From: an uncultured Flavobacteriales bacterium
GTDB taxonomy: Bacteria > Bacteroidota > Bacteroidia > Flavobacteriales_G > Salibacteraceae
Assembly (NCBI GenBank): GCA_913020435.1
Contig: CAJVZZ010000011.1
Span: 1-64,000, forward strand
Length of the DNA: 64,000 bases
Reading direction: 5' to 3'
In this document: positions 1 to 64,000 of the stretch, one piece after another
Position numbering within the stretch: the stretch's first letter is position 1
Layout of the letters: every line of letters starts with the position of its first letter
The notes under the pieces: model-generated
Databases searched by the model: none
Seen by the model: the letters and a program-made list of their open reading frames with translations, nothing else
What the model was told of the DNA's origin: nothing
Made by a program: the position numbers and the translations under genes

Positions 1-66
1 TTGAGCGCTCACATTAAAAGCAACAAAAGTCAAAAGGATAATAATTAAAGAGTTAAGTTTTTTCAT
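1..66 (-). CDS. N-terminus of a secreted protein (partial)
   Basis: An ATG at 66-64 on the minus strand opens a frame that runs off the left edge. The 22 visible residues form a textbook Sec signal peptide: MKKL, a hydrophobic stretch rich in I, L, V and F, then a VSA-Q ending of the kind common before signal peptidase I cleavage in this window. Only the leader is present, so nothing can be said about the mature protein. It diverges from the lytic transglycosylase gene at 274. Confidence 0.7.
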   Translation of the reverse strand, partial: MKKLNSLIIILLTFVAFNVSAQ

Positions 67-273
67 AAGTGTAAAGTTTAATTTTTAAAATAAGGGTGTA
101 AATTTAGTATTAATTCTGGCATCATTACATTTTCGATAAGGCTTGGTTGGGTTATTTATTTGGTTAACTATTTATGGTACTCCTTTCAACAAGTCAACGT
201 TAGCATAATAACATGGTAAGATCAGCGTTAATCTGCGTTGTCCGTACTTTCGTAACCTAATTTTCTTTAAAAA

Positions 274-1758
274 ATGATACGACTTTTTATTTCCTTTTCT
301 CTTCTATCAATTTCATTATTGGCGCTGGCTGCAGAACCCTTTGGCGAATTCAAAGACAGTACTAAGCTGGCATTATCTGACAGCCTTTTGTTACCCTCTT
401 TTAGAGACCTGCAGTCGGTTAAGATGCTAGATGATGCATTTTCGGAATTCAGTAAAACAAACTTTTTAGGTAAGAGCGATTATCTTGATACATCTGTGGC
501 ATGGAATTCTGAATTCGTGGACCTAAATGATTCCATTATTCGAAATCATTTAAATGTTCTAGATCAGAATACGCCATTTGCTTTATCGTATAATGAACGT
601 GTTAAAGCGTTTATTAATCTTTATGGAAATAAAAAGCGTCTCCTTTCTGCTAAAGTCATGGGACTTCAAGATTATTACTTTCCCTTGATAGAAGAGATTT
701 TGGACAAATATGATATGCCTTATGAAATGAAATATTTGGCAATTGTAGAATCTGCACTTAACCCAACGGCTAATAGCAGAGCTGGAGCAAAAGGACTTTG
801 GCAGTTTATGTACGCAACTGGTAAAATGTATGACCTTAACGTAACATCATACACTGATGATAGGTTCGATCCTTATTTATCAACCGAAGCAGCATGTAAG
901 TATTTAAGTTATTTGAATAAATATTATGATGATTGGAACCTTGCATTAGCAGCATACAATTGTGGCCCCGGAAATGTGAATAAGGCAATTCGCCGCTCGG
1001 GTGGCAAGAAAGGGTACTGGGAAATTTATCCACACTTACCTAGAGAGACTAGAGGCTATGTTCCTGCCTTTATAGCTGTAAATTATGTTTTAAACTATCC
1101 TGATGAATTTAATATTAAAGCAATAAAACCACCAACAACTCATTTCGATAATGATACCATTCATATCAAAGGCCCTATAAATTTCAGTCATTTAGCCTCT
1201 ACACTAAACTATCCATTAGAAAAGATAGAATATCTAAATCCAGTTTATAAATTGAGTATGATTCCTAATGATGGTAAATTCCATGTTCTAAAATTGCCAA
1301 ATGCTGAACTGGGTGTTTTCTTAAATAACCAAGATTCTATTCTCTCATTGTACAAACCGAAAAAAGATGATTCTGAGAAAGTCTTAGCTGCCCAAAAGCA
1401 TGTAGAAACATACAGAGTTCGAAATGGTGATTATCTTGGGAAAATTGCGAGCCGATACGGGGTTTCGGTAAGGGATATAAAAGAATGGAATGGCCTAAGA
1501 TCAAACAATCTAAAAATCGGACAACGTTTAACTATTTATTCAAAAGGAAATACACCGAAATCTTCAGCATCTAAAACAAAAATCACTACGACTTCTTCAG
1601 GCGGTTACGAGTATTATACTATACGATCAGGCGACACACTCTGGGATATAGCTAAAGCAAAAGGCTTAACTACTGCTCAAATAAAAACACTAAATCGCAA
1701 CCTAAATGAACGAAAACTTAAACCCGGCGATAAAATTATTGTAGGTAAAAAAGGATAA
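274..1758 (+). CDS. mltD: MltD-like membrane-bound lytic murein transglycosylase with two LysM domains
   Basis: This enzyme cleaves peptidoglycan glycan strands in the periplasm, forming 1,6-anhydro-muramic ends. Residues 1-20 are a signal peptide. The SLT domain spans about residues 135-260; the catalytic Glu is E159 in IVESALNP, followed by the family motifs GAKGLWQF and ALAAYNCGPGNV. Two LysM peptidoglycan-binding repeats follow at about 382-426 and 449-492, joined by a Ser/Thr/Lys linker. Length (494 residues) and domain order fit the MltD family. The next gene starts two bases after the stop, so they are probably co-transcribed. No lipobox is visible, so it is more likely soluble in the periplasm than lipid-anchored. 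Confidence 0.93.
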   Translation: MIRLFISFSLLSISLLALAAEPFGEFKDSTKLALSDSLLLPSFRDLQSVKMLDDAFSEFSKTNFLGKSDYLDTSVAWNSEFVDLNDSIIRNHLNVLDQNTPFALSYNERVKAFINLYGNKKRLLSAKVMGLQDYYFPLIEEILDKYDMPYEMKYLAIVESALNPTANSRAGAKGLWQFMYATGKMYDLNVTSYTDDRFDPYLSTEAACKYLSYLNKYYDDWNLALAAYNCGPGNVNKAIRRSGGKKGYWEIYPHLPRETRGYVPAFIAVNYVLNYPDEFNIKAIKPPTTHFDNDTIHIKGPINFSHLASTLNYPLEKIEYLNPVYKLSMIPNDGKFHVLKLPNAELGVFLNNQDSILSLYKPKKDDSEKVLAAQKHVETYRVRNGDYLGKIASRYGVSVRDIKEWNGLRSNNLKIGQRLTIYSKGNTPKSSASKTKITTTSSGGYEYYTIRSGDTLWDIAKAKGLTTAQIKTLNRNLNERKLKPGDKIIVGKKG

Positions 1759-1760
1759 TT

Positions 1761-2780
1761 ATGCGACTAATTACTTTAGCCATTGTCTTAATTGGAATAT
1801 TTTTAGTTGGTTGTGATTCAGATTCCTCCGATTTTAAGCCTGGCTACTCAGGGAGTTTTGGAGAATTATTAGTGGTAGTGCCAACAGCTTTATGGAATTC
1901 ACCCACTGGCGATAGCATATTTACATTATTCAACACGCCTCAATATGGATTACCTCAAAAAGAATCCCCTTTCACTGTTATTCATGTAAAATCTGAGAAA
2001 TTCAATAGCGTTTTAACAGGTCACAGAAACGTATTCTTCGCTGACATCAAACAAAAATATGCTGGTCAAGAAGCTACTTATATCTTAAAGAAAAACAAAT
2101 GGGCTAAGGGACAGGTTGTTGTGGAGTTTACAGCCCCTGACAAAGCCTCTTTTCTAAAGCTTTTGAACTCGGAGCTGGAAAATATTATTGACATTTTTAC
2201 CACCGCAGAAATGAATCGATTGGTTTTGAAAAATAAAAAGTTCGGAAGCAAAGAAATCAGAAAAGAAATTCAAAAAAGTCAGGGCTATGAATTGTTTGTG
2301 CAAAAAGATATGCGGCTTGAAAAAAATAAGGAAAATTTAGTTTGGCTGCGTTTAGAAAGGGAAAAACCTAAAGGCGGATTCCAGCACCAAATAAGCCAAG
2401 GTGTATTAATTGTAACACAACCTTATACGGCAAAACAACAATTTTTAGACACTAACATTTTACATACCATTGATTCAATATTACAGACTGAAATTCCGGG
2501 GCCTAAAGAAGGCAACTATATGGGAATAGCTGACGCCTACGTTAAGCCTGTTTTTAAAGAAATAAATTTTAAAGAAAACTTTTGTAAATCATCAACTGGA
2601 CTCTGGGAAATGAAGGGCAACTTCTTTGGTGGCCCCTTCTATGCTCTTACAATGCTGCATCCTAATAAGAAAGATCTTGTTTTTATTTACGGTTATGTTT
2701 TTGCACCTCAATTTAATAAACGAGAATTTTTAAGAGAAGTAAAAGCAGTAATGCATTCCATCACTTTTCCAAAAGACTAA
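1761..2780 (+). CDS. DUF4837 family lipoprotein
   Basis: The N-terminus has a lipoprotein signal with lipobox LVGC, so Cys18 would be lipidated. The following sequence (YSGSFGELLVVV, then a region with LVWLRLEREKP and a conserved GLWEM/GGPF section near the C-terminus) is what I recognise as the DUF4837 family, found in Bacteroidota and without an assigned function. The gene follows mltD by two bases, which suggests a shared cell-envelope role, but that is inference. Its stop codon overlaps the stop of the convergent recO gene. Confidence 0.8.
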   Translation: MRLITLAIVLIGIFLVGCDSDSSDFKPGYSGSFGELLVVVPTALWNSPTGDSIFTLFNTPQYGLPQKESPFTVIHVKSEKFNSVLTGHRNVFFADIKQKYAGQEATYILKKNKWAKGQVVVEFTAPDKASFLKLLNSELENIIDIFTTAEMNRLVLKNKKFGSKEIRKEIQKSQGYELFVQKDMRLEKNKENLVWLRLEREKPKGGFQHQISQGVLIVTQPYTAKQQFLDTNILHTIDSILQTEIPGPKEGNYMGIADAYVKPVFKEINFKENFCKSSTGLWEMKGNFFGGPFYALTMLHPNKKDLVFIYGYVFAPQFNKREFLREVKAVMHSITFPKD

Positions 2781-3490
2781 TCGAATAATTCTTGCAGGAC
2801 CGAAAGAGATTTTAAACCCGAAACACCTTCCAAGTGCATTGAATAATATTTAATGATAGCATCTCTCAAATCATTCCGTTGCTGTTTTGAAAGCTTGAGC
2901 TGAAAATCGTAACCATCGTCGATCAAATTGCGAAGCAGTTTACTGTCTCCAACTTCTAAATAATTCAAATGTACGGGCCGTAAAATGGTGAACTGTCCTT
3001 CGCTTAAATCAAAAAAAGAACTTCGATTATTTTGGAAGTTATTTGCTGGTTGGATCCCCAAATATCGTGTCAATTTTAAAAGAAAAACCAAATAGAAATT
3101 TGGCTGGTATCGTTCTTCGAACAAATCAATTGAGGAAGACACGAACTCAAACATTGCTGGTTGAGCATCGTTTTCTTTTAAGGATTTCGAGATTATTTCG
3201 GCTAGAAAAAATGCAACTGCAGTCTGTTCCATTTTTCCACGAATATTAGACCGCATCTTTAGTGTCTTCACATTTCGGATAGATGCAAGGCTTGACTTTG
3301 GAGCTTTGTACGTTTCTATCTCTACTTCATTTAATGGAAAAAGCTGAGCAAGTTGGCCTTTCTTAATTCCCTTAGTTCCTTGAAAAACAAAAGTTTCAAG
3401 CGCTCCTTTTTCCGTCAAAAACTTCACCATAAAGCTTGATTCACGAAACCGTATCTTCCATAAAAAAATTGCTTTTTGTGAAGCCTCCAT
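2777..3490 (-). CDS. recO: DNA repair protein RecO
   Basis: RecO loads RecA onto SSB-coated single-stranded DNA together with RecR in the RecFOR recombinational repair pathway. The N-terminal part has the OB-fold pattern of the family (KIRFRESSFMVKFLTEKG, then KGIKKGQLAQLFPLNEVE). The middle and C-terminal part (residues about 80-237) is the helical RecO_C region with ISKSL, FLLKLTRYLG and LIDDGYDFQLKLS. Length, 237 residues, is typical of Bacteroidota RecO. The four-Cys zinc motif seen in some RecO proteins is absent. The ATG at 3490-3488 is the only sensible start. Cytoplasmic. Confidence 0.88.
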   Translation of the reverse strand: MEASQKAIFLWKIRFRESSFMVKFLTEKGALETFVFQGTKGIKKGQLAQLFPLNEVEIETYKAPKSSLASIRNVKTLKMRSNIRGKMEQTAVAFFLAEIISKSLKENDAQPAMFEFVSSSIDLFEERYQPNFYLVFLLKLTRYLGIQPANNFQNNRSSFFDLSEGQFTILRPVHLNYLEVGDSKLLRNLIDDGYDFQLKLSKQQRNDLRDAIIKYYSMHLEGVSGLKSLSVLQELFD

Positions 3491-3572
3491 TTAATAAATA
3501 CTCGCTAATTTGAAACAACGAATTTCAATTAAAATCCGTAATTATGCATTGAAATTTGAAAAACTTTTCATT

Positions 3573-5153
3573 ATGCGATTGCTGCTTTTTTCATTCTTCT
3601 TAAGCCTAACATTAACCAGTTTTGCTCAGCCAAATTCAGGCTACCTAACATTTGATGGGGATAGCAGCCAAGTGGTTATCAACTTGCAAACTTCAATCGG
3701 AAATTCAGACAAGACGATCGAGTTCTTTTTTAAGACTTGCGATAATAATTCCAGCTTAAATAAAATTGGTTTATTGATATTCCCTGCTGAAGGAATTGTA
3801 ATTAACCTTACCGTAAACTCTGCTGGGAATGCAGCAAACCTAGAAGTATCAAAAGCTACTAATCCTGCCTTCAATGATGTATACTCTGCCCCGATATACA
3901 GACACAGCAACTGGAATCATTTTGCAATTTGCTATAGATCAGTAGACTCTACAATAAGCCTGTTCTTTAATGGTGACAAACTAGGAAGCTCTGATTCATT
4001 AAAAATAAGTTCAAATCGAATGTTATTAGGAGGAAAAGCAACCGCTTATTTTAATGGAAATATTGATGAATTAAGAATAACCGATTCGTGTTTATATTTT
4101 AGTAATTATGTTGTTCCTTTCCGTTTAGAAGTTGGTTCTAACACAGCGAATCTATTTTCATTTAACACCAAGTTTGCAAACGAGACCTTTGTTTCATCTG
4201 GAAAAAACATTGATTCGGCTTTCGCAGTAAATGGCGCTTATGGTGTTGCTGAAATCAGCGTAACCCGAGATACTTCAATTTGCTCTGGTGATAGTTTAAA
4301 ATTAACAGCTTCTGGTGGCTCCCTTTTCAAATGGACATCAAAAAACTTTATTAGCTCAGACTCTATTTCCGGTCCTACTTTAGCCGCTTACATTAGTGAT
4401 ACTCTGAGTGTGAGTATCTCAAATAAAAATGGTTGTTCTATCAATAAAAATATCGAATTACTAATTATCGCTCCGCCTATAGTTGCTCTAGGAAATGATA
4501 CTACGGTATGCGCAGAAACCATAATTCGGCTTGATGCAGGAAAACATGCAGCATATATCTGGTCTAGTACTCAAGCTGATTCTGCTGTTTATACTACTTC
4601 AGGCACAGTCTGGGTAAAAGTTGAGTCTAAAAAAGGGTGTTCGACAACAGACACTATAAATATTCTTGAATTTCCTGCACCAACAATTGAACTTGGACCT
4701 GATACTCTTCTTCAAAAGGGGTTTACCATTTCGATAGGTGTTGCTGCAGTGTTTGCAAGCTACAAGTGGTCTACGGGAGAAACCTCCCCCATTATTTTAG
4801 CGACCCTTCCTTTAACCTACTCATTAACTGTTACCGATACAAATGGGTGCACATCAACAGACAATATCACGCTAAATTATCCCCCTGAAGGTGTAAGTGA
4901 ATCCGCCTTAAAAATTGTTCGTTTTTATCCAAATCCGACAAATGGTAAGTTTAGGTTGGAAACGAGTCTTGACGATAATCAGGATATAAAAATCACTGTT
5001 TTTAGCTTACTAGGAGAAACCATTTACCAAACCATATTAGATGCAACGACTAGTAATATCGTACTTCCTGAACATATTGAAAATGGGAACTACTTCATAC
5101 GAGTAGCATCGAAAAAAATCAATGAAATCTTACCTATTATTTTGACTCGATAA
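3573..5153 (+). CDS. Secreted LamG-like protein with T9SS type A sorting domain
   Basis: The ATG at 3573 puts a clean signal peptide (LLLFSFFLSLTLTSFAQ) at the very N-terminus; an in-frame TTG at 3510 would add 21 charged residues and is less likely. Residues about 22-200 resemble a concanavalin/LamG sandwich (TIEFFFKT, WNHFAICYRS, NGNIDELRI). Two or three Ig-like repeats follow, with recurring DTSICSGDSLKLTASGG, DTTVCAETIIRLDAG and LGPDT motifs typical of Bacteroidota surface proteins. The last 75 residues (RFYPNPTNGKFRLE, LLGETIYQ, GNYFIRV) form a T9SS type A domain. Expected at the cell surface or released; the ligand is unknown. Its 3' end overlaps the convergent SDR gene by 17 bases. Confidence 0.85.
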   Translation: MRLLLFSFFLSLTLTSFAQPNSGYLTFDGDSSQVVINLQTSIGNSDKTIEFFFKTCDNNSSLNKIGLLIFPAEGIVINLTVNSAGNAANLEVSKATNPAFNDVYSAPIYRHSNWNHFAICYRSVDSTISLFFNGDKLGSSDSLKISSNRMLLGGKATAYFNGNIDELRITDSCLYFSNYVVPFRLEVGSNTANLFSFNTKFANETFVSSGKNIDSAFAVNGAYGVAEISVTRDTSICSGDSLKLTASGGSLFKWTSKNFISSDSISGPTLAAYISDTLSVSISNKNGCSINKNIELLIIAPPIVALGNDTTVCAETIIRLDAGKHAAYIWSSTQADSAVYTTSGTVWVKVESKKGCSTTDTINILEFPAPTIELGPDTLLQKGFTISIGVAAVFASYKWSTGETSPIILATLPLTYSLTVTDTNGCTSTDNITLNYPPEGVSESALKIVRFYPNPTNGKFRLETSLDDNQDIKITVFSLLGETIYQTILDATTSNIVLPEHIENGNYFIRVASKKINEILPIILTR

Positions 5154-5865
5154 GACTTCTTAAGTCGACAAATGGACTTTCAAAATCTGAGGTTTTCATG
5201 TGTTCAACCAACATTTTTGCTGTCTCTTCAGGAGTTTGTAGCATTCCAGTTTCTTTCATTTCGATAAAACGATCAACCATGTCAAACTTATCCTTTGGAG
5301 TACTTCTGATTTTTTCTTGCATTGGTGACTCAACAATTCCTGGGGCAATTGCCTGAATTGAAAATTCCTTGATGCCGTTTATTTCAGCCTCTTCCTTCAC
5401 TACTTCGGTAAGCATATTTAATCCTGCTTTTGTAGCACAATACATTCCCCAACCCGGGTACGGAGCAACTGATGCTCCAGAACTAATATTCAGAATAATT
5501 TTTTCGGCATCCTTCTCGCTGTAAGCATTCAAAAAATTATTGATAAGAATAGCAGGTGCAACCAAGTTCAGTTGATAAGCGTCCGCCATTTCTGTCCCGT
5601 CTAATTGCCCGTGGTATCCTATTTCTCCAAGTGAACCTGCATTGTTTATTAAATACACCTTATCCGCTTTAAAATGATCGCCAAATCGAACTTTTGCAGT
5701 TGCAACAGCGTCAGATAAGTCTACTTTTCGATGCACATAATTTGGATGTGCGATTTCACAAGTTCGCGACATTCCAACCACGTGATTCTCTTCATCCTTC
5801 AATAACTCTTCGGCCAGTGCAAACCCTAAACCAGATGATGTTCCTGTAATATAAAATACCTTCAT
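5137..5865 (-). CDS. SDR-family NAD(P)-dependent oxidoreductase
   Basis: A classical short-chain dehydrogenase of 242 residues. The cofactor-binding motif TGTSSGLG is at residues 8-15, the NNAGS motif at about 74-78, a catalytic Ser in NISSGASVAPYPG and the YxxxK pair in YCATKAG. The short length and the early Arg/Ser-rich cofactor region resemble sepiapterin-reductase-like or YciK-like SDRs, but the substrate cannot be read from the sequence. It lies 4 bases downstream of the cystathionine gamma-synthase-like gene and is probably co-transcribed with it. Cytoplasmic. Confidence 0.88.
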   Translation of the reverse strand: MKVFYITGTSSGLGFALAEELLKDEENHVVGMSRTCEIAHPNYVHRKVDLSDAVATAKVRFGDHFKADKVYLINNAGSLGEIGYHGQLDGTEMADAYQLNLVAPAILINNFLNAYSEKDAEKIILNISSGASVAPYPGWGMYCATKAGLNMLTEVVKEEAEINGIKEFSIQAIAPGIVESPMQEKIRSTPKDKFDMVDRFIEMKETGMLQTPEETAKMLVEHMKTSDFESPFVDLRSLIESK

Positions 5866-5869
5866 AATC

Positions 5870-7012
5870 TTACCCTTCTATTGCTTGTTTTAAATCGGCA
5901 ATCAAATCTTCCGCGTCTTCTATTCCGACACTCAATCGAATCATCGAATCTTTTATTCCTGTTTTTTCTCTTTCTTCTTTTGGAATTGATGCATGTGTCA
6001 TTGATGCGGGATGTCCGCACAAAGATTCTACTCCACCAAGACTTTCGGCAAGGGAGAATACCCTAACACTTGAAACAATTTTTTTTGCTGTCTCGTAACT
6101 ATCTTCTACCGCAGTGAAAGACATCATACCACCAAAATCACGCATTTGTGATTTTGCTACTTTATGATTTGGATGATTTTCGAAACCTGGCCAATACACT
6201 TTATCAACCGCTGGATGACTTTCTAAAAATTCAGCAATTTTTGCACCGTTTTCACAGTGTCTTTGCATTCTTAAGTGCAAGGTTTTAATTCCTCGAAGCA
6301 CCAAAAAAGAATCCATTGGCCCGCAAACTGCACCAGACGAATTCTGTATAAAATATAATTGTTCTGCTATCTCATCATCATTAATAATTAAAGCGCCCAT
6401 TACTACATCAGAGTGGCCTCCAAGATATTTAGTAGCAGAATGCATTACGATATCTGCACCCATATCCAAGGGGTTTTGCAAGTAAGGACTAGCAAATGTG
6501 TTGTCAACCCCTAGCATACAGTTGTGTTTTTTTGCAAATGAAGATGCTTTCTTAATATCAATAATATTAAGCATTGGATTAGTGGGAGTTTCTATCCAAA
6601 CTAATTTGGTATTTTCATTTACTAAATCATCTAGCTTATCAAAATCAGTCATTTCAGTAAAATGAAACTTGATTCCGTACTTCTCAAATATTTTAGTAAA
6701 AATTCGATAAGTTCCTCCATACAAATCACTCGTAGAAATTACCTCATCGCCAGGGTTCAACATTTTAATTACAGCATCAATCGCCGCCAATCCACTTCCA
6801 AAACACAATCCATGTTTTCCGTTTTCAATAGACGCAAGGTTATTTTCTAAAGCATGCCTTGTTGGATTTTGAGTTCGGCTGTACTCGTACCCTTTATGCT
6901 CGCCGAGTGAATTCTGCACGTATGTTGACGTTTGATAAATCGGCGTCATTATCGCCCCTGTTGACGGGTCGGGAATCAATCCTCCGTGAATTACTTTAGT
7001 ACCGATTTTCAA
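5870..7012 (-). CDS. Cystathionine gamma-synthase/gamma-lyase family PLP enzyme
   Basis: Fold-type I PLP enzyme of Cys/Met metabolism. Hallmarks are GTKVIHGG at the N-terminus, GYEYSRTQNPT, FGSGLAAIDAV (phosphate binding), the GVDNTFASPYLQNP segment with the PLP-contacting Asp, and the PLP lysine K195 in SATKYLGGHSD. The C-terminal LAESLGGVESL and PASMTHA motifs fit cystathionine gamma-synthase, beta/gamma-lyase or O-succinylhomoserine sulfhydrylase, which cannot be told apart by eye. The start codon is TTG at 7012-7010; no ATG precedes it in frame and the N-terminal alignment supports it. A TACATTTG -7 box lies about 28 bases upstream. Confidence 0.9.
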   Translation of the reverse strand: MKIGTKVIHGGLIPDPSTGAIMTPIYQTSTYVQNSLGEHKGYEYSRTQNPTRHALENNLASIENGKHGLCFGSGLAAIDAVIKMLNPGDEVISTSDLYGGTYRIFTKIFEKYGIKFHFTEMTDFDKLDDLVNENTKLVWIETPTNPMLNIIDIKKASSFAKKHNCMLGVDNTFASPYLQNPLDMGADIVMHSATKYLGGHSDVVMGALIINDDEIAEQLYFIQNSSGAVCGPMDSFLVLRGIKTLHLRMQRHCENGAKIAEFLESHPAVDKVYWPGFENHPNHKVAKSQMRDFGGMMSFTAVEDSYETAKKIVSSVRVFSLAESLGGVESLCGHPASMTHASIPKEEREKTGIKDSMIRLSVGIEDAEDLIADLKQAIEG

Positions 7013-7040
7013 AGTAAAATGATCTGTTTTGAATTAGATT

Positions 7041-7048
7041 CAAATGTA
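7041..7048 (-). promoter_or_regulatory. Bacteroidota -7 box TACATTTG
   Basis: On the minus strand this reads TACATTTG, an exact match to the Bacteroidota -7 consensus TAnnTTTG. It sits 28 bases before the TTG start of the PLP enzyme gene, giving a short leader. No convincing -33 TTG is seen at the usual spacing. Confidence 0.55.
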
Positions 7049-7081
7049 ATGCTTAATCGAGATTTTCCTACTTTCGGGCTT

Positions 7082-7873
7082 ATGAAATTAACAACGAAAA
7101 ACGGGTTTTTATCTATCCTTGTTTTATGCAGTACTGCGCTCATTTCTTGCGAATCAAAGGAGGAGGCGCCCGTTGCAAAGTACAAAGCATTGGAAATTGA
7201 CAAAACAAAGGTGGAGTTTCAGTTAACCGGTAACTTGGATGATGCATCTTCTTTTGATATCAAATTAGAATTTCCTCAACTAAATAACATAGACTCAACT
7301 TTGTTAAAGACAATTATTCAACAAGAAACTCATAAGCTGATTCACAAATCAACTATATCAGATTCTTTGCTAGAAAACAAAGAGCAAGTGGTTGCTGAGT
7401 TAGAAATTGCATACAAAGCTTTTAGAGCAGATTTTCCAGAGATAAACTCGGAGTGGTATTTAAATCGAACGGTAGAAGTTGCTTATCAAAGTGAAAAATA
7501 CGTTACACTAATGATCCTTGAACAATCGTATATGGGTGGTGGGCATTCAAATGAATTAATGACCTTCAAAACATTCATCGTAAAAACAGGACAAAAAATC
7601 TCTTTGAGTCAATTGCTTTCTAACAATGAATACCTAGTAGCCGAAGGCTTGGCTGAAAACGCATTTAGAAAACAAAAAGGATTTAAACCTAGTGATGACC
7701 TTAAGGCTAATGGCTGGTACTTTCCCAATGGTCGATTTACCTTAAACAACAATTATCATTTAACCGATTCTACGATAATTATACGATACAATACATATGA
7801 CATAGGGTCTTATGAAGCAGGAGCGACTACTTTAGAAATTGATTTGGATAAAATTAAAAAAGGTGCAGCATAA
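7082..7873 (+). CDS. DUF3298-containing lipoprotein (RsiV-like fold)
   Basis: The ATG at 7082 gives a lipoprotein signal ending in the lipobox LISC; an in-frame GTG at 6986 would add 32 residues that overlap the divergent PLP gene and hide the signal, so it is rejected. The body matches the DUF4163/DUF3298 pair: VEVAYQSEKYVTLMILEQSYMGG region, GGHSNELMTFKTF, then LSQLL and the C-terminal ADLFxF-like strands (IIIRYNTYDIGSYEAG). These domains also occur in the extracellular part of RsiV and in PdaC, but no enzyme motif is visible here. A near-consensus box, TACTTTCG (7069-7076), lies five bases before the ATG. Confidence 0.75.
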   Translation: MKLTTKNGFLSILVLCSTALISCESKEEAPVAKYKALEIDKTKVEFQLTGNLDDASSFDIKLEFPQLNNIDSTLLKTIIQQETHKLIHKSTISDSLLENKEQVVAELEIAYKAFRADFPEINSEWYLNRTVEVAYQSEKYVTLMILEQSYMGGGHSNELMTFKTFIVKTGQKISLSQLLSNNEYLVAEGLAENAFRKQKGFKPSDDLKANGWYFPNGRFTLNNNYHLTDSTIIIRYNTYDIGSYEAGATTLEIDLDKIKKGAA

Positions 7874-8053
7874 AAAAACAGCTCGAAAACTGCTTTAAAT
7901 AAAGAGGAACTCAATCTTCACTTTTTTCAGAATAACTGCTAACACCCATAACTTAACTATAAAAAATCACGCTCACGCCCTCTTTTTTAATATGCCTGCA
8001 TAGTATTAACGAAGAAGAATAGAAAAAGTTATTTTTGAATCAAACTATTTATT

Positions 8054-8494
8054 ATGATAAAGACAGCAACAATTCTATTGGTACTAGTGATTACGAGCAG
8101 TTTGGCTTTTTCGCAAAATGCAAATGATGTAATCGGTAAATGGAAAACTATTGATGATGAGACAGGAGAAGCAAAATCGATTGTTGAACTATATAAGGTT
8201 GGAAATAAACTGCAGGGTAAAGTGATTCAAATCTTGAATCCCGCCAAAGTAGATAATGTCTGTACTCTTTGCGAAGACAACAGAAAAGGTAAGCGTATTC
8301 AGGGAATGATTATCGTAAAAGACATGGTTTGGGATGTTGATGAATGGGATGATGGAACTATCCTCGACCCAAACAAAGGTTCTATTTACGATTGCAAACT
8401 ATGGCTAGAAAACGACAATAAGGACAAGTTATATCTCAGAGGATATATTGGATTTTTATTCCGCACCCAAAACTGGTACAGAATCACCGAATAA
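8054..8494 (+). CDS. DUF2147 domain secreted protein
   Basis: Residues 1-20 form a signal peptide (LLVLVITSSLAFSQ). The mature 125 residues match the DUF2147 family: DVIGKWKTIDDETGEAKSIVELYK, GKRIQGMIIVKDM, and a final LYLRGYIGFLFRTQNWYRI. The family resembles lipocalin-like small periplasmic proteins whose role is not established. The serine hydrolase gene begins 10 bases downstream, so the two are likely co-transcribed. Confidence 0.85.
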   Translation: MIKTATILLVLVITSSLAFSQNANDVIGKWKTIDDETGEAKSIVELYKVGNKLQGKVIQILNPAKVDNVCTLCEDNRKGKRIQGMIIVKDMVWDVDEWDDGTILDPNKGSIYDCKLWLENDNKDKLYLRGYIGFLFRTQNWYRITE

Positions 8495-8503
8495 GACAAC
8501 TTC

Positions 8504-9634
8504 TTGAAATTTAAAACAATACTAATAGCCCAAATTTTTTGGGCTTTTTTTAGTTGCACTGGTGATGAAGAATCCTCTGTGCCAAAAATTCCATCGGCTA
8601 ATTTTAAAATTGAACTTACAGATCAGCAAAAAAAACTAGCTAAATCTATAGATAGTATTGCATCTAAAAGACATAAGCAAGGTATTTTTAATGGTGTCGT
8701 ATTATTCGCTGAATATGGGCTTCCTATTTATTCTAAAGCATTTGGGTTTGCAAATTTCAAAACAAAAGAGCTGCTTACGGAACACTCTGTTTTTCAATTG
8801 GCATCGGTTTCAAAAATGTTTACTGCTACCGCTATACTTTTATTACAGCAAAAAGGGTACTTGTCTATTAACGATAGCATTCATCACATTATTCCTAACT
8901 TCCCCTATAAGGGCTTAATTATACGTCACTTACTTACTCACAGAAGTGGTTTGCCCAGGTATATGGTTGTGACTGACGAGCATTGGCCAAGAGACAGTAT
9001 GTTAACAAATGAGGATATGCATGCCGTTATGGTTGCTCATTCTCCTAAACGTTATTTTTCACCAGATTTTCGATTCAATTATCAAAATACTAACTACGCA
9101 TATTTGGCTCTGATAGTTGAGCGAGTTTCAGGGCAGAGTTTCGACAATTTTGTACGTGATCATATTTTTGAACCATTGGGAATGTACAATTCTAGAGTCT
9201 ACTCAGGAAAAAAACAGCCCGACATTGCTGGTGCGGTTGTTGGCCACATTTACCGTCGCCCAAGAATTGTTTTACCACAAGAGAACTATATCAATGGGGT
9301 CTCAGGAGACAAGGGTGTCTACGCCTCTGTTGGTGATCTCTTAAAATTCGATCAAGCCTTATATACCGATACTTTCTTAACTGCCGAAAGCAAGCAACTC
9401 ATGTTTCATCCATGGACCAAATGGCGCAGAGCCGGCAAAGACAGTTACGGGTTTGGTTGGAGAATTTCCAATTTTGAAAAAGACAACTTAGTCTATCACT
9501 ACGGCTGGTGGAATGGGTTTAAGACCAGCTTTATGCGTTATACAAATTCCAAACGGACCATTATTATCCTAACTAATAGAGATCGAAAATTAACTTTAAC
9601 TAAGGAGCTTCAAGCGCTATTATTCCCTGAATAA
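8504..9634 (+). CDS. Beta-lactamase class C-like serine hydrolase, lipoprotein
   Basis: A penicillin-binding-protein/class C beta-lactamase fold enzyme. The start is TTG at 8504, which directly yields a lipoprotein signal with lipobox AFFSC; no ATG is available upstream. The active-site SxxK is SVSK in FQLASVSKMFTA, the YxN motif is YQN in RFNYQNTNYAYLAL, and the third motif is HYG in LVYHYGWWNGFKTS. Such envelope hydrolases act on D-amino-acid peptides or esters; real beta-lactamase activity is not implied. Expected on the periplasmic or outer surface of a membrane through its lipid anchor. Confidence 0.85.
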   Translation: MKFKTILIAQIFWAFFSCTGDEESSVPKIPSANFKIELTDQQKKLAKSIDSIASKRHKQGIFNGVVLFAEYGLPIYSKAFGFANFKTKELLTEHSVFQLASVSKMFTATAILLLQQKGYLSINDSIHHIIPNFPYKGLIIRHLLTHRSGLPRYMVVTDEHWPRDSMLTNEDMHAVMVAHSPKRYFSPDFRFNYQNTNYAYLALIVERVSGQSFDNFVRDHIFEPLGMYNSRVYSGKKQPDIAGAVVGHIYRRPRIVLPQENYINGVSGDKGVYASVGDLLKFDQALYTDTFLTAESKQLMFHPWTKWRRAGKDSYGFGWRISNFEKDNLVYHYGWWNGFKTSFMRYTNSKRTIIILTNRDRKLTLTKELQALLFPE

Positions 9635-9638
9635 TAAC

Positions 9639-10553
9639 TTAGTCTTTACCCCAATTTTCCAACTCTTGCTCTGTAAGTAATTCTGGAAAGAACATTCTGC
9701 GCTGGTAGCTAGGGTGTAGGTACTTTTTCCATTCGCTTCCACCTGTTGCTGCTTTTACTTCCTTACCATGCTCCAAATAATGCTCAGCTGTTCTCAAATG
9801 AACCAAGGGCCATTTTACATTAAAAACGTGATCAAATTCTTTCATCATAGACATAAGCTCTGAAGTTTTTTCAGCTTCAGGTAATGCTAAATATTGTTGC
9901 CACAAGTTTCTTTTTTGATAGCGGTTTGCTAGTTTTCTGAAGGTCTTCATGTACTTTTCTTCAAACTGCCTTAAAGTCAACGATTTTTTGCCCGTCTTAT
10001 GATCTACTCCAGCCATTTGCCAATAAATCCACTTGAACATTTCCTCTTGATCTCCACTTCCTTTTAGTTCTTCTTTCTTTCGATTCATAACTAAGTTCCA
10101 CATATCAGTGCAATAGAACTCAATTTCTCTAAAAGTTGCCGATTGAAAACCCGAAGCAGGAGTTAATGTGTGGCGAAATTGGCCATACTGCTCCGGATCC
10201 ATTCCCTCACGCATTACATCAAAACTCATTTGCGCAACTTCGGTATATCGCTTTGCTCGGGTAATTTTCTCCAAAAGAATTGGGCCCGTGATTCCTTCTT
10301 CTGCCGTCGCTTGCTCTAATTCATGAGTTACTAGTTTTAGCAATAACTCAGTAACTTGATGATACATCAAGAATATCACCTCATCAGGAAAGTTTGTCCT
10401 CGGTTTTTGAAGACTAAACAACGCATCTACCTGAATATAATCCCAGTAGTTAATTGCCTTTGCATGAAGGAGTCCCTCTAAGTATGCCTCAATTGGCTGT
10501 CCTTCAGCCGCATACTTTTCTTCAAGCTTTATAATTAGTTCTTCCTTATTCAT
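9639..10553 (-). CDS. Tryptophan 2,3-dioxygenase family protein
   Basis: Haem enzyme opening the indole ring of tryptophan to N-formylkynurenine, the first step of the kynurenine pathway. Family signs are INYWDYIQVDALFSLQ, DEVIFLMYHQVTELLLKL (active-site His), TLTPASGFQS-x-FREIE, and a C-terminal ATGGS-containing loop after HLRTAEHYLEHG. At 304 residues it is near the bacterial TDO length. The loop differs from classical TDO (R-x-H-x-VER-x-IGxKxGTGGSSG), so substrate preference is less certain. No kynureninase or formamidase gene is adjacent. It converges with the serine hydrolase gene, four bases apart. Confidence 0.85.
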   Translation of the reverse strand: MNKEELIIKLEEKYAAEGQPIEAYLEGLLHAKAINYWDYIQVDALFSLQKPRTNFPDEVIFLMYHQVTELLLKLVTHELEQATAEEGITGPILLEKITRAKRYTEVAQMSFDVMREGMDPEQYGQFRHTLTPASGFQSATFREIEFYCTDMWNLVMNRKKEELKGSGDQEEMFKWIYWQMAGVDHKTGKKSLTLRQFEEKYMKTFRKLANRYQKRNLWQQYLALPEAEKTSELMSMMKEFDHVFNVKWPLVHLRTAEHYLEHGKEVKAATGGSEWKKYLHPSYQRRMFFPELLTEQELENWGKD

Positions 10554-10644
10554 AATAATGCTGTTTTTTTAGTCTTGTCAAATTTGTGCTATTCCATTAG
10601 ACTAAATGCTGATTTATATCAGATTGCTAAACACTTACTAAAAC

Positions 10645-10652
10645 TAACTTTG
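10645..10652 (+). promoter_or_regulatory. -7 box TAACTTTG five bases before a start codon
   Basis: Exact TAnnTTTG match. With transcription normally starting a few bases after this box, the mRNA of the haemoglobin remnant would begin at or next to its ATG at 10658, i.e. be leaderless. Confidence 0.5.
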
Positions 10653-10657
10653 ATTGC

Positions 10658-11041
10658 ATGGGAAAAGCTGATATTAACTCAAGAAAAGATATCCATTCGT
10701 TGGTTTATACTTTTTATGAAAAAGTAAAACTTGACACTACACTTGGCCCTATTTTCATTAGAGCTATTCAAGATTGGCCAACACATATTGAACATTTAAC
10801 TGATTTTTGGCAGTCTCAATTGTTATTCAATAAACGCTTTCGAGGTAATCCTGTCGAGGCTCATATAAAGATTGATAAAGATTGATAAAGATGAAAGTCA
10901 TTCTATTTCATCCGAGCACTTTGGTTTGCTACCATTGATGATTTATTTGAAGGAGAAATTGCAGAACGCGCCAAAAGGAACGCACGAAAAATGAATACTC
11001 AATTATTCCTTAAAATTTGGGAAGCACGACAAAAAACTTAG
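10658..11041 (+). pseudogene. Broken group 3 truncated haemoglobin
   Basis: The first 75 codons encode a group 3 truncated haemoglobin N-terminus: DIHSLVYTFYEKV (Tyr20 in the B10 position), LGPIF, FWQSQLLFNKRFRGNP and the proximal His in VEAHIKID. A perfect tandem 10-base repeat (10871-10880 and 10881-10890) shifts the frame and brings in TGA at 10883. The conserved continuation, DKDESHSISSEHF, is in the next frame up to about 10921; then the reading returns to the original frame with WFATIDDLFEGEIAERAK and runs to TAG at 11039. So there are two indels, the duplication and an apparent loss of about 7 bases near 10920. Native function would be oxygen or NO binding; the gene is probably dead. 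Confidence 0.8.
10871..10890 (+). repeat. 10-base tandem duplication ATTGATAAAG
   Basis: Two adjacent identical 10-base units. The second copy is the frameshifting insertion in the haemoglobin gene: removing it continues the globin reading into a conserved SSEHF segment. Confidence 0.85.
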
Positions 11042-12978
11042 CGCTTAATAAACTTTGTTCGAATCGCTGTATGGCCTGAAGTCAATTCAATAAAATACAT
11101 TCCTGCTGAGAGTTCACTCGTATTTATAGTGGCTCCATTAGCCTCCAGCTCTCCTACTTTAACTAATTTCCCACTTGACGAAGTAACCTTAAATGCAAAA
11201 GCCTCTTCCACTATGAAGTTTGGTTTTACGCCAACAAATTCTTTCACAGGATTTGGGTAAATCAGAAAAGTTCTAATATTCTCAACATTCTCCTCTCTAC
11301 CAACGTTAATGTGAGTGCCTTCAATTACTTCTCGAATTCCAATTAACACATTATAATCTGGGTCAATTTTCACACTGTCAGGAACATCATTAAAAGTTTC
11401 AGAAAACAATTCGTTGGTTTTTGTATGTGGGAATTTAAAATCGGTGCGCTTACCGTTTTTATAAACCGAAATCGGAATGTCAAAATCAAAAAATGGCGAA
11501 TTCGCAGTGCTTCCAGTTTGGGTAATATCAAAATTTAAAGTATTGCCATCCAAATTATAAACTAACTCCAAATTCGGATGCCCTTCTCCTAAATACCAGT
11601 CATCAAAAAATGCTGTCAAATTTCGACCGCTTGTTAATTCTAGTTGGGTTATCAAGTTTTGAGTTATTGCAAAACCATAAGCTGATTTCGGATCATGTAT
11701 AAAATTATAGATGCCGTCAAAAAACGCCTTGTCACCAATCTGGTGTCTCAAGGTGTGCAATACATAAGCTCCTTTGTTATAGGTAAGCCTTCCGCTAAAA
11801 AGCACAAAGAAATTGAGCGTGTCAACCGGGAAAACTGACCCAGTATTCCTACTTGTTATATAATTCGATGTTTCTCTTTTCCAGTCCATCCAATCACTGT
11901 CACCAAAACCTGCCTCATGCGTAAGCGCAGTTAAATAGGTTGCAAAACTTTCGTTAAGCCAAAGGTCTTCCCAAGAACCACAAGTTACTTTATTGCCAAA
12001 CCATTGGTGCGCCAGTTCATGTGCCACTAAAGGTTGATTAAGATTTTGCATATGAGACATCGTTTGGTGTTCCATTCCACCGCCAATAGCCGTTTGTACA
12101 TGACCATAATGCTCTCTCTTAAATGGATACTCTCCAAAAAGAGAATCGAACAAAACAAAAGTTTTCAGCAGCTGCTCCTCCACTGAATCAATCCAAAAGA
12201 CTTGGTGCTTGAATAGGTAATTCTCTACGCGAATAGAGTCTTTATCCCAAACCATATCTTGAGAAATGTGTGCGTAAGTACCTATCGAAAATGCGAGTAA
12301 ATAAAAGGCCATTGGATAAGAGTGCTTCCAATGGGAAACCGACTCCGCTCTTGAGCTATCTACTTCTATCAACTTACCATTTGATACGCCCATATAGTTT
12401 TTTGGATGAACCAAATAAATGTCAGCAGAATCAATTTTATCTTGCAGTGTCATTATGCAAGGCCACCAATATCGAGCACCATAGGGTTCACTTCGAGTCC
12501 AAACGTGTCTGAAATCTGATCTAAAATAATTCCCAATATCTGGTCCATCAGGAATTCCTTCAAAAACTACTCTAACAGAATGCGTTAGACCAATTACTTG
12601 TTTTTGCCCAATTGGAATTATTAGAAAATTTCCTTTGCGGTAAAAATTTAAGTTTTGAATAAGGTCAACTTGAACCCTGCTCACCGTCATTAATTTATTA
12701 CTATCAAAATCTAACCAAAGCGTATCAATTTCGCGGCTTAGTTTATAGCTTAAAGTTACGTCACCATATATTTTCTGAACAGCTGGTTCGGCTTCAATTC
12801 TCATGTTTACATGAGTAATGTCTATAGCCGATGCAGTTGGTGTTTCACTTCTTTTTCCAAAACTTTCAGCCGCAGACTTTTCGTCTCCATGAAACTTTTG
12901 TTCCACATCAAAAACATGCTGAGCAGTTAAGGTAAATGAAAATATAGACGCAACTATTAATCCTAATATTGACTTCAT
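11038..12978 (-). CDS. Secreted M1-family aminopeptidase with T9SS sorting domain
   Basis: Zinc metallopeptidase removing N-terminal residues from peptides outside the cell. Residues 1-19 are a signal peptide. The N-terminal beta-domain is followed by the substrate motif GGGMEHQTM (variant of GxMEN) and the zinc site HELAHQWFG with the third ligand Glu in LWLNESFATYL. After the catalytic domain, about 95 residues (TFLIYPNPVKEFVGV, GKLVKVGELEANG, GMYFIELTSG) form a T9SS type A sorting domain, so the enzyme is probably surface-attached or released. Length without the sorting domain, about 550, fits M1 peptidases lacking the C-terminal helical domain. The last four bases overlap the haemoglobin remnant's stop. 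Confidence 0.92.
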   Translation of the reverse strand: MKSILGLIVASIFSFTLTAQHVFDVEQKFHGDEKSAAESFGKRSETPTASAIDITHVNMRIEAEPAVQKIYGDVTLSYKLSREIDTLWLDFDSNKLMTVSRVQVDLIQNLNFYRKGNFLIIPIGQKQVIGLTHSVRVVFEGIPDGPDIGNYFRSDFRHVWTRSEPYGARYWWPCIMTLQDKIDSADIYLVHPKNYMGVSNGKLIEVDSSRAESVSHWKHSYPMAFYLLAFSIGTYAHISQDMVWDKDSIRVENYLFKHQVFWIDSVEEQLLKTFVLFDSLFGEYPFKREHYGHVQTAIGGGMEHQTMSHMQNLNQPLVAHELAHQWFGNKVTCGSWEDLWLNESFATYLTALTHEAGFGDSDWMDWKRETSNYITSRNTGSVFPVDTLNFFVLFSGRLTYNKGAYVLHTLRHQIGDKAFFDGIYNFIHDPKSAYGFAITQNLITQLELTSGRNLTAFFDDWYLGEGHPNLELVYNLDGNTLNFDITQTGSTANSPFFDFDIPISVYKNGKRTDFKFPHTKTNELFSETFNDVPDSVKIDPDYNVLIGIREVIEGTHINVGREENVENIRTFLIYPNPVKEFVGVKPNFIVEEAFAFKVTSSSGKLVKVGELEANGATINTSELSAGMYFIELTSGHTAIRTKFIKR

Positions 12979-13046
12979 TCGACAATGATACCAATTTCGA
13001 ATCGTCGTTCTTTGTCACTAACCGATATTTCGTTTTAAAGGATAAC

Positions 13047-13054
13047 TAACTTTG
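13047..13054 (+). promoter_or_regulatory. -7 box TAACTTTG four bases before ATG
   Basis: Exact TAnnTTTG match ending four bases before the ATG at 13059. If transcription starts where it usually does relative to this box, the mRNA is leaderless. Confidence 0.55.
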
Positions 13055-13058
13055 GCAA

Positions 13059-14264
13059 ATGGCACTTAAAAAATTGGTATACTTAATTCTTGTTTTTAGC
13101 GTGACATTAAATTGTACTTCCAAAAAAACTGTTGAAATTTCACAAAAATGGAAAGGCGCTTTGCTCCTTTCCCCCGAGGTTAGGCTCCCAATAATCTTTG
13201 AGTTAAATTTTAAAACTGGCGACTCTACTTTTATGCTAATCAATGGCTCGGAACGTTTAACGTACAAGATTCAAAGCGGGAATAATAACGATTTCAAAGT
13301 AAAACTGGAACCTTACAATAGTGAATTGAACTTTACGATTTCAGCATCTAATATTCAGGGAACTTGGACAAACTACGCTAAAAGCACTGACTATAAGATC
13401 AGTTTTGAAGCCTCTGAATCAGTAGAAAAAAAGTCAATAAATGAACAAGGGAGCACATTAAAATTTCAAATTCAATTTGGTGTTGGAAAAGATGCCTACC
13501 CAGCAATTTTGTTATTGAAAAAAGAAAATAAGAGCCTTTCTGGAACTATTAAAACCGAAACGGGTGACTATCGTTATTTAAGCGGAAAACAAGAGGGCGA
13601 CTCTATTTGGATGGCCTGTTTTGATGGCGCACATGCTTTTCTTTTTACCGCGCTCCAAAAAGGCGATAGTTTAACAAATGGGTCCTTCTACTCAGGCAAT
13701 CACTATAAAGACATCTGGCAGGCTAGAATCAACGAAAGCTTTGATTTAACTGACCCTACAGAACTTACCAAAATAACATCAGACACTTTATTTCGATTTT
13801 CACTAATGAACCAAAATGGAGCCTTAATTGACCAGACAAATCCAATCTTTAATAATACGGTTACCTGTATTCAAATCATGGGGACATGGTGTCCGAATTG
13901 TAAAGACGAAACAGAATTCTTAAAAGAAATTCGGGCAAAATATACTGAAATAGAATTGCAAATTGTGGCTGCAGCTTTCGAGTATGAAAAAGACACTACA
14001 AAGGTATTGGCTCGAATTAAACACTATTCAAATTCTATGAAGTTGAATTATCCCATTTATTATGGAGGCTCTACCAATAAGAAAAAGGTAACCGACGTTT
14101 TTCCAGATTTAGATCGAGTAATTTCTTATCCAACGCTCATTATTCTAGATAAAGCAGGAAAGGTAAAACAGGTCCATACAGGGTTCAATGGACCAGCCAC
14201 CGATGAATACCTAGAATTCAAAAAAAGTACGATTCGTCTTATTGATTCATTAATTATAATTTAG
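13059..14264 (+). CDS. TlpA/thioredoxin-like disulfide lipoprotein
   Basis: An envelope thiol-disulfide protein. The N-terminus ends in a lipobox-like TLNC (Cys20). Residues about 25-240 form two beta-rich repeats, each of a kind seen in DUF4369-like N-terminal parts of Bacteroidota TlpA proteins, without recognised motifs. Residues about 255-400 are a thioredoxin fold with the redox pair Cys278/Cys281 in WCPNC, and a later cis-Pro in ISYPTLIIL. Likely role is reducing or isomerising disulfides of exported proteins. It heads an operon with the next two genes, which are 4 bases apart and overlapping by 1 base. Confidence 0.82.
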   Translation: MALKKLVYLILVFSVTLNCTSKKTVEISQKWKGALLLSPEVRLPIIFELNFKTGDSTFMLINGSERLTYKIQSGNNNDFKVKLEPYNSELNFTISASNIQGTWTNYAKSTDYKISFEASESVEKKSINEQGSTLKFQIQFGVGKDAYPAILLLKKENKSLSGTIKTETGDYRYLSGKQEGDSIWMACFDGAHAFLFTALQKGDSLTNGSFYSGNHYKDIWQARINESFDLTDPTELTKITSDTLFRFSLMNQNGALIDQTNPIFNNTVTCIQIMGTWCPNCKDETEFLKEIRAKYTEIELQIVAAAFEYEKDTTKVLARIKHYSNSMKLNYPIYYGGSTNKKKVTDVFPDLDRVISYPTLIILDKAGKVKQVHTGFNGPATDEYLEFKKSTIRLIDSLIII

Positions 14265-14268
14265 ACCC

Positions 14269-15174
14269 ATGAAAACACTACTCTCTCTCACATTTTCAAT
14301 ATTCCTTTTTGGAAGTGCAAATGCTCAATTTTTCTCTGCCTTAACCGAACGAGCAGAAAAAGCAAAAGATCGGATTTTATTAATTGAAGAAGGTGATTTT
14401 GAATGTTCTGATGACATTGCATCTTTAGTGAAAAAATATTGGACCATCGGCAAAGGCGTTGAACTAAAAACTACCGATGAAATTACCGCAATGTTAACTC
14501 CTGAAAATGCATTCAAATACATGGTGCTTACTGGCGATGAAAAAATGGAGGCTAAGCATAATGGCAGTTCTGCCGCTGAGGTTATTGGAATGGTGCTCTA
14601 CCTTGGTGAAAATGCCATGATTCGAAATAATCTAAACATTGACCGAAAGTTTGTGTTCAAGGTCTCTTTTCCAAGTTGTGTGATTAGTGAAGCCGAAGTT
14701 CTTTTTATCTGTCAACATTTCGAAAATTACTTGAATAATTCTGTCCCTAACAACCAAAAGAAATCGATAATTCCAGCTGAAAAAACGCAGAGTATTCAAA
14801 GTCTGACCTTGCTTATTCCAAACAACGCAACTGAACTAGATATAGCAGCCATAAAAAAGGCCTACAAGTACCCTTGTAAACTCGTTGCACCAAGTGAAAT
14901 TGAAAAAAACATTTTAGCAAAATCAGCTGATTTTGCTTACTTGAATATTCTGTGGAGCGATAAGCGGTTTGCATGGGAATCCGTAATTATCTCTTGCGAA
15001 AACAGTGAAGTATTGACGACTGCCAAAAACGATTATTTCAAAGCTTCAGTTAACAAAAGGAAATGGGATAAGGCAACTCAACCTTTAGCTATTTGCAGAA
15101 CCAAAAGCAAACTAGCAGCCTATGAATTCAAGTCATTAAACAAAACAGTATTCAACGCAATAGAAGGAAAATAA
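14269..15174 (+). CDS. Secreted protein of unknown function
   Basis: I do not recognise the family. It has a signal peptide (LLSLTFSIFLFGSANAQ) and a 280-residue mature part with few Cys and no catalytic motif that I can identify. The two halves, about 22-165 and 166-301, both contain strand patterns beginning with polar-hydrophobic alternation and DIAA/DDIA segments (CSDDIASLVKKY; ELDIAAIKKAYKY), which suggests an internal duplication of one fold. It sits between a thioredoxin-like lipoprotein and an FKBP isomerase, so a link to protein folding or stress in the periplasm is plausible but unproven. Confidence 0.6.
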   Translation: MKTLLSLTFSIFLFGSANAQFFSALTERAEKAKDRILLIEEGDFECSDDIASLVKKYWTIGKGVELKTTDEITAMLTPENAFKYMVLTGDEKMEAKHNGSSAAEVIGMVLYLGENAMIRNNLNIDRKFVFKVSFPSCVISEAEVLFICQHFENYLNNSVPNNQKKSIIPAEKTQSIQSLTLLIPNNATELDIAAIKKAYKYPCKLVAPSEIEKNILAKSADFAYLNILWSDKRFAWESVIISCENSEVLTTAKNDYFKASVNKRKWDKATQPLAICRTKSKLAAYEFKSLNKTVFNAIEGK

Positions 15175-15584
15175 TGAAATTACTCACCACCGCACTTGCT
15201 CTTTTTATTTGGAGCTTTTCATTTGGACAAGACACTTTAAAAACTCCTACTGGATTACAAATTGTAACCCTGGAAAAAGGCGAAACTCAAATGCCTAAAG
15301 TAGGCCAAGAAGTAAAAGTGAAATACGTCGGATTTCTTGTAAATGAACAGATTTTTGAAGAATCTGAGGGTGGATTCAAATATATTCTTGGAGATAAAAC
15401 CATAATTCCTGGTTGGAACGAAGCCTTGCAATTAATGCATTTAGGCGAAAAAGCTATTATTATTTTGCCGCCTCACTTGGCTTATGGCGCTAAGGGAAGT
15501 AAGGATCAATTTGAACCTGAAAAGTATTCTGTACCTCCTAATGCAACTATTCTTTTTGAGATTACGTTGCTAAAGATTAAGTAG
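15174..15584 (+). CDS. Periplasmic FKBP-type peptidyl-prolyl isomerase
   Basis: Catalyses cis-trans isomerisation of Xaa-Pro bonds. Residues 1-19 are a signal peptide ending SFG-Q. The single FKBP domain shows VGQEVKVKYVGFLVNEQIFEES, the IPGWNEALQLM motif, AIIILPPHLAYGAKG and a final VPPNATILFEITLL. Length is that of a one-domain secreted FKBP. Its start overlaps the previous stop by one base, so it is translationally linked to the unknown protein upstream. Confidence 0.9.
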   Translation: MKLLTTALALFIWSFSFGQDTLKTPTGLQIVTLEKGETQMPKVGQEVKVKYVGFLVNEQIFEESEGGFKYILGDKTIIPGWNEALQLMHLGEKAIIILPPHLAYGAKGSKDQFEPEKYSVPPNATILFEITLLKIK

Positions 15585-16053
15585 ACCTTTCTAACTAGAC
15601 AGTATAGAATCATGCTGAATTTAGTTCAGCATCTCTACTTTATTGATAGTGGGCTTCTGGATGGCTATTCCAAACAAACTTTTCTAAAATTTGGTTCAAT
15701 TCCGTTTCCCTAAAAACGGTAGTTTTCGAATATTAGGAGTTAGATGCTTTGCTGTCGGTGCAAATCATAATCCATGTTTTGCCATTCATTCCTTAAGATT
15801 AGTTGAACTATCCGTCGAAAGAGGATTAGAGAAACTTCTACAGGGGATTTCACTATTAACTAATCCAGACCTAATAGCAAGTATATTCCGCATAGCTATT
15901 TCACACAATCCGCCTGCGGCGACTGGTTCAATTGCACTTGTGGAATAACTGTGGTTTTTCTATTCCTCTGCGATAATAAAAGCCCTGCAGTTCAAGCAAA
16001 AAGAATCACTGAATTTTGCGCATTAAACCATGTAACAAGCATAATGATTCTTC
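15585..16053. other. Intergenic stretch without a supported gene
   Basis: About 470 bases between the FKBP and lysS genes. It starts with one copy of the dispersed palindromic element (15610-15635). The rest has an 86-codon open frame beginning with TTG at 15691, but it lacks a plausible start context, signal peptide or recognisable family, and the opposite strand is equally open for parts. It may be eroded coding DNA; I cannot support a gene. The lysS promoter box lies at its right end. Confidence 0.5.
15610..15635. repeat. Dispersed intergenic palindrome, copy 1
   Basis: Reads TCATGCTGAATTTAGTTCAG followed by CATCTC. The arms GATGCTGAA/TTCAGCATC pair around a short AT loop. Related copies lie at 21258 and 38957. 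Confidence 0.6.
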
Positions 16054-16061
16054 TATTTTTG
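16054..16061 (+). promoter_or_regulatory. lysS -7 box TATTTTTG
   Basis: Exact TAnnTTTG match 23 bases before the lysS ATG. No good -33 element at the expected distance. Confidence 0.5.
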
Positions 16062-16084
16062 CAGCCAGAAAACCAAAATAGATT

Positions 16085-17812
16085 ATGAGTTTGCAATTAT
16101 CTGAACAGGAAATAGTTAGAAGAGAAGCATTGGATAAAATGCGTGCGTTAGGAATTAACCCTTACCCAGCAGAAAAATTTGATGTAAACGCAACTACCAA
16201 AGAAGTTTTAGCCAATTTCGATAAGGATAAACTCAACTTTCAAGAAGTAAGTATTGCTGGCCGAATGATGTCTAAACGTATTATGGGAAAGGCTTCTTTC
16301 GCTGAAATACAAGATTCGACTGGTCGCATGCAAGTCTATATTGCTCGTGATGAAATTTGCGATGGTGAGGACAAAATGATGTACAACGACGTTTTCAAAA
16401 AGCTCGTTGACATTGGTGATTTTGTTGGGCTAAAAGGATATGTTTTTGTTACGCAGGTAGGCGAAACGTCTTTATACGTTAACGATTTTAAAGTACTGAG
16501 CAAATCATTGCGTCCGCTTCCAATTGTAAAAACCGATGCTGATGGAAATGTACATGATGCTTTTACCGATCCAGAATTAAGATACCGTCAACGGTATGTC
16601 GATTTAATAGTAAACGATGGAGTAAAAGAAACGTTTATTAAACGAAATCGCATTATGAACGCAATGCGTAAGTTCTTTAATGACAAAGGATACTTAGAAG
16701 TAGAAACTCCAATTCTACAGCCTATCCCGGGTGGTGCTGCGGCGCGACCATTTATGACGCATCACAATGCATTGGATATTCCATTGTACTTAAGAGTTGC
16801 CAATGAATTGTACCTAAAACGATTGATCGTTGGTGGTTTTGATGGTGTTTATGAATTTGCCAAAGACTTCAGAAACGAAGGAATGGACCGAACGCATAAC
16901 CCTGAGTTTACAGTAATGGAAATCTATGTAGCTTACAAAGACTACCACTGGATGATGGATTTTACCGAGAAAATGCTGGAAACAGCAAGTATGGCTGCAA
17001 ACGGATCAACAAAGGCAACTATTGGTGAAAACGAAGTTGAATTTAAAGCTCCTTATGCTCGGATTCCTATGCTTACAGCAATCAAAGATCATACAGGTTA
17101 TGACTTGAATGGAAAGTCTGAAGCTGAAGTTCGCGAAGCGGCTTTGGCACTAGGTTTAGAGGTGGACGAATCAATGGGCAAAGGAAAGTTGATTGATGAA
17201 ATTTTTGGTGAAAAATGTGAGCACAATTACATTCAGCCTACCTTCATTACCGATTACCCGGTTGAAATGTCTCCGTTGTGCAAAAAGCACCGAGACGACG
17301 ATTCGCTTACTGAGCGTTTTGAGCTTTTTGTAAACGGGAAGGAGTTAGCGAATGCTTATACTGAGTTGAACGATCCAATCGATCAGCGTGAGCGATTTGA
17401 AGAGCAAATGAAGCTTTCAGAAAAAGGTGATGATGAAGCCATGTTTATCGATCAAGATTTCTTGCGTGCCTTAGAATACGGAATGCCTCCTACTTCAGGA
17501 ATGGGCATCGGAATCGACAGATTGTGTATGTTTTTGACCAACAGCCCCAGTATTCAAGATGTGTTGTTTTTTCCTCAAATGCGCCCAGAAAAATTTGACG
17601 CTCCCATCCAAAAGACCTTGGAACTTAACGACAACGAAAAAGCAATTTTCGATATTCTAAAAGTGCGTGAGCGTATTGAAATTAGTGAGCTAAAAGAATT
17701 GGCCGGACTCAGCGGAAAAGGCTGGGACAAGGGGATAAAAGGCCTTTCAAAACATGGCGTTGCTAAAGTTGAGAAAACGGAAGCGGGTGTTTTTGTAGGG
17801 GTTATTGGGTAG
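16085..17812 (+). CDS. lysS: Lysyl-tRNA synthetase, class II, with C-terminal extension
   Basis: Charges tRNA-Lys with lysine in the cytoplasm. The N-terminal OB-fold anticodon-binding domain spans about residues 55-160 ([21 protein letters not shown]). The class II catalytic core has motif 2 in [20 protein letters not shown] and motif 3 in [15 protein letters not shown], plus lysine-pocket residues [12 protein letters not shown]. The core ends near residue 505. An added 65-70 residues after EKFD look like a small winged helix ([21 protein letters not shown]); such extensions are, from memory, common in Bacteroidota LysRS and absent in E. coli. Confidence 0.97.
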
Positions 17813-18151
17813 GCAATACCTCTTCACCTTTTTTTAAATCTAAGAAAACTCCTGCTGGAAACGGTTTCTAATGGTTAATCCAGAAGCAAAAGGTGGTGTA
17901 CTTCATGGAAAAGGGACGCCAATTGCTCTCTCTGGGTTATGACTTTACTTAAATCAGGTTGTTCCTTCAACAACAAATTTACCTTTACAAAACACACGAA
18001 GGTGTTGTAACTGCTCACTAAAAGCAAAAACATCCTTTAAAATAGTGATGATCACAACAAACAAGATCATTATTAATTACAATAATTTTCTCTGAAACTT
18101 TAAGATTCAAAAGTTTCCTTTTTCCGATAAATAAACATTAAAAAGACTAAG
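17813..18151. other. Intergenic stretch, nothing recognised
   Basis: 339 bases between lysS and the T9SS protein gene. All frames are interrupted on both strands. I see no exact TAnnTTTG box near the downstream ATG, no strong hairpin with a T-run and no repeat element. Confidence 0.5.
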
Positions 18152-19576
18152 ATGAATTGCTCACTATTGTTGAGGTACTCAACCTTATTTATACTACTCA
18201 ATTTGATATTATTGGGACAAAACTTTGCCCAATCTCAAGTTGTTTTTTCCAAAGCAGTTAATAGCAAAGCTTATATTGAAAACGTTTGGCCTACCAATGA
18301 CGGCGGTTACATTGCCGGAGGTGTTTACCAATGGTTTGACACAAGTATCAGTGCGATTAATTATGACCATTACATCCTTAAAACAGATTCTGCAGGCAAC
18401 ACGCTGTGGGAAAGGATATACGACTTCACCACCAATGATGGATGGTGTTTGAGTGGAAGCACAATCAGAGAGCTAAGCGACGGCGGTTTCGCCTATATCG
18501 GCGCCGTAAATTGCGGTCAAAATGGTTGGCCAGCTCTAAGTAAATACAACTTATTACGTTTAGATAGTTCCGGAGACACATTATGGACAAAAACCTATGA
18601 ACGTGGTCTAAGAAGCATGGGGCAGTGGGTAGAACCGACAGCCGATGGCGGGTTTATTATGACTGGTTATGCCGCCAATTTTGGGAGTAGTGCAGATGCT
18701 TACGTTGTAAAAACCGATAGTTTGGGAGCTGTAGAATGGACGAAAGAATATGAATTAGAACTCGAAGAACAGACAACCTGTGTAAGGCAAACAGCTGATG
18801 GTGGATATATACTGGTTGGAGGTAGCTCTAATCCAAATGTGGCTCCGAAGGCCCGTACATGGTTGTTGAAATTAGATGCTATCGGTGATACCCTTTGGAC
18901 TAAAGTCTACCCATGGGGAATGTGGCAAATTAATGCCTTTGTGGAAGTAACACCAGATAACGGATACATTGTGTCGGTAAAAGATTCTTCGATTCATCAA
19001 CGCGTGTTCAAAACGGATAGTTTAGGTGAAATAGAATGGACCAAAAATTTTGGTCAAGGTACTGGTTGTGTTGCTCAAACTGCTGACAACGAATTTGCCG
19101 TTTTTGGCAACAACTATTTTACCAAAACAGATGCTAGCGGAAATATGATTTCTTCTCAAACCACTAATTTTAGTCCGGTTTTTTGGCGCGCTACTCCTGA
19201 TAATGGATTTATTACCACGACAGGAAACCACTTGATAAAAACGGATTGTGAAGGTAATCGGAGCTTTTGGGATACACTGAGCTGTCCTGCTCCAATAATA
19301 CCTCAAGATACCAGTGCTGTAACTCTCGGTAATGTAGAAGTTGAACAAACCTCAGATATAGTTGTTTTTCCCAATCCAACTGAGGGTGTTTTTACCCTGG
19401 AAGGGTCTGAAATTGGACGAATTGAAATCTTTGATATAACCGGAAAGTCTATTTTAAACGCAGAAGCAACAACCTCCTCAACAACGCTTAATTTGAGCGA
19501 GTATAAAAAAGGATTATACTTCGTAAAAGTTGTAACCAATGCTAAAACTAACATCATAAAATTAGTGGTTCAGTAA
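18152..19576 (+). CDS. Secreted repeat protein (beta-propeller-like) with T9SS sorting domain
   Basis: Residues 1-27 are a signal peptide (LLNLILLGQNFAQ). The body consists of about seven or eight repeats of roughly 45-50 residues with the pattern DGGY/F-I-xGG ... LKTDSxGNTLWxKxY, for example WPTNDGGYIAGGVY, ELSDGGFAYIGA, ADGGFIMTGY, ADGGYILVGGS and DNGYIVSV. Each ends in a 'lie down' TDSLG-x-xEWTK strand. This resembles bacterial beta-propeller proteins of the delta-60/FlgD-associated sort. The last 75 residues (VVFPNPTEGVFTLEG, DITGKSIL, GLYFVKVVTN) form the T9SS type A domain. Surface-exposed; ligand unknown. Confidence 0.85.
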   Translation: MNCSLLLRYSTLFILLNLILLGQNFAQSQVVFSKAVNSKAYIENVWPTNDGGYIAGGVYQWFDTSISAINYDHYILKTDSAGNTLWERIYDFTTNDGWCLSGSTIRELSDGGFAYIGAVNCGQNGWPALSKYNLLRLDSSGDTLWTKTYERGLRSMGQWVEPTADGGFIMTGYAANFGSSADAYVVKTDSLGAVEWTKEYELELEEQTTCVRQTADGGYILVGGSSNPNVAPKARTWLLKLDAIGDTLWTKVYPWGMWQINAFVEVTPDNGYIVSVKDSSIHQRVFKTDSLGEIEWTKNFGQGTGCVAQTADNEFAVFGNNYFTKTDASGNMISSQTTNFSPVFWRATPDNGFITTTGNHLIKTDCEGNRSFWDTLSCPAPIIPQDTSAVTLGNVEVEQTSDIVVFPNPTEGVFTLEGSEIGRIEIFDITGKSILNAEATTSSTTLNLSEYKKGLYFVKVVTNAKTNIIKLVVQ

Positions 19577-19626
19577 CTACTGTTGATGAATTATAAAACA
19601 TGGTAAAAACTGAGGTTTTAATTCAA

Positions 19627-19658
19627 AGCCACTCAAAACTCTGAGACCTTGAATGGCT
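19627..19658. terminator. Possible bidirectional terminator hairpin
   Basis: AGCCACTCAA (19627-19636) pairs with TTGAATGGCT (19649-19658) with one mismatch around a 12-base loop. It lies between the convergent T9SS protein and TonB genes. The T-run is weak on both sides. Confidence 0.35.
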
Positions 19659-19699
19659 CTTTATTACTCCAATAATTATCAATTTAGGCTGCAACCAAC

Positions 19700-20497
19700 C
19701 TAATTTCTTAGCACAAACCGAATCGGTATTCTATAGCGTACCGCAACATTTCGTTGATACTGTTTTGCTGGTTTCATGCACGGCAAAGTCTTAACAACAC
19801 GTGTCGCTTCTTTTGAAAAACCCACCTCAGGTGAGTTCAATATGGAGATATCGGTAATCTTTCCGTTTACGTCAACTACGTAATTCACCACTACAATTCC
19901 TTGCTTGCCTCGATCTTTTAGATATGCTGGGTAACGCAAGTTCTTTTGCAAGTAGCGATTCAATTCCTGATTATTACATCGCTCTTGCTCTTGTTTTGTG
20001 GGCAAATGAGCACAGGAACAAAACAACGGAAGAGTGCTTTCATTGTTCATTGCTGTATTAAAAGGATTGCCATTAATTGGAACATCTACACCATCTTCTG
20101 GATCGAATAAATCTTCTAGATCAAAATTATTTACGTCAAAAGCTGTCTTCGACTTCAAGCCCTCTCGAAATTTCTTTTCATGAATATCATCTACTACAGT
20201 GAACTCATTCGAATTCGTTATTGTTTCGATTATTGGATCACTGAGTTCAATCTTCTTTTTGTGTTTTGTTTGACTGATATCAGGGAAGTCCATTTCCTCA
20301 GTAGGAAAAACGAAATCGGTTATTACGTATTCCTTTTCCGTTTTCCATTCAAAAGCTACCAAGGTTATCGCTAGAGCGAACACTATTGATAACCAAAAAT
20401 GATTCTGCAATTTTAATTTAGAAGGTGCTTTGGGTTTATTTAAAACCGAGTATGGGGATTGATCTTGTAGGGATGGCTTAACGCTATTCTCTTTCAT
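19700..20497 (-). CDS. tonB: Energy transducer TonB
   Basis: Couples the ExbB/ExbD proton-driven motor to outer-membrane receptors. Residues about 30-48 (FWLSIVFALAITLVAF) are the single N-terminal membrane helix. An acidic/polar periplasmic linker follows. The C-terminal TonB domain, about residues 175-265, has LRYPAYLKDRGKQGIVVVNYVVDVNGKI, SPEVGFSKEATRVVKTLP and a final VRYRIPIRFVL. A Cys-containing stretch (LFCSCAHLPTKQEQERC) just before the domain is unusual and could carry a disulfide. The exbB/exbD operon at 39-41 kb is a likely partner, though not adjacent. Confidence 0.88.
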   Translation of the reverse strand: MKENSVKPSLQDQSPYSVLNKPKAPSKLKLQNHFWLSIVFALAITLVAFEWKTEKEYVITDFVFPTEEMDFPDISQTKHKKKIELSDPIIETITNSNEFTVVDDIHEKKFREGLKSKTAFDVNNFDLEDLFDPEDGVDVPINGNPFNTAMNNESTLPLFCSCAHLPTKQEQERCNNQELNRYLQKNLRYPAYLKDRGKQGIVVVNYVVDVNGKITDISILNSPEVGFSKEATRVVKTLPCMKPAKQYQRNVAVRYRIPIRFVLRN

Positions 20498-20586
20498 AAG
20501 TCCTTGTATTTAGTGAAACATGATGGTTTCCATACAAAGACTTTACCGTGTTAATGAAATGTTAAACACATAACACAAAAAGGAGG

Positions 20587-21156
20587 CTATAACTCATTCA
20601 CAACCCTCTCAATCTGCATCAGATGCCTTGTATTATGTCCAATCGAAAACCGTAATGCATCTCCTGTTTTAAATCTTAACCACGGACCCAAAGTAGAAGT
20701 AATCCTTCCTTTATTCAAGTTAATCGTTCTTGCTTTTTCAAGCATTTCTATTGTAATTTGATTCATTTGAATAAACTCTTCTAAACTTTTGTTCTTTTTA
20801 ATAGTAGCTTTTTTAGGTTCAAAAAAGAAAAAAGTTTTCATGGTGCTGCTCAATGTTCCATCTTCTTTAGGAAGTATTCCAACAGAGAATTTCTCTCCCA
20901 AAAATCCAGGCTTAAAGCTGTAGTCAGCAGTAACTTTTGCATTTATTTCCAATTGAGGAAAGAGTTTTTCTAATCGAGAAATATAATGACCAGAACTTAA
21001 GTTCATATGCTCCACACATTCCAACACTGACCAACGTTTAGGATCTGGCCGTTGCATTAATTGTTCGATTGACAGCGGCTCTATGGTACTTTGAGTATAG
21101 GCTTGTATTTTCTTGATCTCGACAATTAAGTCTTCAACTAGCTGCTGACCGCTCAT
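20587..21156 (-). CDS. DinB-family protein
   Basis: A four-helix-bundle DinB/YfiT-type protein of 189 residues. Characteristic are the N-terminal helix with TIEPLSIEQLMQRPDPKRWSVLECVEHM and the C-terminal IGHNTRHLMQIERV, with His residues (H54 region and HNTRH) that bind a metal in the family. Members include thiol-dependent transferases and many uncharacterised proteins. I choose the ATG at 21156, not the in-frame TTG at 21171, because the TTG overlaps a TAGTTTTG -7 box (21176-21169). Confidence 0.82.
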   Translation of the reverse strand: MSGQQLVEDLIVEIKKIQAYTQSTIEPLSIEQLMQRPDPKRWSVLECVEHMNLSSGHYISRLEKLFPQLEINAKVTADYSFKPGFLGEKFSVGILPKEDGTLSSTMKTFFFFEPKKATIKKNKSLEEFIQMNQITIEMLEKARTINLNKGRITSTLGPWLRFKTGDALRFSIGHNTRHLMQIERVVNEL

Positions 21157-21168
21157 GATTTTTATTTT

Positions 21169-21176
21169 CAAAACTA
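21169..21176 (-). promoter_or_regulatory. -7 box TAGTTTTG for the DinB gene
   Basis: Minus-strand match to TAnnTTTG, 12 bases before the ATG at 21156. It decides the start codon because it covers the alternative TTG at 21171. Confidence 0.5.
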
Positions 21177-21257
21177 GGGATAGAATTGGTGAATGGAGTT
21201 GATATATATTAAGGATTTCGCCTGTTTGATTTCAAACACCTTCAATTAATAAGACAT

Positions 21258-21284
21258 GTCATGCTGAATTTATTTCGAGCCTCC
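21258..21284. repeat. Dispersed intergenic palindrome, copy 2
   Basis: Reads GTCATGCTGAATTTATTTCG then AGCCTCC. The left arm is intact and the right arm is degenerate relative to copies 1 and 3. It lies between the DinB gene and asd. Confidence 0.5.
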
Positions 21285-21288
21285 TAAC

Positions 21289-22281
21289 TCAATCAACCAA
21301 ATTATTGTCGATCAAATATTTTGCAATCTGAACTGCATTTGTTGCTGCACCTTTTCTAAGATTATCGGCAACTATCCACATATTGACGGTAGCTGGCTGT
21401 GTTTCATCTCTTCGAATTCTGCCAACAAAAGTTTCGTTTTTTCCATGAGCATTTATTGGCATTGGATAAACGTTATTCAAAGGATCATCCTGTACAACTA
21501 TTCCTTCAGCCTCAGCAAGAATGTGTCTCAATTCAACCATATCGTATTCCTGTAAAAATTCAATATTTACCGACTCACTGTGTCCACCAACAACAGGTAC
21601 TCGAACCGCAGTTGCAGTAACGTGAATGTTGTCATCATGCAATATTTTTTTGGTTTCATTGGTCAATTTCATTTCCTCTTTGGTATATCCATTTTCAAGA
21701 AAATCATCACAATGAGGCAAACAATTTTGGTCTATAGGATGCGGGTAGGCCATTTCACCTGCTATTCCTTTTCGTTCGTTTTCTAGTTGTCGAACAGCTT
21801 TTACGCCTGTTCCTGAAATAGATTGATAGGTAGAAACAACGACACGTCTTAATCCATATCGGTAATGAAGCGGTGCGAGCGTTAATACCAACTGAATTGT
21901 CGAACAATTTGGGTTAGCAATAATCTTATCCTCTTTAGTCAACTGATCAGCATTGATTTCTGGCACTACCAAAGGAATGTGTCTTTCCATTCGCCAAGCT
22001 GATGAATTATCAATAACGGTAGTTCCGACCTCGGCAAATTTCGGAGCCCACTCTAATGAAGTTTCTCCACCAGCACTAAAAATAGCAATTGATGGTTTTT
22101 CGGCAATAGCATCAACCATGCTTCGAATCGTAAATTTCTTTCCTTTAAAAACAATGGTTTTACCAACCGAACGCTCAGAGGCAACGGGAATTAATTCAGT
22201 AATTGGAAGTTGGAATTCTTCCAGTACTTGTAACATCACTTGGCCAACCATTCCGGTAGCGCCGACAACAGCAATTTTCAT
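21289..22281 (-). CDS. asd: Aspartate-semialdehyde dehydrogenase
   Basis: Reduces aspartyl-4-phosphate to aspartate semialdehyde with NADPH, the branch point to lysine/diaminopimelate, threonine and methionine. N-terminal nucleotide motif VVGATGMVGQ; phosphate-binding DNSSAWRME; the catalytic Cys126 in ANPNCSTIQLVL; GGHSESVNIEF with the active-site His; and RRDE near the end. At 330 residues it is of normal length. Its start diverges from the 22351 gene, each with its own -7 box in the 69-base gap. Confidence 0.96.
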   Translation of the reverse strand: MKIAVVGATGMVGQVMLQVLEEFQLPITELIPVASERSVGKTIVFKGKKFTIRSMVDAIAEKPSIAIFSAGGETSLEWAPKFAEVGTTVIDNSSAWRMERHIPLVVPEINADQLTKEDKIIANPNCSTIQLVLTLAPLHYRYGLRRVVVSTYQSISGTGVKAVRQLENERKGIAGEMAYPHPIDQNCLPHCDDFLENGYTKEEMKLTNETKKILHDDNIHVTATAVRVPVVGGHSESVNIEFLQEYDMVELRHILAEAEGIVVQDDPLNNVYPMPINAHGKNETFVGRIRRDETQPATVNMWIVADNLRKGAATNAVQIAKYLIDNNLVD

Positions 22282-22312
22282 GAGATTTTGTTAATGCTTT
22301 CGTAAAGAGAAC

Positions 22313-22320
22313 CAAAAGTA
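22313..22320 (-). promoter_or_regulatory. asd -7 box TACTTTTG
   Basis: Minus-strand TAnnTTTG match 31 bases before the asd ATG; a TTG lies 23 bases upstream of it as a possible -33 element. Confidence 0.55.
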
Positions 22321-22328
22321 GGAATAGT

Positions 22329-22336
22329 TACATTTG
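22329..22336 (+). promoter_or_regulatory. -7 box TACATTTG of the lamin-tail protein gene
   Basis: Plus-strand TAnnTTTG match 14 bases before the ATG at 22351, back-to-back with the asd box. Confidence 0.55.
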
Positions 22337-22350
22337 GCGGAGTCAAAAGC

Positions 22351-25300
22351 ATGAAAAGAAACACAACTATACTGCTCATCATTCTCTGTTTTTCTGGAGG
22401 ATTAAGAAGTCAATTCGTCGATGCTTTTACTGATGGTGACATTACTACAAACCCGACATGGATTGGAGATGATTCACTGTTTATAGTTAATAGCAGCAGT
22501 GAATTGCAATTAGCTGATTCCAATTATTCCAATTCAACAACCTACCTCAGCACAGCGAGTAAAGCGATAAGTAATGCCGTTTGGGAGTTTAAATTTAAAT
22601 GTAACTTCCCTCCATCAAGTTCAAATTTTGCTGAAGTGCATTTAGTTTCGGATAATGCCTATGTTACCGGAAATAACAACGGTTATTTTATTCAAATTGG
22701 AAGTGAAACTGGAACTACCGATAAGGTTACCTTGTACAAATCAACAAATGGTAGTAAGTCCGCAATAATTTCTGGAAGAGCAGGAACAGTGGGTACAAAC
22801 CCTGAAGGATGGATAAAAGTATCTCGTGATAGTATAGGAAATTGGGAACTTTTACTAGACACCTCTGTTACAAAATCGGGATACATTAGCGAAGGGACCG
22901 CTCTGAACACCGACTTTATTTCAGGTGACTTTTTTGGTATTCAATGCAAATACACAACCGGCAGAAAATTATTGTTCTATTTCGACTCCATAACAGTCAC
23001 TGGATCATATTATGCCGATACCATAAAGCCTGTTTTATCCTATCTATCGGTTGTAAACTCATCGGCACTAGAACTTTTGTTTTCTGAAAACATAGAATCG
23101 ATAACTGGATTATTGGCTACAAATTATTCTGCAAACAACGCTGCTGGAAACCCCTCTTCAGTTAATTATAAAGGAACGGATTCCTCGATAGTAGAATTGA
23201 CTTTTTCTACTGCATTCACCAGTGGAACCAACTATATCTTGAGTACAATCAACATAGAGGATCGAAATGGAAACGTAATTAATTCAACAAACAAAAACTT
23301 TCAATATGTAAAACTGGATACCGCTAAAAAAGGCGAAGTTCAAATCAATGAGATTATGGCAGATCCAAATCCAGCAGTGTTGCTTCCGGCAAATATGGAT
23401 TGGGTGGAATTGTACAATTCAAGTTCAAAGTCTTTTTCTTTAAAAGGATGGACGTTTTGGGATAAAACCTCAACAACTCGAGACACTTTGCCAAATGAAG
23501 TTATCTTAACAAATGAGTATGTGATTCTTTGCGATGCATCTGACTCTGCTGCTTTGGCAGGCTTAGGTGGCCGTGTTATTCCTATGCAAGGGTTCCCTGC
23601 TTTAAATATTGATAATGAGTTAATTACATTGAGAAATCAATTTGGTATTCTTATCGACGAAATCAATTATTTCAAATCATGGTATGGCGATGAAGACAAG
23701 GAATCTGGTGGATATACGCTGGAAAAAATAAATCCAAATCACCCCTGTTCTAATAGCGCTAACTGGAAAGCCTCAAACGATTCAAAAGGAGGAACGCCTG
23801 GATTTAGAAACAGTGTTTACAATATAACCCCCGAATTTGATCGTCCCATACTGATTTCTGCCACTATTCAAAATCTAAGTAGAATTGAGCTTCGTTTTTC
23901 TAAAAAACTAGATAGCCTTTCTCTCATAAATTCAGTAATAACAGGAGTTAGTGTTTCTCAATTCCAAGTTTCAGAAGCACAAAGTGAATCTGCGCTATTA
24001 ATCTTATCAAATCCACTTGAAGAAGGCATTGTTTACAAGCTGTCTATGAAAGGCGCAGCAGACTGCTTTGGCAACTTAATTACTGACAATGAGATAACCT
24101 TTGGAAAGGGCAAAACACCCAGTATTCACCAAGTGGTGATCAATGAAATTTTCCCCATTCCCGATATTAAGCTAAATCCTACATTCGATTCAGAATTTGT
24201 TGAATTGTACAACAACACAACTTCTTTAATTGGTTTAGACAGTTGTTTCTTTTCCGACTTAAGCTCAGATGCTTCTTTAAATGGAGCAATCATTGAGCCT
24301 AATGAATACTTGATTATTTGTGAAAACGCAGCGGTTGAAAATTTATCGAAATACGGTAACATTATTGGTCTTTCCGGTTGGCCTTCGCTTAATAATTCTG
24401 GTGATGTTTTGTCCTTGACCTGCAAAAACCAACGCATTCATACCGTTGAATACGATGACGATTGGTATCAATTAGAAGATAAAAAAGAAGGTGGATGGTC
24501 CTTGGAACAGATTGATGCTGCCAACCCCTGTGGAAAAAATTTAAATTGGAAAGGTTCTCTTGATGCAAACAGAGCGACTCCGGGAAAAGACAATTCCATC
24601 TTAGGTATACTAAAAGATGATGCGGCTCCAGAAATCATAAGTGCAAATGCTATTAATGACTCTACTTTACTAATCGAGTTTAATGAGAACATATCACTAA
24701 CTGACTTTAACACGGCAAGTTTTAACATTACTCCTGCCGTTATTGCCGAATTTGATTCCCTACGAGGGAAGAAAGCCTTGATTTTGCGACTTAAAACACC
24801 GCTTTTAGTTAGAACAATATACACTTTGACGGTAACCGGAATAAGCGATTGCGTTGGAAACTCCACAATTAGCCTAATAGTAAGTTTTGGCCTACCAGAA
24901 AATGGAAGTCCTGGTGATTTGGTTATTAATGAAGTATTATTTGATGCTTTTTCCACTGCCTCTACAGACTTTGTGGAAATTTATAATCGAAGCAAAAAAG
25001 TCATTAACCTACAAGGTTGGTTTATCGCTGATTTTGATGAAAATAAAGACACTTTGGATGGTTTTCAACTCATTTCTGATGAGCCTAGATCAATACTTCC
25101 AAATGAGTTTATCGTTATTAGCAAAAGCAATCAAGATCTTGTTAAACATTACACAACACTAGATGAAGAAACCTTCATACAAATCACAAGCATGCCTTCC
25201 TATCCTAACGATGAGGGGTCGGTACTACTGCTAAATGATTCTGGCTTAGTAATAGATCGTTTTGATTATTACTCAGACCTTCACCATGTAATCATTAAAA

Positions 25301-25758
25301 ACACGGAGGGAATTTCATTGGAACGATTGGACTATGAGCGGGCATCCGACGACGAGACCAATTGGCACAGTGCGGCTCAATCTGTTGGATTTGCTACACC
25401 CGGCCTTGAAAATTCACAGTTTAAAACTTCTTTTAATTTTTCAGAGAATGTAGTGGTTGAACCGCAAACTTTTTCACCAGATAATGACGGTTTTAATGAT
25501 GTTTTGAACGTAAATTATGCGTTTGACACACCTGGAAATGTTGCAAATATTGAAATTATGAATACGGATGGACGTCCAATCAAGATATTATCTCAAAATG
25601 AATTACTCGCAATTTCTGGTACAATTTCATGGGACGGAAGCTCGGATAACAACCTGAAAGCCAGAGCGGGCATATATATCGTTCATTTTGAAATATTCAA
25701 TGAAAAAGGTGAAAATCAGCGATTTAAAAAAGTTTGTGTTCTTGCCGTAAATTTTTAA
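22351..25758 (+). CDS. Giant secreted lamin-tail-domain protein with gliding-motility-type C-terminus
   Basis: A 1135-residue exported protein. After a signal peptide (residues 1-20), residues about 20-220 look like a concanavalin-like sandwich. Then Ig-like (Big_5/SbsA-type) domains, recognisable by ALELLFSENIES, IELRFSKKLDSLS and LLIEFNENISLTDFN, alternate with three lamin-tail domains that start GEVQINEIMADPNP, HQVVINEIFPIPD and GDLVINEVLFDAFS and each contain a VELYN/VEIYN strand. The C-terminal 95 residues (PQTFSPDNDGFNDVLNVNY, ISWDGSSDNN, RAGIYIVHFEIFN) resemble the FlgD-like or gliding-motility-associated type B sorting region. Probably surface-displayed; function unknown. Confidence 0.82.
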   Translation: MKRNTTILLIILCFSGGLRSQFVDAFTDGDITTNPTWIGDDSLFIVNSSSELQLADSNYSNSTTYLSTASKAISNAVWEFKFKCNFPPSSSNFAEVHLVSDNAYVTGNNNGYFIQIGSETGTTDKVTLYKSTNGSKSAIISGRAGTVGTNPEGWIKVSRDSIGNWELLLDTSVTKSGYISEGTALNTDFISGDFFGIQCKYTTGRKLLFYFDSITVTGSYYADTIKPVLSYLSVVNSSALELLFSENIESITGLLATNYSANNAAGNPSSVNYKGTDSSIVELTFSTAFTSGTNYILSTINIEDRNGNVINSTNKNFQYVKLDTAKKGEVQINEIMADPNPAVLLPANMDWVELYNSSSKSFSLKGWTFWDKTSTTRDTLPNEVILTNEYVILCDASDSAALAGLGGRVIPMQGFPALNIDNELITLRNQFGILIDEINYFKSWYGDEDKESGGYTLEKINPNHPCSNSANWKASNDSKGGTPGFRNSVYNITPEFDRPILISATIQNLSRIELRFSKKLDSLSLINSVITGVSVSQFQVSEAQSESALLILSNPLEEGIVYKLSMKGAADCFGNLITDNEITFGKGKTPSIHQVVINEIFPIPDIKLNPTFDSEFVELYNNTTSLIGLDSCFFSDLSSDASLNGAIIEPNEYLIICENAAVENLSKYGNIIGLSGWPSLNNSGDVLSLTCKNQRIHTVEYDDDWYQLEDKKEGGWSLEQIDAANPCGKNLNWKGSLDANRATPGKDNSILGILKDDAAPEIISANAINDSTLLIEFNENISLTDFNTASFNITPAVIAEFDSLRGKKALILRLKTPLLVRTIYTLTVTGISDCVGNSTISLIVSFGLPENGSPGDLVINEVLFDAFSTASTDFVEIYNRSKKVINLQGWFIADFDENKDTLDGFQLISDEPRSILPNEFIVISKSNQDLVKHYTTLDEETFIQITSMPSYPNDEGSVLLLNDSGLVIDRFDYYSDLHHVIIKNTEGISLERLDYERASDDETNWHSAAQSVGFATPGLENSQFKTSFNFSENVVVEPQTFSPDNDGFNDVLNVNYAFDTPGNVANIEIMNTDGRPIKILSQNELLAISGTISWDGSSDNNLKARAGIYIVHFEIFNEKGENQRFKKVCVLAVNF

Positions 25759-25822
25759 TTACAAGTTAGTGGTTATCAGTAAATAAAATAGTTTATTTGT
25801 AAAAATCATAATATTTAAAAAG

Positions 25823-28423
25823 ATGAAAAAACTTATATTTTCTGTTTTGAGTGTTTTTGTTGCTACAATTGCAATTCAATCACAAACAATCTTAACATCT
25901 CAAAGTTTTGAGAGTGGTCCTTCAACAGGTTGGACTTATACTACCAATCCTGCTGCCTTTTCGGTTGGAAGTGATATCTGGGATACAGTAACTACTCTGA
26001 CAAGCGTAACATCTATGCCGACAGACGCTACACGCTTCTGGGGCATACAGGATCTGGCAAATGGTAACGGAGGAACTGCTACTGGTGATTCAGGCACAAT
26101 CAGTTTTGTCTCATATACAATACCGGCTAACACAAATGTTAGTGTTAGTTTCGACTATGATGTTGTTGGGTTTGATGCTGGTGATGACGTAGATTATGAA
26201 GTTTTTGAAAATGGTACATCAAAAGGAATTGTAAATCTTGTAGTTGGTGCATCGGGAGGAACAAGTAGTTCTGGAACGGAATCAATTTCAATAACTGCTG
26301 GAACCGATAGTGTTTCTATTAAGCTTTATGTCACCCAAAATGGTGGTTCTGATTATGCTGGTTTTGATAATTTTAAAGTTACTAGTGTTCCGGCTTGCTG
26401 TCCAATAGCTGCCGCTCCTACCCCGACAAATGATAGTGCTGATGTTATTTCAGTTTACAGTGATGCTTACACTGACATTGTAGGAACAAATTTTAATCCT
26501 AATTGGGGACAGGCTACTGTTGTAGATCAAACTGTTAAAATTCAAGGAAACAGCACTATTAAATATTCTAACCTTGATTACCAAGGGCTTTCATTCGCCG
26601 GATCTAACGATGTTTCTTCAATGGAATATTTGCACGTTGATATCTGGTCTAAAAGCTCTACAGCTCTAAGACTTTTTACAATCAGCACAGGACCTGTGGA
26701 AGTTTCTTACACAGTTGCTGTTCCTACAACGGGATGGTTGAGTTTGGATATTCCATTATCTGCTTTTGGAGCAGTTGACATGGCTGATCTTATTCAGTTC
26801 AAATTTGACGGAAACGGTGAGTTCTGGATGGACAACTTGTTCTTCTACAAAATTCCTCAAGCAACAACTCCTGCTCCAGAACCTACTCGTGCTGCTTCTG
26901 ATGTTATTTCTATCTATAGTGATACTTACACTGATATTGCCGGAACAGATTTCAATCCTAATTGGGGGCAGGCTACTGTTGTAGATCAAACTGTTAAACT
27001 TCAAGGAAACAATACCATTAAATATTCTAACCTTGATTACCAAGGAATTGCTTTAGCTGGATCTAATGACGTTTCTGCAATGGAATATTTGCATGTTGAC
27101 ATCTGGTCTGCTACTTCTACGGCTTTAAATCTTTTTATGATCAGCACTGGACCCGTGGAAATTTCTTACACAGTTACTGTTCCTACAGCGGGGTGGTTGA
27201 GTTTAGATATTCCTTTATCTGCTTTTGGAGCAGTTAATATGGCTGATCTTATTCAGTTCAAATTTGATGGAAACGGTAAGTTTTGGATGGATAACTTGTA
27301 CTTATACAAATTGCCAACCTATACTATTGGAACGGTTTCAACAACGGATTCTTTAGGAATGCCGGATTCTTTAAACCTTGAATGTTATGTTTCAGGTACT
27401 GTTTTCACGGGAGATTATGACGGAAATGCAGGCATTAGCTTCTATATGATGGACAACACTGGTGGAATCAATGTTTTCAATTTTAGAGATGTAAGTAATT
27501 ACGTTGTTAAAGACGGTGACTCAATCCTAGTTAAGGGGGCTATTAAAAATTATAACGGACTATTAGAGCTTGTTGCTGATTCAATTATAGTTCTTGATTC
27601 AAATAAAACTTATGCAGCGGCTAAGGTTGTTTCAACGCTTGATGGGTCAACAGAATCAGAATTCATTGAATTGAAATCTGTTCATTTGGCTGATGCCTCT
27701 CAATGGCCATCATCAGGCAGAAGTGTTAACGTAGATATTATTACACAAGCAGGAGACACTCTTCTTATGAGAATTGACGGTGATGCTGGAATAGATAGTA
27801 TTAGTCCTGGTTGTCAATTTAACATTACAGGAGTTGGAGCGCAATATGATAGAAGCTCTCCTTACACTTCAGGATATCAAATTTTTCCTAGAAAAGCTAC
27901 AGACATCAAAAATGTAAATTCTGTAATTGACCAGACTGTAGCTAATATTTCTGCAGATGGTGGTGATGTTTCTTGGGCTTCTGTTACTGGAGCTACTTCT
28001 TGGAATATCGGTTGGGCAAAAGGAATGGCATCTATTGCGCCTACTGATTCTGTTTTGGGAATAGCGACTAATCCTTATACAATTTCAGGATTAAGTGCCG
28101 ACACAAATACACATTACCATGTTTGGATTCAAGATGTATGTGGACAAAACATGGGTCAATGGGATGGTCCAGTTATGTTCAGTGCTGATGTTACTAGTAT
28201 TGATGAATTGGCTTCAGGAAAAGTCCTTATCGCTTTCCCTAACCCAAACAATGTTGGTTCTGTAAGATTGAACAGAGTTACTGATGTTGTTATTCGTAAT
28301 CTATTGGGTCAGCCAGTTATTGTGAAAACAAACACTGACGAAATCGATATCAATGAGCTTTCTTCAGGTATTTACTTGCTAGAATCTGCTGAAGGAGATA
28401 CCGTTAAGTTAATTGTTGAATAA
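25823..28423 (+). CDS. Secreted carbohydrate-binding-like repeat protein with T9SS sorting domain
   Basis: 866 residues with a signal peptide (residues 1-21). Residues about 22-190 form a jelly-roll-like domain (FDNFKVTSVPACC). Two closely similar domains of about 140 residues follow (207-346 and 360-500), each beginning DVIS-x-YSD-x-YTDI and containing FNPNWGQATVVD, MEYLHVDIWS, WLSLDIPLSAFGAV and FWMDNL. I recall this domain from accessory regions of marine Bacteroidota glycanases, which suggests glycan binding. An OB-like domain (about 505-690, with VKGAIKNYNGLLELVADS), a fibronectin-III-like domain and a T9SS type A domain complete the protein. No catalytic motif is seen. Confidence 0.83.
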   Translation: MKKLIFSVLSVFVATIAIQSQTILTSQSFESGPSTGWTYTTNPAAFSVGSDIWDTVTTLTSVTSMPTDATRFWGIQDLANGNGGTATGDSGTISFVSYTIPANTNVSVSFDYDVVGFDAGDDVDYEVFENGTSKGIVNLVVGASGGTSSSGTESISITAGTDSVSIKLYVTQNGGSDYAGFDNFKVTSVPACCPIAAAPTPTNDSADVISVYSDAYTDIVGTNFNPNWGQATVVDQTVKIQGNSTIKYSNLDYQGLSFAGSNDVSSMEYLHVDIWSKSSTALRLFTISTGPVEVSYTVAVPTTGWLSLDIPLSAFGAVDMADLIQFKFDGNGEFWMDNLFFYKIPQATTPAPEPTRAASDVISIYSDTYTDIAGTDFNPNWGQATVVDQTVKLQGNNTIKYSNLDYQGIALAGSNDVSAMEYLHVDIWSATSTALNLFMISTGPVEISYTVTVPTAGWLSLDIPLSAFGAVNMADLIQFKFDGNGKFWMDNLYLYKLPTYTIGTVSTTDSLGMPDSLNLECYVSGTVFTGDYDGNAGISFYMMDNTGGINVFNFRDVSNYVVKDGDSILVKGAIKNYNGLLELVADSIIVLDSNKTYAAAKVVSTLDGSTESEFIELKSVHLADASQWPSSGRSVNVDIITQAGDTLLMRIDGDAGIDSISPGCQFNITGVGAQYDRSSPYTSGYQIFPRKATDIKNVNSVIDQTVANISADGGDVSWASVTGATSWNIGWAKGMASIAPTDSVLGIATNPYTISGLSADTNTHYHVWIQDVCGQNMGQWDGPVMFSADVTSIDELASGKVLIAFPNPNNVGSVRLNRVTDVVIRNLLGQPVIVKTNTDEIDINELSSGIYLLESAEGDTVKLIVE
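26441..27320 (+). repeat. In-gene tandem duplication of a binding domain
   Basis: Two direct repeats 459 bases apart (starting 26441 and 26900), each encoding about 140 residues. The protein copies are identical over long stretches, and much of the DNA between 26490-26570 and 26950-27030 is identical too. Confidence 0.85.
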
Positions 28424-28447
28424 GAACACTTACAAATTATAAAACTG

Positions 28448-28481
28448 AAACCCCTTTCGTTTATTCGAAAGGGGTTTTTTT
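28448..28481 (+). terminator. Rho-independent terminator
   Basis: AAACCCCTTTCG pairs perfectly with CGAAAGGGGTTT around a six-base loop and runs into a series of T. It follows the stop at 28423 by 24 bases. Confidence 0.9.
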
Positions 28482-28657
28482 ATGGAATATTCTTATGATT
28501 TGAAAAACACCTATAGCTTCAGCTAGAAACCAACTAGGACAATTTAGAAAATCAACTTTTCAATTTGCTGATGTAAACCTGTGTGAAAATTTTAATGTTA
28601 GGGTAACACTTAAAGTGGTCTAATTTGCTTCTTTTGCCAAAAATATAACCAGATAAA

Positions 28658-31600
28658 ATGAAAAAATTTACTTCTTTATTATTAACTGTTTTAGCTAGTG
28701 CGGTTTGCTTTGGGCAAATTGTTATTACTGAGATTTCATACAATGGTCCAGAGAGTGGCACGGATACAACTGAATTTATTGAGCTTTACAATAAAACTTC
28801 TGCTTCGATTAATCTTTCAGGCTACTCGTTCTCTCAAGGCGTAACATATACCTTTCCGAATGTTAGTATTGGGGCAAATGGATATCTCGTAATTGCAGTT
28901 GATTCTGCTGCGATTATGAATGTTTTTGGTGCTTCGGCTCGCCAATGGACAAGTGGTGGATTATCTAATGGTGGTGAAGACATTGTTCTTGAAAATTCTA
29001 CTGGAGTTACAATTGATTCAGTAGATTATGATGATGGTGGTATATGGCCTTCTGATCCAGATGGTAATGGTTCAACTTTGGTTTTCTGTGATACATCGAA
29101 AGATAACAATGATGGGACCAATTGGAAAGCTTCAACGTATACAGTTGCAGGTAAAATTGTTAATGCTAAACAAGTGTATGGTTCTCCTGGAAAGGCTGAT
29201 TCGGTTTGTATTTCTGGACCTCCTTCACCTCCAATTCTTAATACAAATACAATTGGTTCAGTTACAACTGATGACGCTAACGGCGAGCCAGATTCAAATG
29301 GTGTTAAGTGTAATATAGTGGGAATCGTTCATGGAATTAACATGGGCGGCACAAGCACTCAATACATTTTACTTGATGTTACTGGTGGGATTACCGTAAG
29401 AAAAAGTGGTGGGTTCACTCCAAGTTATGTGGTAAATGAGGGTGATTCCATCACTGTTTGGGGAACAGTAGGGCATTACAATGGATTGACCCAATTCAAT
29501 GCTGACTCTATGAAAGTTTTAAGTTCGAATGGTAGAATTCGAACAGCAAGAAAGGTGGCTACGCCAAATTCTAGCACTGAATCAGATTACATTAGAATTG
29601 ATTCAGTAACGATTATTAGCGGAACTTGGCCTATGGCAGGAAATAGTGCTAATATAATATTAGAAACTCCAGCAAAAGATACGGTTACAATGAGAATTGA
29701 TCGTAATGGATTAGTTGACGATAGTGTTACAACTGCTCCAACGGGAATGTTTGATTTAATTGGATACGGAGGTCAATTTGATGGTTCTGTTCCGAGAACT
29801 AGTGGTTACCAAATTTTACCTCAAGTAAAAGGCCATATTATAATTCGGGCAACATGTAATGACCCATCTGGGGCAACACTAATTCAAGCTTCAACAACTG
29901 CAGCAAGATTAACTTGGACTTCAGGAAGTGGTGTTTCAAATATTGAATTCGGTGCACTAGGATATACTCAAGGCACAGGAACAATAGTTTCAAGCCAAAG
30001 TAGCCCTTATATAATTACTAACCTTACAACAGGTAGCTCTTACGATGTTTATTATCAAGATACGTGCACTGGCGTTGGAACATCTAACTGGGTAGGTCCT
30101 GTAACCGTTACTTTAAGTGCTTCACCCCAAATAAGTGCAATATGGAGAACAACTAGCACTAATGTTATGGTCGCTTATACGGACTCTATGTCTAATGCAA
30201 GCGCTACTTCAACTTTTAGATACAAAGGTATTACTGGTTTAACTTCAGTTGCTTTAAACGGAAGCAATGACACAGCCACACTAACTTATGGAGCTCCATT
30301 TGTAAATGGCGATTTAAATATTCTTACTATCGATAGTGTGACGAGTGCAACGCTCGTGATGTTAGATACTGCTTATACGCATGAGTTTATTTACAACAAC
30401 ACTAAACCAAGTATTGTAATCACTGAAATTATGTACAATGACCGTTCTGGTGCAGATACTCTTGAATACCTAGAAATTCACAATTCTGGTACATCGGTAG
30501 CTTTTGTTGGTGGAATGGAGTTTACTCAGGGGATAACTTATACTGTGCCTGCTAACTACGGAATTCCTGCTGGAGCATATTTAGTAATTGCAAAAAATGC
30601 TTTAACGCACACTGCAATATTCGGAAACACCTTTGTTGATCAATGGACTTCTGGTGGACTTTCTAATGGTGGAGAGGATATCGCAATTGTAAACTCTGAG
30701 GGAGATACTATCGATTATGTGAATTATTCGGATAGAGGTACATGGCCAACAGATCCTGATGGAAATGGTTTCTCTCTTGTCTTGTGTGATGTTTTTTCAG
30801 ACAATAATCTAGGATCAAGTTGGGGTGTAGAACCAGCACAAGCAGGTACAAGCGGATACAACGCTTCTCCTGGTATGGCTAATACATGTCGCCCTCCGTT
30901 TGTTCCTCCTTTTTATACCATCTCTGCAGTAACTACAGTTGATGCCTCTGGTGTTGCAGATAGCAACGGTGTTAAGTGTTCAGTAAAAGGGTTAGTTGCT
31001 TCTAACCAATTCTCTACAGCTGGTGCTTCAGGTCCTGATGTGCAGTTTACAGTTATCGAAGCAGATAATAGTGCTGGTGTAACTGCCGTTTCTTTCAACG
31101 ATGCAGCTACTTTGGGGTATTCTCCATTATTAGGGGATAGCGTTCAACTTTATGGAACTCTTAATCAGTTTAGAGGCCTTTTACAATTCAACATGGACTC
31201 AGTTAAAGTTATTTCTTCTGGGCATGCTATGCCTGCTCCAGAAAGGGTTGATACAATTGCTGAAATTCACGAATCGAGAATTATTAGAATTAGTGGTGTA
31301 GAGATCGTTGATCCTTCTCAATGGCCTGCGGCTGGTTCAGATGCAAATGTTGATATTATTAATATGAAAGGGGATACTATCATAATGAGAATTGACCAAC
31401 ATACGAATACTGTTGCTTCTTGGATAAGCGCTCCTATTGGAAAATTCGAAGTAATTGGTGTTGGTGGACAATATAGCTTCAACAACATAGATGGTTATCA
31501 GTTGCTTCCACGCTTTGATTCAGATATAGATACTTCTAAGAAGGTACTTCCTTGTCCAATTCCTAAAGAACTTTCGACTTCAGTTATTGCTGAACAAAGT

Positions 31601-32056
31601 GCTACTGTAACTTGGGATTCTCCAGGAACTACATGGAATATTGGTTGGGCTAAAGGTCACATGTCTACAATGCCTACTGATTCGGTAATGGCGATAACGA
31701 CTAAACCTTACACTATTACCGGATTGGATACGAACACCCATTATCACGTTTGGGTTCAAGAAGTTTGTCCTAGTGGAGTTTCAGAATGGGCTGGCCCACT
31801 TATGTTCAAAACACTTACTGCTACTGTCGGAATTTTGGAATTAGCTACTGCCAAAGCGTTAATTGCTTTCCCTAATCCTAACAATATTGGTTCTTTAAGA
31901 TTAAACAGAATTACTGATGTTGTTATTCGCAACCTATTAGGACAGCCTGTTATTGTGAAAACTAACGCTGACGAAATCGATATAAATGAGCTTTCTTCAG
32001 GTATCTACTTATTGGAATCTGCTGAAGGCGATACCATCAAGTTGATTGTTGAGTAA
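28658..32056 (+). CDS. Giant secreted lamin-tail/OB-domain protein with T9SS sorting domain
   Basis: 1132 residues. Signal peptide 1-20 (LLLTVLASAVCFGQ). Two large homologous blocks follow. Each block has a lamin-tail domain (IVITEISYNGPESGTDTTEF; IVITEIMYNDRSGADTLEY, both with QWTSGGLSNGGED) and then an OB-like domain opened by a DANGEPDSNGVKC / DASGVADSNGVKC motif with a later GxLxQFxxDSxKVxSS strand. An Ig-like region (about 490-590) lies between them. A fibronectin-III-like domain (ATVTWDS, WNIGWAKGH) and a T9SS type A domain end the protein. Lamin-tail plus OB combinations occur in secreted nucleases, but no nuclease motif is visible. Confidence 0.83.
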   Translation: MKKFTSLLLTVLASAVCFGQIVITEISYNGPESGTDTTEFIELYNKTSASINLSGYSFSQGVTYTFPNVSIGANGYLVIAVDSAAIMNVFGASARQWTSGGLSNGGEDIVLENSTGVTIDSVDYDDGGIWPSDPDGNGSTLVFCDTSKDNNDGTNWKASTYTVAGKIVNAKQVYGSPGKADSVCISGPPSPPILNTNTIGSVTTDDANGEPDSNGVKCNIVGIVHGINMGGTSTQYILLDVTGGITVRKSGGFTPSYVVNEGDSITVWGTVGHYNGLTQFNADSMKVLSSNGRIRTARKVATPNSSTESDYIRIDSVTIISGTWPMAGNSANIILETPAKDTVTMRIDRNGLVDDSVTTAPTGMFDLIGYGGQFDGSVPRTSGYQILPQVKGHIIIRATCNDPSGATLIQASTTAARLTWTSGSGVSNIEFGALGYTQGTGTIVSSQSSPYIITNLTTGSSYDVYYQDTCTGVGTSNWVGPVTVTLSASPQISAIWRTTSTNVMVAYTDSMSNASATSTFRYKGITGLTSVALNGSNDTATLTYGAPFVNGDLNILTIDSVTSATLVMLDTAYTHEFIYNNTKPSIVITEIMYNDRSGADTLEYLEIHNSGTSVAFVGGMEFTQGITYTVPANYGIPAGAYLVIAKNALTHTAIFGNTFVDQWTSGGLSNGGEDIAIVNSEGDTIDYVNYSDRGTWPTDPDGNGFSLVLCDVFSDNNLGSSWGVEPAQAGTSGYNASPGMANTCRPPFVPPFYTISAVTTVDASGVADSNGVKCSVKGLVASNQFSTAGASGPDVQFTVIEADNSAGVTAVSFNDAATLGYSPLLGDSVQLYGTLNQFRGLLQFNMDSVKVISSGHAMPAPERVDTIAEIHESRIIRISGVEIVDPSQWPAAGSDANVDIINMKGDTIIMRIDQHTNTVASWISAPIGKFEVIGVGGQYSFNNIDGYQLLPRFDSDIDTSKKVLPCPIPKELSTSVIAEQSATVTWDSPGTTWNIGWAKGHMSTMPTDSVMAITTKPYTITGLDTNTHYHVWVQEVCPSGVSEWAGPLMFKTLTATVGILELATAKALIAFPNPNNIGSLRLNRITDVVIRNLLGQPVIVKTNADEIDINELSSGIYLLESAEGDTIKLIVE

Positions 32057-32082
32057 GAACACTTTCAAAACTTTAAAATTGA

Positions 32083-32115
32083 AAACCCCTTTCGTTTATT
32101 CGGAAGGGGTTTTTT
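32083..32115 (+). terminator. Rho-independent terminator
   Basis: AAACCCCTTTCG pairs with CGGAAGGGGTTT (one G-T pair) and is followed by a T-run. The sequence is nearly the same as the terminator at 28448, including the preceding TAAGAACACTT after the stop codon. Confidence 0.9.
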
Positions 32116-32171
32116 ATGTCTAATTTAGAGACTAAGTCAATCGAACTGACGACTAATAATCGTTAATGAAA

Positions 32172-33362
32172 TTATTCAGATAACCACAATAGCGAACTAT
32201 CTCCATAGCTCAAAAACCTATAATCATTTTCTAAAGCATGATTGTAAACCTGTTTCCAGTCTTCACCAATAATGGCAGAGACGAGCAAGAGTAAAGTACT
32301 GTTTGGTTGGTGAAAGTTGGTAATAAGTCCTGATGCAAACTGAAACTTGTATCCAGGGGCTATAATGATTCCTGTTTTAAAGTAAAGTCTTTTGTTGGTT
32401 TCGTCTGATTTTTCAATCAGTACATTTAGGATTTCTTCTTTGAAATAACTAGCTTTTTGCTCGTAGGGGTCCCATTGTTCAACATCGATTTTTTGATCGG
32501 ATAACAACCGAATTCCAGCCCAATACAGACTTTCCAACGTTCTTAAAGTTGTTGTACCGACACAGAATACAGGTTGATTGTTTTTAACCAATTCAAGCAA
32601 TTGCAACAACGCTTCTTTGGTAACCTCAACATACTCTCGATGCATGTCATGCTCACCAATGGTGTCAGATTTTACAGGCCGAAATGTGCCAGCCCCAACA
32701 TGCAAGGTAAATTCCGAAATGGAAACGTTTCGATCTCTTAAATCGGCAAGCACTTTTTCCGTAAAATGCAATCCTGCAGTTGGTGCTGCGACGGAACCTT
32801 CTTTTTTGCTGTAAACTGTTTGATACCGCTCGTAGTCGTCTGCCTCTGCTTCTCGATTCAAATAAGGCGGCAATGGTACTTTTCCTGCTTTTTCTAATAC
32901 CTCGGCAAACGTTAGATCACCATTCCAACTAAACTGAACAACATTATTCTCTGAGTTTTCCAGCAATTGCGCTCTTAAAACAACTTCATTTTCCAGCTGC
33001 AATTCAAGGGTTTCGCCCTTCCACCTCTTTTTATTGCCAACTAAACAATTCCACTTCCCCGATTGGGTAAAGGTCATTGCAGACCCAGGATCAGTATCGC
33101 TTGGTTCTAAGCAGAAAACCTCAATTCTGGCACCAGTTGCTTTAAAAAAGTTTAACCGCGCGAAAATGACCTTAGAGTTATTCATAAAGAGTCCCGCCGA
33201 CTCCGGTAATAATTTAGAAAGGTCTGTAAATTGGTAATCCGTGATTTTTCCAGATTTACACTCTAATAATTTACTGGCATCTCTTTCTTGAAGAGGATGA
33301 AGTGCAATTCTAGATTCAGGAAGATCATAGGTAAAATCTTCTATCCTTAACTCTTTAACCAT
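32172..33362 (-). CDS. queA: S-adenosylmethionine:tRNA ribosyltransferase-isomerase QueA
   Basis: Transfers and rearranges the ribosyl group of SAM onto 7-aminomethyl-7-deazaguanine in tRNA, a late step of queuosine synthesis. The start is the ATG at 33362 (MVKELRIEDFTYDLPE...), one base after the dusB stop region; an upstream in-frame start at 33410 would only add residues inside dusB. Family motifs: IALHPLQERDASKLL, LPESAGLFMNNSKVIFARL, GKVPLPPYLNREAE, SVAAPTAGLHFTE, TLHVGAGTFRPV, and NFHQPNSTLLLLVSA. About 396 residues, slightly longer than E. coli QueA. It forms a tRNA-modification pair with dusB. Confidence 0.95.
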   Translation of the reverse strand: MVKELRIEDFTYDLPESRIALHPLQERDASKLLECKSGKITDYQFTDLSKLLPESAGLFMNNSKVIFARLNFFKATGARIEVFCLEPSDTDPGSAMTFTQSGKWNCLVGNKKRWKGETLELQLENEVVLRAQLLENSENNVVQFSWNGDLTFAEVLEKAGKVPLPPYLNREAEADDYERYQTVYSKKEGSVAAPTAGLHFTEKVLADLRDRNVSISEFTLHVGAGTFRPVKSDTIGEHDMHREYVEVTKEALLQLLELVKNNQPVFCVGTTTLRTLESLYWAGIRLLSDQKIDVEQWDPYEQKASYFKEEILNVLIEKSDETNKRLYFKTGIIIAPGYKFQFASGLITNFHQPNSTLLLLVSAIIGEDWKQVYNHALENDYRFLSYGDSSLLWLSE

Positions 33363-33363
33363 A

Positions 33364-34362
33364 CTAAACCGCCTGGATTTCCATTCCCGAAAAACGAGCC
33401 AGGACATCATCTAAAGTTTTCTCAATATCTTCAATTGTTTCGCCTGTCACTAATCGTGACCTAAATTCTTTGAAGTTGTGAATGTGCCGAAAATAATTTC
33501 CGTAATGGCGTCTGGTTTCAACTACACCCAATCGAGGACCTTTCCAATCCACAGCCATTTGAATGTGTTGTCGAGCCATATCAACTCTCTGCTCTAACGT
33601 CGGTGGTGCTGGAGTATAACCATACTCCATGTAATGCTTGATTTCATTAAAAATCCAGGGATAGCCAATACTTGCTCGGCCTATCATAATTCCATCAACA
33701 CCGTATTTATCTTTTGCGGCAACTGCCTTCTCTCCAGAATCAATATCACCATTCCCAAAAACAGGAATATGCATTCTCGGATTATTTTTTACCTCGCCAA
33801 TCAACGTCCAATCGGCCTCGCCTTTGTACATCTGTTTCCGCGTCCTTCCGTGAATAGAAATAGCCTTAATGCCAATATCTTGCAATGCCTCGGCAACTTC
33901 GACGATGAATTTTGTGTTCTCATCCCATCCAAGTCTAGTTTTAACTGTAACCGGCAGGTCTGTTGAATCGACAATAGCTTTTGTCAACCTTATCATTTTA
34001 GGAATATCCTGCAATATTCCAGCTCCAGAACCCTTACAAGCTACTTTTTTGACAGGACAGCCGTAATTTATATCAATAATATCTGGTCTAGTTTGTTCAA
34101 TGATTTTAGTGGCTTCTATCATACTCGAAACCTCATTCCCAAACACCTGAATCCCAACGGGACGCTCGTATTCGTAAATGTCTAATTTCACTCGACTTTT
34201 TACCGCGTCTCGAATAAGTCCTTCACTCGAAATAAACTCAGTGTACATAACATCGGCGCCTTCCTTTTTACACAATGCGCGAAAAGGTGGGTCACTAACA
34301 TCCTCCATCGGAGCTAGCAATAAAGGGAATTCCCCTAATTCTATGTCTGCTATTTTAACCAT
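33364..34362 (-). CDS. dusB: tRNA-dihydrouridine synthase DusB
   Basis: FMN enzyme reducing uridines of tRNA to dihydrouridine. The TIM barrel opens with PLLLAPMEDVSDPPFRALC; the catalytic Cys lies in INYGCPVKKVACKGSGAG; flavin-phosphate binding is in GNGDI and GIMIGRASIGYPWIF. The C-terminal helical part ends about residue 325. Length 332 fits the DusB group. Upstream of the ATG at 34362 there is a minus-strand TACTTTTG box at 34490, giving a leader of roughly 115 bases. Co-transcribed with queA. Confidence 0.94.
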   Translation of the reverse strand: MVKIADIELGEFPLLLAPMEDVSDPPFRALCKKEGADVMYTEFISSEGLIRDAVKSRVKLDIYEYERPVGIQVFGNEVSSMIEATKIIEQTRPDIIDINYGCPVKKVACKGSGAGILQDIPKMIRLTKAIVDSTDLPVTVKTRLGWDENTKFIVEVAEALQDIGIKAISIHGRTRKQMYKGEADWTLIGEVKNNPRMHIPVFGNGDIDSGEKAVAAKDKYGVDGIMIGRASIGYPWIFNEIKHYMEYGYTPAPPTLEQRVDMARQHIQMAVDWKGPRLGVVETRRHYGNYFRHIHNFKEFRSRLVTGETIEDIEKTLDDVLARFSGMEIQAV

Positions 34363-34465
34363 TTACTCGCGTTATAATATTTGTCATTTCTAGTGACCAA
34401 CATTAAGTTGGCTGTATCGAGAAAGACATAACTACTTGCTTTCTTTTATACCCCTCTCCAAAAGC

Positions 34466-34473
34466 TATTTTTG
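34466..34473 (+). promoter_or_regulatory. -7 box TATTTTTG for the CPBP protease gene
   Basis: Exact TAnnTTTG match 35 bases before the ATG at 34509. It faces the dusB box at 34483-34490 so that the two promoters overlap head-on. Confidence 0.5.
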
Positions 34474-34482
34474 CTGCGCCTG

Positions 34483-34490
34483 CAAAAGTA
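34483..34490 (-). promoter_or_regulatory. -7 box TACTTTTG for dusB-queA
   Basis: Minus-strand TAnnTTTG match, 120 bases before the dusB ATG and 9 bases from the opposing plus-strand box. Confidence 0.5.
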
Positions 34491-34508
34491 GGTCTAAAAC
34501 CGAGTTTT

Positions 34509-35423
34509 ATGAGAAGAATGTCGTTTGTTTCGCAGCTGGTGCTGCTGATAGTAATCTTGCTAATCTGCTTGATATTCTTTTCATTGATTGGCTATGGACT
34601 GGCCATGTTAATGTTCGATTTAAGCATTGAAGAGTTGCAACTAGCCTCAAATTACAAGGCAATTCAAGGTTTAAAAATTGTACAAGTTTTTAGTTCATTA
34701 GGAACTTACCTCGTTCCTGTAATCATTTTAATCTATATCTTAAAAGAAAAGCCTATTCAGTATTTAAATTTAAATACTAGATTAAATCCTTGGGCAATGG
34801 TTGTTGTCTCCTTAATGATCGTTGCCTTCTTTCCTCTAAACGGTGTGATTGCTGAGTGGAACATGGCGCTTCCTTTGCCAGATGCGCTTGTTCAATACGA
34901 GGCTAAAATTGAAGAAACGATTAAACGCTTTTTGCAAATGCCAACTATTGGTGACTTGATTGTCAATTTGATTGTAATTGCTTTGGTCGCGGCAGTTGCG
35001 GAAGAGGTTTTGTTTCGCGGATTAATTCAAAGAATGATTTTAGAAAAAACACAAAACCATCATGTTGCTATTTGGGTTGCTGCAATTGTTTTTAGTGGCA
35101 TTCATTTTCAGTTTTCCGGATTCTTTCCACGGTTGTTTTTAGGTGTTCTTTTCGGATACATTTTCCATTGGAGTAAATCGCTTTGGTATCCAATAATCGC
35201 CCATTTATTGCACAACGGAATCACGGTAGTTCTTGTTTATGTTTATGGTGTTGAAGCATTGGAAGGAATGGCAGCTGACGCTGAAAGCGGAAGTCAGATT
35301 GCAATGACTGTTGGAGCAACGTTAATATTTTCGGCTTTGGTTGTACATTTCTATAGGGATTATCGGAAAGTGGATGAGCCTTTAGAAATAAGCCCTCATT
35401 CTGACGGTTCCAGTGTGGATTGA
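34509..35423 (+). CDS. CPBP-family intramembrane glutamic endopeptidase
   Basis: A CAAX-protease/bacteriocin-processing (Abi) membrane protein of 304 residues with about seven or eight hydrophobic helices. Conserved motif 1 is the Glu-Glu pair in AVAEEVLFRGLIQR; motif 2 is FSGIHFQFSGFFPRLFLG with the catalytic His; motif 3 is PIIAHLLHNG. In Bacteroidota such proteins are widespread and their substrates mostly unknown. The C-terminal 20 residues (DYRKVDEPLEISPHSDGSSVD) are soluble and are encoded in DNA shared, in antisense, with the end of the next gene (42-base overlap). Confidence 0.9.
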   Translation: MRRMSFVSQLVLLIVILLICLIFFSLIGYGLAMLMFDLSIEELQLASNYKAIQGLKIVQVFSSLGTYLVPVIILIYILKEKPIQYLNLNTRLNPWAMVVVSLMIVAFFPLNGVIAEWNMALPLPDALVQYEAKIEETIKRFLQMPTIGDLIVNLIVIALVAAVAEEVLFRGLIQRMILEKTQNHHVAIWVAAIVFSGIHFQFSGFFPRLFLGVLFGYIFHWSKSLWYPIIAHLLHNGITVVLVYVYGVEALEGMAADAESGSQIAMTVGATLIFSALVVHFYRDYRKVDEPLEISPHSDGSSVD

Positions 35424-38400
35424 TTTTGAGCCTTCAGAAGATCGTCCATTGTACCCAACATTGAGTTGCAAATATTTTCCAATATTCCGTTGGTAGGTTA
35501 CCTGCCATGTTCCGTTATCTCCCTGTTGCAATCCTTCTAACATTTCATAATCAATTGATCCGTTAAGTATACCTTGATAGGTAATTCTAATATAAGCGAT
35601 TTCCAACAATAAACTACCTTTTCCTACTTTTTGGAAACGAGTTTCTAAACCTGCTTTTTGATGAATGGCTTTCTCTCCGCCTAGGTCTGCGTCATTGATT
35701 TTTTCTTTGTGTTCATACAAAACCGCGATTCGATAACTTACCCCGGGTTGAAAAGTAAGTTTTGGCAAAACACTGTAATAATCAATGTTGAAATTTCGTG
35801 TGGTGATAAAATCTGCTTCACTGGTTTTCTTTCCCCACTTACCCTCAGTTTCCAATAAAAACATACGAGTAATATTCCACCGACCACGTCCCACTTGTAA
35901 AGCATTAGTTCTAGTTTCCAATCCATTGCTCAAAAGGGTTCTCCCTTTTATATCCTGAATCGTATAATCTAGACCAAAAATAGGATGCGATCGATTCAGA
36001 TAAATCGTATTTCTAAAAGAAGAATTTAGACTCACTAATTGAGTATCGATTCCGACATCAGGCAATGGATTGAATCGTGTATTAATTGCGTCTTCTTGCG
36101 TTTTTCTATCCATTCTGTAGGCAGTTTGATTGGAGAAGGCTGCTAATAATTTCAGCAAACCAGTTTTGTTATTCCAAACCCTGCTTGGGTTAATATTAAA
36201 GGTTTGATTGAACTGATTGGTAAACACTTTTACATAATCATTGGTAAGAATAAATATCCGAATGTACTTGGCCTCATCACTAAAAGCAGCGACCTCAAAT
36301 TCGTTGATTTCTTGAATTGCATTTCCGTTTGCATCTATCCAAGTATACTGGCCTTGACCCGCAGGAACTTCTATGTATTTGTATTCTCTTTTTGCTTCTA
36401 AACCGGATCCTATTTCGTAAAATGAACCAGCGGTTAATGCTCCCTTCCAAAGGCGCAGATTATACTCCACTCGACTTAAAAAATTCTGATCAGGTTGATC
36501 GACCGTCAATTTACTATCTCGAATTTGTAACTCACGATATACTCCTTTTATTCCTGCCGTAAATGGTCTAAAACTCCTCCATTGATATTCCGCTCCATAG
36601 TTTTCGGCATAGGTTGCAATTTTCATTTCATTTTCTGAACTTCTGTAATCTTCTCTATGTCCGTAGAAAACTTTGTAATAATTCTTAGTACTATCGAGTG
36701 ATTCTAGAAAGTACTCTCTTTCCCAGAATTGATAAGCCGTAGCAGACAACGTATCCGAAATTAGACCCTTGATTCTGTTGTCTTCTCGGTCGTCTTTATA
36801 CCCAAAATTTAGTTTGCCAACTTTCTTTTTTACCAATGCTTTGTGACGTGTAAAGCTGGTATTGGACAAGGTTCCTCCAGATTCCATTGCACTTGCATCC
36901 AGCTTTGCTGATATTCCTTCGTAAGCAATAGAAGCATTTAAGTTATGTCGCTGCGCAGTGAAATCACTCTCGGCATCAAACCCTTCAAATTTGTACTGAA
37001 TATTGGTGTTCTTTTTTTGCTGTAATACTATTCCACCACTATATATGTTTTGTTCATTAGTCAAGTTCAGGTTCCGAATGTTCCAATCTCTATAGAATTC
37101 GACTGTTCGAATCCGTTCTATTTCAGTGAAATTACTGCCCCAATGTTCAATCCCGATAATAGGGCTTAACACCCAGCCTTTTTCTTCTGTCGATAATCTA
37201 AATCCTTTTTTCCAGTTCGTTTTAAAAGCATAACCAATATCATTACCGGCATCTTCTGTAGAAAAGGTATTGATATCGTTGTTGCTGATGGCACCTTCAA
37301 AAGTCACTTCAGAAATATCGGAAAACTCGTATTTACCTCCCAAAGAAAATAACTGTCGCTGTTTTGGACTATATAAAATTACGATTGGGGCATAATCGCC
37401 TCTAGAACCAAAAGACGAGGGTTCTACCCACTGAAACACTCTACCGTTTGCTGTAGAATTCAATAGAATATAATCTCCATTACCAGGGCCAACATTGGTA
37501 AATGTAACTCTCCATTTTGCACTATCAGAATTTGAAGAGACCACAAAAACAGTATCATAACCTAGGCTATCGGTCAGCTTGTAAAGTACTTCATTTTCGG
37601 TAAACTCAACTTGTTTGGCACTATTAGAAAACGCCTGATCTAGACTATCGCCTGCATCGGCTAAAATTATTTTCTGCTCATCACTCAGGTCCTGCTGCAA
37701 GCTCTGGTTCTTTGCATCTTGCTCTGAATACAGATTAAAGTTCAACTCAAGTTTTTTATATTTGAACTCATCGCTAAGCTGAAATAGTGTTCGAGTGAAG
37801 TTCTGATCACTGTACTGGAATTCAATAATTATTCTTTTGTCTTTTGTAATAAGCTGACGTGCTGTAAAAGAAATTTCTGCAGTGTTATAGTTAATGATAT
37901 AATCTTCGCTCTGACCTCGAGTAAGCAACTTTCCGTCGATATACACTCTTTCTGTTCCACTTAGGATAATAATAAAAGGCTCACTCTCTTCTCCTTGAAG
38001 TCGATAAGGACCTTGGTTGCCTTCTACACCCTGAACTACGTTTCGCGCAAATTTTCCTCTTGAAATAGCTCCACTTAATCGAATATTCATTTGAGCGGAT
38101 TTATCTTCGATTGAATCGTTCTTGAATTGGTTAGTTGGTAAATCCACCTTCAAGCTGGAAGTAAGTCCTTGCGCCTTTTTGTTGTACTTCATGAAGTAAC
38201 TATTCCCACTTTTCAGTCTAAAGTCTCCTGCAGTTAAGCTCGCTTGGTCGTTATACACTTTAATGTAAACCTGATCAAAATCTTGTAATTGCTGCGTATT
38301 TCCTTCGGGTTGAATAGGAATGTTTTCATCAGAAATTGCGGCGGTCACAAATAAATTACTTGCGATTTTTCCAGAAAATTGAAGGTTTAGGCTTGAACTA

Positions 38401-38882
38401 ACACTGAGATCTCGATTGTTTCCAAACCCTACCCCCCGACTAATACTACCGCTTTTTTCAATACCTCCCAATTCCATGAGCTCTGAGGTGGTTTTCGGTT
38501 GAACGGAATAACGAAAAGGGTTATTGGCAACAAAATTCCGCGATTGAATTATGTTTGGATTCTTCCTAGAATAAGGCTTATAAAAAGAAAATGGAAAGGT
38601 TTTATAACTTACTACCGCTTGAATTGGGCTATCAATTTTATCCTGATTCCAAATTAGTCTTCCGTTCAAATAGTCTAGCGTATAAAAGGTGGAATCAATT
38701 GCTAAGCCACTAGTATCCTGCAACGAAAAAGAGGATTCAATGAGCGTAAGAGAGTCTAATAAGACCGTATCGGTCGAATTGGAAATTAGTTTGAACTGCG
38801 TAGATGATTGAGCCTGTGCTGACTGACTCGAAAGCACAAAAAAAAGAAAAAGAAAAAAGTAGTTTTTACAAAAACCCAGCAC
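35382..38882 (-). CDS. Large outer-membrane beta-barrel-like protein of unknown function
   Basis: 1166 residues starting at a GTG (38882-38880) and beginning with a signal peptide (LFLFFVLSSQSAQAQ). Residues about 140-260 contain GGIEKSGSISRGVGFGNNRDLSV and AAISDENIPIQPEGNTQQLQDFDQVYIKV, and about 300-370 carry the strand motif TERVYIDGKLLTRGQSEDYIINY, which recalls parts of SprA-type translocon barrels. From about 480 to the end the sequence is alternating polar/aromatic strands typical of a large beta-barrel, ending in a terminal Phe. I cannot name the family; it is not a TonB-dependent receptor by motifs. The gene converges with the CPBP gene and overlaps it by 42 bases. Confidence 0.75.
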   Translation of the reverse strand: MLGFCKNYFFLFLFFVLSSQSAQAQSSTQFKLISNSTDTVLLDSLTLIESSFSLQDTSGLAIDSTFYTLDYLNGRLIWNQDKIDSPIQAVVSYKTFPFSFYKPYSRKNPNIIQSRNFVANNPFRYSVQPKTTSELMELGGIEKSGSISRGVGFGNNRDLSVSSSLNLQFSGKIASNLFVTAAISDENIPIQPEGNTQQLQDFDQVYIKVYNDQASLTAGDFRLKSGNSYFMKYNKKAQGLTSSLKVDLPTNQFKNDSIEDKSAQMNIRLSGAISRGKFARNVVQGVEGNQGPYRLQGEESEPFIIILSGTERVYIDGKLLTRGQSEDYIINYNTAEISFTARQLITKDKRIIIEFQYSDQNFTRTLFQLSDEFKYKKLELNFNLYSEQDAKNQSLQQDLSDEQKIILADAGDSLDQAFSNSAKQVEFTENEVLYKLTDSLGYDTVFVVSSNSDSAKWRVTFTNVGPGNGDYILLNSTANGRVFQWVEPSSFGSRGDYAPIVILYSPKQRQLFSLGGKYEFSDISEVTFEGAISNNDINTFSTEDAGNDIGYAFKTNWKKGFRLSTEEKGWVLSPIIGIEHWGSNFTEIERIRTVEFYRDWNIRNLNLTNEQNIYSGGIVLQQKKNTNIQYKFEGFDAESDFTAQRHNLNASIAYEGISAKLDASAMESGGTLSNTSFTRHKALVKKKVGKLNFGYKDDREDNRIKGLISDTLSATAYQFWEREYFLESLDSTKNYYKVFYGHREDYRSSENEMKIATYAENYGAEYQWRSFRPFTAGIKGVYRELQIRDSKLTVDQPDQNFLSRVEYNLRLWKGALTAGSFYEIGSGLEAKREYKYIEVPAGQGQYTWIDANGNAIQEINEFEVAAFSDEAKYIRIFILTNDYVKVFTNQFNQTFNINPSRVWNNKTGLLKLLAAFSNQTAYRMDRKTQEDAINTRFNPLPDVGIDTQLVSLNSSFRNTIYLNRSHPIFGLDYTIQDIKGRTLLSNGLETRTNALQVGRGRWNITRMFLLETEGKWGKKTSEADFITTRNFNIDYYSVLPKLTFQPGVSYRIAVLYEHKEKINDADLGGEKAIHQKAGLETRFQKVGKGSLLLEIAYIRITYQGILNGSIDYEMLEGLQQGDNGTWQVTYQRNIGKYLQLNVGYNGRSSEGSKSIHTGTVRMRAYF

Positions 38883-38886
38883 TCTT

Positions 38887-38894
38887 CAAAGATA
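38887..38894 (-). promoter_or_regulatory. -7 box TATCTTTG four bases before a GTG start
   Basis: Minus-strand TAnnTTTG match separated from the GTG start at 38882 by AAGA only. It supports that start and suggests a leaderless transcript. Confidence 0.5.
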
Positions 38895-38956
38895 TTGTTA
38901 TGACCAACGGATAGTTTAACTATTAAGTACAAAAAGTAGTTCAAAGAATAACAGGA

Positions 38957-38986
38957 GATCACGCTGATTTTATTTCAGCATCTCCT
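38957..38986. repeat. Dispersed intergenic palindrome, copy 3
   Basis: GATCACGCTGATTTTATTTC followed by AGCATCTCCT. Arms GATCACGCTGA/TCAGCATCTC pair with one or two mismatches. Lies in the 277-base gap between the barrel gene and exbD; the rest of that gap is featureless apart from the exbD terminator. Confidence 0.55.
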
Positions 38987-39112
38987 CATTCTAATTCCAG
39001 CATTCCTTCTCAACAAGCAAGAGGGAACTAGAGCAATAAGCTAGAGCGAGTTACACGAACCCCCTTTCGGCTCATTCTTCGCCAGCTTCATTGCTGGGAA
39101 GGACTAAGACAC

Positions 39113-39136
39113 AAAAAAAGGGGCATGCAGCCCCTT
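39113..39136 (-). terminator. Terminator of the exbB-exbD operon
   Basis: On the minus strand AAGGGGC-TGCAT-GCCCCTT followed by a run of T. It begins 24 bases after the stop of the last exbD gene. Confidence 0.85.
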
Positions 39137-39159
39137 CCTTAATTATAATAAATTTGAAA

Positions 39160-39627
39160 TTACTGCTTAACTACTTTTTCACGAGTAGAATAAGAAATCT
39201 TTAAAGCCTGAACCTCTCTTAGCTCCTGCTTTACATCAGTAACGATTCCCATTTCAGTATCGCCATCCACCTTAAGTGAAGTAGTCAATAACGGAATTTC
39301 AGCCTCATTTACTTCCTCTCGCTTTCCAATAATATACGGTTGCACGTCCTTCACATTTGCAAAAGCATCATTCAACTGTATTCTAGGAGAGGTGCCAAAT
39401 ATTTTGGTTTCCAGAGGCGTACCTATATAAATATAGTTTACCAGATTTTTGTTTTCTAGCTTTTTGATTTCCGTAGCTTCCGGCGGTTCCATTTTCACTT
39501 TCAGATCAACTTCGCGCATAACTGTTGAAACCATAAAGAAGAATAACAGCATGAATACAATATCAGGCAATGACGCTGTTGATACTTGCGGTGTTGCTTT
39601 CTCTTTATCTTTGTTGAACTTAGACAT
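39160..39627 (-). CDS. exbD: ExbD/TolR-type biopolymer transport protein (second copy)
   Basis: Small motor subunit coupling proton flow to TonB-like work. One N-terminal membrane helix (about residues 20-40, LPDIVFMLLFFFMVSTVM) carries the conserved Asp in SLPDIVFMLL, the proton-binding position. The rest is a periplasmic ExbD domain. It overlaps the upstream exbD gene by one base and ends the operon. Compared with the first ExbD its periplasmic domain is shorter and lacks close sequence identity, so the two probably make a heteromeric rotor. Confidence 0.9.
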   Translation of the reverse strand: MSKFNKDKEKATPQVSTASLPDIVFMLLFFFMVSTVMREVDLKVKMEPPEATEIKKLENKNLVNYIYIGTPLETKIFGTSPRIQLNDAFANVKDVQPYIIGKREEVNEAEIPLLTTSLKVDGDTEMGIVTDVKQELREVQALKISYSTREKVVKQ

Positions 39628-40220
39628 TATTGAGCTCCTCCAACATTTTTAGGTTCCGCTTCTGAAATACGTTGCGGATATATTTTACGAATTGCTTTTA
39701 CCCTATCCTTATCTCCTGTTTCCAAGAAAAAATCATAGGTTTTGCCAAACTTCTCCATTGACAACTCATTTCTGAGTTCATTATATGCACGTGCCAATTC
39801 ATTTTGAACCTGTATGTACATGTTGTAAGACGTTCCGTTGTCGTTCTGCAAAGAAATTACTTGCTTAGAAACTTCAACATTTCCAAAAAAATCAACTTCT
39901 TTTAATTCTTTCTCCGGCAATGATTCGTCATTTGAAGGGTTACCAACAAACTCCTTTGTAGCTTCAGTTAGTTCTGCAATTTGCATAATATCTCCTTCAA
40001 CCAACAATTGATCATTTGAATTTACCAGAACTTCAAAAATATTTCGATCCTTGATCTGTGGTGGCTTTTCAATCTCAGGTGGCAACGGAGGAGGTAATAA
40101 CCTCGACAACCCTAAATCGCTATCCATGGTAGTTGTTACCAAGAAAAACACCAGCAATAGGAAGGCGATATCCGCCATCGAAGAAGCATTTATTTCGGGT
40201 GGGGCATTTTTTCCAGCCAT
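39627..40220 (-). CDS. exbD: ExbD/TolR-type biopolymer transport protein (first copy)
   Basis: 197 residues. The N-terminal [26 protein letters not shown] contains the conserved Asp of the single membrane helix (ADIAFLLL). A Pro-rich stretch ([13 protein letters not shown]) links to the periplasmic domain ([49 protein letters not shown]). A final [14 protein letters not shown]-like tail follows. Two consecutive exbD genes after exbB are, from memory, usual in Bacteroidota, where this set may serve gliding, TonB receptors or both. Confidence 0.9.
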
Positions 40221-40231
40221 AATTTTTTCCT

Positions 40232-40630
40232 TTATCGTTTAATATAACGAGCCAATCCTGAATAAAGTACACTAGCTACTGCCAAAAATGTAAGAATGTA
40301 CAAAGCGTATAACCCTGCATCTGACAATTTAGTAGCACTTTCTGTAGTTCCTTCTGGGTAATATTCTAAAACCGTTCCGTCTGCTAATACATACGAAATT
40401 CCAAGAATCAAAACCATTGCTCCAATTCCCACTGCAGCACCCTTAATAGATTCTGGTTTAGCGGCAGCTCCTAGACCTGCGCTTACCAATGCTCCACCAG
40501 CAGTAATGAATGAGAAGATATAAGCCACATAAATCATTGGCTCATAACTGCCACCCACAACGCCCAGTAAAAATACTAGTGCACCTAGTGCAAGTAAAAC
40601 ATAAAGTATAATTGAACTTATCTTATCCAT
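40232..40630 (-). CDS. Small four-helix membrane protein of the ExbB-ExbD operon
   Basis: 132 residues with four hydrophobic segments at about 7-28, 30-55, 70-90 and 105-125. Motifs include [22 protein letters not shown] and a loop with [18 protein letters not shown] know this protein only as a regular neighbour between exbB and exbD in Bacteroidota; it has no assigned function. Its place (4 bases after exbB, 11 before exbD) suggests that it belongs to the motor complex or its assembly. Confidence 0.75.
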
Positions 40631-40633
40631 ACT

Positions 40634-41470
40634 CTACGATTTAGTTTGGTGCTTGATTAATAAATCAACCAATGAAATAGAAGCATCTTCCATATCGTTT
40701 ACGATAGAATCAACTTTCGCTACAATGTAGTTGTAAAATACTTGAAGAACCATAGCCACTAACAGTCCTGAAACTGTTGTAATCAATGCAACTCCAATAC
40801 CACCAGCAACAATACCTGGGGAAATGTTATTTGCCTGTGCAATCGCATCAAACGCTCCGATCATACCTACTACTGTTCCAAAGAAACCAAGCATTGGAGC
40901 AAGAGCGATAAACAATGAAATCCAAGACAGCCCTTTTTCCATAAGTCCCATTTGAACTGAACCGTATGCAACAACTGATTTCTCTACCATATCGATTCCT
41001 TCAGATGAACGATCTAATCCTTGATAGAATATAGAGGCGACGGGCCCTTTTGTGTTTCTACAAACTTCTTTTGCAGCTTCAACTCCACCACTCTTAAGTG
41101 CAGCTTCAACATTTTCAATTAATTGTTTTGTATTTGTTGTAGCCATCGTTAAGTAAAGAATTCTTTCAATACAAATAGCAAGTCCAAGAATCAAACAAAC
41201 CAGAACAAAAGACATAAAACCAGGACCCCCAGCAATAAACTTGTCTTTAACTACTTGGTGAAAACTCTTTTCTAGAACAACTTCCTCCTCTACTGGGACA
41301 GCTTCTTCCATCGGTTCTTCTTCGGTCATTGGTTCCGCGGCCGCGACTGTGGAATCATCCGCCATTTGTGTCGTTGTATCTGCTCCTGGAGCATCCTGAG
41401 CAAAAGAAGTGGATACGTACCCGAAGTTTAAGAGGGCAAATACAGCCAAAATTGAGAATACCTTATTCAT
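40634..41470 (-). CDS. exbB: MotA/TolQ/ExbB proton channel family protein with acidic N-terminal extension
   Basis: 278 residues. Unlike E. coli ExbB it begins with a cleavable-looking signal peptide (ALLNFGYVSTSFAQ) followed by about 55 acidic residues (TEEEPMEEAVPVEEEVV), then three membrane helices. The channel core shows GLSWISLFIALAPMLGFFGTVVGMIGAFDAIAQ and GIVAGGIGVALITTVSGLLVAMV, including conserved Thr and Pro/Gly positions lining the proton path. It heads the operon exbB-small protein-exbD-exbD. Likely partner of a TonB such as the one at 19.7 kb. Confidence 0.93.
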   Translation of the reverse strand: MNKVFSILAVFALLNFGYVSTSFAQDAPGADTTTQMADDSTVAAAEPMTEEEPMEEAVPVEEEVVLEKSFHQVVKDKFIAGGPGFMSFVLVCLILGLAICIERILYLTMATTNTKQLIENVEAALKSGGVEAAKEVCRNTKGPVASIFYQGLDRSSEGIDMVEKSVVAYGSVQMGLMEKGLSWISLFIALAPMLGFFGTVVGMIGAFDAIAQANNISPGIVAGGIGVALITTVSGLLVAMVLQVFYNYIVAKVDSIVNDMEDASISLVDLLIKHQTKS

Positions 41471-41529
41471 AATCTATTTGTGTTTGAATTGTTTACTTAT
41501 TAATTATTCTAATATTAATTACATACTCT

Positions 41530-41620
41530 TGGCGGAGAGAGAGGGATTCGAACCCTCGAAACCCTTATGAGGTTTACACGCTTTCCAAGCGAGCCAGTTC
41601 AGCCACTCCTGCACCTCTCC
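41530..41620 (-). tRNA. tRNA-Ser (GGA)
   Basis: Read on the minus strand from 41620: acceptor GGAGAGG pairs with TCTCTCC (one G-T), D stem CAG/CTG, anticodon loop TTGGAAA (anticodon GGA, reading UCC/UCU), a long variable arm AAACC...GGTTT typical of tRNA-Ser, T arm GAGGG TTCGAAT CCCTC, discriminator G and a genome-encoded CCA (41532-41530). The anticodon stem CTCGC/GCGTG carries one T-T mismatch at positions 28/42. The gene stands alone between exbB and the TPR protein gene. Confidence 0.93.
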
Positions 41621-41725
41621 TTTATCGTTTACCTTACATGATTTTGACCCACTTAAAGCGGCCGCAAATTACAAAATTTTTATTATCACAAACGCTAATC
41701 CTAAAGAGTTAAAGTTTTAATGACA

Positions 41726-43681
41726 TTACTCGCCTTCTGCATTTCTTAATCCAGGCTCTAACTCAAACGCTTTATCAATATATCCTTGTGACTTTATTAA
41801 CTCTCCTTGGAATTGATAAGCTACTCCCAAGTTAAGATATAACCTTGCATTCATAGAATCAAGCTTGACCCCTTTCTTAAACCAAATTATCGCCTCATTA
41901 TTCTTCCCGCTAATTGCATATGCAACTCCAATTTTTTGAACAATCCCATCATCATTCGGATTTAACTCGTTAGCTCTTAATAAAAAGGGCAGCCCTAAAT
42001 CAGGCCTTTGTAAGTTCTTTCCGTAAAGTTCGCCCAGCTTTTCATTTATACCGGCATCACCTTCTCTAAATTTCAAATACAATATCATCGCAGCCTTTGC
42101 TATTTCAAATTGCCCATCTGCAGTTGCTTCTTGTGCGACATATTCTAAGTTTTGTAACGTGTTATTATCACCAGGATTCATTTTTAAACAATTTTCATAG
42201 AATGAATATGCTGTTTTATAATCCTTAAGCATACTATATGCATTGCCTGAAAGAATCATTGGGGGAAAGTATGATGGATAAATTTCTAAGGAACGTTGGA
42301 GATATTTAACTCCGTCTAATAATAGTATCTTCTTTTTAGCCTCACGTCTTTCTTTTTTTGACAAATCAATTTTTGCCAAACCAGCCGCCATATTACATTT
42401 CGCGCTTTCTGAAGAAACTTCAATATCTGTGAGCGCCAGTGTCTCATCAGTTTCCCATGCAAAGTTTCTATCAACAGTTTTAAAGCTATACAGAAGTAAG
42501 AGAACAGCAACAACTCCCAAGCTAATATTCGTGGCTTTTATTTTCAAAAGAGACCACGCGAGAAATACTGAAATTGCTATTGTCGGAACGTATAAGAATC
42601 GCTCATTCATAAAAGTACCTATTGGGAACAGTAGGTTTGAATAAAGCAATAATCCCCCGAAATACGTGAATATGACAAAGCCCCAAATATTCCTTTTCAA
42701 TAATCCAACTATCCCAAATCCAAATAAAGCAAGATGCAGAAGCACAGAAATCAGTACTAAGCTATCGTCCCATCCAACAATTGGAATTTGGGTTGGATAG
42801 TAGTCGTGTGTTAGTGGATGAGGAAAAAAAGAAAGTTTTAAATAATAAATAAGTGTAAGAAAAATGGTTGCGTATTGTTCGCTTGAACTTGCATTTAAAA
42901 ATGGGTTATTCATTAACTCCTTTGCAATTTCAGTATTTGGTGAGCCAATAATCATAAAGCGAATGGCCAAATAAACGAGTGTCATTGCAAAGAATGGAAT
43001 AGTTGCAACGACTACTTCTTTTATCGTTTTTTTTGGCATTAACGTATAAATCGCCAGAGGCACAATTCCAACAAAAACCACTGAAGACTCTTTAGATAAA
43101 AGACTAAGAAGAAAAATTAATGCGGAAACAATTAGTAGACCTGCTTTTTGACTTTTCAGCCATTTTAAAACTAAACCGAACGAAACTAGGGCTAGCAAAA
43201 TACTCAACAACTCATCTCTACTCTTCACGTTGGCTACCACTTCTGTATGTAAAGGATGGGCAACAAATATTGCTGTCGCAATAAACGCCAATCCAAATAT
43301 CGATTTTTCATTATTGGGGAAGAACTGAAGAAGAACAAAAAACAAGAGAATTCCGGTAAATGCGTAACACACAACGTTGATAAAATGATATACCCAAGGC
43401 GATTCACCGAATAACTCCCATTCTATAGCGTGAATCGCCATACTTAAAGGCCGGTATCTGCCGCCTGCAACTAGCTTTTTATCTTTTCCAAAAAAGCCCG
43501 TCATACTATCGTGCGTAAATATGTCTCTAACTCCAGAAACACCTTGTTTCGTAAATTGATTTTCAGTGATTACAATTTTATCGTCAAGTACAAAATCATG
43601 AGTTAAAGTGTTCGCGTAAAGCAGGAAACCTAAAAAGCCTATTAATAAAACCGCGTTTTTATTTTGTGAAAAAAACTTCAT
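41726..43681 (-). CDS. TMTC-like polytopic membrane protein with TPR repeats
   Basis: Start taken at ATG 43681, which overlaps the asparaginase stop as ATGA; a start at 43699 is less likely. Residues about 8-420 form 10-11 membrane helices of GT-C glycosyltransferase type, with the luminal first loop THDFVLDDKIVITEN and GGRYRPLSMAIHAIEW seen in TMTC/DUF1736-like O-mannosyltransferase relatives. The C-terminal 230 residues hold at least four TPR units (for example YPSYFPPMILSGNAYSMLKD, KNNEAIIWFKKGVKLDSMNARLYLNLGVAYQFQGEL). In eukaryotes TMTCs mannosylate secreted proteins; whether this one is catalytic is open. Confidence 0.82.
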   Translation of the reverse strand: MKFFSQNKNAVLLIGFLGFLLYANTLTHDFVLDDKIVITENQFTKQGVSGVRDIFTHDSMTGFFGKDKKLVAGGRYRPLSMAIHAIEWELFGESPWVYHFINVVCYAFTGILLFFVLLQFFPNNEKSIFGLAFIATAIFVAHPLHTEVVANVKSRDELLSILLALVSFGLVLKWLKSQKAGLLIVSALIFLLSLLSKESSVVFVGIVPLAIYTLMPKKTIKEVVVATIPFFAMTLVYLAIRFMIIGSPNTEIAKELMNNPFLNASSSEQYATIFLTLIYYLKLSFFPHPLTHDYYPTQIPIVGWDDSLVLISVLLHLALFGFGIVGLLKRNIWGFVIFTYFGGLLLYSNLLFPIGTFMNERFLYVPTIAISVFLAWSLLKIKATNISLGVVAVLLLLYSFKTVDRNFAWETDETLALTDIEVSSESAKCNMAAGLAKIDLSKKERREAKKKILLLDGVKYLQRSLEIYPSYFPPMILSGNAYSMLKDYKTAYSFYENCLKMNPGDNNTLQNLEYVAQEATADGQFEIAKAAMILYLKFREGDAGINEKLGELYGKNLQRPDLGLPFLLRANELNPNDDGIVQKIGVAYAISGKNNEAIIWFKKGVKLDSMNARLYLNLGVAYQFQGELIKSQGYIDKAFELEPGLRNAEGE

Positions 43682-44703
43682 GTTGATAATTCGCCACAAA
43701 TCGGCTCTGTCAATTTATATTTCAATTCTTCACTAGAAAAACCTTGACCCAATAAAAACATGGCTTTGGTTATCGCTGCTTCAAAAGTCATGTCTAATCC
43801 TCCAATAATGCCAATTTTTTTATAGGCCCCGCTAGACTCATACTTCCCTTGATCTACAGCTCCTCTGTCACATTGAGTGATATTTAATATGACTTTTCCT
43901 CGATTAATTTGGAATTCGAGAAACTCCAAAAACTCATCATCTGTGGGTCCGTTTCCTGACCCAAAAGTGCACATTATGTAAACTTGATTCTTCGGATTAG
44001 AAAAGGTTGCTTTGACCGTATCCATAGTAATTCCGGGAAATAAATACAAAACCCCAACAGCATCCGCAAATTCTTTTTTTGCGTTAAACGGTTCATCTCT
44101 TTTCTGCAAAAAATGATCTAAATCAAACTTTACATCAACACCGACCTCGGCCAATGCTGGAAAATTAGGAGACTCAAAAGCTTCAAAATGCTGAGTAGAT
44201 GATTTTATAGTGCGATTGCCTCTAAATAAAAAACCATCAAAATAGATACAGACCTCTCCTCTGTTTTCAGCAAAAATTTGAGGTAACGTTGCTGCAATTT
44301 CTATCGAAGAAATTAGGTTTTCTTTACCATCTGTTCTCAACATTCCTATGGGTAATTGAGAGCCTGTGATAACAACTGGTTTTGATAAGCCTTCCAGCGC
44401 AAAACTCAATGCAGAAGCCGTATAAGCCATGGTATCAGTGCCATGCAAAATTACAAAACCGTCGTATTTTTCATAATTATCATGAATTATAGAAACCAAG
44501 TGAGACCATAATTCAGGCGTTGCATTCGAACTATCTATGGGTTCGTCAAACGAACTTGAGTGTATATTGAAATTGAATCGCTCCAATTCTGGAATGGTTT
44601 CTAAAAGATGCGCAAGATTAAAAGGCTTTAACGAAAGCGTTTTTGGATCTTGGATCATTCCAATGGTTCCACCAGTGTATATTATTAAAATTGTTGCGTT
44701 CAA
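43678..44703 (-). CDS. ansA: Type I L-asparaginase
   Basis: Hydrolyses asparagine to aspartate and ammonia in the cytoplasm. The nucleophile Thr is in the N-terminal IYTGGTIGM, and the second catalytic triad is in FVILHGTDTMAYTASALSFAL. GSQLPIGMLRTDGKENLISS is a further family block. No signal peptide, 341 residues, as in cytoplasmic type I enzymes. It lies between tatD (25 bases upstream) and the TPR membrane protein, with which it overlaps by four bases. Confidence 0.94.
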   Translation of the reverse strand: MNATILIIYTGGTIGMIQDPKTLSLKPFNLAHLLETIPELERFNFNIHSSSFDEPIDSSNATPELWSHLVSIIHDNYEKYDGFVILHGTDTMAYTASALSFALEGLSKPVVITGSQLPIGMLRTDGKENLISSIEIAATLPQIFAENRGEVCIYFDGFLFRGNRTIKSSTQHFEAFESPNFPALAEVGVDVKFDLDHFLQKRDEPFNAKKEFADAVGVLYLFPGITMDTVKATFSNPKNQVYIMCTFGSGNGPTDDEFLEFLEFQINRGKVILNITQCDRGAVDQGKYESSGAYKKIGIIGGLDMTFEAAITKAMFLLGQGFSSEELKYKLTEPICGELST

Positions 44704-44728
44704 CCCTCTGTAAATCTAAAAACCAAAT

Positions 44729-45526
44729 TTAATCTTCCAATTGCTTTGGAAAGAAAATTTCGTTTGTATTTCTTTCAGTAACCCTAGAAACCTCCTCTAA
44801 CAATACTCCCTTGACTTCAGCCAGTTTTTTTGCAACCACCATTAAATAGGCTGGCTCATTTCTCTTCCCCCGGTGCGGATGGGGTGCTAAATATGGGCTA
44901 TCCGTTTCTAATATCAAGTGTCTTAAATCAATTTGCTCAATAGTTTTGTCTAATCCAGAGTTTTTAAAAGTTAGAACACCACCTAAACCTAATTTAAAGC
45001 CTCCGTAATCCAAAATATGATTTGCTTGACTCAAATTACCAGTAAAACAATGGAACACTCCGGTTAAAGAATCATCATTTAAGCTATCGATGACTTCAAA
45101 TATTTCATCAAAAGCATCCCGAACATGAATCACAATTGGTAACTCCAATTTTTTTGCCCAATTAATTTGAATTTCTAATGCTTCAACTTGTTGCTCTAAA
45201 AATGACCTGTCCCAATATAGGTCCAGTCCAATTTCACCAACAGCTACAGGATTTAAATTAGATGAATTATTAAATAAATCGTGCTCAACTAACTTAAGCT
45301 CCTCCTTCCAGTTTTCCTTTACGGAACAAGGGTGTAAACCAAACATTGGAAAAATTTGATTTGGATAGTTTGACGCAAGATTTATAAGTCTTTCGCTATA
45401 GGTTGAATCTATTGCTGGTAATAAAAAACGACGAATTCCCAATCCAATAGACGAATTAATAACCTCATTTCGATCTTCGTCAAATTGCTCTGTATAAATA
45501 TGACAATGCGTGTCAGTGTATTTCAT
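44729..45526 (-). CDS. tatD: TatD-family metal-dependent hydrolase
   Basis: TIM-barrel metal-dependent hydrolase/DNase. Metal ligands are visible in TDTHCHIYTEQF (HxH), GEIGLDLYWD, IVIHVRDAFDE, VFHCFTGN and LETDSPYLAPHPHRGKRNEP. Length 265 is typical. Members have 3'-5' exonuclease or deoxyribonuclease activity in vitro. It is the first gene of the tatD-ansA-TPR operon and diverges from the lipoprotein gene at 45637. Confidence 0.93.
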   Translation of the reverse strand: MKYTDTHCHIYTEQFDEDRNEVINSSIGLGIRRFLLPAIDSTYSERLINLASNYPNQIFPMFGLHPCSVKENWKEELKLVEHDLFNNSSNLNPVAVGEIGLDLYWDRSFLEQQVEALEIQINWAKKLELPIVIHVRDAFDEIFEVIDSLNDDSLTGVFHCFTGNLSQANHILDYGGFKLGLGGVLTFKNSGLDKTIEQIDLRHLILETDSPYLAPHPHRGKRNEPAYLMVVAKKLAEVKGVLLEEVSRVTERNTNEIFFPKQLED

Positions 45527-45599
45527 GGCACAATAATAACAAGCTTACCATCAAAAAATAATCATTACAAATGCTAAAATGTTAGATTAGAATATTTAT

Positions 45600-45607
45600 T
45601 ACATTTG
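45600..45607 (+). promoter_or_regulatory. -7 box TACATTTG upstream of the lipoprotein gene
   Basis: Exact TAnnTTTG match 29 bases before the ATG at 45637. A similar string, TTACAAATGCTAAAAT (45565-45580), lies 34 bases upstream of TTACATTTGCTAAGAT (45599-45614) as an imperfect direct repeat. Confidence 0.5.
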
Positions 45608-45636
45608 CTAAGATAGTTACAATTAAAGCGTTTCTT

Positions 45637-46548
45637 ATGATTTTAAAGTCAATTAAATACTTCGCATTTACCATTTCTCTGTTGATATTTGCAATGGGTT
45701 GTGGGGATAATACACCCACACAAAACCCCCCAACAGACAAATTGGTTGATCCCAACCTAGACGTTAATTCGAAAGATAAAGCTCGATTCCAACGTGCTAA
45801 AATTGTCTTTTTCGCTCTTCCATCTCCAATTGAGACGGCTAGGATTCTTAAAAAATCAGGAGCGATATATAACAAGGCCTTTTTAAATCCTAGTTCAAAT
45901 GCGACTGGTTACAGCACTTCCGTTCAAAAGGCCGTTGCACTAGGGATTTTTATTGCAGATTTAAGTTATGCTAATTCGTTTGTTCAACAACAAGATTGTT
46001 TAGAATACTTTGCTACGATTCAAAAGCTCTCTGAAGAGTTAAGTTTAAGCAATATTTTTACTACTGAATTCATTGAGACAATTGAAAAGAATATCAACAG
46101 TGAAGATTCTGTTTTAAAGTACCTGTCTGAATCCTATTGGCGTGCAAATGCTCAATTAAAAGAAAACGACAGAGAAAGTGTTGCTACTTTAGTTGCCGCT
46201 GGAGGGTGGATTGAAGGGCTTCATATTGCCTCTTCACTAGTAGACCCTAATAACCCATTAGATCCTCTTGCAGTGCGCATTGCAGAGCAAAGAGTTTCAT
46301 TAAAACAGTTGATAAAATATTTACTTTCATTCAAGGATCCAAAGGTTCTTAAGGAAATGACTGACGACCTGAAACTTTTAAAAACTTCATTTGATAAAAT
46401 TGAAATGAAGATAGTAAGAGAAACTAAAGAGGTTGATGAAAATGGTATTGAAACAGTAGGAAACACAAGAACATATACCTATCCCGAAGGTACGTTAAAA
46501 GAAATTCTTGAAAAAGTAAGTATCATCAGAACTAAGTACATTAAATAG
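45637..46548 (+). CDS. Lipoprotein of unknown function
   Basis: 303 residues with a lipoprotein signal (LLIFAMGC, Cys22). The mature part is almost wholly helical and charged, with LPSPIETARILKKSGAIYNKAFLNPSS near the start, a YFATIQKLSEELSLSNIF block and a C-terminal ETKEVDENGIETVGNTRTYTYPEGTLKEILEKVS. I have seen this type of protein as a conserved hypothetical in Bacteroidota but know no function. The next gene starts eight bases after its stop, so they form an operon that leads into dprA. Confidence 0.65.
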   Translation: MILKSIKYFAFTISLLIFAMGCGDNTPTQNPPTDKLVDPNLDVNSKDKARFQRAKIVFFALPSPIETARILKKSGAIYNKAFLNPSSNATGYSTSVQKAVALGIFIADLSYANSFVQQQDCLEYFATIQKLSEELSLSNIFTTEFIETIEKNINSEDSVLKYLSESYWRANAQLKENDRESVATLVAAGGWIEGLHIASSLVDPNNPLDPLAVRIAEQRVSLKQLIKYLLSFKDPKVLKEMTDDLKLLKTSFDKIEMKIVRETKEVDENGIETVGNTRTYTYPEGTLKEILEKVSIIRTKYIK

Positions 46549-46555
46549 ACAAGAC

Positions 46556-46996
46556 ATGAAGCACCTTCAATATTTTCTAGCAATTTCAATTGGGGTTTTC
46601 TTATTTTCAAATACTATTAATGCTCAATGTAAGCGTTTTACAGAAAAGCAATGCTTACCTAAGTTAGCTCCTTTTACTAACAACGGTCAAATCAATAATG
46701 CCACTCTTTTTGAAGGTGATTCCGCGAGTTTAATAATGACCTTCTATTCATTATTAGATTATAGGCTTATGGTTTGTTCGCATGACGTTCTTGGTGCTGG
46801 AGTTCATTTCAAAGTCCGAGACAACGATGGAAATATCCTTTTTAACTCTCAAGAAGCACAAAAAAGCGCTTGGGACTTTAGGGTTAATTCAACCCAGGAT
46901 TTAATGGTTAGTGTAATTGCCCCTCAAAACCCCGAAAACTTAACAGATATTCCTGCAAGTGGTTGTGTTTCAATCATTCTTGGTTTTAGGGAATAA
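46556..46996 (+). CDS. Small secreted protein of unknown function
   Basis: 146 residues with a signal peptide (FSNTINAQC). The mature part has Cys residues at CKRFTEKQC, MVCSHDVLG and ASGCVSI and an FKVRDNDGNILFNSQEAQK strand; a beta-sandwich with disulfides is plausible. It pairs with the lipoprotein upstream (7-base gap). The stop is a double TAATAA that leads straight into the dprA region. No family recognised. Confidence 0.65.
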   Translation: MKHLQYFLAISIGVFLFSNTINAQCKRFTEKQCLPKLAPFTNNGQINNATLFEGDSASLIMTFYSLLDYRLMVCSHDVLGAGVHFKVRDNDGNILFNSQEAQKSAWDFRVNSTQDLMVSVIAPQNPENLTDIPASGCVSIILGFRE

Positions 46997-47011
46997 TAAA
47001 AACTAACCACC

Positions 47012-48106
47012 ATTCAACCTTCTTTTTTATTCGAAATTGCACTATCATTAATTGATGGGATCGGTCCTGTAAAAGCTAAAGCTTTAATCAATCACTGTGG
47101 TTCAGCTAAAGCTGTCTTTTCTGAACGCAAATCAATACTTACAAAAATCCCTGATATTGGACTTCATGCTGCAAGGGCATTAAACAATTCCTCTGTTTTT
47201 GATCGTGCCGAAAAGGAATTAAAGTTTATTGAAGAAAATAAAATTCAGATTCATTATTACGAGGATAAGAATTTTCCTAGACGTTTATTGCATTGTCATG
47301 ATCACCCTATAATTCTATATTCTAAAGGAAAAATAAATGCAAACCCTTCTCGAGTGTTAAGTATTGTAGGCACAAGAAGAGCAACACCTTATGGAAAAGA
47401 GGTAACACAGCAAATTATTGCTGGTCTAAAAGACTTAAATGTTCTTGTTTGTAGTGGTTTGGCGTTTGGTATTGACGCAGAGGCACATCAAGCATCTATT
47501 AAAAACAACCTTCAAACCATTGGAACTGTTGCTCACGGACTGAATATGATTTATCCCAGAGAACACGTTGGTCTAGCAAAACAAATGGAAGAGAACGGTG
47601 GCGTTATTTCTGAATTTATTAGCGGAACCATCGCAAACAAAGAAAACTTTCCTAGAAGAAATAGAATTGTTGCAGGAATGTCTGATGCGACACTAGTTAT
47701 TGAGTCGAAAAGACGCGGAGGAGCTCTTATAACCGCCTATCAAGCCTCGGGATATAACCGTGATGTATTCGCTATACCTGGAAAAGTAACCGACGTATGC
47801 TCTGAAGGTTGCAATTTGATAATTCAAAGAAACATCGCTACAATGATTCAGTCCTCGGTTGATATTATTAAGGCAATGGGCTGGGAGTCTACCTCAAAAG
47901 GTTTGGCACCTCAAATGGAAATGTTTATTGACTTATCAGAAAATGAAAGTCAAATTCGCAATATAGTAACTGAACACCAGAGCATTAGACGAGATGAATT
48001 ATCTGCACTAATTAAACTAAGTTCAGGTGAAGTGGCCAGTACTTTGCTTTCTTTAGAACTAAAAGGGGCTATAAAATCACTTCCCGGTGGAGTCTATACG
48101 GTATAA
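47012..48106 (+). CDS. dprA: DNA-processing protein DprA with no ATG/GTG/TTG start
   Basis: Binds incoming single-stranded DNA in natural transformation and loads RecA. The N-terminal HhH/SAM-like part (FLFEIALSLIDGIGPVKAKALINH) is followed by the Rossmann-like core with VLSIVGTRRATPYGKEV, VCSGLAFGIDAEAHQASI, FPRRNRIVAGMSDATLVIESKRRGGALITA and CSEGCNLIIQ, and a C-terminal winged helix (RRDELSALIKLSSGEV). The conserved N-terminus is encoded from about 47012, yet in this frame there is no ATG, GTG or TTG between the upstream double stop (46994-46999) and TTG at 47288. The best start by alignment is ATT at 47012, giving 364 residues, a normal DprA length. Confidence 0.85.
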   Translation: MQPSFLFEIALSLIDGIGPVKAKALINHCGSAKAVFSERKSILTKIPDIGLHAARALNNSSVFDRAEKELKFIEENKIQIHYYEDKNFPRRLLHCHDHPIILYSKGKINANPSRVLSIVGTRRATPYGKEVTQQIIAGLKDLNVLVCSGLAFGIDAEAHQASIKNNLQTIGTVAHGLNMIYPREHVGLAKQMEENGGVISEFISGTIANKENFPRRNRIVAGMSDATLVIESKRRGGALITAYQASGYNRDVFAIPGKVTDVCSEGCNLIIQRNIATMIQSSVDIIKAMGWESTSKGLAPQMEMFIDLSENESQIRNIVTEHQSIRRDELSALIKLSSGEVASTLLSLELKGAIKSLPGGVYTV

Positions 48107-48151
48107 TTTGATCGTAATTCTTATTAACTTTCCGTTCTCAACAGAAAACTC

Positions 48152-48384
48152 ATGCAAATTAACAAAGCAGTCAACAAGCCAGCCTTATTAGAACTAGAAA
48201 AAGGAAAAACTTATGCTTGGTTTTCTTTTAGACATTCAACAAACCAGCTTTGGTGCAATGGGTCTCATAAAGAGAGCGGGTTTACACCGCGTGTATTTCA
48301 AGCAGAAGAATCTAGGACATCTGATTTATGCCTGTTTAAGGGGCTGCAAATTCAGGGTTTTGTGACGGGTCGCATTCAAAATAA
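48152..48384 (+). pseudogene. Decayed CDGSH iron-sulfur domain protein
   Basis: A two-motif CDGSH protein that has lost its cluster ligands. The frame MQINKAVNKPALLELEKGKT is normal, but the first motif reads YAWFSFRHSTNQLWCNGSH where the family has W-C-x-C-G-H-S...P-x-C-D-G-S-H: F24 and F26 replace Cys (TTT for TGT), Pro is Leu and Asp is Asn. After C60, F62 replaces Cys. Then a one-base loss in the G-run near 48340-48344 moves the frame; the intact second motif GFCDGSHSK is encoded in another frame and ends at TAA 48382-48384, before the next gene at 48391. The in-frame reading instead runs to 48394. Confidence 0.85.
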
Positions 48385-48390
48385 AAATAT

Positions 48391-48942
48391 ATGAAACTTG
48401 GAATATCAGGCTTATTGATTTCTTTAGTGGTAATTCTTCAAGCCTTAAATCTTAATGCGCAGTCTTTACAGACTGGAGCTATTATTATTGAGTTAAAAGC
48501 CATTAACTACAATGAAGTTGCCGTTAATGCCAGCTCAAGAGAGTCTGAGGTTCAAATGGATCCTATTGCAAATACCACTATAATTACATTTGATCCAGTA
48601 ACATTAATGTCTGATAATGTAGAGTTTGACAAAGCAATTGAAGTTGCAGAATTTGATCCTTTTATTTTTAAAATGATTATAGATCCTATGATGCTAGACT
48701 TTCAAAGTCGTCAGAATGAATATATCGAAGCAACTTGTTTTGCTACTATAAATGGAATAACAGAAAAAATTGACTTAAAGCTTCTTGTGACAAGCAAAAA
48801 AACAAGTACCCTAAATATTTACATGCTAACTGGAACAGGAGCAATTCCTCTGGAAATATTCGACCTTGGTAATAAGCTGAGTATTTTAAAGGAGGAAATT
48901 AAATTTTTATTCACGCAAAATATTACTGCAGCATACCGATAA
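48391..48942 (+). CDS. Secreted protein of unknown function
   Basis: 183 residues with a clear signal peptide (LISLVVILQALNLNAQ). The mature sequence is beta-rich and contains a repeated acidic/hydrophobic pattern (TIITFDPVTLMSDNVEFDKAIEVAEFDPFIFKMII), then KIDLKLLVTSKKTSTLNIYML. A lipid-binding barrel of YceI type is conceivable but I see no decisive motif. It starts seven bases after the end of the restored CDGSH frame and precedes the first T9SS/sigma cassette by 58 bases. Confidence 0.6.
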   Translation: MKLGISGLLISLVVILQALNLNAQSLQTGAIIIELKAINYNEVAVNASSRESEVQMDPIANTTIITFDPVTLMSDNVEFDKAIEVAEFDPFIFKMIIDPMMLDFQSRQNEYIEATCFATINGITEKIDLKLLVTSKKTSTLNIYMLTGTGAIPLEIFDLGNKLSILKEEIKFLFTQNITAAYR

Positions 48943-49000
48943 GCCCCTTCATACCAACCATTGCAGATATCTAGCGTAAACAGAGGTACACGATACGAAT

Positions 49001-50479
49001 TTGAAACAACTCCTCTCAATATTATTCCTTTTAGTGACAACTCTTGTTGTTCCGCAAGCTGCGCAATCTTCGATAGATGTTTCAGGTAAGGTCACCCAAT
49101 TCGGAAGTCCTATTCGTTTTCAAAAAGTATATTTTACAGGATCAGGAATCGATACCAGTGCAACTACAGACAGCAGGGGTAATTATACCATCAAACTGTC
49201 CCCGTTTAATAATGATGGACTCTTTGTTGGTTATACCAAAAATTGTCTTGGCGATACGCTATCATTATTTAAAGAATATGCGTCAATTACGAAATCAGCT
49301 ATTCTAAACTTCAGGCTTTGTGAGCTTATACAAGCCACAACAGTAACGGGTAAGGTGTTTTATCAAGGAAACCCTCTTCCAAATGCTGTCGTCCGCTTCG
49401 GTTTTAATTCAGCCAATAACCTTGTTGATAGCGCAGTAACAGATAGTGTAGGTTGTTACCTAAAGACACTTACCGTTGCATCTCAAGCGAGTGGGCTATT
49501 ATTCGCATCCATTAAAAACTGTGATGAACAAAACTTAGAAAAATCTACTTTCTACTCTGCAAATGATACTTGTAATTTAAACTTCCAATATTGTGTTGGG
49601 GGTAATTTCAAAGTATTGACGGGTAGAGTAATTAATGATGGTATTCTATTTAAAAAAAATGATGTTAACTTATATTTATTTGAGTATGACCAAAAAAGCA
49701 GGCAACTTAATTTACTTGAAAAACAAACTTCAGATATTGAGGGTGTATTTCGGTTCTTATTAAATAGAGGTAATCAGTACATTCTCAAAGCTGTTCCAAA
49801 AAACGGATTTCGGCTTAGCCCAAATTACTTCGGAAATACATTGTACTGGAATAAAGCTGAGGTGATTTCCTTTATGGGAGATTCCATCCGACACATTGAT
49901 ATTCCACTAGGGTCCTTATCAAGATCAACTGGGGATGCCGATATTATAGGAAAAATACAGGACAATAGGATTAATAGATATAATCCACACACGATCTATT
50001 TGTTAAATAGTGCCTTAGAATTAATAGATTATGAAAGTTGTAACGAAAGTGGAAACTTTCAATTCTCCAATATTCCTGCTGGAACCTACACCTTACACAC
50101 TGATGTTGTAGGGCTTCCTACCAATGCTCCTAATTTTACATTAAAATCAAATTCTGTTCTATCAGATTATACTATCGTTATTTCCAAACAAGAGGTTTAT
50201 TATGAAATCGAGGCGCTTGGAACCCTAGAAAATAAAACGATAGACGGCTTATCAATTTTCCCGACACCATTCGAAAATCAACTTCAAATTCGTTCAAACC
50301 TTGATCAATTCAATTCACTAATTATAAAAGATATTACAGGTAAAGTTGTTCACGAGGCAACCCTTTCGCCTTTTTCATCGTCTACTATAAATACTGCACT
50401 CTGGGAACGAGGTGTTTACGTGATTTATAGGTTTGATGAAGATCAAGTTGGGAAAGTAACAAAAACGATAAAACAATAG
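49001..50479 (+). CDS. T9SS-secreted protein with carboxypeptidase-regulatory-like repeats (cassette 1)
   Basis: First gene of cassette 1. Start is TTG at 49001 giving a signal peptide (LLSILFLLVTTLVVPQAAQ). Three or four beta-sandwich repeats follow, with VSGKVTQFGSPIRFQKVYFTG, VTGKVFYQGNPLPNAVVRFG and LTGRVINDGILFKK and TDSRGNYT/TDSVGCYL strands, as in carboxypeptidase regulatory-like domains. A late SdrD/prealbumin-like domain (ESGNFQFSNIPAGTYTLHTDV) and a T9SS type A domain (LSIFPTPFENQLQIRS, DITGKVVHEA, GVYVIYRFD) complete it. It ends one base before the sigma factor gene. Probably displayed at the surface; it may be the target or ligand of the regulators downstream. Confidence 0.82.
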   Translation: MKQLLSILFLLVTTLVVPQAAQSSIDVSGKVTQFGSPIRFQKVYFTGSGIDTSATTDSRGNYTIKLSPFNNDGLFVGYTKNCLGDTLSLFKEYASITKSAILNFRLCELIQATTVTGKVFYQGNPLPNAVVRFGFNSANNLVDSAVTDSVGCYLKTLTVASQASGLLFASIKNCDEQNLEKSTFYSANDTCNLNFQYCVGGNFKVLTGRVINDGILFKKNDVNLYLFEYDQKSRQLNLLEKQTSDIEGVFRFLLNRGNQYILKAVPKNGFRLSPNYFGNTLYWNKAEVISFMGDSIRHIDIPLGSLSRSTGDADIIGKIQDNRINRYNPHTIYLLNSALELIDYESCNESGNFQFSNIPAGTYTLHTDVVGLPTNAPNFTLKSNSVLSDYTIVISKQEVYYEIEALGTLENKTIDGLSIFPTPFENQLQIRSNLDQFNSLIIKDITGKVVHEATLSPFSSSTINTALWERGVYVIYRFDEDQVGKVTKTIKQ

Positions 50480-50480
50480 A

Positions 50481-51059
50481 ATGCGAATAGTAGTAAAAGA
50501 TAAGTTGATAAAAGCTTGCATAAAGGGAGAGCGTAAGGCTCAGCAGTCTCTTTATCAAGCTTGCTTTCAGCCTTTACTAAGTATCTGCATGCGTTACAAG
50601 AACAATCAAGAAGATGGTGTTTCAATATTAAACGATGCCTTTCTTAAAATTTTAACAAACATAGAATCTCTAGATCCTAACATTCCTTTTGAAGCTTGGG
50701 CTAAGCGTATCACTATCAATTGTTGTATCAACGATTATAGAAAAAATCGCGCTAAACCAGTTATTCTTTCTTACGATGATGAATATGTTAGAGAACCTAG
50801 CATACACGCTTTCGAAATTGAGGAAGAAGATCATGTTGGAATTACACTAAAAAAGCTAAAAGAGCTTTTAGTTAAAGTTCCTACTAGTTCCCAAGAAGTG
50901 TTTCAGCTGTACATACTTGAAGGTTATACACATAAAGAGATTGCTGCGATTCTAAAAATTTCTGAAGGTACTTCCAAATGGCATTTAAACAATGCTAGAG
51001 GTAAACTTAAGGAAATGATTATTGAGTCACAAAATAGAATTAGCAAAATCGCTCTATGA
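50481..51059 (+). CDS. ECF RNA polymerase sigma factor (cassette 1)
   Basis: 192 residues, group IV sigma factor. Region 2: LIKACIKGERKAQQSLYQACFQPLLSICMRYKNNQEDGVSILNDAFLKILTN and IPFEAWAKRITINCCINDYRK, the -10 recognition helix. Region 4: SQEVFQLYILEGYTHKEIAAILKISEGTSKWHLNNARGKLKE, a helix-turn-helix. It is a close paralogue of the sigma factor at 55398. The start is one base after the T9SS gene stop, and the stop overlaps the barrel gene start as ATGA, so translation of the three proteins is probably coupled. Confidence 0.92.
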   Translation: MRIVVKDKLIKACIKGERKAQQSLYQACFQPLLSICMRYKNNQEDGVSILNDAFLKILTNIESLDPNIPFEAWAKRITINCCINDYRKNRAKPVILSYDDEYVREPSIHAFEIEEEDHVGITLKKLKELLVKVPTSSQEVFQLYILEGYTHKEIAAILKISEGTSKWHLNNARGKLKEMIIESQNRISKIAL

Positions 51060-52516
51060 GCCTACACGATATCGACAGACTTGTTAAGTCCGCTTTTAGG
51101 ACTGAAGAGTACTCCTATAAAAATAAATACTGGAAAGATCTTGAGTCTAGACTTGGTGCATCAAAAAGTGGAGGTCGCGTTGGAAAAGTTCTTGGTGCTT
51201 TAGCGATTTTACTTGCCGGGTTATCTGTGAGTACCGATCAATTAAATATTGAACAATCAACAACTTCTTCTCAACATATTGGTGAAATTCGGGAGATTAA
51301 AAATGGTAATAAGTCCATGAATTTATCTAAAGAAAGCCCCGCTTTCATTGGTGTCGAAAACCAACCTGATAATCAAAATACATTTGGAAATAATACGTTT
51401 AAAAAGAAACCGTCTTCAACCCTAAGCATTGTTCGTGATAAGAATGAATCAATCGAACCTTCTGTTCATTTTGCTAGTCCCTCAGAAAAACAATCCTTGA
51501 CTGCCAATGCTTTGCCTTCTCAAGGAATTAAATCAATACAAAGAGCCAATTCGGAGCCGTTTCAAGTTGAGAAAACCTTTCCTAGTTCTGAAAATATTAG
51601 CCTAACAAAATTCTCGAAAATTAACTCTGCTCAAATAGCTAGAATTTCCCTTAAACCGACATTCGAGGAGTTGTCCAGGCCTCTTGCCGATGAAACAGAA
51701 TTTGGAGGAAAAATCAAACAAAGTTCAATTACACAGTATTTTATTCAAGGAGGAGCTTACTACCTCCATTTGAATCCAGACATAGTTGACCAAAACAATA
51801 TTCCTGAAAACTTTGAAAAAGAGTTTAAATCCTTTGGAATGAGTGGGGGTGAAATTATAGTTGGAATGAAACGTAAAGGGTTTAAAGTTGCCTCCGGAAT
51901 TGGAGTTTCTTCAATTTCTAAAACGTTTGCTTATAAATTCAGTTTAGAAAGCAGTAGCACCGAAGAAATCATTAACTCAAATACCTATTTAGACAACGTA
52001 GACAGCAACTTTTCTCATTACGAAATCAATGAATTTGATAATGGGACTAGCTCAAACTTTGATATCACAAATGCATTATATACTGTTGACTCAAATTTTG
52101 TTACGGTTACTGACACCACAAGAACGACGTCTAAAAAGGTCACAGAAAATAATATTGCTTTAGCTTACCAGCTTAATTATATGAATATTCCAGTTCAAAT
52201 TGGGTATGAAATAGAGATTAAGCGCTTTTTTATAGACATAAACGCAGCACTGCAATTGGGTGTTTTAACCAACTACAACGGATATAAATACGATGATAAA
52301 GTAGAGGAGTCAAAAACATTGATCACCTCAAAGGACCTTAATCCTATTACACTTAGTTACTCTGTTGCTGTAGGAGCTGGTTATAACATCACACCAACTA
52401 TTTCTGTAATTGCACAACCCGTATACTCAAGTACGCTTGTTGGAGCATTTAAACACATCAAACCAAATAGAATCGCTGGGCTAGGTGGTAAGCTCGCTCT
52501 TCGTTACCAGTTTTAA
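51056..52516 (+). CDS. Fusion of cytoplasmic/TM segment and outer-membrane beta-barrel (cassette 1)
   Basis: 486 residues. Residues 1-42 are hydrophilic and cytoplasm-like (DIDRLVKSAFRTEEYSYKNKYW). A single hydrophobic helix at about 43-59 (VGKVLGALAILLAGLSVS) lacks a signal-peptidase site. A 165-residue polar, Ser/Asn/Lys-rich linker follows. From about 226 to the end, amphipathic strands (YFIQGGAYYLHLN, MSGGEIIVGMKRKGFKVASGIGVS, MNIPVQIGYEIEIKRFFIDINAAL, LAGLGGKLALRYQF) form a PorT-like barrel with a C-terminal Phe. Its start overlaps the sigma stop by 4 bases. I infer the N-terminal part acts as an anti-sigma factor; this is not shown. Confidence 0.8.
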   Translation: MSLHDIDRLVKSAFRTEEYSYKNKYWKDLESRLGASKSGGRVGKVLGALAILLAGLSVSTDQLNIEQSTTSSQHIGEIREIKNGNKSMNLSKESPAFIGVENQPDNQNTFGNNTFKKKPSSTLSIVRDKNESIEPSVHFASPSEKQSLTANALPSQGIKSIQRANSEPFQVEKTFPSSENISLTKFSKINSAQIARISLKPTFEELSRPLADETEFGGKIKQSSITQYFIQGGAYYLHLNPDIVDQNNIPENFEKEFKSFGMSGGEIIVGMKRKGFKVASGIGVSSISKTFAYKFSLESSSTEEIINSNTYLDNVDSNFSHYEINEFDNGTSSNFDITNALYTVDSNFVTVTDTTRTTSKKVTENNIALAYQLNYMNIPVQIGYEIEIKRFFIDINAALQLGVLTNYNGYKYDDKVEESKTLITSKDLNPITLSYSVAVGAGYNITPTISVIAQPVYSSTLVGAFKHIKPNRIAGLGGKLALRYQF

Positions 52517-52636
52517 ATAACTGGTAATTAGTCACTTAAAATATTTCCTAAAAAAACCAAACCTTTCACAGTCTTGCGGTCATTCTATCACAAGACGTCT
52601 TATTTTCCAATTAATAAAAATTTTAAATTTCACAAA

Positions 52637-53890
52637 ATGAAAAAATTAAACACTCTATTATTAACCTGTGCAATGGCTCTAGGCTTTTATTCAGCCTCCG
52701 CCCAATTTAACGCAACTATTACAGGAACCGTTTCCGACATGTCAGCCGGAGACTCAGTAATTATTTATGCAGATACTTTAGGAGGAATCTTTAGCTTTTC
52801 GAATGCCCAAACCAGAGCAATTGGACCAAATGGCAGCTATTCTATGACAATTAGCGCTCGAGGCACACAAACTTACTGGGTCTGGTTGGTTAACTGCAAT
52901 AACGACACACTTATTGATTCTGCAGTAATTTCTCGTAATGGTCCTCAAGCTGGAATAAACTTCTCTTTTTGCAAGAGTGTTACTCCTGCAAGCTATTCCA
53001 CTGTATCTGGATCTGTTTATGCAGGAAATGGCACTGCTTCTAGTGGAAAGGTTCTTTTAATTAAACGAGACAACGGAAACTTAACTTCTATTGATACGTG
53101 CAACATAAGACTACAAAGGGGTTATTATACATTTACAATCATGGATAGTAATTACACCTATTTGGTAAAAGCAATCCTTAATAGCAGTGACCCAAGTTAC
53201 GCTAACACCCTACCAACCTATGCCGATAGCGTATTAAAATGGTCAGGAGCGACAGTTATTCCTACAGGCAATAATCAAACGCATACTAAAAACATTTGGA
53301 TGAAAACAGGAACGAATCCTGGTGGCCCTGGTTTTGTTGGAGGATTGGTTACTCAAGGAGCTAACAAATCAAGTGCCCAAGGCGATCCAATTGAGGGTGC
53401 ACAAGTAATGTTATTACAAAACAACAGCCCTGTAGCTTATGCTTTTTCTGATGCTAAAGGAAAGTTTGAAATCAGCAACTTAGCTTATGGTACTTACACA
53501 GTATACACTGAAGTATCTGGATTACCTACTATTTCTGCTGAGGTTACTCTAAGCGCTGACAAAGAAAAAGAAGAAGGCGTAAAAGTTACGATCAACTCTT
53601 CTGGTGTTACTACTGACATTGAAGTTGTAGGAAGTATTAATGAGTCTATCTCTGGTGCTTGGAAAGGGTTTCCTAACCCAGTAAGCGACAACTTAATTAT
53701 CAATTTTGGAACTCTTGTAGATGGAGCGATTATCACAATCATTGATATTACTGGAAAAACCATTGAAACGGTTAATACAGAAAGTACTTCTGAAGTTTCA
53801 GTTTCTATGTCAGGGCTGAACAGTGGAACTTATTTCGTTCAAGTTCAAACAGAAAATGCTTCAAAAACGTTCAAAGTTTCTAAGCACTAA
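52637..53890 (+). CDS. T9SS-secreted carboxypeptidase-regulatory-like protein
   Basis: Start taken at ATG 52637, which opens a signal peptide (LLTCAMALGFYSASAQ); an in-frame start 21 codons upstream would bury it. Residues about 24-200 are two beta-sandwich repeats (ATITGTVSDMSAGDSVIIYADT; YSTVSGSVYAGNGTASSGKVLLIK). Residues about 225-330 contain a prealbumin-like domain with GGLVTQGANKSSAQGDPIEGAQVMLLQ and KGKFEISNLAYGTYTVYTEVSGLP. The last 75 form a T9SS type A domain (WKGFPNPVSDNLIINFG, DITGKTIE, GTYFVQVQTE). It stands between the two cassettes. The next gene begins five bases after its stop. Confidence 0.83.
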   Translation: MKKLNTLLLTCAMALGFYSASAQFNATITGTVSDMSAGDSVIIYADTLGGIFSFSNAQTRAIGPNGSYSMTISARGTQTYWVWLVNCNNDTLIDSAVISRNGPQAGINFSFCKSVTPASYSTVSGSVYAGNGTASSGKVLLIKRDNGNLTSIDTCNIRLQRGYYTFTIMDSNYTYLVKAILNSSDPSYANTLPTYADSVLKWSGATVIPTGNNQTHTKNIWMKTGTNPGGPGFVGGLVTQGANKSSAQGDPIEGAQVMLLQNNSPVAYAFSDAKGKFEISNLAYGTYTVYTEVSGLPTISAEVTLSADKEKEEGVKVTINSSGVTTDIEVVGSINESISGAWKGFPNPVSDNLIINFGTLVDGAIITIIDITGKTIETVNTESTSEVSVSMSGLNSGTYFVQVQTENASKTFKVSKH

Positions 53891-53894
53891 TCAA

Positions 53895-55379
53895 TTGATT
53901 CAGAAATTAAAATATCTATTTCTTTTATTAATGATTGGGAGTGGCATAAAAGCTACTCCCATCATTATTAAAGGCTATATAACCAATAATTCAATTCCTG
54001 CCGCAAAAGGCGTTTCAGTTAGAGTTCAATTTACTCAACAAGGTGACACCTCAGTTGTAACTGACAGTCTTGGCCAATATGAGGTGACAATCAACCCTAG
54101 ATTAATTCAAGGAATGATTACCGCCAGCTATATTGACGCATGCGGAAGAGATTCCATCTTTAAAACGGAACCATTTGATACATCTTCCAACAGAACTATT
54201 ACTATTAACCTAAATGGTTGCGTTCCTAGTGGCTTTTTAATTAACGGTAATGTCTCAAATATGCCCAACCCTTACTTTCCCCTTTTTATAAAATACAGCC
54301 TTGACCAATTTCGAACACAAGACTCCGTGCTAGTAGATTCAAATGGAGTTTATAGCAAAAGCATTATTCCTAACTCAAATGGTCAAATCGAATTTCAACT
54401 AAAAAACTGTAACCTCAATTACATTAAAGATTCAGCCAATTTTTCAATTGGAGACACAGTGACTAAAAATTTCAATTTTTGCGGGCCTCCAGAGAATTCT
54501 TACTACGGTACGGTTACCTACAACGGCCTTCCTGTTGCAAGTAATACAGCATTTGTGTTGCGATATGAATATAACTTAACTGATCAAAAAATGGATTTTA
54601 TTGACACCCTTCAATTGGGTCCAAGTGGTCGGTTTTCATTTCTCCGAAATAGTAGCTCCGATTATTTAATCAAAGCGATGCCAACTGATAATTCGCAGCC
54701 ATTTACGGGTACATATTATCCTTCTGGCGCTATATGGTCAGCAGCTAAAAGCTTCGCAATCGGTCCACATCTTTCAGATTCAAATGAACTAATAATTAAC
54801 CTTAACTCAAAACAAACAAGCACAACGGGGAGGGGGATAATCGCTGGTGAACTTCAAATAGACGACAATCTACAAATAGACGGTTATAGTGGTGTGGGAA
54901 TTCACCTGCTAAATACCAATGGAACTATAGTTGACTTTAAATATGCTGATGCTAGCGGAAATTTCAAATTTGAAAACATTACCTCTGGTGACTATTTAGT
55001 CTGGTTGGATCAATGCGGAATTCCAACCGAACCAATTACTGTGACAATTTCGACTAATAACGAAAGTGTTGATGGGCTTATAATTACTGGAAACCAATTG
55101 GGTATATCCTATGACAATTTTGTTTCTGTTAATTCTACTGTTTCAAACTTTCCAGATGTTTCTGTTTTTCCTAACCCGTTCTCAAATCAATTGAAAATAC
55201 AAAGCGCTACTAAAGCAGAGATTACTGTCTTCAACCTCTTTGGGCAACCGATTTACAACTTGAATTTATTAGAAAATGAAACTAATAGAATAAACACAGA
55301 ACATTGGCCAGCTGGGGCTTATATAGTGAATGTTCATTCTAAAACTAAGGATTATAGTATAAAACTACTTAAAGATTAA
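53895..55379 (+). CDS. T9SS-secreted protein with carboxypeptidase-regulatory-like repeats (cassette 2)
   Basis: Equivalent of the 49001 gene. The TTG at 53895 gives a compact signal peptide (QKLKYLFLLLMIGSGIKA); the in-frame GTG at 53823 and ATG at 53856 lie inside the upstream gene and would put 12-24 charged residues ahead of it. Repeats IIIKGYITNNSIPAAKGVSVRVQFT, LINGNVSNMPNPYFPLFIK and YYGTVTYNGLPVASNTAFVL correspond in order to those of cassette 1. Later GNFKFENITSGDYLVWLDQCG and the T9SS type A domain (VSVFPNPFSNQLKIQSAT, FNLFGQPIYN, GAYIVNVHSK). The sigma factor follows after 18 bases. Confidence 0.82.
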   Translation: MIQKLKYLFLLLMIGSGIKATPIIIKGYITNNSIPAAKGVSVRVQFTQQGDTSVVTDSLGQYEVTINPRLIQGMITASYIDACGRDSIFKTEPFDTSSNRTITINLNGCVPSGFLINGNVSNMPNPYFPLFIKYSLDQFRTQDSVLVDSNGVYSKSIIPNSNGQIEFQLKNCNLNYIKDSANFSIGDTVTKNFNFCGPPENSYYGTVTYNGLPVASNTAFVLRYEYNLTDQKMDFIDTLQLGPSGRFSFLRNSSSDYLIKAMPTDNSQPFTGTYYPSGAIWSAAKSFAIGPHLSDSNELIINLNSKQTSTTGRGIIAGELQIDDNLQIDGYSGVGIHLLNTNGTIVDFKYADASGNFKFENITSGDYLVWLDQCGIPTEPITVTISTNNESVDGLIITGNQLGISYDNFVSVNSTVSNFPDVSVFPNPFSNQLKIQSATKAEITVFNLFGQPIYNLNLLENETNRINTEHWPAGAYIVNVHSKTKDYSIKLLKD

Positions 55380-55397
55380 AGAAAGCGAAAGCCGTCA

Positions 55398-55976
55398 ATG
55401 AACCCCAATCCGCAGCTTATAAAAGCCTGTAAAAAAGGCGATAGAAAAGCTCAAGAAGAGCTTTATAGGCAATGCTTTAGCCCATTAATTAGTATTTGCT
55501 ATCGATTTGCAAACAACAAAGACGACGCCGCGATTTTATTGAATGAGTCGTTTTTTAAAATTCTTCAAAATATTGAAAAACAAAACCCTAACATTCCTTT
55601 TATGGCATGGGCTAGAAGAATAACGGTCAATTACTGTATAAATGAATATCGAAAAGACAAAACGAGAAAAAAATATGTCGAGTTGGCTGATCATGAAACA
55701 TTATCACGACATTCTGATACTGAAATCGAATTAGATGGTTCTGGAGAATATTCAGCAGAGGTTTTAGAAATTGTAAAAACTGAAATTCACAATTTACCCA
55801 ATACAACGCAAGAAGTCTTTCAGCTCTTTATACTAGACGGTCTATCGCATAAAGAAATTGCTGGTAGTCTAGGAATGCAAGAAGGAACATCAAAATGGCA
55901 TGTAAATAATGCCCGCAAAAAATTAAAAGAAGTACTTAGGGGTACGTTAAAAATAATTTCAAGTCTAGTGTTATGA
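55398..55976 (+). CDS. ECF RNA polymerase sigma factor (cassette 2)
   Basis: 192 residues, the same length as its paralogue at 50481. Region 2 reads LIKACKKGDRKAQEELYRQCFSPLISICYRFANNKDD and IPFMAWARRITVNYCINEYRKDK; region 4 reads TQEVFQLFILDGLSHKEIAGSLGMQEGTSKWHVNNARKKLKE. By eye roughly half of the residues match the first sigma factor, most strongly in the DNA-binding helices, so the two may recognise similar promoters. The stop overlaps the following start by four bases (ATGATGG). Confidence 0.92.
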   Translation: MNPNPQLIKACKKGDRKAQEELYRQCFSPLISICYRFANNKDDAAILLNESFFKILQNIEKQNPNIPFMAWARRITVNYCINEYRKDKTRKKYVELADHETLSRHSDTEIELDGSGEYSAEVLEIVKTEIHNLPNTTQEVFQLFILDGLSHKEIAGSLGMQEGTSKWHVNNARKKLKEVLRGTLKIISSLVL

Positions 55977-57547
55977 TGGATAAAGACATAGATAATATAT
56001 CGAGGTCTGCTTTTCCTGATGGAGATGTAGCATTTGATGCCAAATATTGGGATCAAATGGGCGCCATGATAGATCAACGAAAAAAGAAGCGAGGGTTCGT
56101 TTTCTGGTGGGGAACCGTTGCTACGATAATCTTATTGATTAGCGGACTATTCGCATATAATTCTCTTGAAAACAAAACAACTCTTACAGCTGCTTCAAAA
56201 CAAAGCGCTAAAGCTTCTAGTTTGGTAAGCTCAAATTCACTTGCTAAAAAACCTTCAAAAGAAAATAAGCTAAGCGCATCTGAAAATCGCTCGAATAACA
56301 AAGGTTCCATCGCCTCAAATTCTGATATAAAACTTGAAGAAGCTTCCATCCATATAGCACAAAGCGCAGAAAAAGAAGAACCTGTCATAAAAAATGGAGA
56401 GGCAGTTATAACGAACGCTAAAACCATTACTGTTCTTGGACAAAAAGAACCAGGTGACACTAAACAACAGACGGTTGATCTAGTTAAAGACGAATTCAAT
56501 CCGCAGCCTAAGAAGCAATTAGTTCCTACTTCAGAAATATTAGCAAATTCTGCTGAACCAGCATTTACTGGAGCAGAAATAACCATTCCTAAAACTGCAT
56601 CCGATCATCATAACCAGGCTCTAATAACCGCACTTAGCCCCTTAAATTCGGGACCGTTACCAGTCGATTTTAAGCGTTTTAGTTTATTCAAAATGCCTTT
56701 GGACACAACTCCGAACAAAACAAAAACTGAATTTGGAAGCGATACTCCAAGCGGATCCAAACTAAATTATTTTATTGAGCCAACCTTGGGTTTTAATAGT
56801 TCACTTAATACCGTTACAAGTGAAACCCAAATAGATAAGTCCTCGTTTAATTTGGGCTATCAACCCACTAGAGAATTTCAACTAGGAATAAATGTAGGCG
56901 CTAAATACAGCAACTTCTTTGGTTCGATTGGACTTCATTTTAACCAGATTCAAAGTACAATTGATGTCAATAATACTGCGCTAACCGAGCAAACAGAACT
57001 CAGTGTTGCTGAGAGAACGATTATTGGTCAACTTGATACCATTCTTATTAGAACGCCTGTTATGAAGGTGCCTGCGAGGTCTGGTTTTGTTTTTCAATCG
57101 GGCGCTCCAGAATACAACTTTGACACTACGCTTGCTACAGTTTACGATACTACCAGCGCAACTACTGAGGTGAAAAGCGCAACTAATTCTGTCTTAAATT
57201 ACAGCCTTCAATACCTATATATTCCTATACAAATTGGCTATGAATACCCTATCAAAAACTTTTTTGTTGGGGCAGGGGTCGGACTAGATTTAGGTGTCTT
57301 AATCAATAACAAAGGCGAACTATTTGATGCTGAATCAAACCAAATTGTAGGCGTTAAATCAAGTGATTTGGTTAATAAAAGAACACTAGCCTATAACCTG
57401 CAACTTGCTTTTGGGTATTTCTTAAAACCAAATCTATCCATTGCGTTTAGGCCTAATTTTAGACAACAAATCATTACTCCATTTAAAAACTCAAACCTTC
57501 CAAACACAAGGCTTGGAGGGTTTGTAGCTTTACGTTACGACTTCTAA
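55973..57547 (+). CDS. Fusion of cytoplasmic/TM segment and outer-membrane beta-barrel (cassette 2)
   Basis: 524 residues with the layout of the 51056 product. Residues 1-41 are hydrophilic and share DID-x(3)-SAF and KYW with that protein. The membrane helix is about 42-62 (FVFWWGTVATIILLISGLFAY). The polar linker, 63-262, is longer (200 residues). The barrel, about 263-524, has LNYFIEPTLGFNSSLN, LNYSLQYLYIPIQIGYEYPIKNFFVGAGVGLDLGVL and a terminal GGFVALRYDF, clearly homologous to cassette 1. No cleavage site follows the helix. The last four bases overlap the convergent aldehyde dehydrogenase gene. Inferred role: anti-sigma factor and outer-membrane sensor in one chain. Confidence 0.8.
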   Translation: MMDKDIDNISRSAFPDGDVAFDAKYWDQMGAMIDQRKKKRGFVFWWGTVATIILLISGLFAYNSLENKTTLTAASKQSAKASSLVSSNSLAKKPSKENKLSASENRSNNKGSIASNSDIKLEEASIHIAQSAEKEEPVIKNGEAVITNAKTITVLGQKEPGDTKQQTVDLVKDEFNPQPKKQLVPTSEILANSAEPAFTGAEITIPKTASDHHNQALITALSPLNSGPLPVDFKRFSLFKMPLDTTPNKTKTEFGSDTPSGSKLNYFIEPTLGFNSSLNTVTSETQIDKSSFNLGYQPTREFQLGINVGAKYSNFFGSIGLHFNQIQSTIDVNNTALTEQTELSVAERTIIGQLDTILIRTPVMKVPARSGFVFQSGAPEYNFDTTLATVYDTTSATTEVKSATNSVLNYSLQYLYIPIQIGYEYPIKNFFVGAGVGLDLGVLINNKGELFDAESNQIVGVKSSDLVNKRTLAYNLQLAFGYFLKPNLSIAFRPNFRQQIITPFKNSNLPNTRLGGFVALRYDF

Positions 57548-59073
57548 AAGTCAAAGGTAATACCTTGGGATAATGGTAATTCAGTGGAATAATTAATGGT
57601 ATTCGTCTGTCTTCGCATGTATGCTTTCCAAGCATCAGACCCTGACTCTCGTCCACCACCAGTTTCTTTTTCTCCACCAAATGCACCGCCTATTTCAGCG
57701 CCAGAGGTTCCAATATTCACATTTGCAATTCCACAATCAGAACCTGCTACAGACAAGAAACGCTCAGCATCTCTCATATTCGTAGTCATTATTGCTGATG
57801 AAAGTCCTTGCTTCACGCCATTCTGAATCGCAATAGCTTCTCCAAGATCGCTGTACTTCATCACATACAATATTGGTGCAAACGTTTCGTCTTGAACGAT
57901 TTGAAACTCATTCTTAGCCTCAGCAATAGCTGGTTTAACATAACATCCGCTTTCGTAACCTTCGCCAGTAAGCACTCCGCCTTCAACTAATAATTTTCCC
58001 CCGGCTTGTTTTACTTGTTGAATTGCGTTTGAATATGCCTTTACAGCATCTGTGTCTATTAGTGGCCCAACGTGATTATTGGTGTCCAATGGGTCTCCAA
58101 CTCGTATTTGTTTGTATGCAGTAGTTATCTTCTCAATTACTTGATCGTAAATGCTATCGTGAATAATCAACCTACGAGTAGAGGTGCAACGCTGCCCTGC
58201 AGTTCCTACGGCTCCAAATACAGCGCCAATTACAGTAATATTAATGTCTGCTTCAGGAGTAATAATAATTGCGTTATTTCCGCCTAATTCAAGTAACGAT
58301 CGCCCAAGGCGTTTTGCAACCTCTGCGCCTACAATTTTTCCCATTCGTATTGAACCCGTTGCAGAAACCAGTGGAATTCTTGTATCCTTTGTCATCATTT
58401 CTCCAACTTTATAATCTCCATTGATTATACAGCAAAGTCCTTCAGGAAGATCATTTTCAGCTATAACCTCAGCAAATAATTTTTGACAAGCTATGGAGCA
58501 AATAGGTGCTTTTTCAGATGCTTTCCAAACACAAACATCTCCACTTACCCATGCAAGTGCAGTATTCCAGCACCAAACAGCTACCGGAAAGTTAAACGCT
58601 GAAATTATACCTACTATTCCTAGTGGGTGGTATTGCTCATACATTCTGTGTCCTGGTCGCTCTGAATGCATCGTCAAACCATACAGTTGACGTGATAAAC
58701 CAACAGCAAAATCACAGATATCAATCATCTCTTGAACCTCGCCCAATCCTTCTTGGTATGACTTACCCATTTCATAGGTAACCAACATACCTAGGGCTTC
58801 TTTCTTATCTCGCAGTTTCTCACCAAAAAGACGAACTATTTCTCCTCTCTTAGGAGCAGGCATTTCTCTCCAAACTTTAAAAGCTGCTTCCGCAGATTGA
58901 ACTACTTTTTCATAATCATCGGGAGTGGTCACCGAAACCTTTCCAATCAATTTTCCATCAATCGGGGAGTACGACGATATATATTCTGAATTCGAAAGCC
59001 AAGACTGTCCCGTACTTGTTCCTTCATTGATTTCTTCAATTCCTAATTCTTTTAGAGTAGCTGAAATGTCCAT
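57544..59073 (-). CDS. ALDH7-type aldehyde dehydrogenase (aminoadipate-semialdehyde dehydrogenase-like)
   Basis: NAD-dependent oxidation of an aldehyde, probably L-2-aminoadipate 6-semialdehyde as in antiquitin (ALDH7A1). Features are LEEIN at the start, GEVQEMIDICDFAVGLSRQLYG, the IISAFNFPVAVWCWNTALAWVSGD segment typical of ALDH7, the catalytic Glu in LLELGGNNAIII, the catalytic Cys in GTAGQRCTSTRRLI and FGGEKETGGGRESGSDAWKAYMRRQT near the C-terminus. 509 residues fits. It lies eight bases after the antiporter gene in the same direction, likely in one operon. A possible role in lysine degradation or osmotic stress is inference. Confidence 0.93.
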   Translation of the reverse strand: MDISATLKELGIEEINEGTSTGQSWLSNSEYISSYSPIDGKLIGKVSVTTPDDYEKVVQSAEAAFKVWREMPAPKRGEIVRLFGEKLRDKKEALGMLVTYEMGKSYQEGLGEVQEMIDICDFAVGLSRQLYGLTMHSERPGHRMYEQYHPLGIVGIISAFNFPVAVWCWNTALAWVSGDVCVWKASEKAPICSIACQKLFAEVIAENDLPEGLCCIINGDYKVGEMMTKDTRIPLVSATGSIRMGKIVGAEVAKRLGRSLLELGGNNAIIITPEADINITVIGAVFGAVGTAGQRCTSTRRLIIHDSIYDQVIEKITTAYKQIRVGDPLDTNNHVGPLIDTDAVKAYSNAIQQVKQAGGKLLVEGGVLTGEGYESGCYVKPAIAEAKNEFQIVQDETFAPILYVMKYSDLGEAIAIQNGVKQGLSSAIMTTNMRDAERFLSVAGSDCGIANVNIGTSGAEIGGAFGGEKETGGGRESGSDAWKAYMRRQTNTINYSTELPLSQGITFDF

Positions 59074-59081
59074 TCTTTACT

Positions 59082-60410
59082 TTATTTGTCTTCGTTATTT
59101 TCTGATTCTTGATCTAATTCTTCTGCAATAATATGCCCTTCTACATCAACTGTATTGTCTTTGTGATCGATTTCATCTGCGTGCATAAACCGACTGGTGG
59201 TTTTCAATATTCCTGGCAATGCTTCTTGTTTGTCTCTTGTCATTAAAGCCAATGTCATTATTCCGCTACTAATCAAAATCATGTACAACAAAATCCCATT
59301 GTCGAAAAGTGAAATGTTGTAATCTGCAGGAATACTAAAAAAGAGCATTATCGTAATTAACCCCCGCGGGGAAACAAATAGAGATGGCAACATGAAACTA
59401 TTGGCAATAAACCTAAAAAACAAATACCTTATGATAAAAAGCACCCCCAAAAAAATGAGTGCTAACATCAGGACTTCAAGATTAACAAGCGAAGTGATTG
59501 CTATACTCATTCCAAAAACAACAAAAAAGAAGGTTCGCAGTACAAATGATGTTTCCAATGTTATAACCTTGAAATAGTTTAACGTGTCTACTATTTTTTC
59601 GTCGTTAATATGTTTCTTCATAAAGCCGATAAAAAACAGTTTATGATTATTAATTAAAAGCCCAAAAAACAATATAATTAGCAGCGAACTTATGTGCATC
59701 AGTTTACCAACTGCATACAACATCATAAGCACCGAAATAAGGAGAAACAACTTCGTAGAAGTGGTGATCTTTTGAAAAACATACGTTAGTACATAGCTTA
59801 AAATAACAGCAACGACGAGCGTTAATCCGATGTTTAATAAAATACCTACTGCTATATTTTCCCCTTCAGGAGCATTGAAGCCTTGCAATACAAAGTAGAA
59901 GGTCATGATACCCAAAATATCCGAAAATGTAGATTCGTAAATCAGAAACTCTTTACTCTTTTCACCCAAATTAACGACACTCGGAATTACAATTGCGCTA
60001 CTCGTTATTGCCAGTGGAATAGCATAAATCAACGCATTGTTAAGGTCTGCAACAAAAAAGAACTGAATCATGAAAGTGAATGCCGCTGACGTTAGCATTA
60101 GCGCAAGCAAGGCCACGGTGAATGACTTCCATATAATTGGCCACTTTTCTTTTGATAACTCAAGGTCCAATGATGCTTCCAATACAATCATCACCAACCC
60201 AACAATGCCTAGCAGTTCTAAAATTGGAAACCAATCCATGTTCTGTGCTGGATGATCAAAGTAGTGGAGCGTTTGTGTAATGGCGATTCCGGTTCCTATG
60301 AGCATAATCACAGAGGGAATATTGGTTTTTTTAGCCAATACATTGTACAAATACGAAACAATGACTAGTCCGCATAATACGATTATAAGAATGTAAGGAT
60401 TAATACCCAT
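59082..60410 (-). CDS. Cation:proton antiporter (CPA1/CPA2 type)
   Basis: 442 residues with about 12-13 membrane helices and an acidic cytoplasmic tail (DADEIDHKDNTVDVEGHIIAEE). Family marks are LELLGIVGLVMIVLEASLDLEL, AIPLAITSSAIVIPSV and ESTFSDILGIMTFYFVLQ, where the acidic residues of the transport site reside, and FVSPRGLITIMLFFSIP. Exchanges Na+ or K+ for protons across the inner membrane; the ion cannot be read from the sequence. The start overlaps the stop of the upstream gene by one base. In an operon with the secreted unknown upstream and the aldehyde dehydrogenase downstream. Confidence 0.87.
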   Translation of the reverse strand: MGINPYILIIVLCGLVIVSYLYNVLAKKTNIPSVIMLIGTGIAITQTLHYFDHPAQNMDWFPILELLGIVGLVMIVLEASLDLELSKEKWPIIWKSFTVALLALMLTSAAFTFMIQFFFVADLNNALIYAIPLAITSSAIVIPSVVNLGEKSKEFLIYESTFSDILGIMTFYFVLQGFNAPEGENIAVGILLNIGLTLVVAVILSYVLTYVFQKITTSTKLFLLISVLMMLYAVGKLMHISSLLIILFFGLLINNHKLFFIGFMKKHINDEKIVDTLNYFKVITLETSFVLRTFFFVVFGMSIAITSLVNLEVLMLALIFLGVLFIIRYLFFRFIANSFMLPSLFVSPRGLITIMLFFSIPADYNISLFDNGILLYMILISSGIMTLALMTRDKQEALPGILKTTSRFMHADEIDHKDNTVDVEGHIIAEELDQESENNEDK

Positions 60411-61273
60411 TACTTCTTTGCCGCCCTTGAAATCATTACTGGAATACTAGTAGCAATTTGACTTGCCAATTCGGGCATGTTTTCTATGATTATTTCCTTT
60501 TGACTATTTACCATACTGGAAAAGTAGGTTTTTGCCACACCAGAATAAATTTCGTATCCATGCGTATAAACTGAATAGTGCACTTTAATTTCTCGCTGAT
60601 ATTCATCGCCCTCAAACGCCCGATAATCTAACCCTGCCATAGGGCCAACATCAAACTGGTTTATGAAAACATAGAGCACTGACCCGTATTTTCCGTGTAA
60701 ATAATTGAATAGACTAGAATCGGTTATGGTTCGCGCCATAAAACGTTCTTGACCATCATTTTCACTTACTATTTGGCCGTTTTGCATTCTAGTACCGTGC
60801 GATTGAATTTCTTGAGGTTTTTGGTTTTTCAACTTAAGACGCTTCACTTTCTTTGGTGCCCCTTCATTCTCTTGGGGCAACACACGGTAATCTTTTCCTG
60901 ATTTTCCATAAATAGCATACAGGTCTTTTCTTCGATCTTCATCATCTACCATCATTCGAACCACCTGGTAATTGGCATCCGTTTCAATAAAAAGTAAGTT
61001 GTCTAAACCTGTTCTAAAATTACCAACAATTTGTTTGTAAGTCGTGCCATCGGTCTGTCCAATAGATCTGTCAATACTAGACTTGTACATCATTGGCTCA
61101 AAAGGAACCAGCATTAGGGTTGGTTGATCTCCGGGCGTCCAAACCGTATCGTTTTTAAACATAGCCACCTTATTTTGAAAGGCGCCCATAGTTTCGGATT
61201 GAGAGAAACCTAAAGCTGAAATTAAGAGGCTTACAACTAGTAAACGAACCTTGAGAATATTGAAAACATTCAT
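60410..61273 (-). CDS. Secreted protein of unknown function
   Basis: 287 residues with a signal peptide (LLVVSLLISALGFSQ). The mature part has LMLVPFEPMMYKSSIDRSIG, YGKYGSVLYVFINQFDVGP and HYSVYTHGYEIYSGVAKTYFSS and a positively charged middle segment (KKVKRLKLKNQKPQEIQ). I know similar proteins only as conserved Bacteroidota hypotheticals. The first gene of the antiporter/ALDH operon. A near-consensus box TATTTTTA (61285-61278) ends four bases before the ATG, like the leaderless boxes elsewhere. Confidence 0.65.
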   Translation of the reverse strand: MNVFNILKVRLLVVSLLISALGFSQSETMGAFQNKVAMFKNDTVWTPGDQPTLMLVPFEPMMYKSSIDRSIGQTDGTTYKQIVGNFRTGLDNLLFIETDANYQVVRMMVDDEDRRKDLYAIYGKSGKDYRVLPQENEGAPKKVKRLKLKNQKPQEIQSHGTRMQNGQIVSENDGQERFMARTITDSSLFNYLHGKYGSVLYVFINQFDVGPMAGLDYRAFEGDEYQREIKVHYSVYTHGYEIYSGVAKTYFSSMVNSQKEIIIENMPELASQIATSIPVMISRAAKK

Positions 61274-61364
61274 TTGCTAAAAATAGACGGCTTAATCAAG
61301 CATTGTGCCTAATTCCATTCGATTTTGTTCACAGCAACATGTTGCTATTAAATGCTTGAATTTA

Positions 61365-62714
61365 CTACTTAAATATTAGCTTATAGACATCATTTCCGTT
61401 AGCAAAAACAAACAAGGAAAGCAATAAAATAATCCCTGCCATTTGAGCGTATTCCATAAACTTTTCGTTTGGTTTTCTGCCAGAAATCATCTCATACAAA
61501 GTGAACATTACATGCCCACCATCAAGCGCAGGAATAGGTAATAAATTCAATACTGCCAGCATAATACTCAAAAAAGCCGTCAGCTGCCAGAATGTTTGCC
61601 AATCCCAAACTGGGGGAAATAGATTTCCAATTGCAGCAAAACCACCAACACCTTTGTATGCTCCTGTGGTTGGGTTGAAAATTAGTTTCAACTGACGCAA
61701 ATATCCGCTCAATTGATCTCCCGTTTTAGAAACTCCCGCAGGAATAGATTCAAAAAAGCCATACTCTTTAGTGCTCAATTGATAGTATCCTAGTTTTTGA
61801 AGGTCTTCTAGACCTATCATTGAATTCATTACACCAATTTGTCCTTTGTCGTTAATGTTTACTGCAATGTCAATTGGAGAACCATCGCGCTTTACCGTTA
61901 AAGTAATCGGCTGTCCGGCAAACTCTTTCAACGCTACTTTGTATTCATCAAAATACGTATACTCTGTGCCGTTTACAGCCACTATTGCATCTTTAACCAT
62001 CAAGCCAGACGCTTTATTTGGGCTTTCTTCTGGAATTTTTCCAATGATAAAAGGCATTCGATATAAGAACAACATTTTGTTTTCTTTTTCAATCAATGTC
62101 TCTATAAAATTTTCAGGAATTTTCAATGCCTCAGTTGAGCCATCTTCGTGCTGAACATTCACTGTTCCCCCGTATATCATCTCCCCAGTTATACCGGCAA
62201 AACGCTCTATCTTTTTTCCGTTAATATCAAGAACCTTGTCTCCATTTCTGAAACCCATATCCATTGCCAAAGAATCTGTCACCCACATTCCACCAGTTAG
62301 ACTGTCGTTTGGTAAGTATTTTTCTCCCCAACCAAATAAAACCATAGAATGAATTACCATGGCAAGGATTACGTTGACTGTTACTCCACCCATTAGGATA
62401 ATAAGACGTTGCCAAGCCGGTTTACTTCTGAATTCCCACGGCTGTGGTTCTTTTTTCAATTGCTCTGTATCCATCGATTCATCCACCATGCCCGCTATCT
62501 TAACATAACCACCTAGTGGAATCCATCCAATTCCGTATTCAGTTTCTCCTCGTTTAAATTTGAAAAGCGAAAATTTATAATCAAAAAACAAATAGAACTT
62601 CTCGACTTTAGCACCAAATAATTTAGCTGGTAAAAAGTGACCCAATTCATGAAGGACCACTAGGATCGAAAGACTTAGCAGAAGTTGACCAACTTTAATT
62701 AAAATTTCTTCCAT
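61365..62714 (-). CDS. rseP: Site-2 intramembrane zinc protease RseP
   Basis: Cleaves membrane-anchored substrates such as anti-sigma factors inside the bilayer. The zinc site is HELGH in LVVLHELGHFLPAKLFG (residues about 20-36), and the third ligand is in LNLLPIPALDGGHVMF near residue 395. Four membrane helices, with PDZ-like periplasmic parts at about 140-200 and 225-290 (KVLDINGKKIERF; ASGLMVKDAIVAVNGTEY). 449 residues is normal. Upstream lie dxr and a GCGCAAATTTGCGC palindrome. It could process the single-pass N-terminal segments of the cassette barrels, but this is speculation. Confidence 0.95.
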   Translation of the reverse strand: MEEILIKVGQLLLSLSILVVLHELGHFLPAKLFGAKVEKFYLFFDYKFSLFKFKRGETEYGIGWIPLGGYVKIAGMVDESMDTEQLKKEPQPWEFRSKPAWQRLIILMGGVTVNVILAMVIHSMVLFGWGEKYLPNDSLTGGMWVTDSLAMDMGFRNGDKVLDINGKKIERFAGITGEMIYGGTVNVQHEDGSTEALKIPENFIETLIEKENKMLFLYRMPFIIGKIPEESPNKASGLMVKDAIVAVNGTEYTYFDEYKVALKEFAGQPITLTVKRDGSPIDIAVNINDKGQIGVMNSMIGLEDLQKLGYYQLSTKEYGFFESIPAGVSKTGDQLSGYLRQLKLIFNPTTGAYKGVGGFAAIGNLFPPVWDWQTFWQLTAFLSIMLAVLNLLPIPALDGGHVMFTLYEMISGRKPNEKFMEYAQMAGIILLLSLFVFANGNDVYKLIFK

Positions 62715-62731
62715 TCGTTTTTTGTTTGAGC

Positions 62732-62745
62732 GCGCAAATTTGCGC
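62732..62745. promoter_or_regulatory. 14-base perfect palindrome upstream of rseP
   Basis: GCGCAAATTTGCGC, a perfect 14-base inverted repeat, 18 bases before the rseP ATG. Such symmetric sites commonly bind dimeric regulators; no factor is known here. Confidence 0.4.
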
Positions 62746-62811
62746 TTTTGATTTTAGGTATCAGAATTATCTGGAAAGAATGTGAAAAGGACAGGATAAA
62801 AAAGGTTAATA

Positions 62812-63981
62812 TCAAATACTTAGGACTAATTCTTCGGCACGAATTCGAGCCAATTTATCGGTTTGGACATAATCTTCGTAGCTCGGCTTAGCTACAAAAT
62901 CAACATTTTCCATGGTTAGTTGATTAATGTCTGCAATATCCAGAAACTTGATTTTATCTTCCAAAAATGCCTGGACCGAAACTTCATTTGCCGCATTCAG
63001 TACGCAAGCAGTATTTCCCTTTCTATCCAGCGCAGTATAGGCTAGATCTAGATTCTTAAACGTTTTTCGATCGGGTTGCTCAAAAGTCAGGTTTGAATAA
63101 TCCATAAAATTAAATCGTGGAAAATCACTGTGAATCCTATTCGGATATGCAATCGCATATTGAATAGGAAGCTTCATATCTGGCAAACCCATTTGAGCTT
63201 TCATACTTCCATCTTCAAACTGCACGATAGAGTGAATAATCGATTGTGGGTGAACTATTACATCAATTTGAGCTGTTTCAAGAGCAAACAACCATTTAGC
63301 CTCTATTACCTCCAACCCCTTATTCATTAAGCTTGCAGAATCAATGGTGATTTTTGCGCCCATTTCCCAGTTCGGGTGCTTTAGGGCTTGAGCCTTTGTT
63401 ACCGATTTAAGATCATCAATTGTTTTTCCTCTAAATGGTCCTCCAGAAGCAGTCAAATATATCTTTTCGATTTTATTGTGGAATTCTCCCGCCAAACATT
63501 GAAAAATGGCAGAGTGCTCTGAATCTACTGGATAAATATTAACCCCTTTTTCCCGGGCCAATTGTGTTACAATTTCACCAGCAACCACAAGGGTTTCTTT
63601 ATTTGCAAGGGCAATGCTTTTTCCAGCATTAATAGCCGCTAACGTCGGTTTTAGGCCTGCATAACCCACTAAGGCAGTCAAAACGACATCGATTTCCTTC
63701 ATCTCAACTACCTGTGACAAAGCTTCGCTACCAGCATAAACCTTTATATCATCTTCCCAAAGCGCATCCTTTACCTCTTTGAATTTGGATTCATCGGCAA
63801 TCACCACCGCATTGGGTTTGAATTTTTTGGCTTGCTCAATTAATAACTTACTGTTGCGGTTTACGGTTAAGACCTCAACAACAAATTTATCTGCGTGCGC
63901 TTCAATCACTTCTAGTGCCTGCGTGCCTATGCTTCCACTTGAGCCAAGAATGGCAATTCCTTTAGGTTTCTCTTCTTCCAT
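62812..63981 (-). CDS. dxr: 1-deoxy-D-xylulose-5-phosphate reductoisomerase
   Basis: Rearranges and reduces DXP to 2-C-methyl-D-erythritol 4-phosphate with NADPH, the committed step of the MEP isoprenoid pathway. NADPH motif GSSGSIGTQALEVI (residues 13-26); catalytic metal-binding PVDSEHSAIFQCL (Asp/Glu); LTASGGPFRGK; HPNWEMGAKITIDSASLMNKGLEVIEA; and HPQSIIHSIVQFEDGS. 389 residues, complete. The -7 box TACTTTTG is 8 bases upstream. Followed, 97 bases on, by rseP in the same direction; dxr and rseP are neighbours in many bacteria. Confidence 0.97.
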   Translation of the reverse strand: MEEEKPKGIAILGSSGSIGTQALEVIEAHADKFVVEVLTVNRNSKLLIEQAKKFKPNAVVIADESKFKEVKDALWEDDIKVYAGSEALSQVVEMKEIDVVLTALVGYAGLKPTLAAINAGKSIALANKETLVVAGEIVTQLAREKGVNIYPVDSEHSAIFQCLAGEFHNKIEKIYLTASGGPFRGKTIDDLKSVTKAQALKHPNWEMGAKITIDSASLMNKGLEVIEAKWLFALETAQIDVIVHPQSIIHSIVQFEDGSMKAQMGLPDMKLPIQYAIAYPNRIHSDFPRFNFMDYSNLTFEQPDRKTFKNLDLAYTALDRKGNTACVLNAANEVSVQAFLEDKIKFLDIADINQLTMENVDFVAKPSYEDYVQTDKLARIRAEELVLSI

Positions 63982-63989
63982 AAGACCAA

Positions 63990-63997
63990 CAAAAGTA
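63990..63997 (-). promoter_or_regulatory. dxr -7 box TACTTTTG
   Basis: Minus-strand TAnnTTTG match ending eight bases before the dxr ATG, giving a leader of only a few bases. Confidence 0.55.
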
Positions 63998-64000
63998 GCT

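What the first reader, a model, noticed from the sequence alone, without database searches (positions are those of the whole stretch)
28190..32115. C-terminal sorting domain and terminator nearly identical in two adjacent giant genes
Seen: the last 65 residues of the 25823 and 28658 proteins (LIAFPNPNN.GS.RLNR.TDVVIRNLLG onward) differ at only about five positions, and the 3' flanks match too, both reading TAAGAACACTT shortly before a terminator built on AAACCCCTTTCG. Upstream parts of the proteins are far less alike, although both carry a WNIGWAKG fibronectin-like domain. Inference: recent duplication or gene conversion limited to the 3' module, so that a new passenger protein acquires a ready-made secretion tail and terminator.
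Basis: seen in the sequence. Interest (0 to 1): 0.5.

Follow-up and report, generated by a model that had tools for sequence, protein, structure and literature searches.

The report
Secretion tail shared by neighbouring genes
Two neighbouring bacterial genes for large secreted proteins carry almost the same export tail and transcription stop on quite different bodies, and relatives suggest the gene body was swapped by recombination while the tail end stayed behind; it is a new example of known surface-gene recombination.

Summary
Genes A (25823-28423) and B (28658-32056) share a type A T9SS sorting tail (60 of 65 residues identical, 88% DNA) plus 3' UTR and terminator; similarity stops at the U-tract. 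Bodies share only older homology: OB/DUF5689-like plus Fn3, 39% identity, synonymous sites near saturation.

It is a phylogenetic conflict, not mere conservation. B's tail is closer to A's tail (87%) than to B's own ortholog in same-genus G003 (69%), whereas B's terminal OB domain is 73% identical to G003's and only 21-44% per window to A's. One breakpoint beats all 2000 shuffles. The tail probably came from B's lineage into A.

The locus is a conserved slot behind gene X: 20 of 24 relatives examined have one such gene there. G001 and G002 hold only A, G003 only B. Between G001 and G002 a 2.9-kb near-identical island runs from X's sorting domain to A's stop codon, between strongly diverged flanks. 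I infer passenger replacement by homologous recombination with the tail as right arm. 'Recent' is not supported for A/B (tail dS 0.68). A second tail family with unlike bodies exists in the genome.

The parts
22351..25758 (+). gene X: LTD/Big_5 secreted protein with C-terminal CHU_C (T9SS type B-like) domain at about 25462-25719; left neighbour of the slot
   Evidence: CHU_C is below Pfam's cut-off (25.0 against 27)
25471..28423 (+). window equivalent of the low-divergence island between G001 and G002 (X sorting domain to stop codon of A)
25823..28423 (+). gene A, 866 aa: A_N domain 25823-26398, two ~150-aa repeats about 26399-27316, OB/DUF5689-like 27317-27907, Fn3-like 27923-28192, tail
28226..28420 (+). 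A tail: T9SS type A sorting domain (TIGR04183, 30.8 bits, cut-off 23)
28421..28480 (+). A stop, 3' UTR and terminator hairpin (28447-28478)
28481..28657 (+). A-B spacer; its last ~70 bases resemble the X-B intergenic region of G003, so it is probably B's old promoter region; a relic of X's end further upstream is uncertain
28658..32056 (+). gene B, 1132 aa: LTD1 28712-29029, OB1 29243-29839, Fn3-like, LTD2 about 30413-30892, OB2 30911-31528, Fn3 31562-31801, tail
31859..32053 (+). B tail: T9SS type A sorting domain (TIGR04183, 32.9 bits)
32054..32115 (+). B stop, 3' UTR and terminator hairpin (32081-32114)

Best explanation
A and B are two alternative occupants of one conserved locus (a secreted OB/DUF5689-like protein directly behind X) that sit side by side in this genome. 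B is the old occupant of the lineage; A is a newcomer body. The A body spread through the genus by homologous recombination. Crossovers fell in homologous flanks: on the left in the C-terminal sorting domain of X, on the right in the T9SS tail, stop codon and terminator of the resident gene. So the newcomer kept, or took, a resident tail and terminator and was at once a complete secretion substrate with a transcription stop. Shown: the tail/body phylogenetic conflict, the conserved slot, the G001-G002 island and its borders. Inferred: direction from B to A, replacement of B by A in G001 and G002, how the window came to keep both, and recombination (perhaps after DNA uptake) as the agent.
For: Tail against body conflict: OB windows A-B 21-44% aa and B-G003 63-83%; tail windows A-B 90-93% and B-G003 73-77%. 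Trees: OB2 of B with G003 (99.7/100), apart from A; tails of A with B (94.4/98), G003 outside (98.1/98). Single breakpoint chi2 57.1 against a maximum of 18.6 in 2000 shuffles. Direction: A tail to G003 68%, the level of B orthologs, while other genera give 48% or less. B is ancestral: G003 and the neighbouring genera G005, G008, G014 have the LTD type in the slot. Island: G001-G002 0 of 840 differences at 26127-26966; X codons 976-1050 dS 1.94, codons 1051-1135 dS 0.10; Q dS 1.57; mismatches fall from 18/60 to 0/60 at 25470/25471 and rise from 3/60 to 15/56 plus gaps just past the stop. It is the longest single and most identical island in 342 kb aligned (mean 78.8%). Terminators of G002 and G003 differ from those of the window and G001, as expected of resident 3' ends.
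Against: For A of G001 and G002 the best breakpoint lies in Fn3 (A residue 740-742), not at the tail start. G001 and G002 still differ at several sites in the last 197 coding bases, so the right border is not clean. Two other kb-scale islands in the 400 kb show no T9SS tail at their borders as far as I looked, so tails are not needed for exchange. Window-G001 divergence varies widely (dS 0.06-2.07), so the island is less telling for that pair. A and B together are seen in one draft genome only. The test for a relic of X upstream of B is weak (17 of 1000 shuffles as good). Nodes that place A's OB among other genera have low support.
Confidence: 0.7

Rival explanations
1. Local gene conversion between the two tandem genes, limited to tail and terminator, followed by later spread of A.
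For: Tail and terminator are the part most alike at DNA level; tandem neighbours are good substrates for conversion.
Against: The window's A and B tails (dS 0.68) are no closer to each other than B is to the A tails of G001 and G002 (0.54), which lack B; so any conversion predates or coincides with the split of these lineages.
Confidence: 0.2
2. Whole-gene tandem duplication of B, with the 5' part of one copy evolving fast into A.
For: Tandem position, common domain order OB-Fn3-tail.
Against: OB of A does not group with B plus G003 (joining nodes weakly supported); the A body is slow between species, dS about 0.2. Whole-gene duplicates in this genome have tails about as diverged as bodies (body/tail 67/71% and 75/63%).
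Confidence: 0.04
3. Purifying selection on a functional sorting signal keeps both tails alike.
For: T9SS tails are a conserved family.
Against: B-G003 tails are only 69% identical; synonymous sites and the non-coding terminator are alike too; nearly all other tails in the genome are not alike at DNA level.
Confidence: 0.02
4. Assembly artefact: A and B come from different strains joined in one draft contig.
For: Only one genome holds both; record titles of three relatives say MAG and the own genome is in 50 contigs.
Against: B keeps a G003-like promoter region; both genes sit in a 100-kb contig; the tail conflict and the G001-G002 island rest on separate assemblies. Read coverage could not be checked.
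Confidence: 0.04

Closest known systems
Porphyromonas gingivalis gingipain/HagA domain rearrangement and allelic exchange (PMC5266723, passages read)
   Same: T9SS surface proteins with modular bodies and a conserved ~80-aa C-terminal domain; exchange by homologous recombination and gene conversion
   Different: There the variable parts described are adhesin and catalytic domains; the passages I read do not treat the sorting tail plus terminator as a crossover arm, nor a tandem pair of alternative occupants of one slot
T9SS type A sorting domain family TIGR04183/PF18962
   Same: Both tails are members by the NCBIfam cut-off
   Different: The family is defined by protein profile; here two members are alike at DNA level and share the 3' UTR and terminator
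DUF5689 protein RA0C_RS04920 of Riemerella anatipestifer, essential for natural transformation (PMC8459023, passages read)
   Same: DUF5689/OB-type domain; surface location predicted
   Different: Its neighbour is a carboxypeptidase-regulatory-domain protein, not X; orthology not tested; DUF5689 in A is just under Pfam's cut-off (26.3 against 28.6)

Membership tests
T9SS type A sorting domain (TIGR04183) | NCBIfam score above 23 bits at the extreme C-terminus | tested here: met
   A 30.8, B 32.9 bits, ending one residue before the last
T9SS type A sorting domain (PF18962) | Pfam gathering score 27 | tested here: not met
   A 25.5, B 24.6 bits, just below
T9SS type A sorting domain (TIGR04183) | actual secretion and tail removal | not testable with these tools
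   needs bench work
Homologous recombination / gene conversion tract | phylogenetic conflict between tract and surroundings with a significant breakpoint | tested here: met
Homologous recombination / gene conversion tract | kb-scale identity island with sharp borders between species | tested here: met
   G001-G002; right border less clean than left
DUF5689 (PF18942) | Pfam gathering score 28.6 | tested here: not met
   A 26.3; slot proteins of G011 (40.9) and G014 (33.5) pass
Dispersed terminator repeat | terminator core more frequent in the genome than a control pattern | tested here: not met
   25 sites against 28 for the control

The most novel reading that the evidence does not exclude
In T9SS bacteria the sorting-tail-plus-terminator block is a general recombination handle: incoming secreted-protein bodies cross over in a resident tail, so unlike passengers are exchanged in frame with a ready export signal and stop. 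The A/B slot, the G001-G002 island and the second tail family (an endonuclease I, a repeat protein and a broken copy sharing a tail at 77-81% DNA identity) would be three snapshots of it.
Probability: 0.3. Interest if true: 0.65.

Novelty: new variant of a known kind. Interest (0 to 1): 0.45.

Why it matters
T9SS genomes can carry over a hundred proteins with one kind of C-terminal tail (125 matches here). If tails and terminators act as crossover arms, that explains how secreted bodies are exchanged without losing export, and it predicts where recombination borders should lie in other Bacteroidota.

Tried and rejected
Rejected: whole-gene duplication of B as the source of A; selection alone; terminator as a dispersed repeat. 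Tried without result: a donor for the A-B spacer (beyond itself only weak matches, best E 0.001, no long one); an empty site for the orphan tail fragments of G001 (of 3 genomes, G000 and G002 have no match to the flanking gene and G003 only a 35% one); a name for the A_N domain (none). The X relic upstream of B stayed undecided. Literature searched: 'type IX secretion' + 'gene conversion' (5 papers listed, passages of one read), 'C-terminal domain' + 'type IX secretion' + 'domain shuffling' (0), 'C-terminal domain' + 'T9SS' + 'intragenic recombination' (0), 'por secretion'/'C-terminal domain'/'homologous recombination'/'gingipain' (79 papers, 12 listed, listing only), 'type IX secretion' + 'C-terminal sorting domain' + 'modular' + 'horizontal gene transfer' (0). 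None of what I saw describes this; the library is open-access papers only.

Full report
What is there. Gene A (25823-28423, 866 aa) and gene B (28658-32056, 1132 aa) are neighbours on the + strand. Both end in a T9SS type A sorting domain by NCBIfam (30.8 and 32.9 bits, cut-off 23), though both fall just below Pfam's cut-off for the same domain. Their last 65 residues differ at 5 positions. The DNA match runs on through TAAGAACACTT, a short 3' UTR and a strong hairpin with a U-tract, and then stops. Upstream the proteins are related but old: OB-fold (DUF5689-like) plus Fn3, 39% over 306 residues without the tail, synonymous sites near saturation (dS 2.06 in OB against 0.68 in the tail). B has two LTD domains that A lacks; A has an N-terminal domain and two ~150-residue repeats that B lacks.

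Is it special in this genome? The genome has 125 matches to the type A tail model. I fetched stretches meant to cover these hits (and the window) and extracted 124 tail sequences by iterative HMM, some places appearing twice through overlapping loci. At DNA level (E at most 1e-4) the distinct-place pairs over about 180 bases or more were: A/B 88%; three tails at C2:1148, C2:2563 and C29:645 at 77-81%; and one tandem pair at C4 at 78%, whose bodies are also alike (67%). Three more pairs matched over only 23-84 bases. A further pair (C1/C16) has bodies 75% and tails 63% in protein. So whole-gene duplicates have tails about as diverged as bodies, and A/B (39% body, 91% tail) is an outlier.

A locus with one slot. 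In 20 of the 24 relatives whose locus I fetched, a gene of this type lies directly behind an X homolog; in G017 X is 3.4 kb away, in G028 X was not found beside it, G018 shows no X, and G007 is cut by the contig end. Each of the 20 has one such gene there; only the window has two. The C-terminal part always has OB plus tail, while the N-terminal part varies: LTD in B, G003, G005, G008, G014 and G006; the A_N type in A, G001, G002 and, far away in the tree, G015 and G023. The X+Y tree is (((window,G001),G002),G003) with G005, G008, G014 next (some deeper nodes are weak). So the LTD type is ancestral here and A is the newcomer.

The conflict. I compared the C-terminal parts of A from three genomes with B of the window and B of G003. 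In the OB part B is close to G003 (63-83% aa per window of 30 columns) and far from A (21-44%). In the tail this reverses (A-B 90-93%, B-G003 73-77%). The OB tree (51 domains) and the tail tree (26 tails; the truncated G018b protein was left out) say the same; an Fn3 tree of 10 sequences keeps A apart from B. A single breakpoint explains the site patterns far better than any of 2000 shuffles: at A residue 811 for the window's A, but at 740-742 for A of G001 and G002; the exact left edge is therefore uncertain. The tails of A are as near to G003 (65-68%) as B is (69%), while tails of other genera are at 48-49% or less. If the tail of B had been overwritten by A's own old tail, that value should be low. 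I therefore infer that A took its tail from the B lineage.

The island. Synonymous divergence between G001 and G002 is mostly 0.8 to saturation in Y, X, Q and genes beyond (two X windows are lower, 0.43 and 0.10, the last being inside the island). In the last 85 codons of X and in A it is 0.00-0.34. At base level mismatches fall from 18/60 to 0/60 at window position 25470/25471, which is codon 1041 of X, the start of its CHU_C domain (residues 1038-1123). They rise from 3/60 to 15/56 plus gaps right after A's stop codon. Between them 840 bases are identical. In 400 kb around the locus (342 kb aligned, mean 78.8%), 67 of 3272 windows of 300 bases reach 93%, in 10 islands; the longest single and most identical one (2400 bases, 97.5%) is this one. 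The others include conserved housekeeping genes (ribosomal proteins and a tRNA synthetase by my own reading) and kb-scale stretches at 977.1-980.8 kb and 1087.6-1089 kb without a T9SS tail at their borders as far as I looked. So kb-scale exchange between these species happens elsewhere too, and the sorting domains as borders may be helpful homology rather than a special site. The window's A shows the same left border against G001, but that pair is heterogeneous everywhere (dS 0.06-2.07).

Reading. The simplest account is exchange of the slot's body by homologous recombination, with X's end as left arm and the resident tail and terminator as right arm. G001 and G002 then show A in place of B; the window shows both. 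How the window kept both is not settled: the ~70 bases upstream of B resemble the X-B intergenic region of G003 including the very end of X, which suggests that A with its terminator was inserted just behind X, but a longer relic of X is only weakly supported (17 of 1000 shuffles).

What the proteins may do. The OB domain's weak best matches among solved structures are replication protein A OB folds (E 0.012). A DUF5689 protein is essential for natural transformation in Riemerella anatipestifer (PMC8459023, passages read). A role of the slot proteins in handling DNA at the surface is a lead, not a result; the neighbour gene differs and orthology was not tested.

A second tail family. C2:1148-1354 (a repeat protein), C2:2563-2751 (a broken copy) and C29:645-854 (endonuclease I, PF04231) share a tail at 77-81% DNA identity with unlike bodies. 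G001 has 7 protein-level and 15 DNA-level matches to this family or part of it, several of them 5'-truncated pieces between genes, several ending about 44 bases past the stop. This supports the idea that tail-end pieces get copied, by a route I did not resolve.

Names.

Noticed in passing
L245:1148-1354 (+), L245:2563-2751 (-), L246:645-854 (-) (own genome C2 and C29): Three places with unlike bodies (repeat protein, broken copy, endonuclease I) share a T9SS tail at 77-81% DNA identity; a second case of tail sharing.
   Followed up: partly
L263:3993-4164, 5307-5367, 10884-10979, 16573-16741, 18988-19106; L264:1497-1558, 5609-5988; L265:5284-5350: In G001, 5'-truncated pieces of that tail and its 3' flank lie scattered between genes, several ending at the same base about 44 bases after the stop; looks like a dispersed repeat of unknown mechanism. 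A tyrosine recombinase-like ORF lies near one copy (my reading of the sequence, no search).
   Followed up: partly
L305 (G001:C3:977101-980800) and L311 (G001:C3:1087601-1089000): Further kb-scale high-identity islands between G001 and G002, around an outer-membrane-like protein gene and a membrane protein gene (my reading).
   Followed up: partly
26399-26860 and 26873-27316: Gene A holds two ~150-aa tandem repeats; a related copy (56-63%) is in another T9SS-tailed gene at C9:494-1816 of the own genome (L143).
   Followed up: no
window's genome: 125 matches to the T9SS type A tail model in a 2.95-Mb genome.
   Followed up: no

Follow-up and report, generated by a model that had tools for sequence, protein, structure and literature searches.

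An ATT codon conserved as ATT or ATC across a genus of uncultured Flavobacteriales is the probable translation start of dprA

The dprA gene encoded on the 64,000-nucleotide stretch of contig CAJVZZ010000011.1 analysed here (the window), from an uncultured Flavobacteriales bacterium, very likely initiates translation at the ATT codon at 47012, because the homologous codon is ATT or ATC throughout the genus, at the register where other relatives place ATG, TTG or GTG, and because its upstream context is that of a start. The initial annotation had named this ATT as the likely initiation codon, a proposal that is now well supported, and had stated that no ATG, GTG or TTG precedes TTG 47288 in the dprA frame, which direct reading and the list of open reading frames bear out. 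It had also pointed to close relatives as a comparison: these carry ATC, ATT and ATC at the homologous codon (G001, G002 and G003, respectively), and none (0/3) has an ATG or any other canonical start at this place. The features are listed in Table 1.

The dprA frame is open from stop to stop over 47000-48106 on the forward strand (368 codons by direct reading). Behind the tandem TAA TAA at 46994-46999, its codons run AAA CTA ACC ACC ATT (47012-47014) CAA CCT TCT TTT TTA TTC GAA ATT GCA. The frame matches the Pfam families DNA_processg_A (PF02481, 2.6e-70) and DprA_WH (PF17782, 8e-9) and exceeds the curated cut-off of NCBIfam TIGR00732. Both the Rossmann-type DNA_processg_A domain and the DprA-type winged helix are therefore present, and the reading frame is intact and selected, with all 368 codons open and dN/dS low in each of the gene's two parts. 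Judged by its sequence, it is an intact and complete DprA. The genome carries a single dprA, and comEC and comM are present in the genus; loading of RecA on single-stranded DNA during uptake, the role of the DprA family, is its putative function here. In a start-codon survey covering about 500 kb of the genome, taken as stretches, none of the 380 ORFs of 120 aa or more runs further than dprA before reaching a canonical start codon, and in dprA the sequence passed over is conserved and coding.

Table 1. Features of the dprA locus, in coordinates of the window
Feature	Position	Strand	Remark
TACATTTG, match to the Bacteroidetes -7 box	45600..45607	+	no other TAnnTTTG on the + strand in 45401-47100
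Gene 1, 303-aa putative lipoprotein	45637..46548	+	homologues in G001-G003
Gene 2, 146-aa secreted-type protein, ...SGCVSIILGFRE	46556..46996	+	adjoins dprA upstream
dprA translation initiation region AATAATAAAAACTAACCACC	46992..47011	+	no Shine-Dalgarno; A at -3, -6, -12, -13
Tandem stop TAA TAA ending gene 2	46994..46999	+	first stop ends 15 nt before ATT
Proposed dprA initiation codon, ATT	47012..47014	+	ATC/ATT/ATC in G001/G002/G003, TTG in outgroup G008
dprA CDS (from the proposed ATT)	47012..48106	+	364 aa
Second in-frame ATT (Ile of FEI), disfavoured rival start	47036..47038	+	poor context
dprA helix-hairpin-helix (HHH)	about 47042-47173	+	
dprA Rossmann DNA_processg_A	about 47228-47848	+	
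First canonical in-frame start codon of dprA, TTG, codon 93 from ATT	47288..47290	+	not main start
dprA winged helix	about 47936-48091	+	

The genus comparison covers this genome (G000) and three others (G001, G002 and G003), which are separate metagenome assemblies recorded as Flavobacteriales or Crocinitomicaceae. DprA identity to G000 is 96%, 85% and 65%, respectively, and a canonical dprA start is missing from all three (3/3), with ATT in G002 and ATC in G001 and G003 at the codon homologous to ATT 47012. With the helix-hairpin-helix GxG as the alignment anchor, this codon falls at -15 codons in 4/4 genus members, and 85/90 dprA genes of the class Bacteroidia have a canonical start at -12 to -22 (ATG 55, TTG 20, GTG 10). 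The only genes with no canonical codon at all before GxG (4/90) are those of the four genus members; the one remaining gene (1/90), from another genome, has ATG at -34 and TTG at -11. The nearest outgroup, G008 (DprA 52% identity), has TTG at -15, preceded by an ACC codon and with the same 15-nt gap. In G003 the residues right after the start diverge (ISSDY vs IQPSF), yet the ATY codon is retained. As in the class of near-cognate starts, no ATG, GTG or TTG is found where the coding sequence must begin, and a near-cognate codon is kept there in relatives. Elsewhere, dprA carries an in-frame TAG or is split into pieces in G032:C30, G028:C107 and G096:C1, possibly through decay or assembly errors.

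Most simply, the canonical dprA start would have been lost once, in or before the genus ancestor, the site having been ATT or ATC ever since. The four species share one ancestral loss, so that the conservation does not amount to four independent events. Because of this shared event, and because only one third position is at stake, the persistence of ATT/ATC is weak evidence of selection.

The sequence upstream of ATT 47012 was scored with a weight matrix trained on 150 of the genome's unambiguous ATG starts and covering the 20 nt before the codon. The site scores above 89% of the unambiguous ATG starts and ranks among the best 0.8% of ATT/ATC sites. The homologous site of G001 is likewise in the top 0.8% and that of G003 in the top 8%; G002 is only average, 30% of ATT/ATC sites scoring as high. 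No Shine-Dalgarno sequence is found in the upstream region AATAATAAAAACTAACCACC, whose adenines at -3, -6, -12 and -13 are Kozak-like determinants of the kind discussed for Flavobacterium johnsoniae; the Shine-Dalgarno sequence is rarely used in Bacteroidia (PMC6847099). The dprA start shows no conserved RNA structure (z-score -0.27, with folds that differ between species) and no match to an Rfam element.

The initiator tRNA is ordinary (anticodon CAU, C1-A72, three G-C pairs in the anticodon stem), so the dprA start is to be classed as near-cognate. A variant initiator tRNA with a GAU anticodon was considered and rejected, none occurring among the 30 of 31 tRNA matches read by ARAGORN, which include no initiator-like tRNA with any anticodon but CAU; tRNA-Ile-GAU itself was not seen among these 30 tRNAs and perhaps lies in unassembled rRNA operons. 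Near-cognate ATN initiation is native to these cells, since infC starts with ATA in all four genus species (L060, L058, L064, L082), behind the strong Shine-Dalgarno sequence AAGGAGGAATAAGCC; in most relatives infC also lacks a canonical start and apparently uses ATA or ATT. This strong Shine-Dalgarno stands out in a phylum that rarely uses one. The infC of G001 (G001:C4:48592-49083, L082) contains three in-frame stops (2 TGA and 1 TAA), possibly from a frame error in the metagenome assembly. Unusual starts across the competence genes are ruled out, as comEC and comM of the genus start with ATG, which also indicates that the dprA start is not a reading problem. A genus-wide habit of non-canonical starts is rejected as well, a canonical start being missing in only 2/64 genes compared on this contig. 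The other such gene is an 839-aa ORF (C11:76793-79309) located 12.8 kb past the end of the window, in which the first canonical codon is at 78 and both the homology and the signal peptide begin at CTG 76892. This CTG, which stands where G001 has TTG and G002 has GTG, is the probable start of that ORF.

Upstream, dprA is probably the third gene of a three-gene operon. The Bacteroidetes -7 box has the consensus TAnnTTTG, and TACATTTG is the probable promoter of the run. Gene 1 has no match in Pfam or NCBIfam. Gene 2, which belongs to no known family, is highly conserved and lies directly 5' of dprA in 6/6 genomes checked (three genera). The distance from its stop to the dprA start is 14-27 nt in the genus (14, 15 and 27 nt) and 14-32 nt over the six genomes. 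Given this short distance in each of the four species, dprA initiation is likely coupled to gene 2 termination. Gaps of 14-27 nt suit termination-coupled initiation, which drops with distance and in an E. coli reporter was down to background once the gap was 40 nt (PMC2268962).

In the proposed mechanism, ribosomes would probably arrive from gene 2, having terminated 15 nt upstream, with the Kozak-like adenines assisting, and AUU 47012 (AUC or AUU in the sister species) would be read by the CAU initiator tRNA with a third-position mismatch. DprA would most likely begin fMet-QPSFLFEIALSL, and the N-terminal peptide expected from the AUU start is (f)MQPSFLFEIALSL. Such a weak codon should yield less DprA than AUG would and should confer IF3 sensitivity. 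In S. aureus reporters, cvfC1 with its AUU start and ccpN with its AUA start reach about 10% of AUG (PMC13009471), and raised IF3 inhibits both non-canonical starts and re-initiation without a Shine-Dalgarno sequence (PMC2268962). Because of these results on comparable starts, DprA is expected to be low and possibly IF3-responsive, and it is plausible that the weak start keeps it so. The further step, in which IF3 sets DprA output in the genus through an AUU/AUC start that follows a termination site and has no Shine-Dalgarno, strikes us as rather doubtful. If true, dprA and infC (ATA) would respond jointly to IF3 level or ribosome state, and recombination of incoming DNA would be tied to translational status.

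The strongest rival concerns regulation and not the choice of codon. ATT/ATC may be a start without regulatory meaning, the canonical one having drifted off in the genus ancestor, where coupled initiation and low demand for DprA made its loss nearly neutral; we give this reading about an even chance. Starts do drift here, as illustrated by the CTG of C11:76793-79309 where sister species have TTG or GTG, and in dprA itself ATT and ATC swap, the retention of T or C at one third position fitting drift. However, ATG is one substitution away, and yet 0/4 species have it across saturated synonymous divergence, although given the shared ancestry the missing reversion is a weak argument. Drift with low demand would explain the persistence of the weak start as well as regulation does.

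Initiation at ATT 47012 itself competes with readings that place the start elsewhere. Translation from another non-canonical codon, either ATT 47036 or the CTA or ACC codons before ATT 47012, is unlikely. Between the stop and the conserved IALSL, the only in-frame codons of this genome one step from ATG are ATT 47012 and ATT 47036, and the latter is found in all four genus species. However, ATT 47036 encodes the conserved Ile of FEI, so that coding explains its conservation; its context is poor, 61% of ATT/ATC sites scoring equal or higher, and its position is 8 codons too far into the gene for the normal start register. Among the codons before ATT 47012, no near-cognate one is common to the species. 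Clearly less probable still is a DprA fused to the gene 2 product by readthrough or frameshifting, for which a start codon would be unnecessary. Gene 2 and dprA do share a frame in G000, G001, G003 and G008, but two stops separate them in G000, G001 and G003, the frames differ in G002 and G005, and the spacer is conserved neither in sequence nor in length; gene 2 also looks secreted, a poor fit to a DNA-binding fusion.

A truncated DprA starting at TTG 47288, the earliest canonical codon in frame, is highly improbable. Over codons 2-92, dN/dS is 0.16 vs G001 and 0.08 vs G002 (vs G003, dN is 0.32 and dS is saturated), values by which the 91 codons between ATT 47012 and TTG 47288 are under purifying selection. 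A start at TTG 47288 would cost the protein its HHH region. Across the four species the first canonical codon in frame shifts (93, 93, 43 and 57), with no internal canonical start kept. An assembly error or pseudogene can be practically dismissed, as three other genomes from separate assemblies share the same state, with intact ORFs and low dN/dS. Damage to the gene, which the initial annotation had offered as an alternative, is thus refuted by the three relatives and by the selection on codons 2-92. The same applies to its suspicion of a sequence error at the T-run: the run (TTTTTT at 47023-47028, after TTC) is identical in the 96% (G001) and 85% (G002) relatives and absent from the 65% relative (G003) with the reading frame unchanged, and therefore represents no frame error.

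The ATT/ATC start of dprA can be set beside the few near-cognate starts described in bacteria. The infC gene, encoding IF3, starts with AUU, AUA or AUC in E. coli and many other bacteria, and its autoregulation is known in E. coli. To our knowledge, naturally conserved AUU/AUC starts are known in few bacterial genes, the best-studied of which have strong Shine-Dalgarno sequences. Like infC, which has ATA in this same genome, dprA keeps a near-cognate ATN start across species. The two differ in that infC of the genus carries the strong Shine-Dalgarno AAGGAGG and its product is IF3, whereas dprA lacks a Shine-Dalgarno and is not known to be connected with IF3. An AUU start is also found in E. 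coli pcnB, the product of which is kept low, a limitation that is experimental according to the account of Binns and Masters 2002 given in PMC13009471; pcnB is a different gene in a different phylum, and for dprA a low product is only inferred. The S. aureus genes ccpN (AUA) and cvfC1 (AUU) share with dprA a conserved non-canonical ATN start but have extended Shine-Dalgarno sequences (PMC13009471), whereas dprA has none and sits 15 nt behind another gene. The strong Shine-Dalgarno that offsets the weak codon in ccpN, cvfC1 and infC, usual although not strictly required, is thus absent at dprA. In this respect dprA resembles the termination-reinitiation pairs that lack a Shine-Dalgarno sequence, which combine a short intercistronic gap, a usable non-canonical start and sensitivity to IF3; in the pair studied the gap ranged from 1 to 40 nt and activity was at background level at 40 nt (PMC2268962), whereas coupling between gene 2 and dprA is only inferred.

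No report of a non-canonical or AUU start in dprA was found in the open-licence literature. Automatic annotation would be prone to trim this DprA by 92 residues or to label the gene broken. The genus-wide case would demonstrate that Kozak-like adenines and termination coupling alone can support weak ATN starts, in a host phylum that hardly uses the Shine-Dalgarno sequence. By its sequence features, dprA belongs to the class of conserved AUU/AUC/AUA starts represented by infC, pcnB, ccpN and cvfC1. Three things set it apart from them: the missing Shine-Dalgarno, the alternation of ATT with ATC, and the gene itself.
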